Source: Polytrichum commune
Taxonomy: Eukaryota; Streptophyta; Polytrichopsida; Polytrichales; Polytrichaceae
Assembly: GCA_950295325.1 (NCBI GenBank)
Contig: OX485806.1
Location: forward strand, 49,843,169-49,907,168
DNA: 64,000 bases
Direction of reading: 5' to 3'
Shown here: piece after piece, positions 1 to 64,000 of the stretch
Position numbering within the stretch: the stretch's first letter is position 1
Layout of the letters: each line of letters begins with the position of its first letter
The notes under the pieces: model-generated
The model's database searches: none
The model's input: only the letters and a program-made list of their open reading frames with translations
Told to the model about the DNA's origin: nothing
Position numbers and translations under genes: made by a program

Positions 1-173
1 TCCTAACCCTTGCGGGTAGACACATATGGAATGTACGTCCACATGTGCATGTGTGAAGCCCACAAGGAGAAGTCAATAATTAGAATTATACAGATGTATC
101 AGTCAAAAGCTTAAAATAATGATCCATCAATAAACAAATAACCCATGAAAGCAGCCTTCAAAGTAAGAACTAC

Positions 174-1189
174 CTTGTTGTTGAAGGCTGCTTTGACGTT
201 GGGTTGAGACAGGCAGACGCAGCATATTGGAATCGCCTGGCTCTGATGACCCTCCAACAGAAGGACCTCTTCCAGGTGCAGTAAGTCCATTTGCTCGCCT
301 GCCACTGCCAGAAGCAACAAGTGCTTTACACTATAGAGCGCCATAATTTAAGTTAAACAAGACAGTTTGATAGTCTGAAATAAGGATCGGTGCTAGTCAA
401 ATTTTGCACTGAACTACAGAAATTTACTCACTGCACACCGAAATAATGATTACGCAAAATCATTTGTCTCTATTATAAACACCTGAGTGAAAATAAGAGA
501 TGCACATAGCTTAGGTCTTTCCAAGACCAATCCTAATAGAACTGAGAATACGATTGATTGCAGATAATAAAAGTTCCAAAACATTTAGTGACAGAATGTG
601 AGGTTTCGAAATTGCAAATAATCGAGACAGATACAGGTCAACAATAGAAAGCTCTAAGCAGAGCCGGTGCAAACGGAGCTTGCACTTCACGGTTGATACA
701 ATCATGGCGGCCCTGATATTCCTTTCAACTCATAATGCTCACTACCTACAACTACAACAGGAACTAAAATGATGTCAAACCAAAATGAATGAGTTAGAAA
801 TAAATTTACTAAAAAAATAAAAAATAAAAAACAACAACAACAACATAAAGAGAAACAAATAAAAATATCAAAAGCTGGCAGATGCTGGACCACCGCCCAT
901 GTCTGCAGTAAGAAACCTAGCAGGATGGAGAACTTCGTGCGCTTGAAGCAACTTACCCAGGGTTGGTGAAAGCGGCTAGAGTGGAGGTTCGAGCTTTAGG
1001 GGAGACAGAGGAAGCCGGCTGGGGAGTCACAGCCGCGACAGCAGAGACCCTTTTGGAAGGGCCAGGCCCTCCGCCCTTCGCAGGTATTGATAAAACCCCC
1101 CCTGCCCGTGCAAAACCAATATCACTTGCTCTTCCAGCCCTTTTCAACTGTGCATCACTCCGGTCTCCCTTGCTTTGATGATGGGACAT
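174..1189 (-). CDS. eIF4G: eIF4G translation initiation factor, N-terminal exons (partial)
   Basis: Scaffold of the cytoplasmic cap-binding complex eIF4F, which links eIF4E, eIF4A and eIF3 at the mRNA 5' end. Two exons are visible: 957-1189 and 174-304. The proposed start at 1189 gives MSHHQSKGDRSD followed by a GRAS-type run, which fits the conserved plant eIF4G N-terminus (MS-x-NQS...DRS...GR). An in-frame upstream ATG at 1324 is possible but does not fit the family start. Exon 1 ends at a GTAAGT donor (GT at 956-955) with two bases left over. The acceptor after CTTCTGGCAG supplies the third base, so phase is kept through the Gly codon. Exon 2 is Gly/Ser/Pro-rich and ends at a GTAGTT donor. 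The rest, including the MIF4G and MA3 domains, lies beyond the left edge. The call rests on the short N-terminal motif, splice phase and composition. Confidence 0.6.
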
Positions 1190-1560
1190 ATATCCCGTGG
1201 TTTTAATAGCCTCCCTTGGAAATCTACAATGCAGATCTGCGATCCACCTACACTCTTCAAGACTTGAGAAAACGGCCTTGAGACAGCGGCCTGGAACGGA
1301 GTGATTATCGACTGTCTCAACCATGCACGAAACTTACCCTCTAGGAATATCTCAACTCACAATCTACAGGCTCGGCACAAGCCCCAAGTGCGCCGACGTT
1401 TGCCCTCACAAACCCTGCACATTGACAAGCACCTCTAAGCACCCACACAATCTCTCCACTTCCTGAGATCCACTTCCAGCAAAGAGGACCAAGTAACAGA
1501 ACCCTAACACGGCACCAACTATATTATCTTTTGCGCCGTTTTAGCACTCGAAAGAGACGG
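1190..1560 (-). promoter_or_regulatory. 5' UTR / proximal promoter region of eIF4G
   Basis: Less AT-rich stretch immediately upstream of the proposed eIF4G start on the minus strand. The reading frame stays open upstream to an in-frame ATG at 1324, so part of this may be leader or an alternative N-terminus. No certain TATA box or transcription start was identified. Beyond about 1,700 the sequence turns strongly AT-rich and gene-free. Confidence 0.3.
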
Positions 1561-2445
1561 TACAGCAGAAGCAGGTGACAACATGGGAGCGGGCAGGGAG
1601 CCTTTGGCTAAGATCGGTGCTGGCATGAATTAGACACGGGGTTGGAATGATAAAGGTGCACATCGTTTAAAAACACAAACTGGGGGAACAGCAAGACCAG
1701 AATAGTGCGGGTATCACCATGATGCTATGCGAAATATATAGTCAGCCCTTCGTAATTGTTAACAGTTGGGAGGTTGTAAAAAATAAACACTTCAGGGTAC
1801 TCACATGGAATTTGGTAACCTTGTTTTAAATATTTATAAACATGCAAACATGGTTATTGAATTAAGGCTCTGCAATGCTCTACCCAATTGTTGACGACAA
1901 TATATGATTAGGTAGCGGATAATGAAATTCCAAATAATATTGAAATACTTATTTGGAATGCGTTATTTGTATTGTCAAATATTCTTAAATTTGATATCAA
2001 GACCACTTATTAGTTGTTTTTTTGAATATTGGCATGTGCTATGGGGCAATGAAAATTGTCCCCAAGATGTTCACTTTGAACAATCATTTTCATAATATTA
2101 TTAATAATAATAATAAAATATTTATCATGTTTTGTGATTATACCCTATATGAACTCAAATAAAATAAATTAAGGGTAAAATGTTTGTTTAAAAGTTTTGG
2201 GATCGAAAATCAAATCAAAGAAGTAATTGCTTGTTTTCAAGTGAACATATAAAAGAAAGTTGTACAAGGCAAATATTAAACTACATCCATACTTTGAATT
2301 GGCAACATCATCATTGTTTTACATCAAAAAAAATTGAAACATTTGACTGTAAATAATAATACATTAATTGTTTTGGCCCCTTAAGTAAAATTTAAAGATG
2401 AGTAATATTTGTTGCCTTGCAAACTCTCGATATTTTGCTAGCCCA

Positions 2446-2886
2446 ATTCATGTGCAAACAAGCAGTTTATCTCCTCCTCTTTATTTTTATTTTTTTACCC
2501 TACACCCTCCATCTATTCTACCACATTATTCCAAATGCAAAGAACATGTTTAATTTAACTCTAGTGTCAATAATCTAAAGTTTGAAATGCACGTGTATAG
2601 AACATGCCCAAAAATAATAGTTGAAATTTTAATGGTTGAGCACTTTAGCACAAAGGGAATAAGCCATGTGCAAACGAGAGGTTTATCTCCTTTTCGTCAC
2701 TTTTATCTCTATTTTTCTATCTTTACACCTCCACATATTTCACCACAACTTATACAAATGTGAGAAACACGTTCACTTCAATGCTAGTGTTGAAATCTAA
2801 ATGTTGAAATGTACGTGTATAAAACATACATGAAAATGGCAGTTGATAATTGATTGGTTAACTACTTTGGAGTTCATCACAAAGGC
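2446..2886. repeat. Two-copy tandem duplication, unit about 220 bp
   Basis: Copy 1 is about 2446-2661 and copy 2 about 2662-2886. Both begin around CATGTGCAAAC and share, in the same order, a TTTATCTCC block, a pyrimidine-rich stretch, a GAAATG...ACGTGTAT block and an ATAAGCCAT end. The offset between matching anchors is about 216 bp. The copies have diverged, so the duplication is old. The rest of 1,561-3,340 is AT-rich and shows no coding potential. Confidence 0.7.
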
Positions 2887-3340
2887 CATAAGCCATATCC
2901 AACCTTAGGTCATTAATGGACATAAGTATATAAATAGGATAAAGTATAACTCTTTGTAATAGGCTCAAAATAGGCTCGAAGAGATTTAGTATGAACTTCA
3001 ATATGTATTGACATCATATTTGTCACTAGGGACACCAAATGAAATGTTATCTCACAAAACTGAGAAATATAGTTGTATATTAACATGGACATCATTCAAA
3101 ACGTGTCATTAATTTGAGTTAAGTTTGTTGTTGAAGATATCAATTGTTAAGATAGGGTCGCCTACAGTTGGCCCCAAATACGTTGCAAAAGTTGGCACAA
3201 TATCTAACAAAACCTAACAACCTATGTTTGGAGCCATAAATTGATGTGTTTTTAGCCATGTGATGATTTTGGGTTGGTAATTGTAATAGTTTTATGCTTT
3301 ACGATGCCATATAGATTCCCCACAATGTTTGACATATAGG

Positions 3341-3434
3341 GTTGTGCGCCAGCCCGAGGGTTTACTTGGATGTTACATCATGAGGGCAAGGGCGGGATAT
3401 AACATCCAAATAAACCCTCAAGCCAGGGCGCAAC
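3341..3434. repeat. Fold-back element (94 bp, arms of about 39 bp)
   Basis: The segment starts GTTGTGCGCCAGCCCGAGGG and ends with its imperfect reverse complement (…CCTCAAGCCAGGGCGCAAC). The arms are 3341-3379 and 3396-3434, with a 16-base G-rich loop. It is much more GC-rich than the flanks. This is consistent with a small MITE or other fold-back element; no clear target duplication was found. Confidence 0.7.
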
Positions 3435-4244
3435 CTAGCGTAAAAGTTTTGGTCCATCTTTATTTAGTAATTTAATGAACTTAAAAAAAACTTAACAGTG
3501 CATTGCACTGTTAATTGAATTTACCAAGGTGATAACATCTTATAAAATGACACCTTTTATGAAGGAAAAAAACATGCCAAAGGTTTACAACAATGGAAAT
3601 CACTTTGATAAGTTGGTAATAATTAAAACATGTGACAACATCCTAAGAAAGCTACCAAGTCATTTGTACATCCATTGCATAAACAAGAAATTGCTCGCAT
3701 ACATTTGAATATGCTTAATGTCATCCACACATATATGAGAAGAATATGTGTTGCAAGAAACATTGATGTGTTTAATAGCATTTGATAAGAAGATAGCTCC
3801 ATTATAGGGGTTGTAAGGGCATCCCCAGGAGAGATAGTAAGCAACCCGCCAAAAAGAATATATTATATGGTGTTTAGGGTGTTTGGGGAGCCCTCCATCT
3901 TGGGCGGGGCCGCTCATCTTGAGTCAGAGCCCACCAAAGCCTAGGCATACCCCCGGTATAATTAGGAAGCAATCAATAAGACAACGACACCTATTATCTG
4001 ACATGGGATAAAGTAGGATATCGGAGTATCTGATATTAAAGTAATCTCTTGGCGGGCCGGAGGAGGGCCGCCATATGAACCATTTATGGCGTTGGAAGGC
4101 CTTTACTATACCCGGGCCGCTTCTAAATTATGCCGGACCGGACATTGGTGGGGATCAATTTATGCCGGTACCGCCACCTAAGAACCCGGGATGCCCCATT
4201 TTTGGCGTTGGCATGCCCTATGGCGAGGCTGCTGGGGACGCCCT
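3435..4244. other. Intergenic DNA with no recognisable gene
   Basis: AT-rich to about 3,830, then a GC-rich patch with repeated GGGCCG/CCGG motifs at 3,900-4,240. A 21-bp palindrome with 10-bp arms lies at 3493-3513. Open frames here match no family I know. Confidence 0.4.
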
Positions 4245-4252
4245 AAAGCACA

Positions 4253-4661
4253 CACGGGTAGATCACTCCATTGTCAAGTTGAACACCACGTGTGACCAAA
4301 AAAAATCTTCTTTTGGTAAGTTGCACCACCAAAATGTGTCAAAATTTTATCAAATTTTTTTCATGAGTAGATATTCACAACAACTATCACATAGTCAAAA
4401 GAGGTAACTAAATTTGATGATTTGTTCTTTTCATAAAACATACCATTTCTAACTAGAATGACACATAATTAAACTTAAACAATTACTAAAAAAATAAATA
4501 TGAGTAAAAATTTCAAAAAAATATACAAAAGATACTATCAATGGTTATGTACATGTAGAAAAAATATCATAAATTTTAAAATTATATATGGCATGTAATA
4601 TAGGGGTAGCAAACTTTGTCCGCACGTGGTGTCAACTTGACAATGAAGTGACCTCCCCGTG
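4253..4661. mobile_element. MITE with about 48-bp TIRs and 8-bp TSD (hAT-like)
   Basis: The left end (4253-4300) begins CACGGGTAGATCACTCCATT. The right end, read in reverse complement from 4661, begins CACGGGGAGGTCACTTCATT and stays alignable for about 48 bp with a few mismatches and one gap. Both ends are flanked by the perfect 8-bp direct repeat AAAGCACA (4245-4252 and 4662-4669). Eight-base target duplications are typical of hAT transposons. The 409-bp length, AT-rich core and absence of an ORF fit a non-autonomous MITE. The terminal bases are not the usual hAT CA-GGG consensus, so the superfamily rests on TSD length. Confidence 0.8.
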
Positions 4662-4669
4662 AAAGCACA

Positions 4670-7600
4670 ACAAATTACAACCAAAATTGATTGTGGAGAT
4701 CTAAGTTTCTATTGGCGCCCACAACCCACTCAACTACTATGGTTAAACATGCATCCTACATGCATATTGCATGTAACAATGTCCACTACCATTATTTTCC
4801 TATATTTCTAAGCACTGAACATCTACAAAGATATCTTCACTCCAACTTCCCAACATCTAAAGCTTCAATGTTATCTTTGTCATTCATGCCAAGAATTTTG
4901 ACTCAGCAATGGCATAGTCTCCCAACTTCTCCAACATCTACAACAATCTCCTTCCTACAATGTCTTGCAACTTCCAAAATATGATTTGAGCTCATTTATG
5001 ATCCCTTCCATATTATGTTGTTAAGCAAGGATTTAAAGTTCTTTGATTGTCTAGGTCCATCTCATATTTCGTACGTTTCTCCTCAATTTAGAAATTGTGG
5101 TCCACCCCTCCCCAGAAATAGATATGAAACTCAATTACCAACCAATGCAATTATAACATATGCACCTCAAATTTAATCCTAACCATTGCACCTTAATAAT
5201 TGGCATCCAACAAGTTTGCATTTTCATTACACATACAAGTGACCTAGGTATTAAGCATCCCATTATGAGCTTAGGAATATGCATCTTTGACTACATAATT
5301 TTGCTAACAACATCAATAGGGCAAATACCCACAATGTTGCAAATACGCTACTAGTTGAAACTACCTTGTTTGCATAACAACAAAAATTGCATTGTCAATA
5401 TCAATATTGACAATATAATTGCATAAAAAACATAAGATTGAAGGTCATATTTAACTCACAAACTTGGCATTGGTTTTTTTTGCTCTGCAAGTTCCTAAAT
5501 GATGAAATGAGCCTATGCTCATTCAAACTTGGAAGGCTTTGTGGATTGGTTTGAACACAATATTTTCATGTTGCAACACCTCTTCCGCAACCAAAGCCTC
5601 CTACAACTCAACTATGCACAAAGTAGTTCTTTTTGTAAGCACACCTATTGTACAAATGATAATCCTTGCCAAAAATTGCTTCATGTGCATTAGTTTAAAT
5701 AAAATTTCTAAGACAAAGTTGTCATTCACTCCTCCCCCTCCAACCACGTCTCAAGTTTGCAAATGAATGAATTTTAAAATGTATATCTTGTTCAAACCAT
5801 TTTAAGTGCTGAAGGAATCATCGATGGCTTACAAATATGTGCAGTGTTGCATTTCTCCTCAAAACATGCCAATTGGCTCCTATGTATTGGTAATTATCTT
5901 TGCAGTTGTTTTTGTAGTTGCAATGTTGGCATTTTTTGTTTTTGCTTCTCATTAAGAACACCAATTTTTTTTCAAGGCATAGATTTGTATTCATAGTTTT
6001 TGCCACTATTCACATACCAAAAAACCATGAATGATTAAGTGGCGAATCCCACATTTGGGTGTTGAGAGAATGAAACTTGTTGTCCTACTAATAGACCATG
6101 TGCCACACCTTGTATTATCCATCATTATGTATGGTTGTCTAGTAGTTGAAGCCACATAAAGTGTTGGCAATATTTGAATGATGGTAATTTTTATTTTAGT
6201 TTTTAAAGAGAAAAAATCACTATCTTAACAACGTGGCCATTCTTAGTTTTAAAAACATTTGGGAGCTATGCATTGTATTTGACTATACCCCTTCCCTAAA
6301 ATCCTATCTAGAATTTTCTAAATAACAATGACATTATAGTGGCTCAAGCTCGTGGAATAAACCTCAAACTACTCACATATTTTTCATCCCATTATGTTTC
6401 CATTACAAACACATCATTACCAAGGTCATATAAATGTATACATAACTTATACTCCAGGGTGTGTTACAATCTTGAACCACAAGTTCTTGAGACCTTGAAA
6501 CCATTTGATTTTCATGTATGGGGAACCCTCATGCAATAAATGCGTATTTTGTATGATATTATTTCTCAATGTTGGAGGAATCATTTTATTGTGAAACCTA
6601 AAACCAATCCTATGATGGAAACATGTTTGTTGTTGTAAATGGCATTGTTGTCCCACCAAATTTTGAAATCAATCTATTCCATTATTTATCATTCTTTCAA
6701 TGAATACCACAAGTTTTTAAAGTCTATAGCCAATACACATATTTATTGTTTATTTATTGATTTATCTGAAGTTACTTTAAGGAAAAAATCCACAATATAT
6801 TTGTGTTGTGATGGACTTCCACATATGTTTTGAAATATGATTGGTTTCATTAAATGCAGTTTGGGTGACCCATTTGTCCCCATTGTGAAATGGAAGGAAA
6901 ATCATGGTCACAAATGCTTACACATTAGTAAAAATGACTTTGTAATAACAATTGATATTTGTATACCATTAGAACATGGGAAGAGTAATTCCTAACTATT
7001 GGTTCCCTAGGTGCTAGGATTACATACTAATGGAGTCATCTAGATAGAAATAGGTTTTGTAAACTTGATGTGATAGGAATTTTACAAGGATTCACATTTG
7101 TGTGTGGTCATACACGTATCATTAATTTTATTTGATAAATCCATTGGCACATTTCCCAATTCCTTAATATTAGCATGTCATCTCAATTTGTATTCACCAA
7201 AACTTTGATATGGAGCAAAATCATTCTCACAATTTTTTATGGTTTATGGTCTTCAAATAATGTCTAGCCAAGAAAACACCAATTATTGATCTTTCATGTT
7301 TTACCTGATTAGTACCAAACCAAGTGCAAATGTTGTGAACTATTATAAATCATGATAGTTTGTCATGCAAGGGACTACCATTATGCCCCATTAAAAACAT
7401 CCATTTTATGCTCCAAAATGCTTGTAAAATTGTATCACCCCCAACATCACCCAATCCTATGACATGTTTGAGATTTGAGACACACTTGTGGTCAATTTCA
7501 GCATACAAAAACCTATAAGAGTGGCAAACGGGTTGTCCCATGCAACATGTTTTATCATATTATTTTTGTTTTTTGCAAGGAATTTGGCCCATCAAATTGT

Positions 7601-7865
7601 GGGTTTTTTTTTCTTTAACATATGAATATTGAAGTTGGTTCACCTCAAATGAACCAAACCTTTGTGGTACCCTTTATGTTGTGCAAAACATGGGAACAAC
7701 AAAATTGAGTGCAAATAAGTCTCACATCCTCCTACCATCATATAATTATACGGTTTGACAAATGTATTTAGTATTTTGCATGATCTTGAGATCCTTCATT
7801 TGTTGTTCATATTTGAAGCAATGTTTTGCATGAGGTCCCACAAAGCCGCCTTCCCACCAAATGTA
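4670..7865. other. AT-rich DNA without a recognisable gene
   Basis: About 3.2 kb of AT-rich sequence with only short open frames and low-complexity predicted peptides. No domain, splice structure, TIR or LTR could be supported. It resembles the AT-rich block at 22.0-25.8 kb in composition, and both may be decayed transposon DNA. Confidence 0.4.
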
Positions 7866-8337
7866 CATGATGTGGGAGCACACGAACACCAAAAGTTTCC
7901 GGATAGGCGTTTTTCAATGTCTAATCCGGTTTGTCCGGATGATCCGAGTATCGTCTAGGGATTCTATGAAGTGTAGGATGTCAAAGACCTTTTTTTCCTG
8001 CTTGAAAATTGACCACCGGCCGGATCGGCTTTCCGGATTCGGATGGTCCTTTGGAAGTCATTGTTCCGGGACTTGCCTTTCGGATTAAACCTCTATAATT
8101 AAGTCTTACTCCTATGTGCATCTTTACTCAATACCTACCTATCTATATCCTACCTCCAATGATGATTTGGTTCATCCAGTGAAGACGTCCCTGTATGGTT
8201 AGAATCCAGATTTCTCTCACAACCAGTCTTGATCGGCCTAATCTTTCTTGGCAAGTCACACAGAGAATCCGGATGGTGCCCCGGAACTACAACGACAAAA
8301 ATGTCAAGATTCGTCCGGATATCTGTTAATCCGGCAT

Positions 8338-8791
8338 AACTGGGCGATCCGAGCCACTTTCCGGATTGCTCCGTCCAAGGGTTGTGAGACCTCTTCAGAA
8401 GGTCGGATGGCGTAAGTCCGACACCTCCCTCATCTTACCCAATCCTAACGATGGCTATCTCACATGGACGTTACCCAAGCATCCGGAATAATGAGGTTTC
8501 TTTCCCACTACTCGCTGGAAATGACCTCCGGACCAAAACCCTAACCGTTTCGGTTTTTCTCCTCCTTCCGACAGACCGATCCGGCTACAAAGAACTTAGG
8601 TTCTACTAAGTCTGAGATGACTGGGCGATCCGTACCACTTTCCGAATTGCCCCGCCTAAGGGCCGTGAGACCTTTTCAGAAGGTCGGATGGCGTACGTCC
8701 GGCACCTCCCTGATCTTACCCAGTCCTAACGACGGCTATCTCACGTAGACGTTACCCAGACGTCCGGAATAATGAGGTTTCCTTCCCACTA
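8338..8791. repeat. Tandem duplication, period about 281 bp
   Basis: Two copies, 8338-8511 and 8619-8791, share ACTGGGCGATCCG at the start, then CAGAAGGTCGGATGGCGTA, then TCCGGAATAATGAGGTTTC near the end. They are well conserved, so the duplication is fairly recent. It lies in the non-coding left part of the 7871-13985 unit. Confidence 0.8.
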
Positions 8792-9369
8792 CACTCAAAA
8801 AAGATCCATAGTATTGCAGTCAAATCCGATCCGGGTTTCCTCTCCTTTGTCCTATCCATATTTCCTGCTCATTCATTCTCTCTAGAGCTGCAACATTCTC
8901 CTAACAGTCCATGCACCAAACAAATCAGAATAGATGGAGAACTAGAGTTTTATTGAGTAGGGAACAACAAAATACAACAACGGAGAAGATAACACTTTTC
9001 CAGCTCCTTATTCAGCCTTAAGTAGAGACTGTAATCCGTAACTACGAATGGCGGCCCAGTTGGCCGCCCAAAAAACCCTAGCAGCGAGAAATCCAGAAAC
9101 TCGCCCTTCGCGGAATTTCCGGATCTCGATCCGTTTTTTGTGCTGACGAAAAATTTGAATTTACAGTTTTGCCAAAATTCAAAAGTATCCTAAACCTTGT
9201 CTGCCTAATTTTGATCTACCTAGAGCCGCATGCCTAAGTCTAAATTAAGTGGTACGATGCTTCTTCGAAGCCGTCCCGTCCTTGGAGTGACTCGCGGGGC
9301 CATTGATGGCAGAGGAGCCTCCTCCGGGGGTCAAAAGCCGATGTTCCTACAACCTCGTAAATACCCTCC

Positions 9370-10353
9370 TCATGTTTGGGGAGGGGGCGATTTCTTCCTT
9401 GGAATCGCCTGCAGCGGACGGATCCTCTCCTGATCCATCACCGGTCCGGACCGCGCTGTTTCGGAAGCCTTTTTCTCCTTCCGGGAGCTCTGGACGGCTG
9501 AAGGGTCACTTCCGGTGGTCCGCTCCCTGTTTCGGCCACAAGAAACTGAAGTCGTCCGGGGATCCGTAGCTGACATCACGTGTGAGGGTGGGGGCGCCCA
9601 CTGCTCCACTATTATACAATCCGGAGCAGGAGCTGGCGAGACCTGCGACATCGGTGCCTTACCCCGATCCGAAGTCTTCGTCCGATCCGGTATCCTCATC
9701 ATTTCTAGAATTCTGGCCTTTTTCGGTGTTCTGGACCGCTCTGATGTCCTGCCCCGATCCGGATTCGGTGATTGCCCACGTCCGGATCTGGCTGACTGTT
9801 TTGTGCTCTTCTGTCGAACCTGGGATGAGCGGGTGCGTTCCGGAACATAACTCTTCTCCCGATCCGAAAATCTTCCGGATTCTGGTGGCTTGGAAGTTCT
9901 TGCTAGCTGACTAGGCCCCGCACCCGCACCCGCCTGAGAGGCCGGAACTAGCTCAACCTCCCCTATAACCTCATACAACGTGCCTGCTGGAGATCCGGGT
10001 GGACTTGGATAGAGCATCCGTCTGGGGGTACCACTCAGAGGCAGAAACTTCTGGATCTCCTTGAGCAGATCCTTCATCGAGCGGGAGTACTTCACCAAGA
10101 TCTGGAGCGTTTGTCGGGCGGAAGACGGTTCCGCTGACTCCATTAATTGGTCATAGAGGTGCGCCTTGTTGACGACTTCTCCCGGATGGCCCACTAATTC
10201 CCGGACCCGGCTTAGAACTATAGCTTGTTCCGCTTGGTACTTCCGGATCTCCTTGCTCTTCTGGGTGAGGTCATGTGTCATAGTGGCCACTTGCGCTGCG
10301 AACTGCGCCTTCTCCGTCTCCAGGGTCTCTACCTGCTGTAGAGACCTCCTACA
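9370..10353 (-). CDS. Coiled-coil / RS-rich protein of the 7871-13985 element (fragment)
   Basis: Uninterrupted frame of about 327 codons with no recognised family. The N-terminal part (about 100 residues, containing VETLETEKAQF and KSKEIRKYQAEQ) is charged and heptad-like, so a coiled coil is likely. The middle is Pro/Gly-rich. The C-terminal half is strongly Arg/Ser/Asp-rich (repeats such as SDREKS and TSERSRTPKK), resembling RS-type nucleic-acid-binding or disordered regions. The frame is open upstream to 10353, where a TAA (10354-10356) coincides with the edge of the nested segment. It is therefore probably the C-terminal part of the protein that starts in 12384-13401. The first ATG within it is near 10281. 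The long intact frame suggests recent coding constraint. Confidence 0.5.
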   Translation of the reverse strand, partial: CRRSLQQVETLETEKAQFAAQVATMTHDLTQKSKEIRKYQAEQAIVLSRVRELVGHPGEVVNKAHLYDQLMESAEPSSARQTLQILVKYSRSMKDLLKEIQKFLPLSGTPRRMLYPSPPGSPAGTLYEVIGEVELVPASQAGAGAGPSQLARTSKPPESGRFSDREKSYVPERTRSSQVRQKSTKQSARSGRGQSPNPDRGRTSERSRTPKKARILEMMRIPDRTKTSDRGKAPMSQVSPAPAPDCIIVEQWAPPPSHVMSATDPRTTSVSCGRNRERTTGSDPSAVQSSRKEKKASETARSGPVMDQERIRPLQAIPRKKSPPPQT

Positions 10354-10437
10354 TTAAGCAGCGCAAGGAGATTGAGTTCGGCAACAATCCAAATCCAGGT
10401 GACAGAGAAGTGAGGGAGCCGTTCGGAGGAAGCCAAA

Positions 10438-10520
10438 GGGACCGAAAGCGAACTGGAGGGGACCGAGAGCAAACTGGAGGGACCGAGAGCAAACTGGAGG
10501 GGACCGAGAGCAAACTGGGA
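10438..10520. repeat. Tandem array of 20-22 bp units (about 4 copies)
   Basis: Four adjacent units of GGGACCGAGAGCAAACTGGA with small differences; the first has GAAAGCGAACT. Long open frames here are by-products of the repeat. Confidence 0.85.
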
Positions 10521-11163
10521 GCAGGAAGGAGAGAGAGACCACGTGGCGACCGAGGAGTGAAGGCCCGACAAAGGGGGAGGCTGCGAGCCCATGGAGGCTG
10601 CGAGACGAGAGGCCGGCCACTTCCCCCTCTTATGGGACCCACAGGCCTACCTCGCCTAAGTAATTAGGGTTACGGCCTAATAAGCCGCGGGCAACCTATT
10701 AGTGAAAACCTTTGGATTATATAGGTTAAGGCCCAAATTTTGTAGTGAACGTTCTAGTGACTTTTTACATTAGTAGGCTAGGAGCCACGTAATAGATTAG
10801 TGAAGTAGAGACAGTAAACCCCTTGGACAAAGGGAGACGAAAGGACATGACCGAGGGGGGGATGAAATCCTTTCGGATGAACATTAACTACTCCTACTCT
10901 TTTAATGAACTTATGCAATGAAGATGAATGGATGAAAACAATGTGGATGAATGGAGGAAAGGGGTTGTAACTACCAATGGCACATCTAGGCGGTTAAGAC
11001 ATGCCCGAATGTACCTCATGGGCAGATCTATATTAAGCACGTGTCAGTCTATTTATAGATCTGACAGGGCTGAATGTAGACTGTGAAGACATACAGGGCT
11101 AAAATTAGTAAATACAGACATTTAAAGACCTAACCGCCACATCTTAGTTTACCTTGATTTCAA

Positions 11164-11175
11164 GCCTATATAAAG
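11164..11175 (+). promoter_or_regulatory. TATA-box-like motif
   Basis: CCTATATAAAGG on the plus strand, about 60 bp upstream of the run of GGAT/ATCC hairpins. Its context is compatible with a retroelement or gene promoter, but no coding sequence follows in the plus direction. Confidence 0.3.
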
Positions 11176-11229
11176 GGGCCACATATGGCACCTAATTCAC
11201 CTCATTCTAAACACGAGCCATCCGAGGTG

Positions 11230-11620
11230 GAGGACGACGCGCTTGAAGACTAAAGGATATAACCTATCCTCGCATTTGAAGACTAAAGGATTGTAATCCT
11301 CGCAATTGCAAATTCAAAGGGATTGAGATATTATCCCCGAACTTGAAGGCGTAAAGGATTGAAGAATCCTCGAAATGATTCAAAACTTTAGAGGATAAGA
11401 AATCTTAGAGTTTCTTCAACACGAAGAGGATCAAGGATCCGTAGAAAATTGAGATTTTGGAAAATCAAATAAACTGGAGGAACTTTTGGAGACATTGATT
11501 TGGGAGTTGATTAAACTTGAAGGCGTAAAGCCAAAATTGGCAGTACTCGAAATAATTAAAAAAATGGAGCAAAGCCAAATTGGATACCTAGAGCTACTCG
11601 AGTGTGATTTGAGGTAGATT
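11230..11620 (+). repeat. Series of short hairpin-forming units (TTGAAG.C..AAAGGAT..ATCCTCG)
   Basis: Imperfect units of about 30-80 bp, each with AAAGGAT or AAAGGGAT, a few bases, then ATCC(T/C)CG. Examples start near 11238, 11276 and 11338. The complementary GGAT/ATCC pairs would give short stem-loops in a plus-strand transcript. Confidence 0.5.
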
Positions 11621-12087
11621 GATCTAGGTGGCAAAGTCGAAATCATGATCTAGAGAACGTGGTGGACACGACATGGAGATTATCAAAACATGAAATCATT
11701 TCAACTTGTGTGCACGGAATGCGGCCGGCAAATGGAACCTCATCAACCTCTCAACTCGGAGCAAGATTAGGATTTCAACTCATTAAAACTCTACTTCATA
11801 GATTTAAAGAGAACTCAAAAATCATGTCATATGATTGAAGATTAATACTCAAATACGGAACAAACATTTGATGAAAGTTTTTCACGAGAACATTATGTGA
11901 ACTCTAGGAATTGAGTAGAAGAATGAAATCTTATGAATATACTTTAGTGAGGGAGTATGTTTGGACCTTCAAAGGAATTGTGAACTTATCATAAACACAC
12001 ACTCTTAATGGATTAAGGATATTTTACGATCATTCAAACCATGAAAGATATTGTACGTATGAATGATGTTCTCCCTAAAACACTTAA

Positions 12088-12294
12088 CCTTGACATTAGG
12101 ATTTCGGGGAACATAAACTTGACAACTTGGACACTTTATCCCTAGGGATTTATAAAAGGATTTTGAAACACTTTTCTTGATTAAGAAAAATATTGTGTTG
12201 CTAAATCTATTTAAAGGTTTAGGATCACCTAACCTTGACATTAGATTTCGGGGAACATGAACTTGAAAACTTAGGACAATTTGTCCTTGAGGAT
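12088..12294. repeat. Two-copy tandem repeat, period about 144 bp
   Basis: CCTTGACATTAG(G)ATTTCGGGG followed by AACAT(A/G)AACTTGA occurs near 12088 and again near 12232. Both copies end in a CC(T)AGGGATT / CCTTGAGGATT block. Confidence 0.7.
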
Positions 12295-12383
12295 TCAAAA
12301 GAGAGCATTAAGATTATGTATCACAAAATTAAGATTATATGAGTGCAAACACCTTCACCATAAATGGAAATCAAATGAAGGAT

Positions 12384-13401
12384 CTAATTTTGGTGGGAGT
12401 AACTTCCATGTAAACCGGTCAGTAGCGGGTTACACCGTCTAAGTTGCTGAGGGTTGAAGGTGGCCTCGACACCTGCTTCCGGTCTATCTGCTTGGCCAAC
12501 TCCCGGAGGATATTTTCGGATCCACAGTTGTCTAAGGCCCAGTTCACCCCACGAGTGATATGTTCCATTCGAAAATATTGGATTTGGAGTTTTTGTCAAC
12601 TCTTCCCGGACGCGTTTGAAGGGGGCTTCCGGAAACTCAAACGTCGATAGGTCGATGTCTCTCCAGGGAACTTCTTGTCTGGTTCCGGCTTCTTGTCGTG
12701 GTGCTAGTGAGGCTGGTTTCCGGACTTTCGGAGGGGGCGAAGCGGGAGGTGGTTCCAAAACCGCGGTGTCACTCGAGTCTTTTGTTCTGGTTTCCGCAAC
12801 CTCGACTTTCGGACCAAGTTTGTACACCACCTCGTCTTCCGCTATCGTCAACATGTCCTCTTCCGCTTCATTGACGTAGCCGTGGTGCTGGTAGAGATGG
12901 AGGATGTAGGGAGAGAGGTAGGAGGATTTCCGGCCAATGTGGGGGAGAGATTTCTCCATATACTCCTGAATTAACCTACCCCAATTGACGGGCCGGACCC
13001 CGGACATCGCTCCGAACAAGGTGTTGGCCATGGTAATGCTAAGCCGCTTGGGCTTTTCCGGAGTAAGAATGGGGAGGATGAATTCTATTACTCTCGCTCT
13101 CTAGGGTTTCGGCAATTCCCGGGATGGAATCCGTCTTTCGGATCAGGCTTCGTTTGGAATTTTCCTACATGAAAACTATCCCGGCGGCTAGTCCAACCCT
13201 CGCCCTTTCCTCGCGGAAATCCGTAAAGCCCAGCCCATACCTCTGCCGTTCATTTTTCCGGATCCTGCCTAATGTCCTAAACCATTGATTGCCTCTCTTG
13301 AATAAGAATTCTCGCAAGGTGGCCTCCGCCCGGAGATTCCAGGGTTTGGCGAGTAGCCCCTCGCAACCCATCCGGCTAAGATCCTCTATGAGTTCTTTCA
13401 A
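12384..13401 (-). pseudogene. Gag-like plant retroelement protein, N-terminal part (frameshifted)
   Basis: Two minus-strand frames form one protein with at least one frameshift between them. The upstream frame (13401-13165) contains LLAKPWNLRAEATLREF and GNQWFRTLG. The downstream frame is open from before the ATG at 13031 and includes SITMANTLFGAMSGVRPVNW and a YLSPYILHLYQHHG block, followed by a Pro-rich linker. This arrangement (catalytic-free, N-terminal alpha-helical segment ending in 'LSPYLxHLY') resembles proteins encoded by large plant retroelements and annotated as putative plant transposon proteins. I recognise the style, not a specific family. It probably continued into 9370-10353. 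Confidence 0.45.
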
Positions 13402-13674
13402 CTCATATTTTCTCTTTGGGATGGCAGGCGATATGTTTTCATTGGAATCGGGACATGCTCCCTCTCATCTTCTTCTCACGCTTCCGGGATTTTGCTACGT
13501 GGCCTCAAACCCTCAACAATACCCAGATTCTCTCCTCCGGAATTCTACCTGCTAATCACTACGGAATCCCAACAAAGCAACTGTTGGTGACTTGAAAAAA
13601 CAACTCACCACTCGTTCTCTCAACAATGCCGCTCGCGCAAATGGGTCGGAGAAGAGGAAAATTTCTCTTAAGTA

Positions 13675-13693
13675 CTCTCTCTCTCTCTCTCTC
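13675..13693. repeat. (CT)n microsatellite
   Basis: Uninterrupted CT dinucleotide run of about 19 bp in the right, non-coding part of the 7871-13985 unit. Confidence 0.9.
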
Positions 13694-14208
13694 CTAACGG
13701 GTATGGTTCCGTAACTGTTCCCCCGCAACCATTCGGAGTCCGTTGTAACCGTCTCCTGGTCCGGACGCTCCTGACCGGACCGTTCCTAAACAATCTTCCC
13801 CGGTTAATTTTCGGTCCGGCCAAAGTATCCGTTCTAAGCATTTTAACGCGTAAGGCGCATGCCTAGAACCTTATTTCTTAAAACAACTAACCTACCCTAG
13901 GAATCCCTACTTTAATAACAATCTCTGGGTATTATCCGGGTATCAGAAGCCAATCCGGATTTCCGTGGATTTTTGGGCTCCCACACATGATGCATGGCTA
14001 AAATGACTTAATGGCAAGTTGGATGCCATGTTGACAAAATATAAATATTCTATGCATAGTAACTTAGAGGGAGACAACAAAAAATTATTAAAGGATAACA
14101 TGTGGTTTTGTCAACTTCATCCAACTGTTGCTTTGAACCACTATTTTATTTGTCCTCCATAAAAATAAAAGGAGGTAGTTGAACTCTACACTCAAGGTCC
14201 CATATAAG

Positions 14209-14517
14209 GGGAAGGTTAAATCCCTTGTAGTAACGCACAGCTGGCTCACGTGTGGCCACCGTGGCACGTGGGCCCTGTGCCGGTGCCTAGCCCATTTGAC
14301 CCCCCAGGGTTTAGGGTACGGTCGTACCTTGCTAACGCCCGAGACACTGCGCAGTGTCCCGAACTTGAGTCGCCGGAACACTGCATTGCCGGAACACTAG
14401 CCCCATCCATCGCCATGCCATGCCCAGCCATGCCATCCCCTCATGCCCACGCCATGGCTGTGGGGCTCACCAATACGTCATCTCCCATCAACCCAGAGTC
14501 TCGGAATGTGCGTTAGG
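14209..14517 (+). repeat. Left terminal inverted repeat of the MULE
   Basis: Starts GGGAAGGTTAAATCCC and ends near TCTCGGAATGTGCGTTAGG. It matches the reverse complement of 21747-22039 throughout, with scattered substitutions and small gaps. It is GC-rich and includes CpG-rich blocks. Confidence 0.93.
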
Positions 14518-14810
14518 AAACGGGAGTGTTTAGGAGGAGCAGTCCCTTTAACCCATATTGTTTGGGGGACAGCTTAAGGGCAAGCTTATAAGGAGAAGTG
14601 GCCAGCACCTCGTTCGAGAACAAGATGTTGACTTGGAACTGGTTATTTGCTACTTGTTGCTAAGACTATGGTCCCCTTTGATGAGAGAAGTTACTTGGAA
14701 CTGGTAACTGGTTATTGGCTCTTGAGACTATGGCCGGATATTGAGACTATGGTCCTAGGGATTAGACTATTCGCTTAGGCCGGTTCGCTTAGCTTGGTCA
14801 CTCAGTTCCC

Positions 14811-15218
14811 GTTACTTTGCCATTGTTTTTGCATGTAATCCCAAAAGTCCAAAAGTCTTTTTCTTCAGGGTATTTTTCGCTCAACTCGTCTAGCTTATCT
14901 TTTGTCCAAGTTGTTGATTCAAAGCCACTAGGTGAAGTCGTATGATACATCATGAGACCCAACTCTTGAAGAACCATTGCACGTCGTACAATGTCTTTGA
15001 TCTTTTAATAAGAGTGTTTTTGCCATGCACAACGAACATGCCACAAGCAAAGGAAAATTGGAGTTCCAGGCCACGTCTCTCTGAAATATGCGAAAGATCA
15101 ACCATGTCAATGTGAATATTTTTTTAGTAACGGCTTTCACAATGATATAAAATGACATTTAACAACGAATATGAGATAAATGGGTGGAATATATGTCAGG
15201 AATTGTTTGACTAACTCA
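14811..15218 (-). repeat. Duplicated transposase segment inside the MULE
   Basis: About 408 bp that matches 16659-17059, same orientation, with many substitutions. The segment covers an intron end and the start of the transposase exon encoding the WHVRRAW region. The two copies differ at a key site: here the intron ends TTTCAG before AGAGACG, whereas the copy in the gene body reads TTTCAA. The segment lies downstream (3') of the transposase stop codon. Confidence 0.9.
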
Positions 15219-15231
15219 AACATTCGTGGGA

Positions 15232-15405
15232 ATGTAACACTGATCTTGTAACACTAAAATTGTAACACCGAACTTCTAACACTGAAGTTGAAACACTGAT
15301 TTTGTAACACTAAAGTTGTAAAACTGAACTTCTTACACTGAGGTTGTAACACAGAATATGTAACATTAAAGTTGTAACACTGCAATCCTAAACACTGAAG
15401 TTTGT
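15232..15405. repeat. Minisatellite, about 17-bp unit (TGTAACACTGAAGTTGT-like)
   Basis: Roughly ten imperfect units of the form GTAACACT(G/A)A(A/T)(G/C)TT follow one another directly after the duplicated transposase segment. Units differ by single bases and one-base indels. Confidence 0.85.
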
Positions 15406-15740
15406 ATACGTATTAGCTATAGAATTACTATGGTTATCCGAGTAGCAAGAAACTATGAACAAAACTATAACTGATGTAATAACCCATTCGCAATTTCAAA
15501 ATACAACAGAGTTGATACTTACACATGTATGGCTGCCTATTTGAGAAAAACATATAACTACAAATAGGATGATGGTTTTCTTGGTAGGAAATTGCATAAC
15601 AATCTTATATGAAGAGTAGGACATTGGATGTCAATAGTGTATTCCGTGACACTAGAATCCTCAGAGTCCACATTTTTTCTTAAAGTTCCAACGGGGGTAG
15701 TGTCACGCGAGCAAACACTGATATGATGTTAGTGTTTGAA

Positions 15741-18700
15741 TTAACAACCAAACATTCTAAGACGTCTCACCACAGTTTTTCCCTTTCGCTCCAAGAAATT
15801 TTTTTCTCGAAGAAGGCTAAACCCCCTGCTATCATTGACGGCTCGTAGCACTGGCGAAGCCACAAGTGGGTGAAGTGTTCCAGACTTCAAATTTGCTTTC
15901 AATGCTCGGACCCTACCCACGACTTGATTTAAATCTGCTAGAAAATGCTCCATGAGGACAATGTCCCCCATGACTTCTTCTGAGAGGTCTATAACCAATT
16001 GCCTCAAAGCTTCGTCGAGATCCTTTGACGAAACACTGGTCCAAACCGGAGTTTGCTTCGGGGTACATACCGGGGCAGTGTCAGGAGGAAATTGTGGATG
16101 ACCAAGCGGCGTAGAAGGGGTGAGGAGTTCTCTCATACCGCCTATGACGGTTTCAACATGTTTGCCACAGAAACGTGCAATTGTACCCTCAACAATATCC
16201 GGTCGAAGCATGAGCAGGACCTTCACAACATGCTTACATATATTCCCCCGTTGTGCCCAAACACAATTACACCCTGCCCATTCCTCTGCAGTATTATGCA
16301 CAATGTATCTAATGTGTCGGTGTCGGAAGAAGTCACTAAGGCATGGTTCCCTGGAAGCACATTCAGTGTCACGTCAACATCTGGAATGTCACGTGCCTTC
16401 ATCAGTGCTGTGACTACAAAATTTTGCATTTTTTTGTTGTCTATAAAACCATTTTCTTTCCGAAGGCCCTTATACCAGAAGTGGTCGTGCACTTCTTCCG
16501 TAAGAGCAGTAATAGTCCAATCTACACGTCTTCCAACCATGCGACGTCTCTCTGATTTTAACATTGACTTTAAAAACCCATGGTACCCTTCAATAGCTGC
16601 ATTCGTGTCCTGGCCAGCATAAGGTAGGTTCCGGTAACCTACCATCTACATGTGAGCCTTACTTTGCCATTTCTTTTGCATGTAATCCCAAAAGTTTTTT
16701 TCTTCAGGGTATTTTTTGCTCAACTTGTCTAGCTTATCTTTTGCCCAAGTTGTTGATTAAAAGCCACTAGGTGATGTCTTATCATACATCATGAGACCCA
16801 ACTCTTGAAGGACCATTGCACGTCGTACAATGTCTTTGATCTTGTAAGAAGAGTGTTTATGCCATGCACGACGAACATGCCACAAGCAAAGGAAAATTGG
16901 AGTTCCAGGCCACGTCTCTTTGAAACATGCCAAAGATCAACCATGTCAATGCGAATACATTTTTTGGGTAACGGCTTTCACAATGACATAAAATGGCATT
17001 AAACTACGAATATGAGATAAATGGGTGGAATATATGTCTGGAAGTGATTGACTAACTCATAGATGGAGTTAGAGTAACATACGTTAGTGCATTGATCTCC
17101 CCCTGCGCACAGTCCACAATGAATGCAGACGGTTTCCATTCTGGGCAAACTGTTTTCATACGTTGTTTCAATGATGCCATCCAGAGAGTGAGGTCTGCCT
17201 CCGTGCATTGTGAGGTGAGAATCCAGGCCACCGGAATTCCTTGATGCCATTCATCAAATACCATGAAGGTGTAAAGCGGGAACTGCAGAGATATAGTCAA
17301 TGTGAAGGTATGATTGGTTTGAGACACTATATAAATGAAGTAGTGTCACTGGTGCAAATAAAAAGTTAGTCACTCGCCAATTTGATTGTACCAATAAACA
17401 CTATCTTCAAATCATGCCTAGACACAAGCATATGAAAACATGTACAGAAGTGAACATACCTTCTTGTCATTAGTCCCAAACGTAGCATCAATGGAAACAC
17501 CTCCATTATGACCATATTTGGCCATTACCTCTCTTTGCCACTGTGTTTGTATTCCTATGGTAAAGGGCATGTTGGCCCCATTCAATTGGCCATTGACTTG
17601 GATGGGTGAGGCCAAATCAATCTCAGTATAGTGGAAGATTTTATCCGGATTCTTCTGGACCCACATGCGGACACTTTGAGCGTCGTTAGAGTGCAACATA
17701 TATGTTTCCCTTGCTAGCTTACTAGCAATGTTACGAATGTCTTTTGGGGTGATAAGTAAATCCCGTGTTATTTCTTTACCATCTGCCTCCCACTTCCGTA
17801 GAAATTTAAGGTGTTTCTTCATAATCTGGTGGATATTGTAACCCTCGTGCAAGCATCCATCAATGAATTCCTTCACAATTGGGGACAAATGGGCTGAGAA
17901 GGCACCACGGTCACCGAACTTCATTTTACCATGAACCATCAATCCATCCTTGTTGACATGTTTGAACTCAAAGATACAGATCTCTGAAATGTGAGGCGCA
18001 TGCAACAGGCTCTTGATCGTAAAATGTGTTGTGCACCCCCGTTTAATAGACAATCCCCACTTCTTCTGCGAGTCTCTTTATTTTGGTGGAAGAGGGACCT
18101 CTGTATTCTTGACGTGTGCATTACATTCATCATGTATTGCTCCTTCCGTCTTCTCATCTTCAAGCATTGGATTATTGTCGCTTGAGACAAATGCCCATGT
18201 GACCTCCGACGCAACGTCACGGTGCCTAAAAGTTTCGTTGTCCACAACACAAGATTTTGCACGGACTGAGGAGTCGATACAGTCAAGCACAATACAATCC
18301 AAAGAAACACTGCCAGAGTTCTTAAGGTCACCTCGACGAATGTAGTCCAACTCAGCTAAGGAGAACGTATGCTTATCCATGGTCGCCAAAACACTAGTGC
18401 AGGAAGTAGGGAATGTTGTAACACTGGGGTCGTCCAACGTGGTTGCCGAGACACTGCCACCATTGGGCCCATTTCGTAACGCATTACTAATTGCGTTAGA
18501 GGTAATAGAGTACACACTAATAGAAGCAATGTCACCTTGTGCAGACTTGCAGAGCACAGTGAGAAGGGATCCCAAACCCTGAAACATAGAATCCCCCTCT
18601 TTGCTCACATTGGCTTTGTGAATAATTTTTGCCACGGATGGCTTTCGCGAAAGAGGAGTATTTTTGGGGGACTTTCGAGCGGTTGCAGGTTTGTTGTCGC

Positions 18701-21105
18701 GACCCTTGCTAGTTTTTCTCCACTTAGCTCAATCGCTTTCCAACTCTAGCAAGTGTCCCGAGCGCTAACCTGCACATCCCACGCACATGCATGGTTAGCT
18801 TTCAAAACCGCGGACCTTCAATCCCATATTTGGTCACCAAACCCTCCTACACATGCATTCGGGACTCTTTCCCCTTAGTAGGTAACCCATCGCTAAGGTG
18901 GACTTCCATCCATGGAAGTCCACTCCCTACTTGGTCATAGTGTTGCTAGGACAACACTACAACCACCCGGAGCACATTGCCAAGTATGCTCCGGGGGGGT
19001 CGGTCGGCAAAGCCGCCTCACCCATATAAGCCTCTAGGACTTTTGGCGGGGCCCCTCCCCCACCGTCAACATCCCTTTTGTCTCTCTACCAAGAGTTGGG
19101 GCCAAGTAGACATTTTCCCTTAGCCGCTGGGTCTAGAAGCCTCCCTGCAGCTTCAGACCTTCATAACTTCCACGTGCGGTCTTTGAATCTAACAACCAAC
19201 CACTCTATCGTCATCTACATTTCACGTACATCCCTATGGACACCTCACTTGCCCTATTCGGGCAAGTATTGAGGAAGTTATGCCTGTTTAAGCCTTTGCA
19301 GTCCCGGGAGCCACTCCCAGGCCCCTGCTGTTCCAGGGCGCTGTCCCGGGACAGCATCCCACTCAAAGTGCCATATCTCCTAGCTCACACCTCAGATTGA
19401 GGTGTTCTTTAGCATTCTAGAATTGGGACGCCATAAGCTACTCATAGCTTATGGCTTTACCCTCATGACTCCTAGTCTTTGTGGGTGGGAGGCGTTCTAA
19501 ACGCCCGGGGCCCTCACCCACATTAGGATCACTTGGTCCCTCTCACCAATGGCGTCACAAGTCCCGGGTGTCACTCCGGGGTCCCCCTTGTGCCCATGGT
19601 GTTGCGGGCACTCCTCATGGAGAGGTGCGCGACATTTGTTGAGATCTGGAAGCTTCTTCTTCCTTGGGGTGCAAGTAAACCCGCAAGAGTCTGTAGCATT
19701 GTCTAGTAAAGGGTGAACTATGCATCCGTCACGTTCAGAAGACATGCATTTTCCTGCCTTTCACCAAGGGCTTCTTTGGCGGATCACTTTGGGAGGAAGT
19801 TTGAGCAGCAAAGGCCTCCCGGGGACGTCAATACCTGTATCTGCAAAGGCGGAGTTAGAATGTGGGGTCCCGTCACAGTGGCTATGAAGTGCAAGTCCGA
19901 TACTGTTGTTCAGTGGCGTTGTCTTGCATACAGGTTTTACATGCACCTGGCAACCATCCTCGTTATTTGGTGGAAGAGGAGAAATACTTTGACAAAGTGG
20001 GGTTCCGAGACACTGGATGTCATGTGGAATTTCCAATTTCTTCTTCCTTGGGGCCCTCTTTCGGACTGGTTTTGCAAGAACCTCATCACCATGACTATTT
20101 GGTACTGGAAAAAGGAAACCAATATCACCATGATCAACTCTGGAACATTGATTGTCAGGTACGACCACATCCTTTGCCTTGCAGGGAGTTTTTTTCCTAA
20201 CTGGTTTGGCATGCGCTTCAATGGGAGGATGAGGCGCTCCTGTGGCAGAACAAAAAGCCTCTGGACAATCACCTTCGTCAACAACCACGGCAGGTTTCTT
20301 ACAAGGTCCAATCTTTCTCCGTCTCAAAGTGACTGGCAGTTCTTCTTCAATAGAAGGATGCACATTGAGATCAAGTGTCACGGGAGACTTTATAGTGGCC
20401 TTAGCTTTTAAGTCCTAAGTTGGTTTCCTTTTTCCTAAAGGGCGACATTTTTTTGTGGGCAAATTCCTGGCGAGACATTATTGATCACTGCAGTGATCTT
20501 TGCAATGGAAATTTTTTCCGAGCTTTAGGCAAGAGATCAAAAGTAATATCTTTAACTATGTGGGAATAATCCTCAGGACCATACTCACAATGCCACCTGC
20601 GTACAAAAAAAAATCTATGAGAGTGTTACGAGAATGCAGAGACTGAAGTTCATTGCTTGAAACAAAGATGGAGCACTCACCGTGCAAAATCCATAGCAGT
20701 ACGTGGACCTTGTTTGGCGTGATCAGTTCGCTTGCGGTTCTCCTTTGTCCGTCGATACAAACATTGTGTTCCTTCTTTCCCGCATTGCATACCTGCAATG
20801 AAATTTGGCACACGATTCGTGGGAATATAACACTGTTGTACAACGGAATTGCGCCCATGTTTTCCACGACGGGCCTTAAATTCCAGCGCCCAAATGAGGT
20901 CTCTCCACCCAAACGTGGATGTTGGAGGGTGTTGAACGGAATGTTCAATGTTGGCAAGGATCTGGAGACCGAAGTCATCAAGTTTGGGCTTCTCCTGATT
21001 CTCAAAGTTTGTTCCAGAGTCACAGTCCACATCAACATTGACTCCAGTGGAACCCCCGGTAGCCATCTGACCATCATCTGGGGTACATGTTGTATCCACG
21101 CCCAT
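15741..21105 (-). pseudogene. MULE transposase (MuDR type, SWIM zinc finger), disrupted
   Basis: Catalyses cut-and-paste transposition in the nucleus. Inferred exons: 20681-21105 (starts MGVDTTCTPDDG; donor GTGAGT); a short one from 20596; a long one about 20414-17460, cut by a solo LTR; 17083-17282; and 16919-15741. The long exon has a basic Pro/Lys-rich N-terminus and a Cys-containing DNA-binding-like region (RGCTTHFTIKSLL), and ends with the first catalytic Asp (VSIDATFGTNDKK). The next exon holds the second (AFIVDCAQGE). The last exon has LCLWHVRRAWH, DTNAAIEGYHGFLK and the SWIM finger CNC...NICKH. Lesions: in-frame TAA at 18078-18080, TAG at 16646-16648, a frameshift near 16380 and a mutated acceptor (TTTCAA) before 16919. 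The gene is therefore inactive. Confidence 0.88.
18695..19634 (-). mobile_element. Solo LTR, family 1 (TGTCGC...GCGACA), inserted in the MULE transposase
   Basis: The ends are TGTCGCGACC and GTGCGCGACA, flanked by a perfect 5-bp duplication TTTGT (18690-18694 and 19635-19639). Length 940 bp, no internal retroviral genes. Dropping the LTR and one duplication rejoins the transposase frame as ...DLN-K-PATARK... on the minus strand, so the LTR is younger than the MULE. Orientation is taken from the sister copy at 25853-26779, where the coding region is on the minus strand. Confidence 0.93.
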
Positions 21106-21570
21106 GGAGGTGAAGGAATGAAAGACCCAAAACCTCTAAAACAACATGCACGATTGCACGATCGCACACAAGCTCCACAACACCCAAAATGTAACCCTCA
21201 ACCCTAAACACTAACTCCAGTGACCCCCCCGGCAGCCTAAACCCTGACCATCATTTGGGGTACATGTTTTATCCACGCCCATGGAGGTGAAGGAATGAAA
21301 GACCCAAAACCTCTAAAACAACATGCACGATCGTACACAAGCTTCACAACACCCAAAACGGAACCCTCAACCCTAAACACTAACTCCAGTGACCCCCCCG
21401 GCAGCCTAGCCATCTGACCATCATTTCGGGTACATGTTGAATCCACGCCCATGGAGGTGAAGGAATGAAAGACCCAAAACCTCTAAAAGAACATGCACGA
21501 TCGCACACAAGCTCCACAACATCCAAAATGTAACCCTCAACCCTAAACACTAAACCTAGCCAGAATTGCA
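21066..21570. repeat. Three tandem copies of a 170-177 bp unit at the MULE 5' end
   Basis: GACCATCAT(C/T)TGGGGTACATG recurs at 21069, 21246 and 21416 (the third has TCGGG). Each copy continues with CCACGCCCATGGAGGTGAAGG, CTCTAAAACAACATGCACGA and AACCCTCAACCCTAAACACT. The first copy contains the proposed transposase start at 21105, so the array lies across the 5' end and upstream region of the gene. Confidence 0.9.
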
Positions 21571-21746
21571 CGGAACACTAAGGTAATATTAATCCCAAAC
21601 TAATGACATTGTAAATCAACGTGATTCCCACACTGTGCTTGACCAAATGTTGAACCACAGGAAGAAGCATGAAAGGAAGACGGCAACAAGAAGCTCCAAA
21701 CCATATGCATACAATGGCAAGCTATGAGACATTGGGCAGCGAAAAC

Positions 21747-22039
21747 CCTAACGCGCATTCCGAGACTATGGGTTGACGGGAGATGACGTATTGGTGAGCC
21801 CCACAGCCATGGCGTGGGCATGAGGGGATGGCATGGCGATGGATGGGGCTAGTGTTCCGGCATTGCAGTGTTCCGGCGACTCAAGTTCGGGACACTACGC
21901 AGTGTCTCGGGCGTTAGCAAGGTACGACCGTACCCTAAACCCTGGGGGGTATGGGCTAGGCACCGGCGCGGGGCCCACGTGCCACGGTGGCCACACGTGA
22001 GCCATCTATACGTTACTACAGGGGATTTAGCCTTCCCCC
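21747..22039 (-). repeat. Right terminal inverted repeat of the MULE
   Basis: Reverse complement of the left TIR. The outer end carries two extra C residues (CCTTCCCCC) relative to the left. It presumably holds the promoter of the minus-strand transposase gene, whose first ATG is about 640 bp inward. Confidence 0.93.
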
Positions 22040-22048
22040 CCATATAAA

Positions 22049-25000
22049 AGGATGTGGTTTCTAAGCAACATGGTTGTTGTAAGTGTACACCTCATAGTGG
22101 TGTCACAAATGATGAACGGTCCTTGCTTTTGTAAGAAAGGTATTTATTGTTGAATGAAAATGAGAAATCCAAAAATAATGTGTCAGAAGGTGTTGTCCCA
22201 TGTTATTATGAGCTAAGAGGTTTTCTTGACTATTGTTATGTTGATGTAAAATTTTGTTAGTGTGAGACATTTTTACAACAATATAGCACGTTTTTGAAGT
22301 TTGTGGCATATTTGCAAGCAAACTTGAATGATGGCCCAAATATTCTAAAGGCAACAAATCTAGCCATTTGTTGCCAATATTAGCTCCTTCCATTCTCACT
22401 TGTTTTTAAAATTGGACCATGTGATGGCACACTTTCAAAAGTGAGTGGTGCTAATTCTAGTAGATATTGTAGGGGATAGTGTTCCTCACCATCACATAAA
22501 TGGAAAATATTCATCTTAATAAATCATCACTAAGATCAATAGAATTGCTAATTTCTTCAACACTATGGCAAATACTTGAATTAATAGAAGTTGCTAAAGC
22601 CTTTCCAATCAAGTTTTAGGGTGCATTGTTTTTTGACATCCCATAATTGTGCTTAGTCCACAAGATATTCTTTCTACAACAAAACCATGAATTGGGAATA
22701 AGTGTCATTTTCTTCACAATTAAGTAGACCAACAAAATCAAATGAAAATTCTCATCTTCCATTGCCCATAATCTTGTTTTAATGGGTGTAGTTTAACACA
22801 TGAAGTAAACAAAAACTCCTTAAATCCCCCAAAACACAAAAATATTTACGTAATAATTTTCTCCTAATAATCTTTCAATCAATGCACAACATACGAGCAA
22901 AAATTTTGATTTTATACAGGCACATGCATGCAAACAAATAACACATATGTGTATTTTTTTTGCCAATCACTTTTGCAACTAGTTCATGTGGTGTGTTTGC
23001 CATCCATGGTTTTCAAATCAAGGTGACAAAGCTTCTCCAAAACAATCGTGGATAGGTTGCATAACATGGGTGGGAAATGGTGGACACAGGATGAACCCAA
23101 TTACATACACCAATGCAACCATATGCACATGTCCATATGTCTTTGATGTTTTTGTGTCCCATCATATGTATGTAAGCCCATGCCCATGGTCATTTGTCCA
23201 GATGACTGTCCACAACACCATCATGGAGTGTTTTTATTTTCCTTTTTATTTAGATAACTAGAACTCCCCCATATTCCATGCCATGTTTTCTTTCTAACAC
23301 TTGAAATTTGATTCATATATATTGGTAAAACAACCAAATCTATCACAAACTTTGCATGCCATTGATTACAAAACACATTATCATTATCCCATGTAATTTT
23401 TGTGAATATGATGCAAGTACCCTACATGGGGCTTATAATGGTATGTTGTTTGCAAAACAATGTGGTTCTTGATGCTAATATGTCTACAAATGGATTTTAT
23501 ACTAGATATATTGTAAGCATGTTGTTTATATCCTACATTTTAATTTGTGTAGAATATATATTTTCATATCTATTGACGTAGACTGAACGTTGTTACAAAT
23601 GTTTCCATTCATGCTTTCCATTGTTAAAAATGTCATTTGGTGGCCTATGAAGCATATTGATGAGGCAAACTGATTAGGTTTTTTGGGTCTAGTGAAAGAA
23701 ATTTTTTATCTTGGAGCGGGCCAAGACTTTCTTTCCCATCCATTATGTCTTGAAGAAAGTCTCGGCCCACTCCAAGATGCAAGAACACATGCACACATAG
23801 TATTAGTTGGTCATCTTCAATGAATGAACTCAAGTGATGACAAAGGGTTACCTCAGACAACACATTATACACATTTGAACACATGATTTGTGATTTTTGA
23901 GCTTGACCATGTAAAAAAAGTATCATTTTCTAATTATTTGGTTATTAAGTTATTGTTTTTGTACATCATTGTATGCAAACTTACAGCAGTGTACAATCAC
24001 CTCCACCAATGCATGTGTTTCCATATACTAGTGTGACATTGCTATTGCCATGAGGCATGAACAATGATGTATATATATGCATCAAACAAAGTCTTGATGT
24101 CCTTTAAGTTTTGTATGTTCCAAGGTTGAATGACATCCAAAAAGAGATGTAACCTTTGGAACCAAGAGACCTTCAGAAAAATTTGCAATAAAAAAATCCA
24201 TTAGATGTACAAAGACCAAAGAAAAAAAGGGTGTTTAAAGCCCAAACAACGTGCATATGAAGATTACACAATTAAGGATAAACCTTTTTTGTGAAACATA
24301 CATTGATGGAAATACCTATTGCACTTAGAATACAAGTAATATTGCATATAGGATACAAAAAAAGGTAATTCAACATTTTCAAAAACGCAAAGGTTGTGAT
24401 TAGCATTGGGTTATTGATTGCTCCATTATTCAACAAAATTGCGATTGATATATTATCAACAACAAAACAAAATCATTTTTGGGAATACTAAACCTTCACA
24501 CATCCTTGGGCACAACAAGTGGATGATATAGGAATAAGGTGGAGTAATACAAACTTTTGTATGAGTGGGAATTAAAGGCACATCAATTTCATCAATGTGT
24601 GTATCACTAATAAGAGGGATTCAAGGTTGATTTGATATTACAATATATTTATTAGTATAGGTTTGATCAATTTGTATTGTGGAATCCATCATCCCTCCAC
24701 TCCATCAATGATTCCTCAAATTCTTGAGTTCCACCCATTGCCTTGTAATTTTCCATTTTCTTAGCTAGATAGAACCCTAAAGGGCAATCTAAAACCAAAC
24801 ATAGTCATGAAAAAAACTAAATTGCCAAGTTCAAAATCGGGGGGAGGTTTATGTACATAATGTTATTGACAAACCGTGCAAACAAAAATGTAAGAACAAA
24901 CAAAATGAAAAAAAAAAACATAGGTTTAATATGAACATACACGTGCACAATACAAACATAAATAGGATTGAAATTCAAATACAATCGAATGCATCAAATA

Positions 25001-25847
25001 AACATTCAAAATTTCAAACTAGTTTGATTCAAACAATACAAGTACATGTACAAAAACATGTTTGATCCCAATGTCTCCAAATTTTAGCAAGTGACATGTT
25101 TGTTTTTGGGGAGAAAAGGGGGTTTATGGAAATTAATGGATTGAATGTTTTGTCCCAATGTAATTTTGCCATTCTTTAAGAATACATGACTGCCTAATAA
25201 CTTTGGCATCCTAATTGATGTTCCTCGACTCAATCTCAAATATCAAAAACTTCAAATTCACACAAAATTGCCTCCTTCATTTGCCATACAAATTGTATAA
25301 GGCATTCTATCATGAAGGCAATAAAAACAACCATTCCTACACATAATGCCATGTTTGATGGATAGTTCAAAAGATATGTTGAGATTAAGTCCCACAAAAG
25401 AAGGATGTGAGCAAATCCACTTTGACACTAAAGGAATTGAAGCCATTGTAGTAGATATGGAATTGCACCATTTTAGCCACCAGACCTTATATACAACTTC
25501 CACCAAAAAACTCAAAAAAATTGAAGTTTTTCTAAAGTTTTTCTAAGTTTTATATCAAAGCTCCAATGTCTTTAATATTCAATTTTTACAAACCACAAAA
25601 CTCAACAAAAAGAACCAAAATAATTTGAACAATTTTTATTTAGAAATTTTTTTACGTGTGTTGAGCCCACAGAAAATAATACACTAAATATGATATTTAC
25701 TGTCACCAATACCAAATGTTAATCCAACATTAGTTGGCATTATTTGTAAAGTTTTTGGGGTATTATATATTTATAGTGTTGCAATTATAATCATTTACCA
25801 AATGTATTTTCATCCAAATTTTAATTGTTCATGATACTATTTTATCA
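22049..25847. other. AT-rich DNA without a recognisable gene
   Basis: About 3.8 kb with only short open frames and no recognisable domain. The only discrete structure is the hairpin at 23708-23778. Confidence 0.4.
23708..23778. ncRNA. miRNA-precursor-like hairpin (candidate)
   Basis: Two 26-base arms, 23708-23733 (ATCTTGGAGCGGGCCAAGAC...) and 23753-23778, are reverse complements except for two positions, with a 19-base loop. The arms are GC-rich in an AT-rich setting. Arm and loop sizes suit a plant small-RNA precursor, but a degenerate MITE or other fold-back would look the same. Confidence 0.35.
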
Positions 25848-25852
25848 CAAGT

Positions 25853-26779
25853 TGTCGCAACCATTGCTAGACTCCTTAACAATCTCGCCAATTTTCATTT
25901 CTAGCAAAGGTTACGAGCGCTAACCTTTTCGCATTCCGCCATGCCAATGGTTAGCTCGTTCTACCTCAAACCTTATAGTTCATAGGAGGGGAACCAACCC
26001 TCCTACTTTATTTTTGGGACTCACCCCTTCATCGGTAACCAATCACTAGATGTGGACTTACATCCATGGAAGTCTAATCTTATGTTGATCATCGCATTGC
26101 CGGAACAACACTACAACAACCCGAACCATATTAGGCAACTATGGCCTCACAATGGGCCAAAGCCCATGGAGACCGTTCGGCCTCGGGTGGGTGAGGCCAC
26201 ACCACCTCACTCATATAAGCCTCTAGCACTCTACACGGGGCCCCTATCCCACCGCCAAGAGACCTTTTGTCTCTCTACCAAGAGTTGGGGCCAAGTAGAC
26301 ATTTTCCTTTAGCCGTTGGGCCTAGAAACCCTCAGTTGCTTCAAACCATCATGACTTCCTTGCATGATATTTGATGCAATAAAAAACCACTCCATCGTCA
26401 TCTACGCTTCACGTAGATGCCGATGGACTCCACATTTGCCGCATTCAGGCAAATATTAAGGAAGTTATGCCTGTTCAAACCTTGGCAGTCCCGGGAATCA
26501 TTCCCAGGCAAATTGTCATAACTCCTAGCTCACACCTCCGATTGAGGTGTTCTTGAGCATTATGGAATCCTCATGCCATAGGCTACGCATAGCTAATGGC
26601 TTTACCCTTGGTTCTCCTAGTCTCCGTGGGTGGGAGGCGTTCCCAATGTCCGGGACCCTCGCCCATACTAAGATCACTTGGGCCCTCTCACCAACGGTGC
26701 CACAAGTCCCAGGTGTCACTCCGGGGTCCCCCTTGTGCCCATTGCGTTTCGGGCACTCCTCATGGAGAGGTGTGCAACA
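25853..26779 (-). mobile_element. 3' LTR of element B (LTR family 1)
   Basis: TGTCGCAACC...GTGTGCAACA in the plus direction. The duplication expected for a solo LTR is absent (CAAGT on the left, CTCAC on the right). On the minus strand the bases just before the LTR are the purine-rich GGTGGGGGTGAG, as expected of a polypurine tract. This fixes the coding orientation of family 1 as minus for the copies written this way round. Confidence 0.7.
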
Positions 26780-27699
26780 CTCACCCCCACCAAACAGAAT
26801 CGATGCCCTCATCGACTATACTCGTAGTCGGCACACCAATTCTCAAGTTGCCATCCTCTATGGTGTGACATTGTGTTTACCTTAGGGCACGACCCCACAA
26901 TGCATCTTCAAATTTGGCATAGTCCCAAAGGTGTGGTTCCTAGCTAGTCTGTTAGCGACCTTGGATGTCTTCTCCAAGGCCCTAACCTACAGTAGACTCA
27001 CCTACTTTGGGACTCACTTGGGTTGCCCCTCCTTTGGGGCCTCCCTTGTTAGGCTCTACTAGCTCAACATGACACATCTAGGCGAAACCTCAATGCTTCC
27101 ACTAAGTTGTCTCGGTTGCAACTTTGAGATGGCTTTCCATTGTTAAGCCACGCCTCGATCGCACGGGGGTGATGCCAAGTCCCGCCCGACTCGGTTCCCA
27201 CTTTGTTTTTTCGAGACATAGGTGCATGACTCCCATGCGCCAACTTTCGTTCGCTCGCGGCTAGCACTCTCATGAGCACGAGCCATCACCTTGCCCCCGC
27301 CTGGACAAACCCACGACTAAGAGGTTTCTTGGTTTTATTCAAGGCCCCTCCAAGCCATGGCCCCCAATTACTCGGCTTACCCAACCTAGTTTGGCATGTC
27401 TATTCCCCTTCTTCCACCAACCAAACACTAGTACGAGACTAGGACATCATCCCATACTTTTCTCTTTGCATCACTAAAGTTGAACTTTATTGCCTTAAGC
27501 CAAAGAAGAAGTACATGTTGTGGACGCCATTGTCTCGAAGCTAAGTGTGCTATCATTGTCTCTCCCCCACAAAGGAGATTGATGTCCTCATCAATGCCTA
27601 AGCTTCTTTTTATTGGAACCTTTAGCCCTAGTTTCTTCAAAGTGCTTCACCAATTCCTTGGCGTTCATCATGTCTCTTGCCGCTACCCAAACGGTTTCT
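26780..27699 (-). other. 3' untranslated region and polypurine tract of element B
   Basis: Lies between the chromodomain remains and the LTR. A GATGAGG(A/G)CATC motif followed by a G-rich run occurs twice, near 26,810 and 27,585, hinting at an internal duplication. No intact frame. Confidence 0.4.
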
Positions 27700-28548
27700 T
27701 TCTCATAGTATCTTCACAATTTCACCAAATAGTCATTTGTAATTTTTATTTACTTTTCACTTGGGCTTCCTACACTTGAGGATGCCCTCTTACCTCATGT
27801 TCCAAATGACCCCCACAAGGCCAGGAAGTGGCCTAATCACTTGCTTGTGATCGGGCCACAAGGTGTCTTCCTTAAATGGTTTTAATAATGAGACATGAAA
27901 TGTCGGATGCACTTTGATCTCGGGAGGTAATTCTAACTTATATATATCCTTGAATACTTGTTCCAAAATTGGAAATGGAGCTCCAATTTAGGACATGAAC
28001 TCTGCAGTAAGGCCTTTCCCAAGGTGAAGTTGTCCACATTCAACAACACCTTTTTGGCCCACCTCATAGTCCACTTCGCGTCTTCCGGCATTGACTTGCA
28101 CTTCATAGCATCTTCAAGCTTTCTCCACCAACAACTTGGTCATGTCCAAGACTTGTTTTTGTTCCTTGGCCAAGTCCTCACCATCTTGGTTGAACTCTAG
28201 TGTTGAATGTGCCCCCTCGAGAGCTAGGTTAATAGGTTGGAGTGCATCCACTCCATAAGCCACCACGAATAACCACCCTTTGGTAGCCAAATGCGTGGCT
28301 ACATTACAATTACACTCTGCTCAACCCACATAGTCCGCCCAATCTCGTTGGTCCGCCCCCACCAAGTTCCTCAAGTATTGCTTCAAGACTTCCTTCACAT
28401 GTTTTTTTCCCCCATCCATTTGGGAATGTAGGCTGGCTTAACCTTAATTTCATTCCCACCTCCTTAGAGAAGTGCATTGAGAATGCACCTGTGAACTTTG
28501 GATCTTGATCCGACACAATCACTATTGGCAACCCGTGGTGCCTCAACC
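27700..28548 (-). pseudogene. Element B integrase C-terminal half and chromodomain remnant
   Basis: On the minus strand: RHHGLPIVIVSDQDPKFTG, which holds the second catalytic Asp of the DDE integrase, then a decayed region where the Glu-bearing motif should be. Further down are KLELPPEIKVHPTFHVSLLK, the conserved integrase C-terminal block, and EGILKCRKPK, matching the start of a chromodomain. Several stops interrupt it. The N-terminal half lies at 29522-29990 on the far side of a solo LTR. Confidence 0.75.
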
Positions 28549-29521
28549 TGTCGCAACCCTTGCTAGGTCCCTTAATAATCTTGCCAATTTTCAATTCTAG
28601 CAAAGGTTACGAGTCGCTAACCCTTCGCATTCCGCCATGCTAATGGATAGCTCCTCTTACCCCGGACCAATAGTTCATAGGAGGGAACCAACCCTCCTAC
28701 TTTGCTTTCGGGACTCACCCCTTAATCGGTAACCCATTTCCCCAATGTGGACTTCCATCCATGGAAGTCCAATCCTATGTTGATCATCGCGTTGCCGGAG
28801 CAACACTACAACAACCCGAACCATACTAGGCAACTATGGCCTCACAATGGGCCAATGCCCATGGAGGCCGTGCCGTTCGGCCTCGGGTGGGTGAGGCCAC
28901 ACCACCTCACCCATATAAGCCTCGAGGACTCTACACGGAGCCCCTACCCCACCGCCAACCAACCTCTTGTCTCTCTACCAAGAGTTGGGGCCAAGTGGAC
29001 ATTTTCCCTTAGCTGCTGGGCCTAGAACCCCCCAGCAGCTTCAGACCATCATAACTTCCTTGTATGATGTCTGATCATAACAACCAACCACTCCATCCTC
29101 ATCTACGCTTCACGTAGATGCCGATGGACTCCTCACTTGCCCCATTCGGGCAAGTCTTGAGGAAGTTATGCCTGTTTGAACCTTGGCAGTCCCGGGAATC
29201 ACTTCCACGCACTGCTGTACCAGGGCGCTGTCCCGGGACAGCACCCCACTCAAATGGCCATAACTCCTAGCTCACACCTCCGATTGAGGTGATCTTGAGC
29301 ATTCTAGAATCACCACGCCATGAGCTACGCATAGCTCATGGCCTCACCCTCATGCCTCCTAGTCTTTGTGGGTGGGAGGCGTTCCCAACGCCCGGGGCCC
29401 TCACCCACACTAGGATCACTTGGGCCCTCTCACCAACGGCGCCACAAGTCCCGGGTGTCACTCCGGGGTCCCCCTTGTGCCCATGGTGTTTCGGCCACTC
29501 CTCATGGAGAGGTGCGCGACA
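28549..29521 (-). mobile_element. Solo LTR, family 1, inserted in element B integrase
   Basis: 973 bp with TGTCGCAACC and GTGCGCGACA ends. Flanks are CAACC (28544-28548) and AAACC (29522-29526), a 5-bp duplication with one mismatch. The integrase sequence continues on both sides. The LTR belongs to the same family as element B's own 3' LTR and has the same orientation. Confidence 0.9.
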
Positions 29522-30000
29522 AAACCATTCTTTGATAAAAGGCTATGTTGTCTCCAACGTAGTCCCGGTTCCCACAATCGGCACCATGTGTGCCCACTTG
29601 GCAAACCGTTCTATCATCAACAAAATGGCATCATACCCATGTGAGTCCGGTAAACTTGTGATCAAATCCATGCACATACTATGTCATGGCCCCGGCGGGA
29701 TAAGCAACGGTTGCAAGAAACCGCCTTGCTTTTGGTAAGAGGCTCGATTCAATTGGCACTTCATCCACGCCTTCACAAAGTAGGTTATATCCTTCTTTAT
29801 GCACCGCCAATGGTACCTCCATGACACCATTCTATGGCGGTTCTTTCTTTCTAGGACTATTACATTCCTTATTCAAAACTGATAGCCTCGACTTGCCTTG
29901 TGGCACATACGCCCAACTTTGCTTACACTTGAACAATCCGTCCACCAACTTAACCTCTTTGAGCACCTTGCTCTTGCGAAGCTCACCTAAAAGCATTTGT
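29522..30000 (-). pseudogene. Element B integrase, N-terminal half
   Basis: Minus strand, several stops. Contains a zinc-binding-region remnant, then the first catalytic Asp in a MDLITSLPDSHGYDAILLMI-like stretch and RFAKWAHMVPIVGTGTT, as in Ty3/gypsy integrases. It is cut at 29522 by the solo LTR and continues at 28548. Confidence 0.7.
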
Positions 30001-30012
30001 ACTTCGGGGTAG

Positions 30013-30330
30013 TTAATGTATCCCTCCCGTATCTTGCATCATAAGTTTCCTTTGCCGGCACACATTTGCCACAAGGTTTGGATGGTTCTCATTTGCTTGG
30101 AATTTTTCCCGTCTACTTAGCGCATCCGGCACCACATTTCCATGGTCCGGTTTGTGGATCAAATCCACCTTCATAAGCGCCAAATTACCATGCCACTGCA
30201 ATGACTTGGCGCTCACTTGCGCTTGTATGTCAATATACTTTTATGACACATTGTCCGTGTAGACCTTTGTTATGTGCAACCCCAAATACTGTCGCCACAT
30301 CTTCAAGCAATGCACTACAACAAAGAAGTT
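30013..30330 (-). pseudogene. Element B RNase H C-terminal region
   Basis: Contains HKPDHGNVVPDALSRRE on the minus strand, the block that closes gypsy RNase H domains (consensus VADALSR). Preceded by VYTDN, the start of the last RNase H strand region. Stops are present between the blocks. Confidence 0.7.
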
Positions 30331-31014
30331 CGTTATCATGAGTTGGTTGTCTTCTTTGACAACCATCGAGCTTCATGCTCCTATATGCAATGGCCATCCA
30401 TCTTACATCAACAATCCGCCATTGGCAACGTCATTCACCTCCGTATACACCTCAAAAACTTTCTCGAACTCTACAAACTTGAGCACAGGCGGCGAAGAGA
30501 ACTTGGTCTTAAGCTCCCCTAAGACTTGGTGACAAACATCATTCCACTCTTCGGATAGCCATTCCTTTCACAAGTCGGACAAGGTCGGATAACCATTGAG
30601 CTTTATGCCCCTATATGCAATGGCCATTCGTCTTGCATCAACATCCGCCAATGGTAAAGTCATTCTCCCCTGTATGCACCTCAAAAGGTTTGTCAACCAC
30701 GAACTTAAGCACGGGCAACAAAGAGAACTTGCTCTTAAGCTCCTCAAACACTTGGTGGCAAGGCTCATCCCACTCTTAGGATAGCCATTTCTTGCACAAG
30801 CTGGACAAGGTTCGACAACCATCGAGCTTAATGCTCTCATATGCAATGATCATCCATCTTGGATCAACATCCGCAAATGGTAAAATCCCTCGCCTCCATG
30901 TGCACCTCAAAGTGTTTGTCAAAACCCGGGAACTTGACCACATATTGTGAAGAGAACTTGCTCTTAAGCTCCCCAAAAGCTTGATGACAAGGCTCATCCC
31001 TCTTTTGGGATAGT
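30331..31014 (-). repeat. Triplicated RNase H segment, period about 228 bp
   Basis: AACCAT(C/T)GAG recurs at 30361, 30591 and 30817. The block TCATCCCACTCTT.GGATAGCCA recurs near 30540, 30765 and 30995. On the minus strand each copy encodes a degraded form of the RNase H start (…FEVHT…DFTIGG…), so the polyprotein passes the same domain edge three times. Confidence 0.85.
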
Positions 31015-31400
31015 CATTTTTCTTTAACAAATTGAGGATGGTCCTAGGAACCTTAGAAAAATCTCTAATGAAGTGGTGGTAATAGTTGGCTAGGCCAACC
31101 AATGACCTAAGCCTTTTTGAGTCAAGGGCCAATTCTCCTCTTGGATTGCCTTGACATTCTTCATGTTCGTTCACCAACTTTATTTGTCACCACATACCTC
31201 AAGAACTTAATCTCTTGTTGAGTAAAGTTGCTTTCCACTCCTTGGCGGTAACATTTTGAGCAACACATTGGTGAATACATCTTTGTATCTCACCAACATC
31301 CCACAAATGTGATTTGGGGGATATCCATCTTTCCTAGCCTCCCCATGAGTTTGTTGGAGTTGCTCCAATTGAACCACGACCATTATGTTTTCTATTTTTC
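31015..31400 (-). pseudogene. Element B reverse transcriptase C-terminal fragment
   Basis: Contains RLRSLVGLANYYHHFIRDFS on the minus strand, the conserved RT thumb/connection block of Ty3/gypsy elements, followed by LNLLKKN. Upstream sequence loses similarity near 31,400, where integrase of the neighbouring element begins. Confidence 0.75.
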
Positions 31401-31422
31401 ATTTGGTCCATAAAGACCAAAT

Positions 31423-31910
31423 TCAACTTGGGTCCTCAAAAATACTGAGAAACTCCCTCCCTTGGCCCTTTAATACTTCGGTTGGTGCTCCAAAATGTGC
31501 CAACACACAATCCAAAAAGGCGGCCGCGGCCAACTTTGCAGAGTTTTGGGTTATAGCAACAAGCTCAATCCACTTGCTAAAATGCTCCACCATCACCAAC
31601 ACATACTTTACTTCACGTGGTGTGATAACCAATGGTCCTGCAAAGTCCAGCGACCAACGGTAGTCCAATCCCATAATAGGTAAGGGTTGTAACTAAGGTA
31701 ACAAGGTGTTAAAGCTAGACCTGACCCTGTCACAAATTTCACACCTCTTGACATAAGCAATCACGTACTGATATATGCCAGTCCACCAATATTGGCCACG
31801 TAGCATCGAATGTGTCCTGCGTATGCCAAAATGGCCAAGTTCCTTGTGCACTTGTCGCACCAAGGAGGCCTTCTGATCCGGTTTAGGGACAATACGCCTT
31901 GTCCCATTTG
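31423..31910 (-). pseudogene. Element C integrase (truncated)
   Basis: Minus strand: the HHCC zinc-binding module (HKELGH ... CEIC) near 31850-31730, then SLDFAGPL with the first catalytic Asp and YVLVMVEHFSKWIELV. The second Asp block reads LKGQGREF where an acidic residue is expected before QGREF, so that catalytic position appears lost. The frame ends at about 31,423 before the Glu motif, at the junction with element B. Confidence 0.8.
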
Positions 31911-31917
31911 ACCATAA

Positions 31918-32450
31918 TTAAAATAACAAACCGTTTTCCCAATGGAACCTTGTTATTCGATGTCCAATCCTATTCCTTTCCATTGCCGACGTAGACAAAA
32001 GAAAGGTCGCTTGCTGAAGCTTATGCAATACGGGAATAACCTCCCATATATCCGCAATAGCTTGAGGTCGATTAGTCTCATCATCCGAGCCTTGTATCGG
32101 AACCTCAATAGCCGCACCAGAAAATAAAGTGAGGTAATCAACCGCGTGCCAACCTGGAACCGCCTCTCGATCACAATTTCCATGCCACCTAGCCCTGGTC
32201 AAGTCATCATCCAAACGACCTGGATTGCGTGAGAGTCCATCTGCATCCAATTTGGTAATCCTAGCACGGTGCACCACCTCAAAGTCATACTCCTGGAGCA
32301 ACAAAGCCCACCTAGCGAACTTGCTTGTAAGCTTATCCGACTTCATGAGCCACCGTAATGGCCAATGGTCAGTTACCAAAGTAAAGCGCTGACCATAAAG
32401 ATATGGCCGAAAATGGGCAATAGCCCACGCCGCCGCCAATGTTTCTACTT
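31918..32450 (-). pseudogene. Element C RNase H
   Basis: Long open minus-strand frame with AAAWAIAHFRPYLYGQRF, TDHWPLRWLMKSDK, ARWALLLQEYDFEVVHRA and LDADGLSRNP, in the order seen in Ty3/gypsy RNase H. The first catalytic strand lies upstream of the frame and is damaged. It continues toward the integrase zinc region at 31,900. Confidence 0.85.
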
Positions 32451-32759
32451 CGTAGGACGAATAATTGGCCTTCGTCGTGTTATTGCTTCGCGAAGCGTAA
32501 GCAACAACATACTCCTAACCAAAATCAACTTTCTGAGTGAGAACTACTCCCAAACCCAATGAACTCCAGTCCGTCTACAACTGGAAGGATTTGGAGACAT
32601 CCGGACGTCAAAGAACTAGAGCCACACCTAGGTTCTGCTTCAATGTCTTAAATGTTTGTTGTTGCTCACAACCCCAGGTCCAAGTTTGGTCCTTGCTCGT
32701 CAGAATGGTGAGATGCTTGGGGATCAAGCTAAAGTTTTTGACGAATTAACTATAGTAAT

Positions 32760-33620
32760 TCACCAAGCCCAAGAAAACACGAAGTCTCGGCACATCAACC
32801 GGTGCCAGAATCTTTTGCAAGGCGTTCACCTTAGCTTACTATACTCCGAGACCTCCAAGAATAATCATATAACCTAGTTATGCTAGTCAGTCATGGAAAA
32901 ACTTGTACTTGCCATGGTGCAAACGCAATCCCCACCGCTGCAACTGCTAAAAAACGGCTTGCAGATGCCTTACATGCTCATGTGATGTCTTGTTGAAAAT
33001 GATCACATCATCAATGTAACACCGAGCAAAGGGCAAGCAAGAGAGAACTTGGTCCATCACTCTCTAAAACTCAGCATGTGCATTCTTGAGGCGAAATGGA
33101 AGAAACTTCCAATGATACAGTTGATCATTCCCATCATGATCAACTCCCCAGAATACGGTTTTCACTCGATCTCCCGCAATGGGAGCTAGTGATAGCCGGA
33201 TCTCAAGTTAGGGTGTTGAAGACCCGAGAAAATCTGATGGCATTGAACAATTCCTGCAGGATTGGCATGGGATACCGATCTGACTTAGTCTTCTGATTAA
33301 CTAGACGGTAATTCCCGCGCATCCATTTTTCCGTCCAATTGCCAAAGATACCCTTCTTCAATGGCATAACCGTAGCACAAGAATACTCCCCGTTTAAAAG
33401 TTTGATTAGCTTTGCTGCCAAAAGCTTTTGGCACCTAGCCTGAACGCCAATCCACTCGGAAACACTGAGCCTATAAGGTCTCCGAAAAATGGGATGGTCG
33501 TCCTGCAACTGAATGTAGATGGGTTTCCCTTTATAACCTTCAAGATCCTGAAGGCTAAAGCAAAACACCTATAGTACGAGCAAATAAACGCTCGTACTTT
33601 CCATGCCTCATCTCCAGTGA
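32760..33620 (-). pseudogene. Element C reverse transcriptase
   Basis: Minus strand. Palm/fingers blocks are seen as PIFRRPYRLSVSEW, AKLIKLLNGEYSCATVMPLKK and GNYRLVNQKTKSDRYPMP. The catalytic motif YIDD is encoded at 33008-33019, followed by FNKTSHEH. Several stops and shifts separate the blocks. Confidence 0.85.
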
Positions 33621-33784
33621 AATGAGGGCCTAATTCTAATGGTCAATCGTCAAACATTGTGGTCTCCCTCTCCACCAAAGGGGAGCCACTTGGTGCTAGC
33701 ACGGACTCTAACTGCTACTGAGAGGAGGGGGCATTAACCATGCCCCCAACCTCCATGCTAGCAATAGAGTCCGTCTCCTCTTTA

Positions 33785-35080
33785 TCACCACCAATATGTG
33801 ATGATGAAGCCACCTCCGCAGGTGAAGAAGCCAAAGCAGTAAACCCGATGATCTTGAAGCTCCTCCATCACATGTTGTTTGAATCGAAAGTTTCGTTTGG
33901 CTTCTCCAACCATGACCTTAATTCCCTTCTCTATGGATGTGGACCGTTGTGCCCCCTGACCAGAGTCTTCAGCCCCCAGAGACAAGAACTGGTCAATATG
34001 ATGTCATTGCAATGCAAGGCATAAATCAACAGTCCACACCATGGTATGAAGGTCCATGGCTTGGTCCAACACGAAACATCGTTGGCCCTTAGAAAGGCCA
34101 GGAGCAACGGTGGTGCTGGTGTGGAATCCCATGGCATGCTCACGTTCGCCAGCCAATGATTTGGTGTGAGCATCCCACACCATACCCAACCCCCGATCGC
34201 GGAATACGAATGACTGTGAAAATATCATGAAAGTGGGGAAGGCCCTCCGTGGTGTCGCCACTTTGTTGACCAATGCCAACGGAAGTAAATCATCTCAAAC
34301 CACTGGCAAAGAGGTTCAGTTTGGATACAAGATGTCATCCATTTTTTAATCAAAAGGTGGAGACACTGCAAAAAATATTACAATTAATATGGATAACGGT
34401 GCAAGGTTGGTCCAAATTCAACGAGTTCAGTGGGCATAAAAACCAATGCTCGCGACATCCACAAAAATGGAATCCCAATAAAGGTAAATTATCAAAGATA
34501 TATCCTAAAGGGGACGGTTGGTGGGCAAACCACCACTGCATGAGCCGGATGAGGGCCCAAAATAGACTAGACCGGGGATCCTCTAGGCCTCGGCCTGCTC
34601 CAGCACGGGAGTGGCCCTAGCATGGCCATCCCGCGATCACTACATCCACTGGACCCAAGTGTTACAAGTTTTCCTCACTAATAAGTATAACATCATGAGG
34701 GAAACATGCAAAACACCCACAAATAGCAGTTGGGTGTAACTGTTGTGGGTACAACACCATCAACTGGTGGAAATGGTGGCAAACCACACAGGTGGACACG
34801 TGACTGTTGTCCACATAAACATACTGTCGAATTGTGAAGCCAACCTCTAACACGGCCGCCAATCCCATTCCAATGCCCCCAAAAACTTCCACAAAAGTAA
34901 TCCCCTTGTTCGGAGGGCGCCACACAATGGGATGTGCCAACGCCGAGGGCCTAGCCGGTATGACCGGCGTCGTAGAACCGAGAGAGAGTATAATATCCTC
35001 ACATCGCAGGAGTAGCTCTGTGAAATCACGCCAAGGAGGAAGAGGATCTTTGGGATGACACACCAATGCACTTTAAGGTG
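33785..35080 (-). pseudogene. C5-cytosine DNA methyltransferase-like domain within element C
   Basis: Would transfer a methyl group from S-adenosylmethionine to cytosine C5 in DNA. In one minus-strand frame from 35066: motif I FVEVFGGIGMGLAAVLE (SAM binding), then YVYVDNS, then motif IV VDVVIAGWPC (nucleophile Cys), then GRGLEDPRSSLFW and motif VI-like GYIFDNLPLLG (consensus ENV). A further block, REHAMGFHTSTT then QAMDLHTMVWT (34279-34004), fits the C-terminal motifs. The G-x-LF-type stretch after motif IV recalls the DNMT3/DRM branch rather than DNMT1; that is inference. Lesions: TAA at 34662-34664 and TAG at 34617-34619, replacing the residue after Pro-Cys. The domain sits between protease and RT, where Ty3/gypsy elements normally have nothing. 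Confidence 0.85.
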
Positions 35081-35239
35081 GCATCTCCCATTGATCCTTA
35101 GCACTCCCCATAAATGCCAAAGACTCCTCCAATAAAACCATGGATAATGGTACTATGGTAGGGGTAGCCACAAATGCCACATGAATAAATTCCCTGCGGC
35201 CATCCCCAGTCGACCAACCTGGTCGGATCCACGCCTCCT

Positions 35240-35530
35240 CAATCTAGTTGTCCATACCAAAACCGAGAGGATAAAGTGATTGCTGACCAACTAAAATATC
35301 GTAGTTGGTCACCTATGTTACCGCACACATGAGAATAGAAGGTACGGGTGGATCTCTAGGCTGTAGTGGCTCCCGAGTATAAGTAGTGGCCCGCTCCACG
35401 TGGCCAATGGATGTGATGATAATAAATGGGCAAAGAGCCAAGTCATTGGCCATCAACCACAGATTTGGCGTAAGTTTTTTTGCCAATCATAACAAGTTGT
35501 ACCCCTGAATTCATCATCACACATTGGGGA
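35240..35530 (-). pseudogene. Element C aspartic protease region
   Basis: Minus strand, broken by stops and a shift. NSGVQLVMIGKK stands where the retroviral-type DSG/DTG active site is expected, with Asp changed to Asn near 35,510. It is followed by LALCPFIIITSIGHVERATT and a NYDILVGQQSLYPLGF block, which suits the later strands of a retropepsin fold. Confidence 0.6.
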
Positions 35531-35580
35531 GCAACTTGAATTGTGTTGCCCCAGTTCGACTGTCCACCAAAATACCGAAA

Positions 35581-37435
35581 TCATTCATCATACGTACAAC
35601 GCCAGGTCGAATGCCTCAACGCTCGCGAGCTGGTCGAGCAGTTACAACTGAGAGATAAGTTGCGCCCCCAAAGCTGGTGAATCATAAGATGAGGTTGGCT
35701 CTTGGCCATCCAGGCGTGTGCGTCAAAAGATGCAATGGCCTCCACTGCAAGCCTCGCTCGCTGTCTGGCCGCCTCCATGGACCCTCCGTGGCAAGAAGGT
35801 CAGCGGTGGCTTGAGCCATAGTCAGAGAAGATGGGGGTGCCTTTCCTTCCAAAATCCTACATGCTAAATGAAAAACCTTAGCTTGGATGCCAGATGACGA
35901 CCACCCCATCGCTGTGAACAAAAATGTGTGCAACACTTTGGGTTCCAAAGTGTGCATCACGTCAATCGCTGGATTCAAAGCCTCCAAGCTTGAATTACGA
36001 TCATTGATAGATTGGACATCATCTGCCAATCCAAAAGACGATGACAGACATGTCTAGCAATATGATCCGCGGGAGTATTGCCCGAGCTTAAAAGCTGTCT
36101 ACCGACCCCCCATGTGGTCGAAGGTGTGGCTCATGACACGGATTAAACACGTATCGCCGCTGCCGAACTCATCACCTCCCCTGAGGCTTCGAACATATAA
36201 AAAATGTGGAGTGGAAAAACTAGCCTGAGCTCCGGAATAAGACAATGAATCCAAAATTTGGCCGGATGACGCCAAACTTTTGAACCTATCTTCCAAGGCT
36301 CCAATCTTTGCCTCCAACATTTTTTTCTCGTTCGGAAGAAGACGTTTATATGGATGGAGAGCAAAGTAGTTTTCCATTGCATGATTGTTCCGCCCACAAT
36401 GGGAACACTTCAACTGCTTGGGTAAATGATTATCCGCCCCTTCCGTCGAATTCTTAGCGGGAACAACTAGTTTCCGCTTTGGATTACCTACTATATGGAC
36501 ATTTCTTTGTTTCAAAGGACAATCCTTCTTAGCATGGCCCGCCTGCCCACAAGACCAACAATATAAGCTCTTGTCCACCTCTGCCGCTGCCAGTCATGTA
36601 GTCGCAATCGGCACCTTTCGGGATTTGCTTGAATTCACTAGCAAGAACACCAAATCAGTGGTATCGTGTTGACATAAGACATGATCACACTACTCCACAA
36701 CGGCGAAAGCCTTTGCAAGTGTGGCCCGACCACCATAATCCATGATGATCCTAGGTAGAGCTAAGTCAATGAGGCATTTGTCAATCTTTGACAAAAAGAC
36801 CTTCACAAATTGGTTTTCCGCGAAAACACCTTCAGATTCCGTGGCAAATCTCGCCAACCTTGTGGTACGAGGTGTATCCTCTTTCTCCCACCGGAAGTCT
36901 TTGATCCACTGCATTTAATCTCGATGAAAACCTCCATATTGCTTCTCTAATTGAAGCTAGAATTCCTGTAGAAGATCAAAACCAGGCGGAGCCCCTCAAG
37001 AGGCTAATGCCGCTTGTGTAGCCTTGACATAGGGGGAGAGTAAGAAAATCGAGTTTGACGAACTCGCGGATATGAAAGCATGAACGTTTTCTTGAGGTTC
37101 ACTAAGAACGGTTCCGCTCCACGTGGCCAATACGTGAGCGTTCTCCACTTGTTCCGTCTTCACCATAAGAGGGGCTAATAAACTAGAAGCCACACCGTCC
37201 TTGACCTGGCGTAGCACCATCCAATGAGCGTCCCTCCATTATTCACAAGTCTGGAGCGCCTCGTGCTCCAAATGTTGGAGCAAAACTTGAATGCATATTT
37301 GTCATTAAAACTGGAATTACGTTGACGTTTCATTTGCATCCACATCGTAAATCGAATTTTCCAGTCTTGCAGGAAAATGGTCCATGCCCGACCGGAAAAC
37401 CTGTCTCGGACTCCACCTCGCGTCTCGTCTTCCAT
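35581..37435 (-). pseudogene. Element C gag (capsid region and zinc knuckles)
   Basis: Minus strand, several frames. The capsid-like part (36914-36690) has WIKDFRWEKEDTPRTTRLA and FLSKIDKCLIDLALP. The nucleocapsid (36578-36100) has a canonical CCHC knuckle CWSCGQAGHAKKDC and a second one, CSHCGRNNHAMENY, in which the last Cys is Tyr. A segment of unknown role (36029-35581) links to the protease. Confidence 0.8.
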
Positions 37436-37650
37436 ATTGTCAAAAGTCCCTACCTCAAGGACGTGAGAACGCGTGGTAGTCCCCTAAACCGAAGTAGGCT
37501 GAAAATCCTCGTCGGTTGCTACCACTGGTTCAACGTCTAAGAGGTCCGATGATTAATTTTTCGATGCTCTTGGAGATGGCGAATGATAATGTTGGCTCCG
37601 AATCGTAACCATAAACCCACAATGAATATGATGACTAGAGCCAACAACCT

Positions 37651-37668
37651 ACATTACTCTGGTGTCAA
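37651..37668 (-). promoter_or_regulatory. Putative primer-binding site of element C
   Basis: Directly inside the proposed 5' LTR the minus strand reads TTGACACCAGAGTAATG. This matches the initiator-tRNA-Met type TGGTATCAGAGC allowing transitions. It supports the LTR end at 37669. Confidence 0.45.
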
Positions 37669-38080
37669 TGTAAAACAAAAAAATTGAAAAATACAACATG
37701 CACCTACAATCATTACCAATCTTATGAATTGTTGGTCATTACTCCAGCCTCATTATGAGGGAATATAATCACCGCCCACTTGGTGCACACACAAGGGTCT
37801 CGTCGGTAATGACTCCGACCTTACCCGTACAATACCTATCACAAACTAATACACCACAAAACGGGCAAGTTGGCAATTGCCAAGAATACAACCGGCCACG
37901 GGGAAAGGTACCACGACAAAATACAAAACTACAATAGATTTGTTAAAACTAAAAAGACATATCAAGTACAACAAATAAACACAACAAGCCTACAATCAAT
38001 ACACCACAACACCGAGGTGACCACAACATGTCATACCCAATTAACTGCAACCCCTGATTATAAATAATGGCTAGATCACA
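37669..38080 (-). mobile_element. 5' LTR of element C (putative)
   Basis: About 412 bp, minus strand from TGTGATCTAGCC to TTGTTTTACA. It has TG/CA ends, an AT-rich TATTTATAATC TATA-like motif near its start and a primer-binding site directly inside. Without a second LTR, the outer boundary is an inference. Confidence 0.45.
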
Positions 38081-38479
38081 TGACGTATATTCCAACCCAT
38101 ATGGTAGTCGGTTTTTTAGTTTTTGAAAGTTTGGATATGACTTTATTATTTACACAATAAGTATTTGAGTATTTCCATTTTAGCTAACGAGTCTTTCAAA
38201 TAAAACCGGTGGATTCAATTTCCTCACAAGGTGTTGTTGAAAATGTTTTTTATTGTATCAGAATAACCATCTAATTCATTAATGTCACAATGCTATATGC
38301 TTTGACACGAGCATTGGAATTTTATTTGTTGTTAGTTACATATTTAAATGCTAATTACAGTGAGTTGCCAATGCAGTTGAGAACATTGTGGGAAACAAAA
38401 ATGATGGTAGACCTCCTTTTGGCCAGCTTTAGTATGGGGGGATAATATGTTGTGTTGGGGATCATGTAGGTAATGCTAT

Positions 38480-38715
38480 AGAAACTAGAAAGATGACATT
38501 TAATTGGAGTTGTGGTGAAGATGGTCATGGTGGTGTAGAAACATTTGTTTCTGTCGGATTATCTTCATGGAATAAAATTCATTTGTGCACACCCTATTTT
38601 TGGTCGAATCAATTAAATAATTTGTCCACTTTGAGAATTTTTTTTGTTAAGACCTCAATGGTTCTATATATTTATTTTTTAGAGCATAATATATTATCTG
38701 ATTCTAGAATATAAT
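38480..38715 (+). other. Possible hAT (TTF/ZMYM-type) zinc-finger fragment
   Basis: An open frame includes GGVETFVSVGLSSWNKIHL followed by NQLNNLSTLRIF. The 'F-V-x-x-G-x-x-x-W-x-K' core and the later N-Q-L-x-N block recall the TTF-type zinc finger at the start of some plant hAT transposases. Expected Cys residues are not all present. Low certainty. Confidence 0.25.
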
Positions 38716-41650
38716 TGGCCAATTATCCAGGGAAGTTTCCTAACCCCTCGGGACTACTATGAGTCGTATATGCAATTTTCTTATGCACACAGAGAACAAC
38801 AAGATCCGGTGTGCTTCCGTGCGGCAATCTTCACGACAATTTTGGCGTTCTGGTGTCAATGGTACGGTTTTGTGTACAATGTCAACTTGCTGAGCAAAGC
38901 AAATAGAGAGAAGATGTTGTTGACAAAGATCAACTACAACTAGGCAATGTGCTCAACATAATCTATCATTGGGCCTCACCATAGCTTGGTGAACGAATTC
39001 GAAGCTACCAGATACGGAGTAATTAGCCGAGCTCTAAAGAACCAGAGGCTGGCACACAACATTGTCATGCCCCAAGAGGAGATTATGGCCCCTAGTTACG
39101 TGGAAGAGTGCGGGCCATCGTCCCAGAGACCATTCAAACATATGAGCAAGAGCGACAAGAAGATGAAGCGTTGTGTTTTTGCAAAACGCAAAAAGATCTG
39201 GGTGGGGCTATGTAAAACCAATTTTTTGGCCATCGCCTATCCGAATAAGGCTATTAGCCAATTTTGATGATTTTCATCTGGCGATCGGCTGTTGGACTTC
39301 ATCTGGAGTCGATGAAGGGGGCAATTGTCGTTCATAAGCGATTACGATGGCTAACAGACTCGTCACCTCCCTCGACGATAAGGAGGAGCCGGCCATCATC
39401 AAACGTAGGCTATTTGCATACAGAGTAGATCTTACATAGTCTCAAAAGTAGTGTTAGCAATAGGCGTAGAAAGATAGCCGCTTAGTGATTGAGTTCGGCC
39501 ATAGACAAGACCAAGCGAGATGCTTGAGTTCGTAGAGTTAGTGGAAGAAGAACCGTAGGAATCGGACTCTGAAATATGAAATTGACACTTTGTTAAATGA
39601 GCAAGTTGTGAGTAAGTCATGTTGTGTAGTTGTATGTCGTGAAAATAGGCAAGCAGTTTGAAGTAGGCCATTTCAGTTGTTTATGAGCAACGTCTGAAGA
39701 GTAAATTTGGGCAAATAGTCTGGCATAGCGTTGTAACGTGAAAATCAGGCAAATAGGCTAGTAGGAAGTCTGATTTGGAGTGAGTCCTAGTTGATTAAGA
39801 GTGAGTGATCAGAGAGGGAAGTGGAAAAAGTTGAGAATATACAGAGTTGTGAGGAATGTGAGGCAACATTCTGAGAGATCGAGACGTGTATGAAAATAAT
39901 GGTTGGACAAAGCCAATATGAGACAATAACCTGATGAGTAAACCAAAAAGTGGCGAGGCAACTGGTCTGAGAAAGGACTTGACGGGTGAAAACAATTTGT
40001 CGTAAAGAAGGCAAATCATGAGAGGACTCAGTGGGAAGCAAAATAGGGAATAAGCTTACATTGAGGCCGTCCGTCAAAAGTAGTGAGTGCAGGCAATTGG
40101 CCAAGTGAAGAAGGCCATAGTCTTGAGAGAGGGTTGAGAGAACCCTCGAGGTTGCTCAGTAGCCAGCCGAGAGGGCGATAGCCTTTATTGAGGGAGGCCG
40201 GCAGAGAGATTACAAAGAGGGGCCATCGTCTGGGCAAGTGCCGTTAACGTACTGGCCATTAGCTGGAGAGCCACAAAGAGAGAGAGAGAGTTGGGCCAAT
40301 TGCCAACGCATGACATGGAAGGACTAGGGACAGACTATAGGCTGCCAAGACATTACCTTCCCAAGAAGGAAAGATTACCCTACTGGAGTAAGACTTTACC
40401 ATATGCATGTTGTGATGAATTTAAAGAAGACTAGAGCCTTAAGGAAAAGATATAGCCTAGTTGTTAATGTATTGAATTTTATATTGACAATTGGATGATT
40501 CCTCTAGATGAATCACCAGATGGTTGAAGATGAAGGTGGTGACTTGAGTATGCGAAGACATCCATGGTGGTTGTAAGTTGAATTAAAAGGGAGTTAAAAT
40601 GTTGAATTTTCGCAATTGTGATTTATGTTGAGCAAAAACGATGCGGTTATCAAAAGACATTACCCCGGACTTCGGTCCTGACCAATTGCCAAGGACAACT
40701 TGCCAAGCTTTTGAGCTTCACGACTGAAATAGGTCAAGACGTAGAGTGATAGAAAAGTCCGTGAAAATAGGATGGAATCACTCACGACTGAGGAAACACA
40801 AATGAACCATAAGAGTGGAGAGTAAGCGGAATTAAAAAGGAATGAAGGAAGAAAGGCCCTAAGATGTTATTGTAATCCTCAATCTAATGTGACATTAACC
40901 CTTATAAATACTATCTCAGTTTTCTTGGAGACATAGTTCCCTGGGTTTTGTTGTTTTAAGTCATAGCAAAAACCTAACTACATACCCTAAACCATCAATG
41001 AAGTAATTCATCATTTTACACATAGTACCTATGGAAATTAATTTTTATCCATTAACATGCATTAGTAAAATACAAAACTTATCTATTACTTTTATTTGTG
41101 TTATTTGTTAGGATATTTGGTATGATTTAGACTTCCACAATCATTGGTTTGTGTGACCCACCACCAACTATACCCACCAAATCCCAGACAACCACCTCAT
41201 TGCACTTGGAAATAGAAAACCTACAAAATTACCAAAAAACAAACATTACCAAAGCAATCAAACATTATTATCACATTTTCAAGACCATAACATGACTAAT
41301 ATGGAAATGAATATTCATGACCACAAAAACTAATCTTTGAAAGCCTTTGCAACAATGAATTCCCACACACCTTCATGACAACACACAAGCATTCTTCACT
41401 CAAGAAGTAGCTATATATTCACAACTATGCATAGTGTCCTAACACCAAACTCCAAACTTGTAGTGCACATTCTTTCAATATATTTGTCACAAACTCAAAG
41501 GCTTTACATTATAAAATAATAACATCCAATGCAAAATTGAAAGACTTCTTCAAGAATAAAAAAAATGATACAAATTCACCCAACTTACTAGGTGAAAAAA
41601 TAACTCAAGCGCGGATGACATGCCAAATAACATCCTAGAAAACCTCAACT
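38716..41650. other. No supported gene; purine-rich decayed sequence
   Basis: 39.4-40.4 kb is strongly purine-rich on the plus strand, with (AG)n near 40,275-40,290. A TATA-like CTTATAAATACTATC lies near 40,900. This could be part of an LTR, but no paired ends or duplication could be found. Confidence 0.3.
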
Positions 41651-44600
41651 TGTGAGCCCATGAACGTGCTTACATGAGTAATTAGACTAAAAATAGTTGT
41701 GAGAGCAATGGGAAAAACAGTGTGAGAACTTAAATAACATTTAAAAAATAAAATTGAACTAAAGTTATGGTAAGTTGAGAAGAGCTAGGTGGTAAAGTTA
41801 AGTTAAAAAACAAGTAGACGAGAGAAGAGAAAAAATCAAGTGGAGTTGTTTTTTTACGGGCCACCCAAGAGATGCCGAGCAATGCGAGAAAAAAAAGCGG
41901 GAGAGAGGGGTCTCGGGAGCTTGGAGAAGTAAGGCTCATTAGGGATGTCGCAAGAGAGAAAGGGGTATGCGAAAGCCATGCTGTGGTGAGAAATGAAGGC
42001 AGTCGCAGTGCCGTTGCAGCGTAAAGGTAGGAGATTTCTAAAGATAGGACATCAGTAGGGCATCAAAGAGACACATGCAATGAAAGGAGAAGGGCATGCA
42101 TGAGAAGCAAGATTTGCAATAGGAGGTAGAATCTCCGAGGTAATGTAGAATTTTCTTTGTGGTCGCGGTTATGTGCCACTCCAGTGGGGATCGGGTAACA
42201 ACAACATGCAAAATCGATCTACAAAGGAAGTGATGTTCCAAGACGGGTGAGTGTAATGAAAGTAGAGGGGGGAAGGATTAACAAACTAGGTTGGTGCACT
42301 GAATCCTATTTGCATGAGTTGGGGGGCATGTGATACTCGTGGAAGAAGGAGGAGTAGGCAACATCAAGAAGGCACGTGGGTGGAAGCCATGCCAGAATGG
42401 AAACTCTAGTGTTCCAAAACCTAATGATGGTAGGAGGGTCATGTGCGGCGATGCTTTGGTATGCTCAGAGGTGAAGGTGGGTAGGGTAGGTGTTGGGTGA
42501 GGAGTCATGGATTTGATGTCAATGATGTAACAAGGAGGAGAGGAGAGCGATTTCTAGATGCCCTGGCCTCGATGCTTATGCACTAGACAAATTGTGGGTC
42601 TCTGGGAAGGTTAATGTAGGTGGAGCAAGGATCGGAGTCCACACCTTGGTGTGCAGACAAAGGCCAACCTGGCTTCAAACATCCCAAAAAAACAACAGGT
42701 GGTTGTGGACAAATCTGGAAAAATAGGGAAGCAGAAGCTTTGCTTTGATGAAGGCTTTGGTGTTGGGTTAGAACCCTAGTAGTGGAGTGTGAGCAGGTAT
42801 CTTCCCCACCCTTGACTGCTCTCTAGTCCAGGTGGGGAATCCTTTCACACCTCCTATGTCATTGCTTACACATGCATCTTTGTTCCATTAATTGTGGGTG
42901 ATGTACATGACATTTTTTTATTAAATCGTGCAAGCATTTACAAATGCTTGATCACCATACAATGTTAAGCAACAATGAACCCATTGAATCCCTCCCACAT
43001 TCTAGTCTAATTGTTCTACCCTTCCACAAGCAGAGAATCCGACTCACAATCAAACCCCCCGCCTCCTGCTAACCATGATTTCACTGCTTAAGCACCTCAA
43101 CCAGCACCCCAGTGCAAGCTTAACACCACTTTAGCTCCCCTGACTCCTGACAAAGCGAATAGGACCTAAAGCCCATCCCATAGAGGGAAAAAAAACACCA
43201 TCTGAACCAAAAGAACCGAACGAATGCCACCAAAACCTGCTCCTCTACGCCTTGAATTCCTCTGAAAAGCCCTTGGAAAGTTTTTGAGAAGAGGAAGCAA
43301 AGAGCCTCCTCCACTTGTCAGTCCAGCGCTACCAGTTCACCCATGCGAGCTCAAAAACCGTTCGACTTCCGTCTCATTTCCCTCTCCTTGTTTACGACCA
43401 ACCCAATAGCTGCCTTGCCACATCGTCCCATATGGACTACCCCACCGTTCCAAGTGCTCCTTATGTATGCCCTTAACCCTTGCATAAAACCTTAATTGAC
43501 CATTTGCACAACAATCATAATTGTTTCACATTTCAATTACAACCCCCATGTTCAGGTTGTTCCTAGATGCACTCCCATAATCATTTGGTAGCCATTGATG
43601 GGCTTCTAGGAGTTCAGCTACATGTTGCTCCCATCCTTTAATTGAATTAACCTCACTTCAAATGACACTGTATTGGACGGCTCGGCAAATTGAAACACCG
43701 CAAGTTAACCCTCTCTCTCCCTGCTGGTACCGCTAATCCGCAGGACGATTCGCACCAACCAGACCTGCACCACCATTAATGAGTCAAACCAGTGAAGATT
43801 TTGAAATCGTGTTGCCGATGGTGTCTCTAAGCACAAGGGTTTCGCTACTCTTGCTCATGTGAGTCTACAATGTGTGATTTCTCCTCCCGCCAATACAATT
43901 AATCCAAATAAAAGGGATTCCGCCTGTATTCCTGCAGACTCGTACTCTAACAATCAATAGCCAACACATTTGAGCCCTCCCTACCACTACTAACTCCCAA
44001 TCACATCACATTTGCCTGTCACGGCAATAGTGGCTATCACAATGTTACATTGACCATTCCTACCCCTCGACCCCCACTGCTGCCCCCAAAGCTGCCCCCA
44101 AACTTCAACATCTACAGCTTGCCATGACCCAACACTTTGTACCTCTCACCATGACCACTCTCCACCTTCTTTTTTCCTCACTACAATTGGAACAACATTG
44201 GCCACCCTATTCCTTCTATTGTCCTACCTAAGCCTCCTTACCATGATTTTTGATGATGCCACACATGCTCAAAAAAAACACCAACACCAAAATTTCATGT
44301 CTCAAATTGGAAAATCTCTCCACCTCACTGTCACAACTCTAACAAAGGAGTTTGAATCACCGCAAATCCCTGGACCTCGAGCTCGAGCCTGGGACAACTC
44401 CCTACTCCCGAAAGGGAAAATAAATGGCTTGACCTTTTTCATTGATTTTTTTCTCCCCTTCTAGAGTCCACCTCCCGGCACATGCACTTGATTTTTTATT
44501 TTTCTCTCTTCCTAAGGGTGAGGTTCACTTCTTTTGCTTGCTTCTTACTTCCCAATACTTTGCATTAAAATTAATCAACATGTGAGTACAATTTTTTGGG

Positions 44601-45956
44601 CTCACATGGAGGAATCGATGGCTACATGAGCAATAACAACACTGACGATTCCTAGGGGCGGACAACAACAATGTCCTCAACAAAGGTTCATCATAGTTGG
44701 ATCTTATCTTTTGTTTTTTCTTTTCTTGAGATAAGATTGTACACTAACGCTTGATTTTAATTAAACAAGTCGAAGAGTATGAGTTGAATTTGATGGTAGC
44801 GTTGGTCTTAGGTTGGTCATCATGTTTGTTACTGCAATTGCATTGCAATCTTGAAGGTTGCAAAGCGAGGTGGCTGGGCCACGAAGTGCTCCAACAAACT
44901 AGGGGGTGAGTTGGTAGTGAAGGGTCGGCGGTGTTAGAATTGCGGGGGTCACACAATTGAGTCGGAGATCCCTCGGAAGAGAATCCACAAAGTGAGCCAA
45001 GAATGCATGGTTAGGTATAGAGTGTTTCGTGAAACCTTTTGTGGCAGGGCACGGTTGTCAAGTTAGGACTATGGACTTAATGCATGGGAAGCGGATGCAT
45101 GAAAAGCCGCAATGGCTTTGCCTCTACCTTGGGCAAATGCCGACCTGTTCTTTTATTGTTTGTTATTACTCTGTCAATTCGGAAGGTTGGTAGTCTAACC
45201 GTGAAGTTGCTCACCTAAGGAATGGGTTATCTAATTCAAAGGACTTTAGTGATTTCTCCCCAAATTGGCATTGATCAACTGCAAATAGGCAGGTGTTCTC
45301 CTTCATGCATTGTTTGCTACCTTGTCAGGGACTACGGGAGGCTGCTGTGTTTCTCCCATGGCCGTTGTTGTGTGTGCCATTTTCTCACTGTAGGGGATCA
45401 ATTAGGGTTGGCGCAAGTGCAACTCAAGGTGGAGGGACAAGATGGTGTTAGTGTGGCGGAAAGAGGAAGGTGATGGTGGCAATTGGAAACTGCAACTTTG
45501 ACGAAAAGTTGTGCAAGCCATGGATGGTGGCATCGACGATGTATAGATGGTAGCCAAGGAACAAGTCTGGTAGGGCATTGAGGCAAGAGGCTATGTCGGA
45601 CCAGGAAGCTAAAGGAAGGCAACATAGAGCAGGGTAGTTTGGCTACTCACTTCCTAGAGACTTTTAGCTGAATTAGACTCAGGATGGGAGTAGGCAACTA
45701 GGTGAGTTGGTGCAGTGGTTGTGAAGCCAAAGAATGCATACTAAAGTAGTAAAATAATGAATGATTATGCTTAAGGTGTTAATGAACATATGTGTGACAC
45801 ATATGTCATAATGAAATGGTGTCATATACACCACTTGCAATTCATGATGGGTTGAGCATAATTGCATGAGTAACAAGAGCCGAACAAGGTTTTTGTGAAA
45901 GAAATTCCCCACTTGAACTAGGACGCACTCAAGGGTGAGGAGGATTCTTGCTCACA
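41651..45956 (+). mobile_element. Solo LTR, family 2 (TGTGAGC...GCTCACA), old, with a nested copy
   Basis: Begins TGTGAGCCCATGAACG and ends TTGCTCACA. Flanks CAACT and TAAAT match at three of five bases, so the duplication is degraded. Without the nested reverse copy at 42788-44606 it is about 2.5 kb, close to the 2.74-kb copy at 54084. The two share the block GATGCCGAGCAATGC at the same distance from the start. Confidence 0.65.
42788..44606 (-). mobile_element. Solo LTR, family 2, nested in the 41651-45956 copy
   Basis: 1,819 bp in reverse orientation, with TGTGAGCAGG at the left and TGGGCTCACA at the right. The 5-bp duplication TGGAG is perfect (42783-42787 and 44607-44611). Its 3' end carries the family's CCTGGACTAGAGAGCAGTCA-type block in reverse. 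Confidence 0.9.
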
Positions 45957-46169
45957 TAAATGGTGTGCCCGTCAAAAGCTTGGAACGGTTGATGGTTTGG
46001 GTAGTAATTGATGTGGCAAAAGATCATGTATGGAGCGGAGTAGCATTTTTGTTTGAGGTAAGTCAGCTTTATTCTAACCCTTGAAATCCCACCTTCGTGA
46101 ATCATTTTTTTTACCTTTTACTTGAATTTTATTTTTATTTCTCATTGTAACTGCTATTTCTTTTCACCG

Positions 46170-47124
46170 TGTCGCAACCCTTGCTAGCCCCCCTTGACCA
46201 TCTTGCCAATTTTCATTCCTAGCAAAGGTTGAGAGCGCTATGCTAATGGTTAGCTCCTCTCACGCCGGACCTTATAGTTCATAGGAGGGAACCAACCCTC
46301 CTACTTTGCATTCAGGACTCACCCCTTAATCCATAACCCATTTCTACATGTGGACTTCCATCCATGGAAGTCCAATCCTGTGTTGATAATTGCATTGCCG
46401 GACCAACACTACAACAACCCAAAGCATACTAGGCAACTATGGCCTCACAATGGGCCAAAGCCCATGGAGGCCGTGCCATTCCGCCTCGGGTGGGTGAGGC
46501 CACACCACCTCACCCATATAAGCCTCTAGGACTCTACGCGAGGCCCCTACCCCACCGTCAAGAAACCTCTTGTCTCTCTACCAAGAGTTCGGGCCAAATA
46601 GACATTTTCCCTTAGCCGCTGGGCCTAGAAGCCCCCAGCAACTTCAGACCATCATAACTTCCTTGTATGATGTCTGTTGCTAACAAGCAACCACTTCATC
46701 TTCATCTACGCTTCACGTAGATGCCGATGGACTCCTCACTTGCCCCATTTGGGCAAGTATTGAGGAAGTTATGCGTGTTCGAACCTTGGCAGTCCCAGGA
46801 ATCACTCCCACGCACTACTGTACCAGGGCGCTGTCCCAGGACAGCGCCCCACTCAAATTGCCATAACTCCTAGCTCACACCTCCAATTGAGGTGTTTTTG
46901 AGCATTCTAGAATCACCCCGCCATGAGCTACACATAGCTCATGGCCTTACCCTCATGCCTCCTAGTCTCCGTGGGTGGGAGGCGTTCCCAACGCCCGGGG
47001 CCCTCGCCCACACTAGGATCACTTGGGCCCTCTCACCAACGGCGCCACAAGTCTCGGGTGTCACTCTGGGGTCCCCCTTGTGCCCATGGTATTTTGGGCA
47101 TTCCTCATGGAGAAGTGCGCGACT
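46170..47124 (-). mobile_element. LTR family 1 copy, probably solo
   Basis: 955 bp with TGTCGCAACC start and GTGCGCGACT end (last base changed). Flanks CACCG and CACTA match at three of five bases. It lacks about 15 bases near its start that other copies have. No retroelement coding region adjoins it. Confidence 0.8.
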
Positions 47125-48538
47125 CACTAAGTGGTTGTTTTTTTTGTGGTTGTGCTAGGTTTAGTGCAGCGAATTGTATTACTATGTTGGTTTTTACTTA
47201 TTGTTTCTATAATTTCTATTTTGTTTTAAAGAGCTGCAAGTGAGGTGGAGAATTCAAGGGGAGTGTGGGTTTATCCCGACCTCCTTACATTCAAACAAGA
47301 TGTTAAGAAGACCCCCTAGCTCTTATGCTAGGGTCAAGTAAGGGTGCCCTAGAATAAAAGGTTGGGGCCTTCCCACGGTTGCTCCATACGCAACGAGTGA
47401 GCTCCTAGGCCGAAGGGGAGAGGGCAAGAGCCCGGGTATGGTATAAGGGCATCCTCTTCTCCCCCCCCCCCCCCCAAACTTGACTTACCACAAAGGTAAG
47501 TGCAGTTTGTTGTTTTTGTGCAATCTGGTTTGTCGTCAATTTTGTTATCAAATTTTGGTATGAAATGCAAGGAAGGGGTCGAACCAAAAGAACGCGGCAC
47601 AAGGTGAGTACGTTGATCCCTCTTGGGATGGCATAATAAGATCATACTAAGAGTGCGAGTAAAGTAGGAAATTAAAACTTTGAGTGACGTAACTTAGGAT
47701 AGGTGATTTAAGTTCTTACCTAGGTTCAGCATCTGAGTCTTTACCCTAGGGTGAGTAACTTAGGATCTTATCCTAGGTTAAGTAACTTGGGTTTTATCCT
47801 AGGTAAAATGACTTAAGTTGTTAACATGGGTCAGTAATGTAAGTAGGTGACCCAAGGGAGTAACTTAGGTGAGTTATCTTAGGCTAGTGACTTGGGTAGG
47901 CAACTTAAGTTAAATAATTAGGAAATTAGGAGTTAGGATGTGGTAGCCATTGTGAGGGATGAGGATATGCAACGAGTGGCGAGGAGTTGCAAATCAATTG
48001 AGTACATTTTCTTCGAAGTAAATCAACTTATTAATTAAGAAAGATTTTTTTGTAAAAGTTCAAAGCGTTGTTCTCGCTGAGAGTGCGGTAATTTTGAATC
48101 CACTACTTCATGTTGGAAATCCGAGGGTAAAACCTCGATTTCCACCTTGAATAATGAGGGGAGGTCAATCCTTCACAATGATTTGTGGCAAGGGATTTCC
48201 TAAGGAAAGGCTCAAAGGTGATGTTCCATCCTAACCAAGGGTTGTCTCTTGTGGGACTTGTTCATTTGGAGTGGGTTGCAGGTTTCTTTACCTAACCTCT
48301 ATTAAATTTTAAAAATCTAAAAGACTTGAAAACATAGAAAAATGAAGGTAGTTCGGGGTATGACTGGTCAAGTGAGGGTTGATCATAACTAACCAGTACA
48401 TGCACACTAGGATTAGGTCGAACAAACCAGAGTTAGTACCATGATTAGGAGAAAGTAATGCTAAGGAAGGTAGCGAGGCAAAAGACAATAGGGTAGCAAG
48501 AGAGGTAAATGAGAGGAGTAAGGGGAGCTATGAGCCCA
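47125..48538. other. Spacer between solo LTRs; no gene
   Basis: Contains a 15-base poly-C run (47461-47475) and a minisatellite (47690-47920). Open frames here are short and unrecognised. Confidence 0.4.
47690..47920. repeat. Degenerate minisatellite based on AACTTAGG / CCTAGGTTAAGT
   Basis: About eight spaced copies of AACTTAGG or AACTTGGG, alternating with TTATCCTAGGT-like inverted halves. Period about 25-30 bp, imperfect. Confidence 0.7.
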
Positions 48539-49883
48539 AAATGAGTGCTCATATTTGTTTTATGTTTACAATTCATTTAGAATTGCAATTGAAATGTTAT
48601 TAAAACAATCAAAAGTATAGAAAGAGTGAGGTTTGGTGTGATTTATATTTTAGGCCTTAAGCCTATTTTGTGTGGTTAAGTAGAAGCTTAGTGACATTAG
48701 GAAGTGTTCTGGTTGAGTGAGTAATGTTTGGTGAAGCAAGGAGAAGTGCTTTGGATATAAATGTTTGATTTAGAACATGGTTGTGTTGGTTTAGGGGTGA
48801 GGGTTTAGTGGATAGGATAAGGTCCTACTAAGTAGGAGAAGGTTGAGGGGGTTTGTGGTCTTGGGTGCCCTCCCCTCTCTTTCCTTTCTCTCCCTCTCTT
48901 CTTCCTTCTCTTCTCTCTCTCTCTCTTCTCTAGGAGGTTGAGCTCTTAGAGCTTGGAAGAAATGTGGGAATTGAGTAGGAGGACTTAGTGAAATTAGGAG
49001 GGTAAGTAAGTAGGGGAACTTAGTGAAATTTAGGTAGGGGACGGCCATATTAAGAAGGGCTAAGGAGCTCAGATTGAATTGCAAGTTAGTTGTTGCTGCT
49101 GGAGCAGGGAGATCGGACTGAAATGCCAGTTAGTTGCTGCTGCTGGATAAGGAGCTCGGACTGAAATGCAAGTTAGTTGCGGCTGTTGGGTAAGGAGCTC
49201 AGACTGAATTCAGGAGCTCGGACTAAATTGCAAGTTAGTTGTTGCTGCTAGACTAGGGAGCTCGGACTGAATTCAGGAGCTCGGACTGAAATGCCAGTTA
49301 GTTGCTGCTGCTGGAGCAGGGAGATCGGACTGAAATGCAAGTTAGTTGCTACTACTGGGTAAGGAGCTCGGATTGAAATGCAAGTTAGTTGCGACTGCTG
49401 CGCTAGGGAGCTCGGATTGAAATGCAACTTAGTTGCGGCTGCTGGGTAAGGAGCTCGGACTGAATGCAAGTTGGTTGTTGCTGCTGGGCTAAGGCTGATA
49501 CTCGGAGGGGATACTCGGAGGGAAGACCGGGTATGAGAAGGTCATCGCACAAGGTAGAACACCACGCACGAGCCGGTTATGGACCGGGTAGGGTCAAGGG
49601 CTTAAGGGGGATATTGTTCCATCATTAGAGGGTGGTCTAGGGATGAACTTTTTGTAGTGAGTGAGGGTTGGTGTGTAAATTAGTGTATAGAGATAGGGAT
49701 AGATAGGGAAAAACATTTTTTAATGCTTGGACTCTCATTATGGAATAAATTGGTGTGCAAGATTTGATGGAAAATGTGATGGATTCTCACGAAGTTGGTA
49801 AGATGGAGTCATGGGAACACGAATGTGAGATCCATTCCCTCACCCGGACTAGGGCGCTTAAGGGTGGGTGGTTTGGCCTCACA
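48539..49883 (+). mobile_element. LTR family 2 copy, probably solo
   Basis: 1,345 bp, starting TATGAGCCC (second base changed from the TGTGAGCCC of sister copies) and ending GGCCTCACA. Flanks GGAGC and AGAGC match at four of five bases. It contains a CT-rich block (48870-48935) and a minisatellite (49070-49490). A gypsy gag fragment starts just downstream, so a 5' LTR is the alternative. Confidence 0.75.
49070..49490. repeat. Minisatellite, about 55-bp unit, inside a family 2 LTR
   Basis: About eight units of GGAGCTCGGACTGAAATGC, then AAGTTAGTTGCTGCTGCTGG, with variable length between units. Absent from the other family 2 copies, so it arose after insertion or in a sublineage. Confidence 0.85.
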
Positions 49884-49899
49884 AGAGCTCTTTACTAGG

Positions 49900-50420
49900 A
49901 AATGCACATTTACAAACTCAAACTAAAGAAAAAAACTTGAGTCTTTTCAGTTTGGACGGTGAGGGCTTACAAGAGATTGAGAGAGCTAAGAAAGGAGATA
50001 ATGACTTAGACTCAGTAGTACTGAAGGAAGGTATACATAGAATAGCAATGGCGACTAACCTAGATAGGCAGGAAACACCTCTCATCCCACCCATCGATCC
50101 TTTGGTCAGGCCAAGTGATCTTTTCATTTTTCTGCTTCGAAGCTTGGATGTGCTAGATTTGCTACCAAACCTTCCTAAATTCTTGGGCACTAAAAATGAG
50201 GACCCTTTAGCCATATAGAGAATTGCATTGAACAATTAGCTAACTCCCTTATAACCAACCCAGGTTACTGATTGGTGTGGTCTCCTACCACTCTGAAAGG
50301 CGAAACCTATGCATGGTATTAAGATCATCCAAAAGGTCACTTCACGGAGTGGGTGCAAATGCAAAGGGAGTTTCTAAATGAATTTAGACTAGAAGTGGGG
50401 CAGAGTATAACACTTTAGAC
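49900..50420 (+). pseudogene. Ty3/gypsy gag fragment
   Basis: A plus-strand frame ends NLPKFLGTKNEDP (stop at 50216-50218). Beyond it lie EQLANSLITNPGY, PTTLKGETYAWY and HPKGHFTEWVQMQREFLNEF, the capsid core of a plant gypsy gag, with at least two stops. It begins within 20-100 bp of the family 2 LTR end and is cut by unrelated AT-rich DNA at about 50,425. Confidence 0.8.
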
Positions 50421-50558
50421 GTGTTTCTTCACAGTTTGACAAGTCATAATTGACAATTTGTATAATTTTTGCATTTTTTATCCGAATGGTGTGGATTTTA
50501 GGTATTTGAAAGCTAATGATATGTACGAATGGATTAATTGTAATAAAATCATGATTAT

Positions 50559-51508
50559 TGTTCCAACCTTTACTAGTAGCCTTTAACCAACCTGGTCATT
50601 TTTCAATTCTAGTAAGGGTCACAAGTGCTAACCATTTGCATTCCGCCATGCAAATGGTTAGTTCCCCATATCGAGGATCTCTTAGTCCATAGGAAAGGGA
50701 CCAGCCCTCCTACACTTGCATTTGGGACTCACTTCTTAATTGATAACCAATGGTAAGATGTGCATTTTTATTCATGAAAGTTTAAACTTTAATTGATCAT
50801 TGTGTTGCCGGAGCAACACAATAACAACCTGAACCATACTTTGCAACTATGCCCCCATGTTGGGCCAATGTCCGTGAAGGCCATGCCATTTGACCTCGGG
50901 TGGATTTGGCAACCACAATGCCTCACCAATATATGCCTCTAGGACTTTTGGCAGGGTCTCTATCCCACCATCAATAAACCTCTTGTTTTTCTACCAAGAG
51001 TTGGAGCCAAGTAGACATTTTCCCTTAGCCGCTGGAGCTAGAAACCCCTAGCACCTTCTAAACAACACAATTTCCTTGTATGATTTTTGATGGTTCACGT
51101 AGATGGTGATGGACTCTTTGTTTGCTTTATTTGGGCAAGTATCAAAGATGTAATGTTTGTTCAAACCTTGGTAATTCCAGGATCCACTCCCAAGCCGTTG
51201 CTGTATCAAGGCATTATCCCAAGAGAGCGTCCCATTCAAATTGCCATATCTAATAGCTCACATCTCCAATTGAGGTGTTTCTTGAGCATTTAAGAATCCA
51301 CATGCCATAAGCTACGCATAGCTCATGGCCTTATTCTGGTGACTCCTAGTGTTGGTGGGTGGAAGGCGTTTCCAACGCTCAGGGTCTTCACCCACACTAG
51401 GATCACTTGGGCCCTCTCACCAACGGCGGGGTAAGTCTCGGGTATCATTTTGGGGTCTGCTTTCTGCCCATGATGTTTCAAAATCTCCTCTTAGAAAGTT
51501 GTACGTTA
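50559..51508 (-). mobile_element. Solo LTR, family 1, old divergent copy
   Basis: About 950 bp, alignable with the other family 1 copies throughout but with many substitutions; termini have decayed to TGTTCCAACC and GTACGTTA. Flanks ATTAT and GTTAT match at four of five bases, supporting a solo LTR. Confidence 0.8.
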
Positions 51509-52528
51509 GTTATAGTGTAAAAAATGATGTTTTGACCATTTAATAACTTTAGTTCCACAACTAAATTAGTTACAGAGAAGGATATAAGGTCAATTCTCAA
51601 GACAACAAAGTAAGGAATGGGAGCGTCCGTTGAAAGGTCAGAGGAAACGCTTGGTGCATATTTATGAGGATTGGGAGCAAAACAAAAAGGTAATGGTTCA
51701 CCCAACATCAAACCAAAGCAAACAAAGAACATTAAGATAAAACCAACTAATCTTAATGTTCAATTTAGAATTGGAAGTAGCGTGGCGAATGTATGCAATT
51801 CTAAATTCATTCATCTATCCTATAAAGTCAAGTGGTTCAACCACTTGACTAGCAAAAGGGTACTCATCTCTATTGTTCTTGGGATCCCTTGGTATGTTTC
51901 GTGGTAGCAACTTTTATTACTAAAAGAATTTTGTTTGTAGTGAAGCCAAATTAATCAACGACACAACCAGTCTCCATGTTGTTGGTGAGGAATGCGAGGT
52001 TAATAATCACATTTTGTTGCAGGCCCCATGGTTAGGGAGTTATGGCCCCATTATTTGAAGATTGTGCAACACATTGAATCTACAAGTTGCCTGTCACCCT
52101 GGTCCCATTAGTTTGTATTTAACAGTCCGTCCAATGTAACATATTCAACGAGAAAATAATCCACCAAACATATCGTAAACTTTTGTTGGCAACAAAAATC
52201 CAAATCAAGAACTTAACTCGGTAGGATGGCACCACCCTTCAGACCATTAAAGTCTAAAGGGTTGAGTTGTCACTCGATCTTTCAGGGACCTTCACAAGGC
52301 CCTAGAAGGTTTTGAGCTAAAAAATACACCAACCAGGTAAGGGTTGATGTCTAATGCATGAATGTAGCTAAATAGGATGTGTGAACAAAAATTAATTAAG
52401 TAAGGGGAAAATATAAATGGTGGATCTCAAGCAAAGTCCCCCCGCATAAGAAATCTAAACACAACTAAATAAGGAAGTGGAAATGCATTGAGTGATGGAT
52501 CAAACCATCGTTTCTTTGTCCACTGAGC
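51509..52528. other. AT-rich spacer without recognisable gene
   Basis: Only short open frames; no domain, TIR or LTR boundary found. Confidence 0.4.
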
Positions 52529-53155
52529 TAGGGGTGGGTGCAAGCATGGTAAAGTAGACCAAAAAAATGCTCTGGTTTACTAAAACCATGATGTTTTTGG
52601 TCAAAGGCCTAAAAGTAGTAGCAAATTGGAATTTAAATTGGAATTTTTTTTATGATGACCTCTATTGTTGTGTTAAATACTCAAATGTAGAATATAAAGT
52701 TGAGATCTTCAATACTTAGCATCAAAAGTGATGCTAAAAAAAAAATGGTTGAGTCTGGTTTTGGATGTAGATTTCATGACCTTAACTATTTTGAAGTTAG
52801 AATTTCTTTTTATATTCCTTGAATTCATTATCTACTTAAGGGCATCACCAGAAAATTTTTTAAGAAACCATCAATTTAATGTAATTTTATAATATTTTAA
52901 ACAAATCTTAAACAGCCACTTATTCAATATCACCTACTTGCACGCCACTTGCACCGTCTTCTAAAATAGGTAGACTTTTATTGGAATATTTTGTCATCAT
53001 AAATTGCTTGGCTTTGTAGATCAAAATGTTTTTAAAATGTCTATGGTTTATTTCTTCACAAAATTCAAAGTTAGTTTATAAAATTGAATCACTTTCACTT
53101 AACACTAGGCAGGGATCAGGAGTTGTCCACTTTACCATGCTTGCGCCCGGGTGGT
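52529..53155. mobile_element. Candidate MITE with about 28-bp TIRs
   Basis: The left end (52529-52560) has TAGGGGTGGGTGCAAGCATG and GTAAAGTAGAC. The right end (53125-53155) in reverse complement has GGGCGCAAGCATGGTAAAGT. Inner flanks share TATGATGAC blocks. The TAGGGGTGGG start resembles hAT termini, but I found no matching 8-bp duplication. Confidence 0.45.
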
Positions 53156-54083
53156 ATGAACGGTTGTTGTGTTCTAGAGCCATCTCAATTTATAAATTAA
53201 TATTGATTTGGTTCCAAGGTTGGTGCGTCTACGCTTAGACTCGGTCGTAGGTTTAGGTTTGAACTAGGTATGAAAATTAGTACTGGGTTTTAAGGCCATA
53301 ACAATAAAAACTAGGGCCAACCTTTGGAGTACCTACAATGCAAATTCAATCCCCCTCCAATCTCTAAGCACTCACCTCATGCACTTACCATCCGGGTTCG
53401 GCTTGGGCACCTGCAAGAGCAGGCCACCCTCATTGAATGGCTTGTGTGGCATTTCTAAGCTCCTTCGGAAGGGGGTGGCCCAAAATTGCCATAATATACT
53501 ACACCTATATTACTTTATAAAGTAATGTTCGTCTTCACTATGCTTCATCAATATAAGTACGATAAGACACACCTCCATATAGCTAAGCCTAATGATATCA
53601 TGGCACTAGCACCAGTCATAAATGTAATCTAGGAAAATTTGCACTTCATTTACAAAATCACATCATTTGCAATGCATAAACATACCAACCAAAGTACTAG
53701 TCAATAATAGCAATATGGTTAATACAAAGATGGTTCAAGCTAATTAATAGTAGTTAATTTAAACTCTTCACATTGTTATTTCTAATGAACTCAAATAACA
53801 ATGAAGCATCTTAATAACTCTACATAGCAAGTGTGTCTGACTGGACAAAGTAAACAAACAAAACAACATCATATATTACTCATTATACGTAATGATATAT
53901 AATTTACTATGTGGAGTAATATATTGTGTATAATGGAGGTAAAAATACTTCAACCAATAGTATTTGGCTTACTTTGTGAAATCATGTGGTAGGTATATGA
54001 CTCAATTATGTATTACTAGTAGTGAAGTTTGTATGATTATGTTAAATAACCATATCCTGCATAAGTAAGATTTTGTTGATTTA
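53156..54083. other. AT-rich spacer without recognisable gene
   Basis: Short open frames only. Several AT-rich direct and inverted runs near 53,860-53,950 but no definable element. Confidence 0.4.
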
Positions 54084-56823
54084 TGTGAGCCCTAAAAATG
54101 CGCTCACATGTGAATTAACCCTAATCATATATTGGGAAGTGAAAAGGAAAATTAAAAAGGAGAACCTCAACCTTAAAAAGAGAAGAAATGAAACAAATGA
54201 AAATAAAAAGAATGAGTGCAAATATCTAGCGCGGGAAGCGGAAGTCTTACGAGGAAAGAAGAGGCAATGAGAAGGCAAAACCTTTTTTTTTTCGAGCAGC
54301 CCAAAGATGCCGAGCAATGCAGAAAAAAAGGAGGAATTGGAGGGGTCTTGGGAGGTAGGAGAGGAGAGGCTCATTAGGTAAGGAGGAGAGAAAGACTAGA
54401 GGTAGGAGGCGGAAGCGCTGCCTCAGGGTTAAGCGGGAAATGCTAGTTAATGTGGTTATCGGTAGAAGGGCAGGGAAAGGAGAAGCGCAAAGGGGGTGGG
54501 AGGAAGCCCTGCAACAATGAGAAACAAATGTTGAGTTTGAAGGAGAGAGGTAAGACACAAGGAGAAGCTTGTGGTAGGGGGAGAAACATAGGCAAAAATT
54601 CTCCGTGAGAGATCGAGAGGGTAGGTCTCATTGATGGCATTCTTGGGGTTGACGAAAAGATCTAGAAGAAGACATTGTTCCATAGGGTGTGGTAGAGAAA
54701 AAATGTAATGGAAATGCAAGGAAAGAGGAGAGAGTAGAAGAGAGCAGGAAGATGTGTGGCATGGCGTAACGTTTGGGATGGTAGCGATGTTGCGGTGGTC
54801 GTACGTAGGATGGATGGTGTGAAATGGGGTGTAGTGGGTGCATGGTGAATCTAGTGAGGCATGAGGCATTGTCTCATAAATGTCGGCTAAGAAGTGGATA
54901 CTGGAAATGAGTGGGCCATGAGGGCCAGAATTGTTAGGGTGCCAAGTTCTCAAAAGAAAGTACATGAGTTGTTGTCAGGCGCGGAGGAGCGATGGTCATG
55001 TAGCTAAATTCGTAAGTTCTAAAGGGGTAGGGGGATTGCCTCTTCTTTCTTGGTTTGGCAGTGGCAAATGGGGAGTATGGAACAAAAGGGAGAGTGGATC
55101 TCCTCATCGGGAATGAGTTTGAAGGTGCGTCTGGAGGAGACTAGAGTTGCTCTAAATGTAGGGAAGGAAGAGAGGAGACGGCGCCTTCTATTGTCATAAT
55201 CATCGGAGCCGTCAAACCAACAATTATAGTTCCAACATCGGGGTGGCATTCATCCGCTGAAGCGGATTGGATTGTGATAGTACCTAGAACTGGTGCTGGA
55301 GTCTCGGATCTCCCCTGTGCAAGAACTCTGGTTACGTTACTAGGTGCTTTGGGAAGGGTGATGACTAGTTCAATCGGCTCCTGAGGATAATGAGCTGGGT
55401 GAGGATTAGAATGGAGCACAACAAACGGCGGGCTGTGGAGGAATGGTTCATGGAGTCAAAGCAATCAACGCCGCAGGATGCCCCCACCTATCACCTAGGG
55501 CTTTATCAAGCAAGGTGGAGGAGGACATGCACCAAGTTTTCTTCCTTTATTCTCATATGTTTGACTCATGAGGACTGATCATGGCGAGTGACATTGCACT
55601 ACTCAGGGAAGTTCCCCCACTATGCCACCGTGTTTGTGTTCCCTTACCACTGACAAATTGCTCAATGTATTGTAATAGAGGGCTGCTATGAACGTTCTCC
55701 GCTTGGAGATTTTGTGCGGTGAGGGTGAGTGGTGTTTGTCGAGCTTAATCGTCTTGATGAGCCCGGTGGAGCACTAAGTGGTGAGGGAAGGGTATTATCG
55801 TAGGAACCTAGGACGGAGTGAGGGTTGAATTACATTACAGTACAAAGGTGAAGGGAGCCCACGTCGTAGGTCAAAATGCAGCCCACCTTGCCCACCTAAA
55901 TCTTATATCACACCGAAATCATCATCTAGGAGCCAAACAGAAATTAACGGTCTTCAATTGACATGTTCCCTGCAAAACCCACTAATTAAGTACCGAACTC
56001 GGGGGAAAGTTGTTAGGTGAAGAGGTTGCGGCCAGCCATCGACGAAGGCTGCTAACTCCAGAGAGGTCACACCTACCCCACCAGATGTGGTGTGAGCATT
56101 ACTAGTATAGGGGCAGACCCACTCCTTCCTCATTCTCAATAGAGGCCGAGTTGTAGTGGATAACCCTGCAGTTGATGGGTGGTAGCACATGGGTTTTGGG
56201 AAGGGCTTGGGTTGAGCTTTGTTGATGAATGCATGCTAAGTTTGGGAAAGACCCCACTTCTGCGAGCAATTGTTGTTGTCCATTAGTTGCAATAAGTGGA
56301 GGATCATACTTGTTTGTTGTCTGCTGATGATAAAGCATAACAAATCGGATGGGACATCTTCACGGAGCAGGGAAATCAATTTAGGGGGCGAAGGCAACCT
56401 GGGATACTTGAGGTTGTTAACTTGTGTTGAGGTGTTTGGCATTGTTGCAGATGTGGTATTGTGTAAGTCAAGGGCTGCAAAGGGAGCTGAGATTGAGTAG
56501 TGCAACTGGGAGCCATCAACGAGGGTGTTGGGAGCACAATATAGGCTAGGGCACTAAGGTAGGGTGATAGGGGGGAGTGATCAAAGTAAACCACAGGGGG
56601 AGGTAATTAGGACTAGGGTTAGTGACCTTGTGAGTCATGTATGTGTTTGGTGTGTGACTCAAGCATTTGTAAATGCTTATATGACTTAATAAAAGGGTGT
56701 TTTACACACCACTTCTTTTACCCCCAAATGGAACAAATGTGAATGATGATCTTGGTGTGTGAAAAAGGGTCCGCCACCCGGACTACGACGCAATTAAAGG
56801 TGGTTGTTGATTTTTTTCTCACA
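54084..56823 (+). mobile_element. Solo LTR, family 2 (2.74-kb form)
   Basis: Begins TGTGAGCCCTAAAAATGCGC and ends TTTTCTCACA. The 5-bp duplication ATTTA is perfect (54079-54083 and 56824-56828). It carries the family's 3' block, ACCCGGACTACGACGCAATT, near 56,777. Roughly 1.2-1.4 kb longer than the short copies. Confidence 0.92.
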
Positions 56824-57515
56824 ATTTAAAATAAGTATAATGTGTATGACTCAACACAATCATATGTTTATTTAATGGACATACTATTCATTCCCATTGG
56901 TCATACGTGTATTACTATGTAGAGTTAACTAAATTATTTTGACATCAATTGGAAAGGTAAGGTGAGAGTTATTGTTAGTACTACATGAAGTGCATTATTA
57001 GTAATTGAGATGTTATTTAAATTGGTCGTGCATGACATAACCTTTACTCCATATGTTTTTGATTTTCGCAAGATAAAATGAAGTACATAACACCAAGAGT
57101 TTATACATAAAAACAATTGCAACATTTAAAATCAATTCACCATTTAATCAAATAATGTGTCATTCATGTTTCAAAATTCACTACTAGAAGTGATAATTAC
57201 AAAACTCTATAGAGTTATATGTTTCAAAATCAATATTGGTCTACAAATCTAATGTAAATTTATGCAGCCTCATACAATATTAGAGAATTAGGTGGCCAAA
57301 CAACAAACTATTTTTTTCCCTTGCCAATTGTAGTAATTTGAGGGTCGTCTTCATTAAGGAGATCAAATAGGAGATGATCATCTTGATAAACCTTAGTGAT
57401 TGTAAAAAAATGTAGCCTATACTTATCACCCTTGAGTGCAACATCCCACCTGCTTCATTTCGAAAAATACCCTCTTTGATGAAGCACGTTTTGAAGTCTT
57501 CCTCCTCATAACCAC

Positions 57516-59042
57516 TGTGAGCCAGGATCACCCCCACTTTTAATTGCGTCGTGGTCCAGGTGAGGGATCCCCCTTCCACCCTTGTCATAAATCACCCATT
57601 ACAATGTATGGCTTCCCCACATTAGTTGTTGAATTGATGCCTTGATACCTTTTTCTTTATTATAATTAAACCCACAAGCATTCACAAATACTTGTAAGCC
57701 CTCACAAGCAACCCACACTCTATCCCTACCTAAATCCTATAACTTCAATGCTAAGTGGCCCCCCTGGAGGTCTTGGTGTTTCAATGCTAATTGTATAATT
57801 AATTCAAAGGTGGCCTTAGGCTACAGTGCTAAATACCAAACTAGCACGGCCTCGGGAAAACCCAGCCGTCCCCCCTCAGGCTTACTCCCAGCCCTTGATA
57901 CTGACCGGCTTGTTACCCCTTCGGGGAAGCCTTCCAGCGTGTTCGGCTCCTCAGACCTCCCAACAATCTCCTCCTCACTGTATCGCTACCCCTCCTTGAC
58001 ACCCAGGCTCGCCTCCCCTGTTCGAGCTTGTCGAAGATGTTGAATTCGGCCTCTAGAAGGGTGCTGGAGGGTAGTCCAACAGTCCAACGCTGATTCCTGA
58101 GGCCACTTCCCAACACAGTGATCTGTTGGTTGGCATTTGGTTTACTTAAGCCTAAGGACTTTTTGCATTGCTGGTCGGAGGTTGCTTTCCGCTGCTCCTT
58201 CGGTAGCTACCCATTCCTCTAGTATGCGACACCACCTGCAATCTCAGTAGTGTAGAGACGGCGCCCTTAATCTTTCCCTGTGAAGGTGCAAAACCCTCAG
58301 CTGAGCCTCCCCTGGAACATTCAATTTCAATTCCTTCCGTGCATCCTTCCTTACTTGGCTCCCATTGTCACGGCAGTTGCCCGACTTCCTACCTTCCAGC
58401 ATGCACAAGTATCCTTCTCCTTTCCCAGTCGAATGGAATTCAGGTGACCCATCATTGAACCCTCGCGACTAAGTGATGTGGTCGTTGCCCAGCTCCGTCT
58501 CGCCTCCCCTGTCCCAATGTACTCCCTTGGTGCGCTTCAAAATTACCTACCCAACCATCCTCTCACTCGGTGCATCAATCCTCACTCCTGTAGCAACCTG
58601 CATTGACTAGGGTCTTCCTGCTGCATTCGGCACCACCCCCTGGCTATCCCCTGCCGCACACTAGAGAGAGCGACCCTGGCACCGAGCATTCCCTCATCCT
58701 CTCGACTAGATCCTAGAATTCAGGCTCCGTCCCAGCTGGGAAGGTCTCCCGGTCCTTAAACGAAGAGCCCTCCAGACTAAAACAAACTCAAACCCAGCCC
58801 TCAACCCTTAAAACTTCCATCACTCCACTCAACCTTAATTAATTCCACAATTTTTAAGAGTTCTCGCTTTGCAATAATTCAACCCCCCTAAGCCCCACTA
58901 ACATCTTAAAACTAACTTACTTAAATCAAATCCTAACCTTCCACTCTTTTTGTTTCCTTCATAAACTCAAAATGACACTGCTCTAACTTTTTAATGTTTC
59001 CTTGGCCTCGCTGAAGCATGTGGGCACAAAAATGGGCTCACA
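57516..59042 (-). mobile_element. Solo LTR, family 2, reverse orientation
   Basis: 1,527 bp, from TGTGAGCCAGG to ATGGGCTCACA. The 5-bp duplication ACCAC is perfect (57511-57515 and 59043-59047). The 3' family block appears in reverse as AATTGCGTCGTGGTCCAGGT near 57,545. Confidence 0.93.
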
Positions 59043-59047
59043 ACCAC

Positions 59048-60340
59048 ACTTTTGCACCACATGCCCCACTTTCTACACATTGTAAAAGCCATATGTTAAT
59101 CACAAAAATATATTATTTTGCCTTTAGTGTTTTGCAATTATATCATACCGAGGAGGAAGCTAATAGAGCTATAAAAACATAACCGGAAAGTCAAGCCAGG
59201 ATGGCTGGAATTAAATAAGAAAACCTCACCAAATCTTGAAAAATGTTCAATATTTTTTGAAGCCCTAATAGCAAGTAGAGGTTTATCAACCCGATGTTTG
59301 TCCAAATTTTGTATGTTACCTTCCTTATCCAATTTTATTTCTCTTTTCAATAATGGGCTACAATTCTCTTTATCTAAATTGTTTTCTTTCTCTTTGACTT
59401 GTTTACCTACATGACATTTGATGTTCACATTTGTTAGTATGCTCCAAAATATACCACAACTACCACCTATAATAGTTATTTACCATGTAATTCAACCATT
59501 TTAGCATGAAATTTGATAAATCCATTATCCACAACCCTATTTTACTATATTAATTTGACCTCAAAATATAGGTGATATAATATGTTATACTCTATTGCTC
59601 TATTGCATGTTGATCTCACCTCTTAGCATAAATATTACTCATTTTTATGTCTTTTTGTCTTTGGGTCACCTTTTTACAATATTGGCAACACCTCCAAAGC
59701 CAATTTCTTGCCTTCATTCAATCGTATCCACTTAGATTTAGGTCCATTTTCCACTTTTGCATCCCCATCACGTTTTTGGATAACATGGTTTGATGAAGGC
59801 CTTATAGATGTGCAAATATTGTTGCTGGAAATCTTTTGTACCTATTCATAACAACATTTCCAATATGCACATTAAACACTACCAAATATGTCATCATTTA
59901 TTTAAACACATAGATTAGCTTTGAAAGGTCAACCTCCATAAGATCAAGCTATGAAAATACCAAAAATCACATACATCTAAAATAAGCCATAAATACTCTA
60001 ACATCCTAATAATAATGTTTGAACATCTACAAACAATGTCTCAACATGTTTTTTATTCAATGTCGTTATTATACTATGTAAAAATGTCAAATTGGACTCC
60101 ATAACAATTTGATATGAGTTGGGGGCTCAAGAAAAAAGGTAGGGGTTCAAAAAACTAGGGTTTTAAGAGCAAGGGCTTCCAAATAGGTTCCAAAAAAGGG
60201 CCACAACCCAGGAATTGCAAGTTGCAATCAACATCAAGAATTTGGATCAAGGCATGCTCGAGAAATCCAACAGTGGGATCAACTTTGAGGGTAAGCTATG
60301 TTGACATAAGTTAAAGTTTCAAACTAACATGAGTTCTCAT
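59048..60340. other. AT-rich DNA without recognisable gene
   Basis: Only short frames with low-complexity peptides. No structured element found. Confidence 0.4.
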
Positions 60341-60369
60341 CTACAAACCCATCATCTACCGGTGCGGTG

Positions 60370-61070
60370 CCCACTTGTTCCGACAATCTCGACGGGTGAT
60401 CCACCTGCAAGTGCATTCTCCCGGGTTTGTAATCATACTCCTCTAGCAGCAAAACTCATCGTGCTAATCTACCGCTCAACTCTGGCTTGTTTACCAAAAA
60501 CTTAATCGCCATATGGTCCACAAAAAAAACTAGTGGATTACACAGCAGGTATTGACGGAATAGCCAAGCATTTCATTTACGTGGTGGAATAGTTACGCTC
60601 GGCCATGGTCAGTTGCCTACTAGCGTATGCCACTGGTTGATCATTTTCCATTTCTCGGCTAGGCTGGCAGAGGGCACTACCTACAGCCACCGCACTGGCA
60701 TTATAAAATACGTGGAAATGAATGCTCCAATTCGGGGGCACTAAGACCGGATACGTGCTTAGGCAAGCCTTTAGCTCTCCAAATGCTTTCTCACACTCCT
60801 CCGTCCACTCACACTTCGCGTCCTTCCTAAGCAGCTTGGTGATGGGAAGGGCTATCTTTGCGAAGGAAGGGATCAGTACCCTATACCATCCCACATGCCC
60901 CAAGAGCTTAGCTATACCTTTAGCGTTCGTGGGTGCCTCCAATCTTTCGATCACCACAATCTTGTCTGGATCAGGATCCCTCCATTTTTTACTCACCACG
61001 TACCCCAACAACACTTCTCTCCGTACTGCCAAGTACGTTTTTTCGTACATATCGGAAGATATTGTGGCAT
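60370..61070 (-). pseudogene. Element D reverse transcriptase end and RNase H
   Basis: Minus strand. GYVVSKKWRDPDPDKIVVIE, TNAKGIAKLLGHVGWYR and PITKLLRKDAKCEWTEECEK cover the RT connection. VAYASRQLTMAERNYS and FFVDHMAIKFLVNKPELSGR cover RNase H, closing with RMHLQVDHPSRL. The blocks differ clearly from those of elements B and C, so this is a third gypsy lineage. Confidence 0.85.
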
Positions 61071-61186
61071 CGACACTTCTCCAAATCTTACATTGTTCAC
61101 TTTAATCTTTCCACCATCAAATATGCATCCATCACTTGTTGTACGGATGTCGGATCTTATATCAACACCTCCCGCAACACTCGTTC

Positions 61187-61674
61187 TTATAAAGATTGAA
61201 GAAAAATCCCGATAATGGTATTTTCTTCAAGTCGAGCCGCGTCACATCTATCTTTAACCAATTTGAACCTCCGCACAAACTCCGCAATCGTCTTATTCTC
61301 TTTTTGTTTCAATTGTAACAACATGATAAAAACACCACGTTGATCTACGACTGTTTCAAATTTTCTTAAAAACGTGTATTTAAGAGAGGCCCACATAGGA
61401 AATGAAGCGCTAGGATTGGACCAAAACCATTCAAGCGCCTTACCCTTCAAAGTAGAAGAAAACCATAGTAATGTATAACGATCATTGTTAACCAAACTCA
61501 TAACAACGATATTAAAAAAAAATTGAACATGCACCCTTGGATCTTGGTTTGGATTTCCATCGAATGATGGAAAATGAACTTAAGCGTAGCGTACGGAAGA
61601 CCCACCGGTTGTATAACAGGTAGTGTACTCATTATAAGTGTTATCGGAGGTGGATTCGGCGGTTGAGACGCCAT
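61187..61674 (-). pseudogene. Element D gag
   Basis: Minus strand, ATG at 61674 (MASQPPNPPPITL), then a frameshift. The capsid part has LLWFSSTLKGKALEWFWSNP, KYTFLRKFETVVDQRGVF and LKQKENKTIAEFVRRFKLV, a typical Retrotrans_gag layout. It stops at 61187, only about 120 bp before RT, so nucleocapsid, protease and most of RT have been deleted. Confidence 0.8.
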
Positions 61675-62276
61675 GGTTGGCGTCGGTGAGACACTCTCAC
61701 ATTACTCTCCTACTATGTTATCTTCAAACCGATTATTATGGATTCAAGATCTAGTTATTCTTCGGCTACTCAAATTAGAAGTACGCATTTCATCTTTAAC
61801 ATCTAATTTAAGCATTAGAATTCAATGAACAAATAGGAGTTTCACAAGGCTTACCTTCGTGGACGACAATATGCTGCATCACCAACGCATATGCCTCACT
61901 TTCTTCTTACTTCCAAAATGTAGTATCGTTGGAATTTTTGTATGCCAATAGTAGTTGTACGACGGAATGAGCTCGGAATGCCGATACTCCTAGGTATAGG
62001 TAACCCCAAATGTCAAATCAGTAGTGTTTTGATCGTCGTAGGTGTTGTGGTTTTAATATCCGCGCACTCGAGATAGAACACACAAACGAATGGCTGTAAG
62101 TTAGTTCTATATGGTGAAGCCAATCAAGTATTTCTTTTTTAACAAAACAATCGTAAATTTCTATTTCTATAAATTATTCTAACTCTGAGAAATATTCGTT
62201 TTCAATCGACATCTTTAACGGACAACATCTTCCTATAATATTAGCCTCCTAGATTCCAAATCTCTCTTAGACTATC

Positions 62277-62292
62277 GGCAGACGCACCAAAA
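62277..62292 (-). promoter_or_regulatory. Putative primer-binding site and 5' LTR end of element D
   Basis: The minus strand reads ...TTTACCGCACA followed by TTTTGGTGCGTCTGCC, a plausible LTR end (CA) plus primer-binding site of the TGGCGCC-type used by many plant gypsy elements. The LTR would extend to higher coordinates from 62293; its outer end could not be located. Confidence 0.4.
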
Positions 62293-63099
62293 TGTGCGGT
62301 AAAGTAGGCACCCTCTTGGTTTCCAAGTCAAAGGGTTGAATCATGTATACCTTTAATTTACAAATAACATTTTCTAAGATTCGAAAGTCTTATGAATGAA
62401 AAGTTTGTAGTTAGCCTTCTAAGCATCTAATTAGTCCAATCTAAGCTTAGTTACTTTGAAATCGGCAACCTAGACCCTTTTAATGTAGTTCAACTACTAA
62501 AAGTCAACACAAACGGAACCAAACACTAATATAATATTTTAGAACTTCTAACTATTTGAGAAGGAATATAAATAAATAAGGTTTATGAGAGCTGCCTCAC
62601 GAAAATGCTTATAATTTTTCGTCATAATTTTTGATTTTAAAATGATATAAATAGAGAGATAACTTCACAACCTATCTAGGTATATAATAATGATTGAAAA
62701 TGGATTTTCCAGCTAGTGGGGGTGAAGCTACAAAGTTAGCAGTACCACAGCAAAAACTATGTCACGAAAACGTTGATAACTTCTAAAACAAAATTTACAT
62801 TTCAAGAAAACCACTTTTGTTGGAGAGAACACTTAAACCTCTATGTATGCATATAAGATATGTTAGAATCGGACTTAAAGATAAGACGTGATAAGCTTCT
62901 GAGGTATGCTATCTCTTTTTGGTTCAAAATTACTAAGTAATATGATATTCTATATGAATTAATTTTGCTGCACTAATAAGAAAAAAATAAATTAGGATGT
63001 TCCTTGAATACAAAAAGACAAAAGCTAAATAAACTATAGGAGAATAATTTATTTGAATGATAATAATATTAGGTCAAATTGATAAAACAAATCAGATTG

Positions 63100-63446
63100 A
63101 ACCTTCACCGAGGCCAAACGGCACGGCCTCCATGGGCATTGGCCCAATGCAAAGGCATAGTTTCCTAATATGGTTCGGTTTGTTGTAGTGTTGTTCCAAC
63201 AACGCGATGATCAATATAAGATTGGACGTTCATGGATGGAAGTTCACATCTAAGAATTGGTTACCGATTAAGGGGTGAGTCTCGAAAGTAAACTAACAGG
63301 GTTCGTTCCCCTCTTATGAACTATAGAGTCCGGGGTAGGAGGAACTAACCATTAGCAAAGCGGAATATAAAGGGTTAGAGCTCATGACCCTTGCTAGAAA
63401 TGAAAATGATGAATATAATTAAGGGAAGCTAATGAGGGTTTCAACA
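63100..63446 (+). mobile_element. Truncated LTR family 1 copy, inverted relative to the others
   Basis: Reverse complement of the first 350 bp of family 1. It runs from GAGGCCAAACGGCACGGCCT to the decayed terminus GGTTTCAACA at 63446. The remainder of the LTR is missing on the left. Confidence 0.75.
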
Positions 63447-63454
63447 AAAAAATG

Positions 63455-63715
63455 GCAAAGATGAATGCCCTGCCCAATAATCAATTCAATAAAGCATGGT
63501 TCCTTGGGGGACTAAAAAAATAACATGCTTAACATATTGACCCAATGCTAATCGATGACTTGGATGAAGCAAAAACCTCGGCTCAAAAGTTAAAGGTAGG
63601 GAGAATGAAGAAAAACGTATTCCTTGATGATAGTGTTAATTATGAGTTTAGTGATGACTTAAAAAAAGAAAAAGAAAAAGACAAAAAAACAAAGACCAAG
63701 AAAAAATAAATCAAC
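63455..63715 (+). pseudogene. Gag-like fragment
   Basis: Plus-strand frame with NALPNNQFNKAWFLGGLKK, a stop, then DDLDEAKTSAQKLKVGRMKK and a Lys-rich tail. The 'WFLxGL' plus 'A' and 'K' pattern resembles the C-terminal capsid region of plant gypsy gag. It directly follows the inverted LTR fragment. Downstream to 64,000 nothing further is recognisable. Confidence 0.4.
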
Positions 63716-64000
63716 GAAAGAAAATATCAAAGCTCTACATGAGGAAATATAGGGACTAACTTTGAAAAAACAAATAATCTAAATTACTAAATGGAAGATA
63801 TTATGTCTAAGAATTTTAATGAGGTAATGCACTAAATACAACATTCCTTCCTATAACACAATCGAATGTGAATATGAAAGACATGAAACACAAAATTCTC
63901 AAAGAAAAAAGAACGAGGTGAATCAAATACAATCCCAATCCATTTGTACCCTAGGATGGAAAACACCTAGGCTAGACACCAATGAAAAAAGGGTCTAAAT

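What the first reader, a model, noticed from the sequence alone, without database searches (positions are those of the whole stretch)
33785..35080. Retrotransposon polyprotein carrying a C5-cytosine DNA methyltransferase domain
Between protease and reverse transcriptase of a Ty3/gypsy element the minus strand encodes, in one frame, a SAM-binding motif I (FGGIG...), a motif IV with Pro-Cys nucleophile (GWPC), a motif VI-like block and C-terminal motifs. Ty3/gypsy elements normally have no gene there. Retrotransposon-borne cytosine methyltransferases are known from a few algal and protist lineages. I do not know of this layout as a standard plant family. Such an enzyme could change how host silencing sees the element.
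Basis: partly seen in the sequence, partly recalled or inferred. Interest (0 to 1): 0.93.

Follow-up and report, generated by a model that had tools for sequence, protein, structure and literature searches.

The report
Decayed plant retrotransposon carrying DNA methyltransferase
The window holds a dead, truncated copy of an abundant plant jumping gene whose better-preserved relatives carry their own DNA-methyltransferase domain, so a new copy may be able to mark its own DNA with the signal that hosts use to silence such elements.

The parts
31433..37926 (-). Relic of the DNMT-carrying element; leader, gag, protease, DNMT, RT, RNase H and part of integrase remain; terminal repeats and the integrase C-terminus with the PHD finger were not found in the window
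   Evidence: blastn of pieces of copy E5 against the window: 74% (37926-37642), 77% (37624-34473), 82% (34478-33719), 87% (33717-31433); no match for its terminal repeats or tail
36099..36593 (-). Gag nucleocapsid remnant with zinc knuckles (CWSCGQAGH, CSHCGRNNH)
   Evidence: Pfam zf-CCHC E 6.3e-5; alignment to L002 ORF1
35270..35540 (-). Protease remnant (NYDILVGQQSLYPLGF...), broken by stops; coordinates approximate, recognised by alignment
   Evidence: P0036 and P0015 match from 35366 and 35312 in the frame of DNMT part 1; alignment; the L002 homologue is Asp_protease_2 E 7.8e-4, below the Pfam cut-off
34473..34910 (-). DNMT part 1: motif I (34883-34866), motif IV Pro-Cys (34625-34620) followed by a stop (34619-34617), motif VI remnant DNL (34493-34485)
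33839..34504 (-). DNMT part 2 in another frame: motif VIII remnant, motifs IX-X (LDQAMDL from 34069 down), linker
   Evidence: P0066 matches 34474-33899 at 71%
33709..33717 (-). Element's own amber codon with readthrough-type context TAG CAG TTA at the ORF1/ORF2 border
   Evidence: TAG-CAR-YYA in 22 of 22 resolved copies of this subfamily, window included
33209..33684 (-). ORF2 N-terminus and first part of reverse transcriptase, in two frames
   Evidence: tblastn with L002 ORF2
31433..33180 (-). Rest of RT, RNase H (Pfam RT_RNaseH 1.7e-23) and integrase core (rve 1.5e-9), cut off in the integrase

Best explanation
The window holds an old relic of a retroelement family of about 10 kb with young copies elsewhere in the genome. 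Well-preserved members read: A1 repeat - leader - ORF1 (Gag with zinc knuckles, protease, DNMT3-type methyltransferase) - UAG-CAR-YYA - ORF2 in the same frame (RT, RNase H, DDE integrase, PHD finger) - B1-A2-B2 repeats. Proposed mechanism: most ribosomes stop at the amber codon and make Gag-protease-DNMT; a minority read through and add the polymerase part. The methyltransferase would therefore be made with Gag, in excess over RT and integrase, and enter the particle. RT copies the RNA, using the internal B1-A2 stretch as the template that bridges the two ends. The DNMT methylates the new double-stranded cDNA, most likely at CG sites. The integrase trims the ends (the internal junction has two bases, GC, that integrated ends lack) and inserts the DNA with a 4-bp target duplication, the PHD finger helping to choose chromatin. 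Each new insertion would then arrive already methylated. Shown by sequence: domain order, catalytic motifs, leaky-stop context, repeat layout, target duplications, purifying selection in most comparisons. Inferred: readthrough in the plant, enzymatic activity, the cDNA as substrate, the bridging role of B1-A2, end trimming, the role of PHD, and the benefit.
Against: No activity is shown. KnitGypsy-Dnmt3 did not methylate yeast DNA; the authors call that inconclusive (PMC5890265 section 10). RT and RNase H-integrase are more constrained against L002 (dN/dS 0.03-0.04) than DNMT (0.10). dN/dS within subfamily 2 is 0.52 (25 of 28 pairs used, range 0.24-1.05; 8 of 16 copies taken), which is weak evidence for constraint. 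The leaky stop is not universal in the wider family: in P0148 and in the annotated Marchantia protein P0147 the sequence runs from DNMT into RT without a stop (P0147 is a gene model that may be spliced). The DNMT3-over-DRM preference is partly a matter of coverage, since DRM2 aligns only over motifs I-IV. The nine subfamily-1 copies used for structure were chosen for long frames. Five of the nine (E2, E3, E4, E7, E9) show a lesion in ORF1 or in the ORF2 part seen. The window copy itself shows neither repeats nor PHD.
Confidence: 0.6

Rival explanations
1. The domain is kept for a non-catalytic role (for example nucleic-acid binding, Gag spacing or sequestering SAM) or is a passenger; methylation is not its function.
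For: The Klebsormidium relative was inactive in yeast, inconclusively; DNMT evolves faster than RT, and dN/dS within subfamily 2 is 0.52; four distant homologues have Glu in place of the Pro before the catalytic Cys (P0148, P0153, P0154, P0155).
Against: PCQ in 38 of 39 own-genome copies, ENV in 32 of 38 and RxR in 35 of 38 that cover those sites; dN/dS medians 0.10-0.26 in the comparisons within subfamily 1, between subfamilies and of subfamily 1 with L002; the predicted fold matches DNMT3 over nearly the whole catalytic domain.
Confidence: 0.17
2. The enzyme modifies RNA (genomic RNA, primer tRNA or RNA:DNA hybrid) rather than finished DNA.
For: It would be packed with the RNA as a Gag-side domain (inference); de Mendoza et al. 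suggest RNA methylation for the LINE type.
Against: Sequence and fold are DNMT3-like; DNMT2, the known tRNA enzyme of the class, scores only 10.9 bits, E 1.6.
Confidence: 0.1
3. The repeats are ordinary LTRs: A2B2 is a full 3' LTR and the 5' LTR lost its B part by deletion in a founder copy.
For: A2B2 runs TG...CA like an LTR; the integrase is of DDE type with 4-bp duplications.
Against: An extra B copy sits before A2, which a deletion in the 5' LTR does not explain; the layout occurs in both subfamilies, with 138 exact junctions, and the same junction lies in the independent contig L002; the elements begin flush at A1 next to the duplication.
Confidence: 0.1
4. The window sequence is a host methyltransferase gene or a domesticated copy.
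For: Methyltransferase motifs are present and no terminal repeats of the element were found in the window.
Against: Flanked in order by gag, protease, RT, RNase H and integrase of the same family; frameshifts, and 40 in-frame stops against E5; a host DRM-like locus elsewhere has another motif order.
Confidence: 0.02

Closest known systems
KnitGypsy-Dnmt3 of Klebsormidium nitens (de Mendoza et al. 2018, PMC5890265; abstract, sections 9-11 and term passages seen)
   Same: Gypsy-type domain set; DNMT3-type domain without rearrangement, part of the polyprotein; purifying selection on DNMT reported; repeats described in a figure legend as having the DIRS structure
   Different: Described inside the Pol ORF; here it sits on the Gag-protease side of an amber stop. 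A term search of the main text finds no PHD; its figures and supplements were not seen. Its sequence was not on hand, so common descent was not tested. A 2025 paper (PMC12344493, passages) calls the streptophyte DNMT3 elements LTR Copia
SymbioDIRS-Dnmt3 (dinoflagellates, same paper)
   Same: DNMT3-type domain in a retroelement polyprotein; shown to methylate CG de novo in yeast
   Different: A DIRS element with tyrosine recombinase, an unrelated class
PAT / kangaroo / Ngaro elements (split direct repeats; PMC4157794, passages)
   Same: A1...B1-A2-B2 repeat layout
   Different: They encode a tyrosine recombinase; here a DDE integrase with 4-bp duplications
Marchantia polymorpha proteins P0145, P0146, P0147, P0149, P0150 and Calypogeia fissa P0143
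   Same: DNMT downstream of gag- or protease-type sequence in one frame; 44-49% identical to L002 over the DNMT region
   Different: A separate branch of the DNMT tree; their DNA was not on hand, so stop context and repeats are unknown; P0147 runs into RT without a stop
Phalaenopsis Gypsy elements with an AlkB RNA demethylase (PMC9289625, abstract)
   Same: A gypsy element that acquired an enzyme acting on nucleic-acid marks
   Different: RNA demethylase, in an additional ORF
Chromoviruses
   Same: Ty3/gypsy integrase with a chromatin-reading C-terminal domain
   Different: Chromodomain there, PHD finger here

Membership tests
C5 cytosine methyltransferase (PF00145) | Profile match above the curated cut-off | tested here: met
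   Family: 45.9 bits L002, 46.1 bits E5, cut-off 22. Window pieces alone: not reached (11.9 bits)
C5 cytosine methyltransferase (PF00145) | PCQ nucleophile, ENV, RxR | tested here: met
   PCQ 38 of 39, ENV 32 of 38, RxR 35 of 38 distinct own-genome copies that cover the site; the window has PC-stop, DNL, stop-x-R
DNMT3 | Nearest to DNMT3 by sequence and fold, unpermuted motif order | tested here: met
   order I-IV-VI-VIII-X. No tree with DNMT1, CMT and DNMT3 genes was made
DRM | Permuted motif order (VI-X before I-IV) | tested here: not met
   Element order is canonical; the host DRM-like locus L051 shows the permuted order (read by eye)
Ty3/gypsy | Gag, protease, RT, RNase H, integrase in that order, DDE integrase, short target duplication | tested here: met
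   protease matches are below the Pfam cut-off
Ty3/gypsy | Two identical long terminal repeats flanking the element | tested here: not met
   Split direct repeats in 8 of 12 copies; the other 4 end after B1
PAT/DIRS order | Split direct repeats | tested here: met
PAT/DIRS order | Tyrosine recombinase, no target duplication | tested here: not met
   DDE integrase (rve 1.2e-13); duplications in 12 of 12; in E5, the one copy scanned, the leader has one 89-aa frame on the element strand and the tail none of 70 aa or more
KnitGypsy-Dnmt3 | Sequence relationship of DNMT and RT | not testable with these tools
   No protein labelled Klebsormidium appears in the listed results of the three protein searches (one search listed 120 of 254)
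Chromovirus | Chromodomain at the integrase C-terminus | tested here: not met
   Pfam lists a PHD finger and no chromodomain in L002 ORF2 and in the E5 C-terminus

The most novel reading that the evidence does not exclude
A single old lineage of DNMT3-armed, PHD-tipped gypsy elements with split direct repeats has persisted from streptophyte algae into mosses and liverworts, appears to supply nearly all methyltransferase-profile matches that were scored in this genome, and delivers pre-methylated cDNA; the leaky amber codon sets the ratio of methyltransferase to integrase. Split direct repeats and a DDE integrase would then form a distinct replication-integration route, not just a hybrid by accident.
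Probability: 0.3. Interest if true: 0.82.

Novelty: new variant of a known kind. Interest (0 to 1): 0.62.

Why it matters
Cytosine methylation is a main mark by which plants silence transposons. An abundant element family with young copies that carries its own de novo-type methyltransferase takes a question so far published for algae and dinoflagellates (why would a transposon methylate itself?) into a land-plant type genome, with natural controls: a different gypsy element in the same window, two subfamilies, and relatives in the model liverwort Marchantia. The mix of split direct repeats with a DDE integrase also bears on how such repeats work.

Tried and rejected
Pfam on window pieces gave no significant DNMT match; homologues were needed. 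Viral contigs gave nothing useful: one unrelated phage-type methyltransferase (L001) and no match for RT. No initiator-Met primer site was found next to the repeats (window and L002 only); how reverse transcription is primed is unknown. The origin of the element's DNMT was not settled: in the tree of motifs I-VI the host DRM-like piece hangs on a branch of 6.5 changes per column. A pure deamination explanation of the window's stops is not supported: 21 of 40 stops are reachable from E5 codons by C>T or G>A alone. DNMT1 and CMT structures do not appear in the fold and sequence lists, which shows nothing by itself. Paper searches (listings only) showed no description of the land-plant family, of PHD in gypsy integrases or of readthrough in such elements; term searches in PMC6317226 and PMC3350952 found no PHD. 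Only open-licence PMC papers are in that library. Two scripts misfired: the DNMT columns used a wrong frame and the dN/dS part printed nothing; replace them. Rows left out: dN/dS pairs with dS<=0.03 or saturated (numbers given with each result); 8 of 16 subfamily-2 copies were used for dN/dS; L003 is counted with the window (same place); nine of 13 long-frame copies were fetched (two with the same score as E2 and two with an internal stop were not).

Full report
What is in the window. On the minus strand, 37926-31433 is the remnant of one retroelement: leader, gag with zinc knuckles, protease, methyltransferase, RT, RNase H and part of the integrase. The methyltransferase runs from about 34910 to 33840. 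Motif I, the Pro-Cys of motif IV and a motif VI remnant share a frame; the C-terminal motifs are in another frame after a shift near 34474. The codon after Pro-Cys is a stop, and 40 in-frame stops are counted over the parts aligned to copy E5. The terminal repeats and the integrase C-terminus were not found. This copy cannot make the enzyme.

Is it more than chance? Pfam on the pieces is not significant. A protein search with the open 136-aa piece found 34 relatives at E<=1 among 49 candidates, the best at 3.1e-60 and 74% identity; an alignment search found 254 at E<=1 among 8000 candidates scored, 120 listed. Of those scanned, 5 of 10 and 9 of 10 exceed the PF00145 cut-off. Some carry the protease-end stretch (Y-LVG-LYP-GF, recognised by eye) in the same frame (P0015, P0025, P0036, P0044, P0103), and one fragment goes from DNMT into an integrase (P0049).

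A well-preserved relative outside this genome. One contig filed under a cyanobacterial metagenome bin (L002, CADCWO010000201.1) is, I infer, a misbinned eukaryotic element: 9285 bases with a 127-base terminal overlap. It encodes Gag-protease-DNMT in one frame, then a TAG, then RT-RNase H-integrase-PHD in the same frame. A search with its DNMT part gave 30 proteins at E<=0.001 among 8000 scored. Fourteen unnamed ones (P0126-P0134, P0136-P0138, P0140, P0141) are frames of 1252-1451 aa with a zinc-knuckle motif, PCQ and ENVP. Named ones come from the liverworts Marchantia polymorpha and Calypogeia fissa. In P0148 and the Marchantia gene model P0147 the frame runs on into RT. P0153, P0154 and P0155 combine DNMT similarity with integrase and PHD; in P0153 the DNMT lies between RNase H and integrase. 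In these three and P0148 the Pro before the catalytic Cys is Glu.

The window's own genome. The window is G000:C4:49843169-49907168 in an assembly of 407.8 Mb. Seven contigs hold nearly all of it (C1-C6 total 364.0 Mb; C7 reaches at least 38.9 Mb). The 136-aa piece had 438 first-look candidates; 150 were scored and all matched (E<=1.7e-46, the window among them); 13 of the 150 lie in open frames of 1347-1372 aa, 11 of these without a stop inside the match. With PF00145, 123 of 353 candidates were scored, all above cut-off; 120 of the 123 begin at profile position 44-49, like the element, and one of the other three is a host DRM-like locus; I did not inspect each. A second subfamily shows frames of 1386 aa. 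RT of the family: 1559 candidates, 150 scored, 85-91% identical to L002. Ten loci that I picked by hand down that RT list, all of subfamily 2, have DNMT upstream, 10 of 10.

Anatomy of well-preserved copies. Nine subfamily-1 copies with long frames (E1-E9) and the ends of three subfamily-2 copies (F1-F3) were examined. ORF1 is 1341-1361 aa from the first ATG, with PCQ and ENVP in 9 of 9. It ends CAT TAG CAA TTA in 7 of 9; E4 and E7 have an earlier lesion but the same TAG CAA TTA further on. ORF2 follows in the same frame in 8 of 9 (E7 differs), and is itself interrupted in the piece seen in E2, E3 and E9. Over 39 distinct own-genome copies (23 of subfamily 1 including the window, 16 of subfamily 2) the context TAG-CAR-YYA is found in 22 of 22 and 12 of 15 that could be resolved; the window reads TAG CAG TTA and L002 TAG CAA TCA. 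CAR YYA after UAG is the published requirement for TMV-type readthrough, measured at 32% in one plant reporter system (PMC2754532, passages). The PHD finger is present in 9 of 9 E copies; E1 and E6 have each lost a metal ligand.

Ends. Elements start TGTCAYG and end ACACGACA. A1 (about 334 bp in subfamily 1, about 440 in subfamily 2) recurs near the 3' end as A2, flanked by B1 and B2 (106-110 bp): A1...B1-A2-B2 in 6 of 9 and 2 of 3 copies, with A1/A2 identity 98.5-100%; the other four copies end after B1. A perfect 4-bp target duplication flanks 12 of 12 (F2 had two candidate starts, and alignment to F1 confirms the one used). The internal B1-A2 junction has GC between the two end sequences in 8 of 8 copies that keep it and in L002; the exact 20-base junction occurs 138 times in the genome, the reversed control 0 times. 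Split direct repeats mark PAT-type tyrosine-recombinase elements (PMC4157794, passages); here the integrase is DDE and no room for a recombinase was seen in E5. The 2018 paper notes in a figure legend that the Klebsormidium Gypsy-Dnmt3 element has the repeat structure of a DIRS element with Gypsy domains, which fits.

Selection. DNMT dN/dS (Nei-Gojobori medians): 0.26 within subfamily 1, 0.14 between subfamilies, 0.10 against L002, 0.52 within subfamily 2; RT 0.11 and 0.04, RNase H-integrase 0.31 and 0.03 (within subfamily 1 and against L002), gag-protease 0.27 within subfamily 1 and saturated against L002. dS above 2 is near saturation, so the between-group values are rough.

How it probably works and what remains open is given under Best explanation. 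The benefit is unknown. Pre-methylated cDNA might escape sensing or deamination, as the 2018 authors suggest, or might make the insertion quiet and so tolerable. I prefer the second weakly, because copies are numerous and young ones remain well preserved; nothing here tests it.

Tree. In the DNMT tree (46 rows, quick method) the window groups with database proteins such as P0043 and P0066, next to the L002 group; liverwort proteins form another branch. Several long branches make deep joins unsure.

Noticed in passing
window 15741-18728, minus: Frames resembling a MULE-type transposase (label from memory); the only profile match is a SWIM zinc finger, E 0.0022, below cut-off.
   Followed up: partly
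window 60387-61579, minus: Parts of a different Ty3/gypsy element (RNase H 1.7e-20, Retrotrans_gag 2.6e-12; 35% identical to L002 ORF2).
   Followed up: partly
window 26050-26779 and 28745-29521: Direct repeat of about 730-780 bases in four segments, 86-94% identical, spaced about 2.7 kb.
   Followed up: no
window 30414-31018: Tandem copies of a segment of about 226 bases, 61-80% identical, that look by eye like RT/RNase H remnants of another element.
   Followed up: no
L002: A retroelement contig sits in a deposited cyanobacterial bin (AVDCRST_MAG81), probably contamination.
   Followed up: partly
P0148, P0153, P0154, P0155: Distant retroelement DNMTs with Glu in place of the Pro of the PC motif; in P0153 the DNMT sits between RNase H and integrase.
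   Followed up: partly
L013/L014, L015/L016, L025/L026, L054/L055: Copies that end after B1, without A2-B2, yet have perfect target duplications; either an integration form or later B1-B2 recombination.
   Followed up: partly
L051 (G000:C2:4703000-4705000): Host DRM-like methyltransferase locus with permuted motifs, read by eye.
   Followed up: partly
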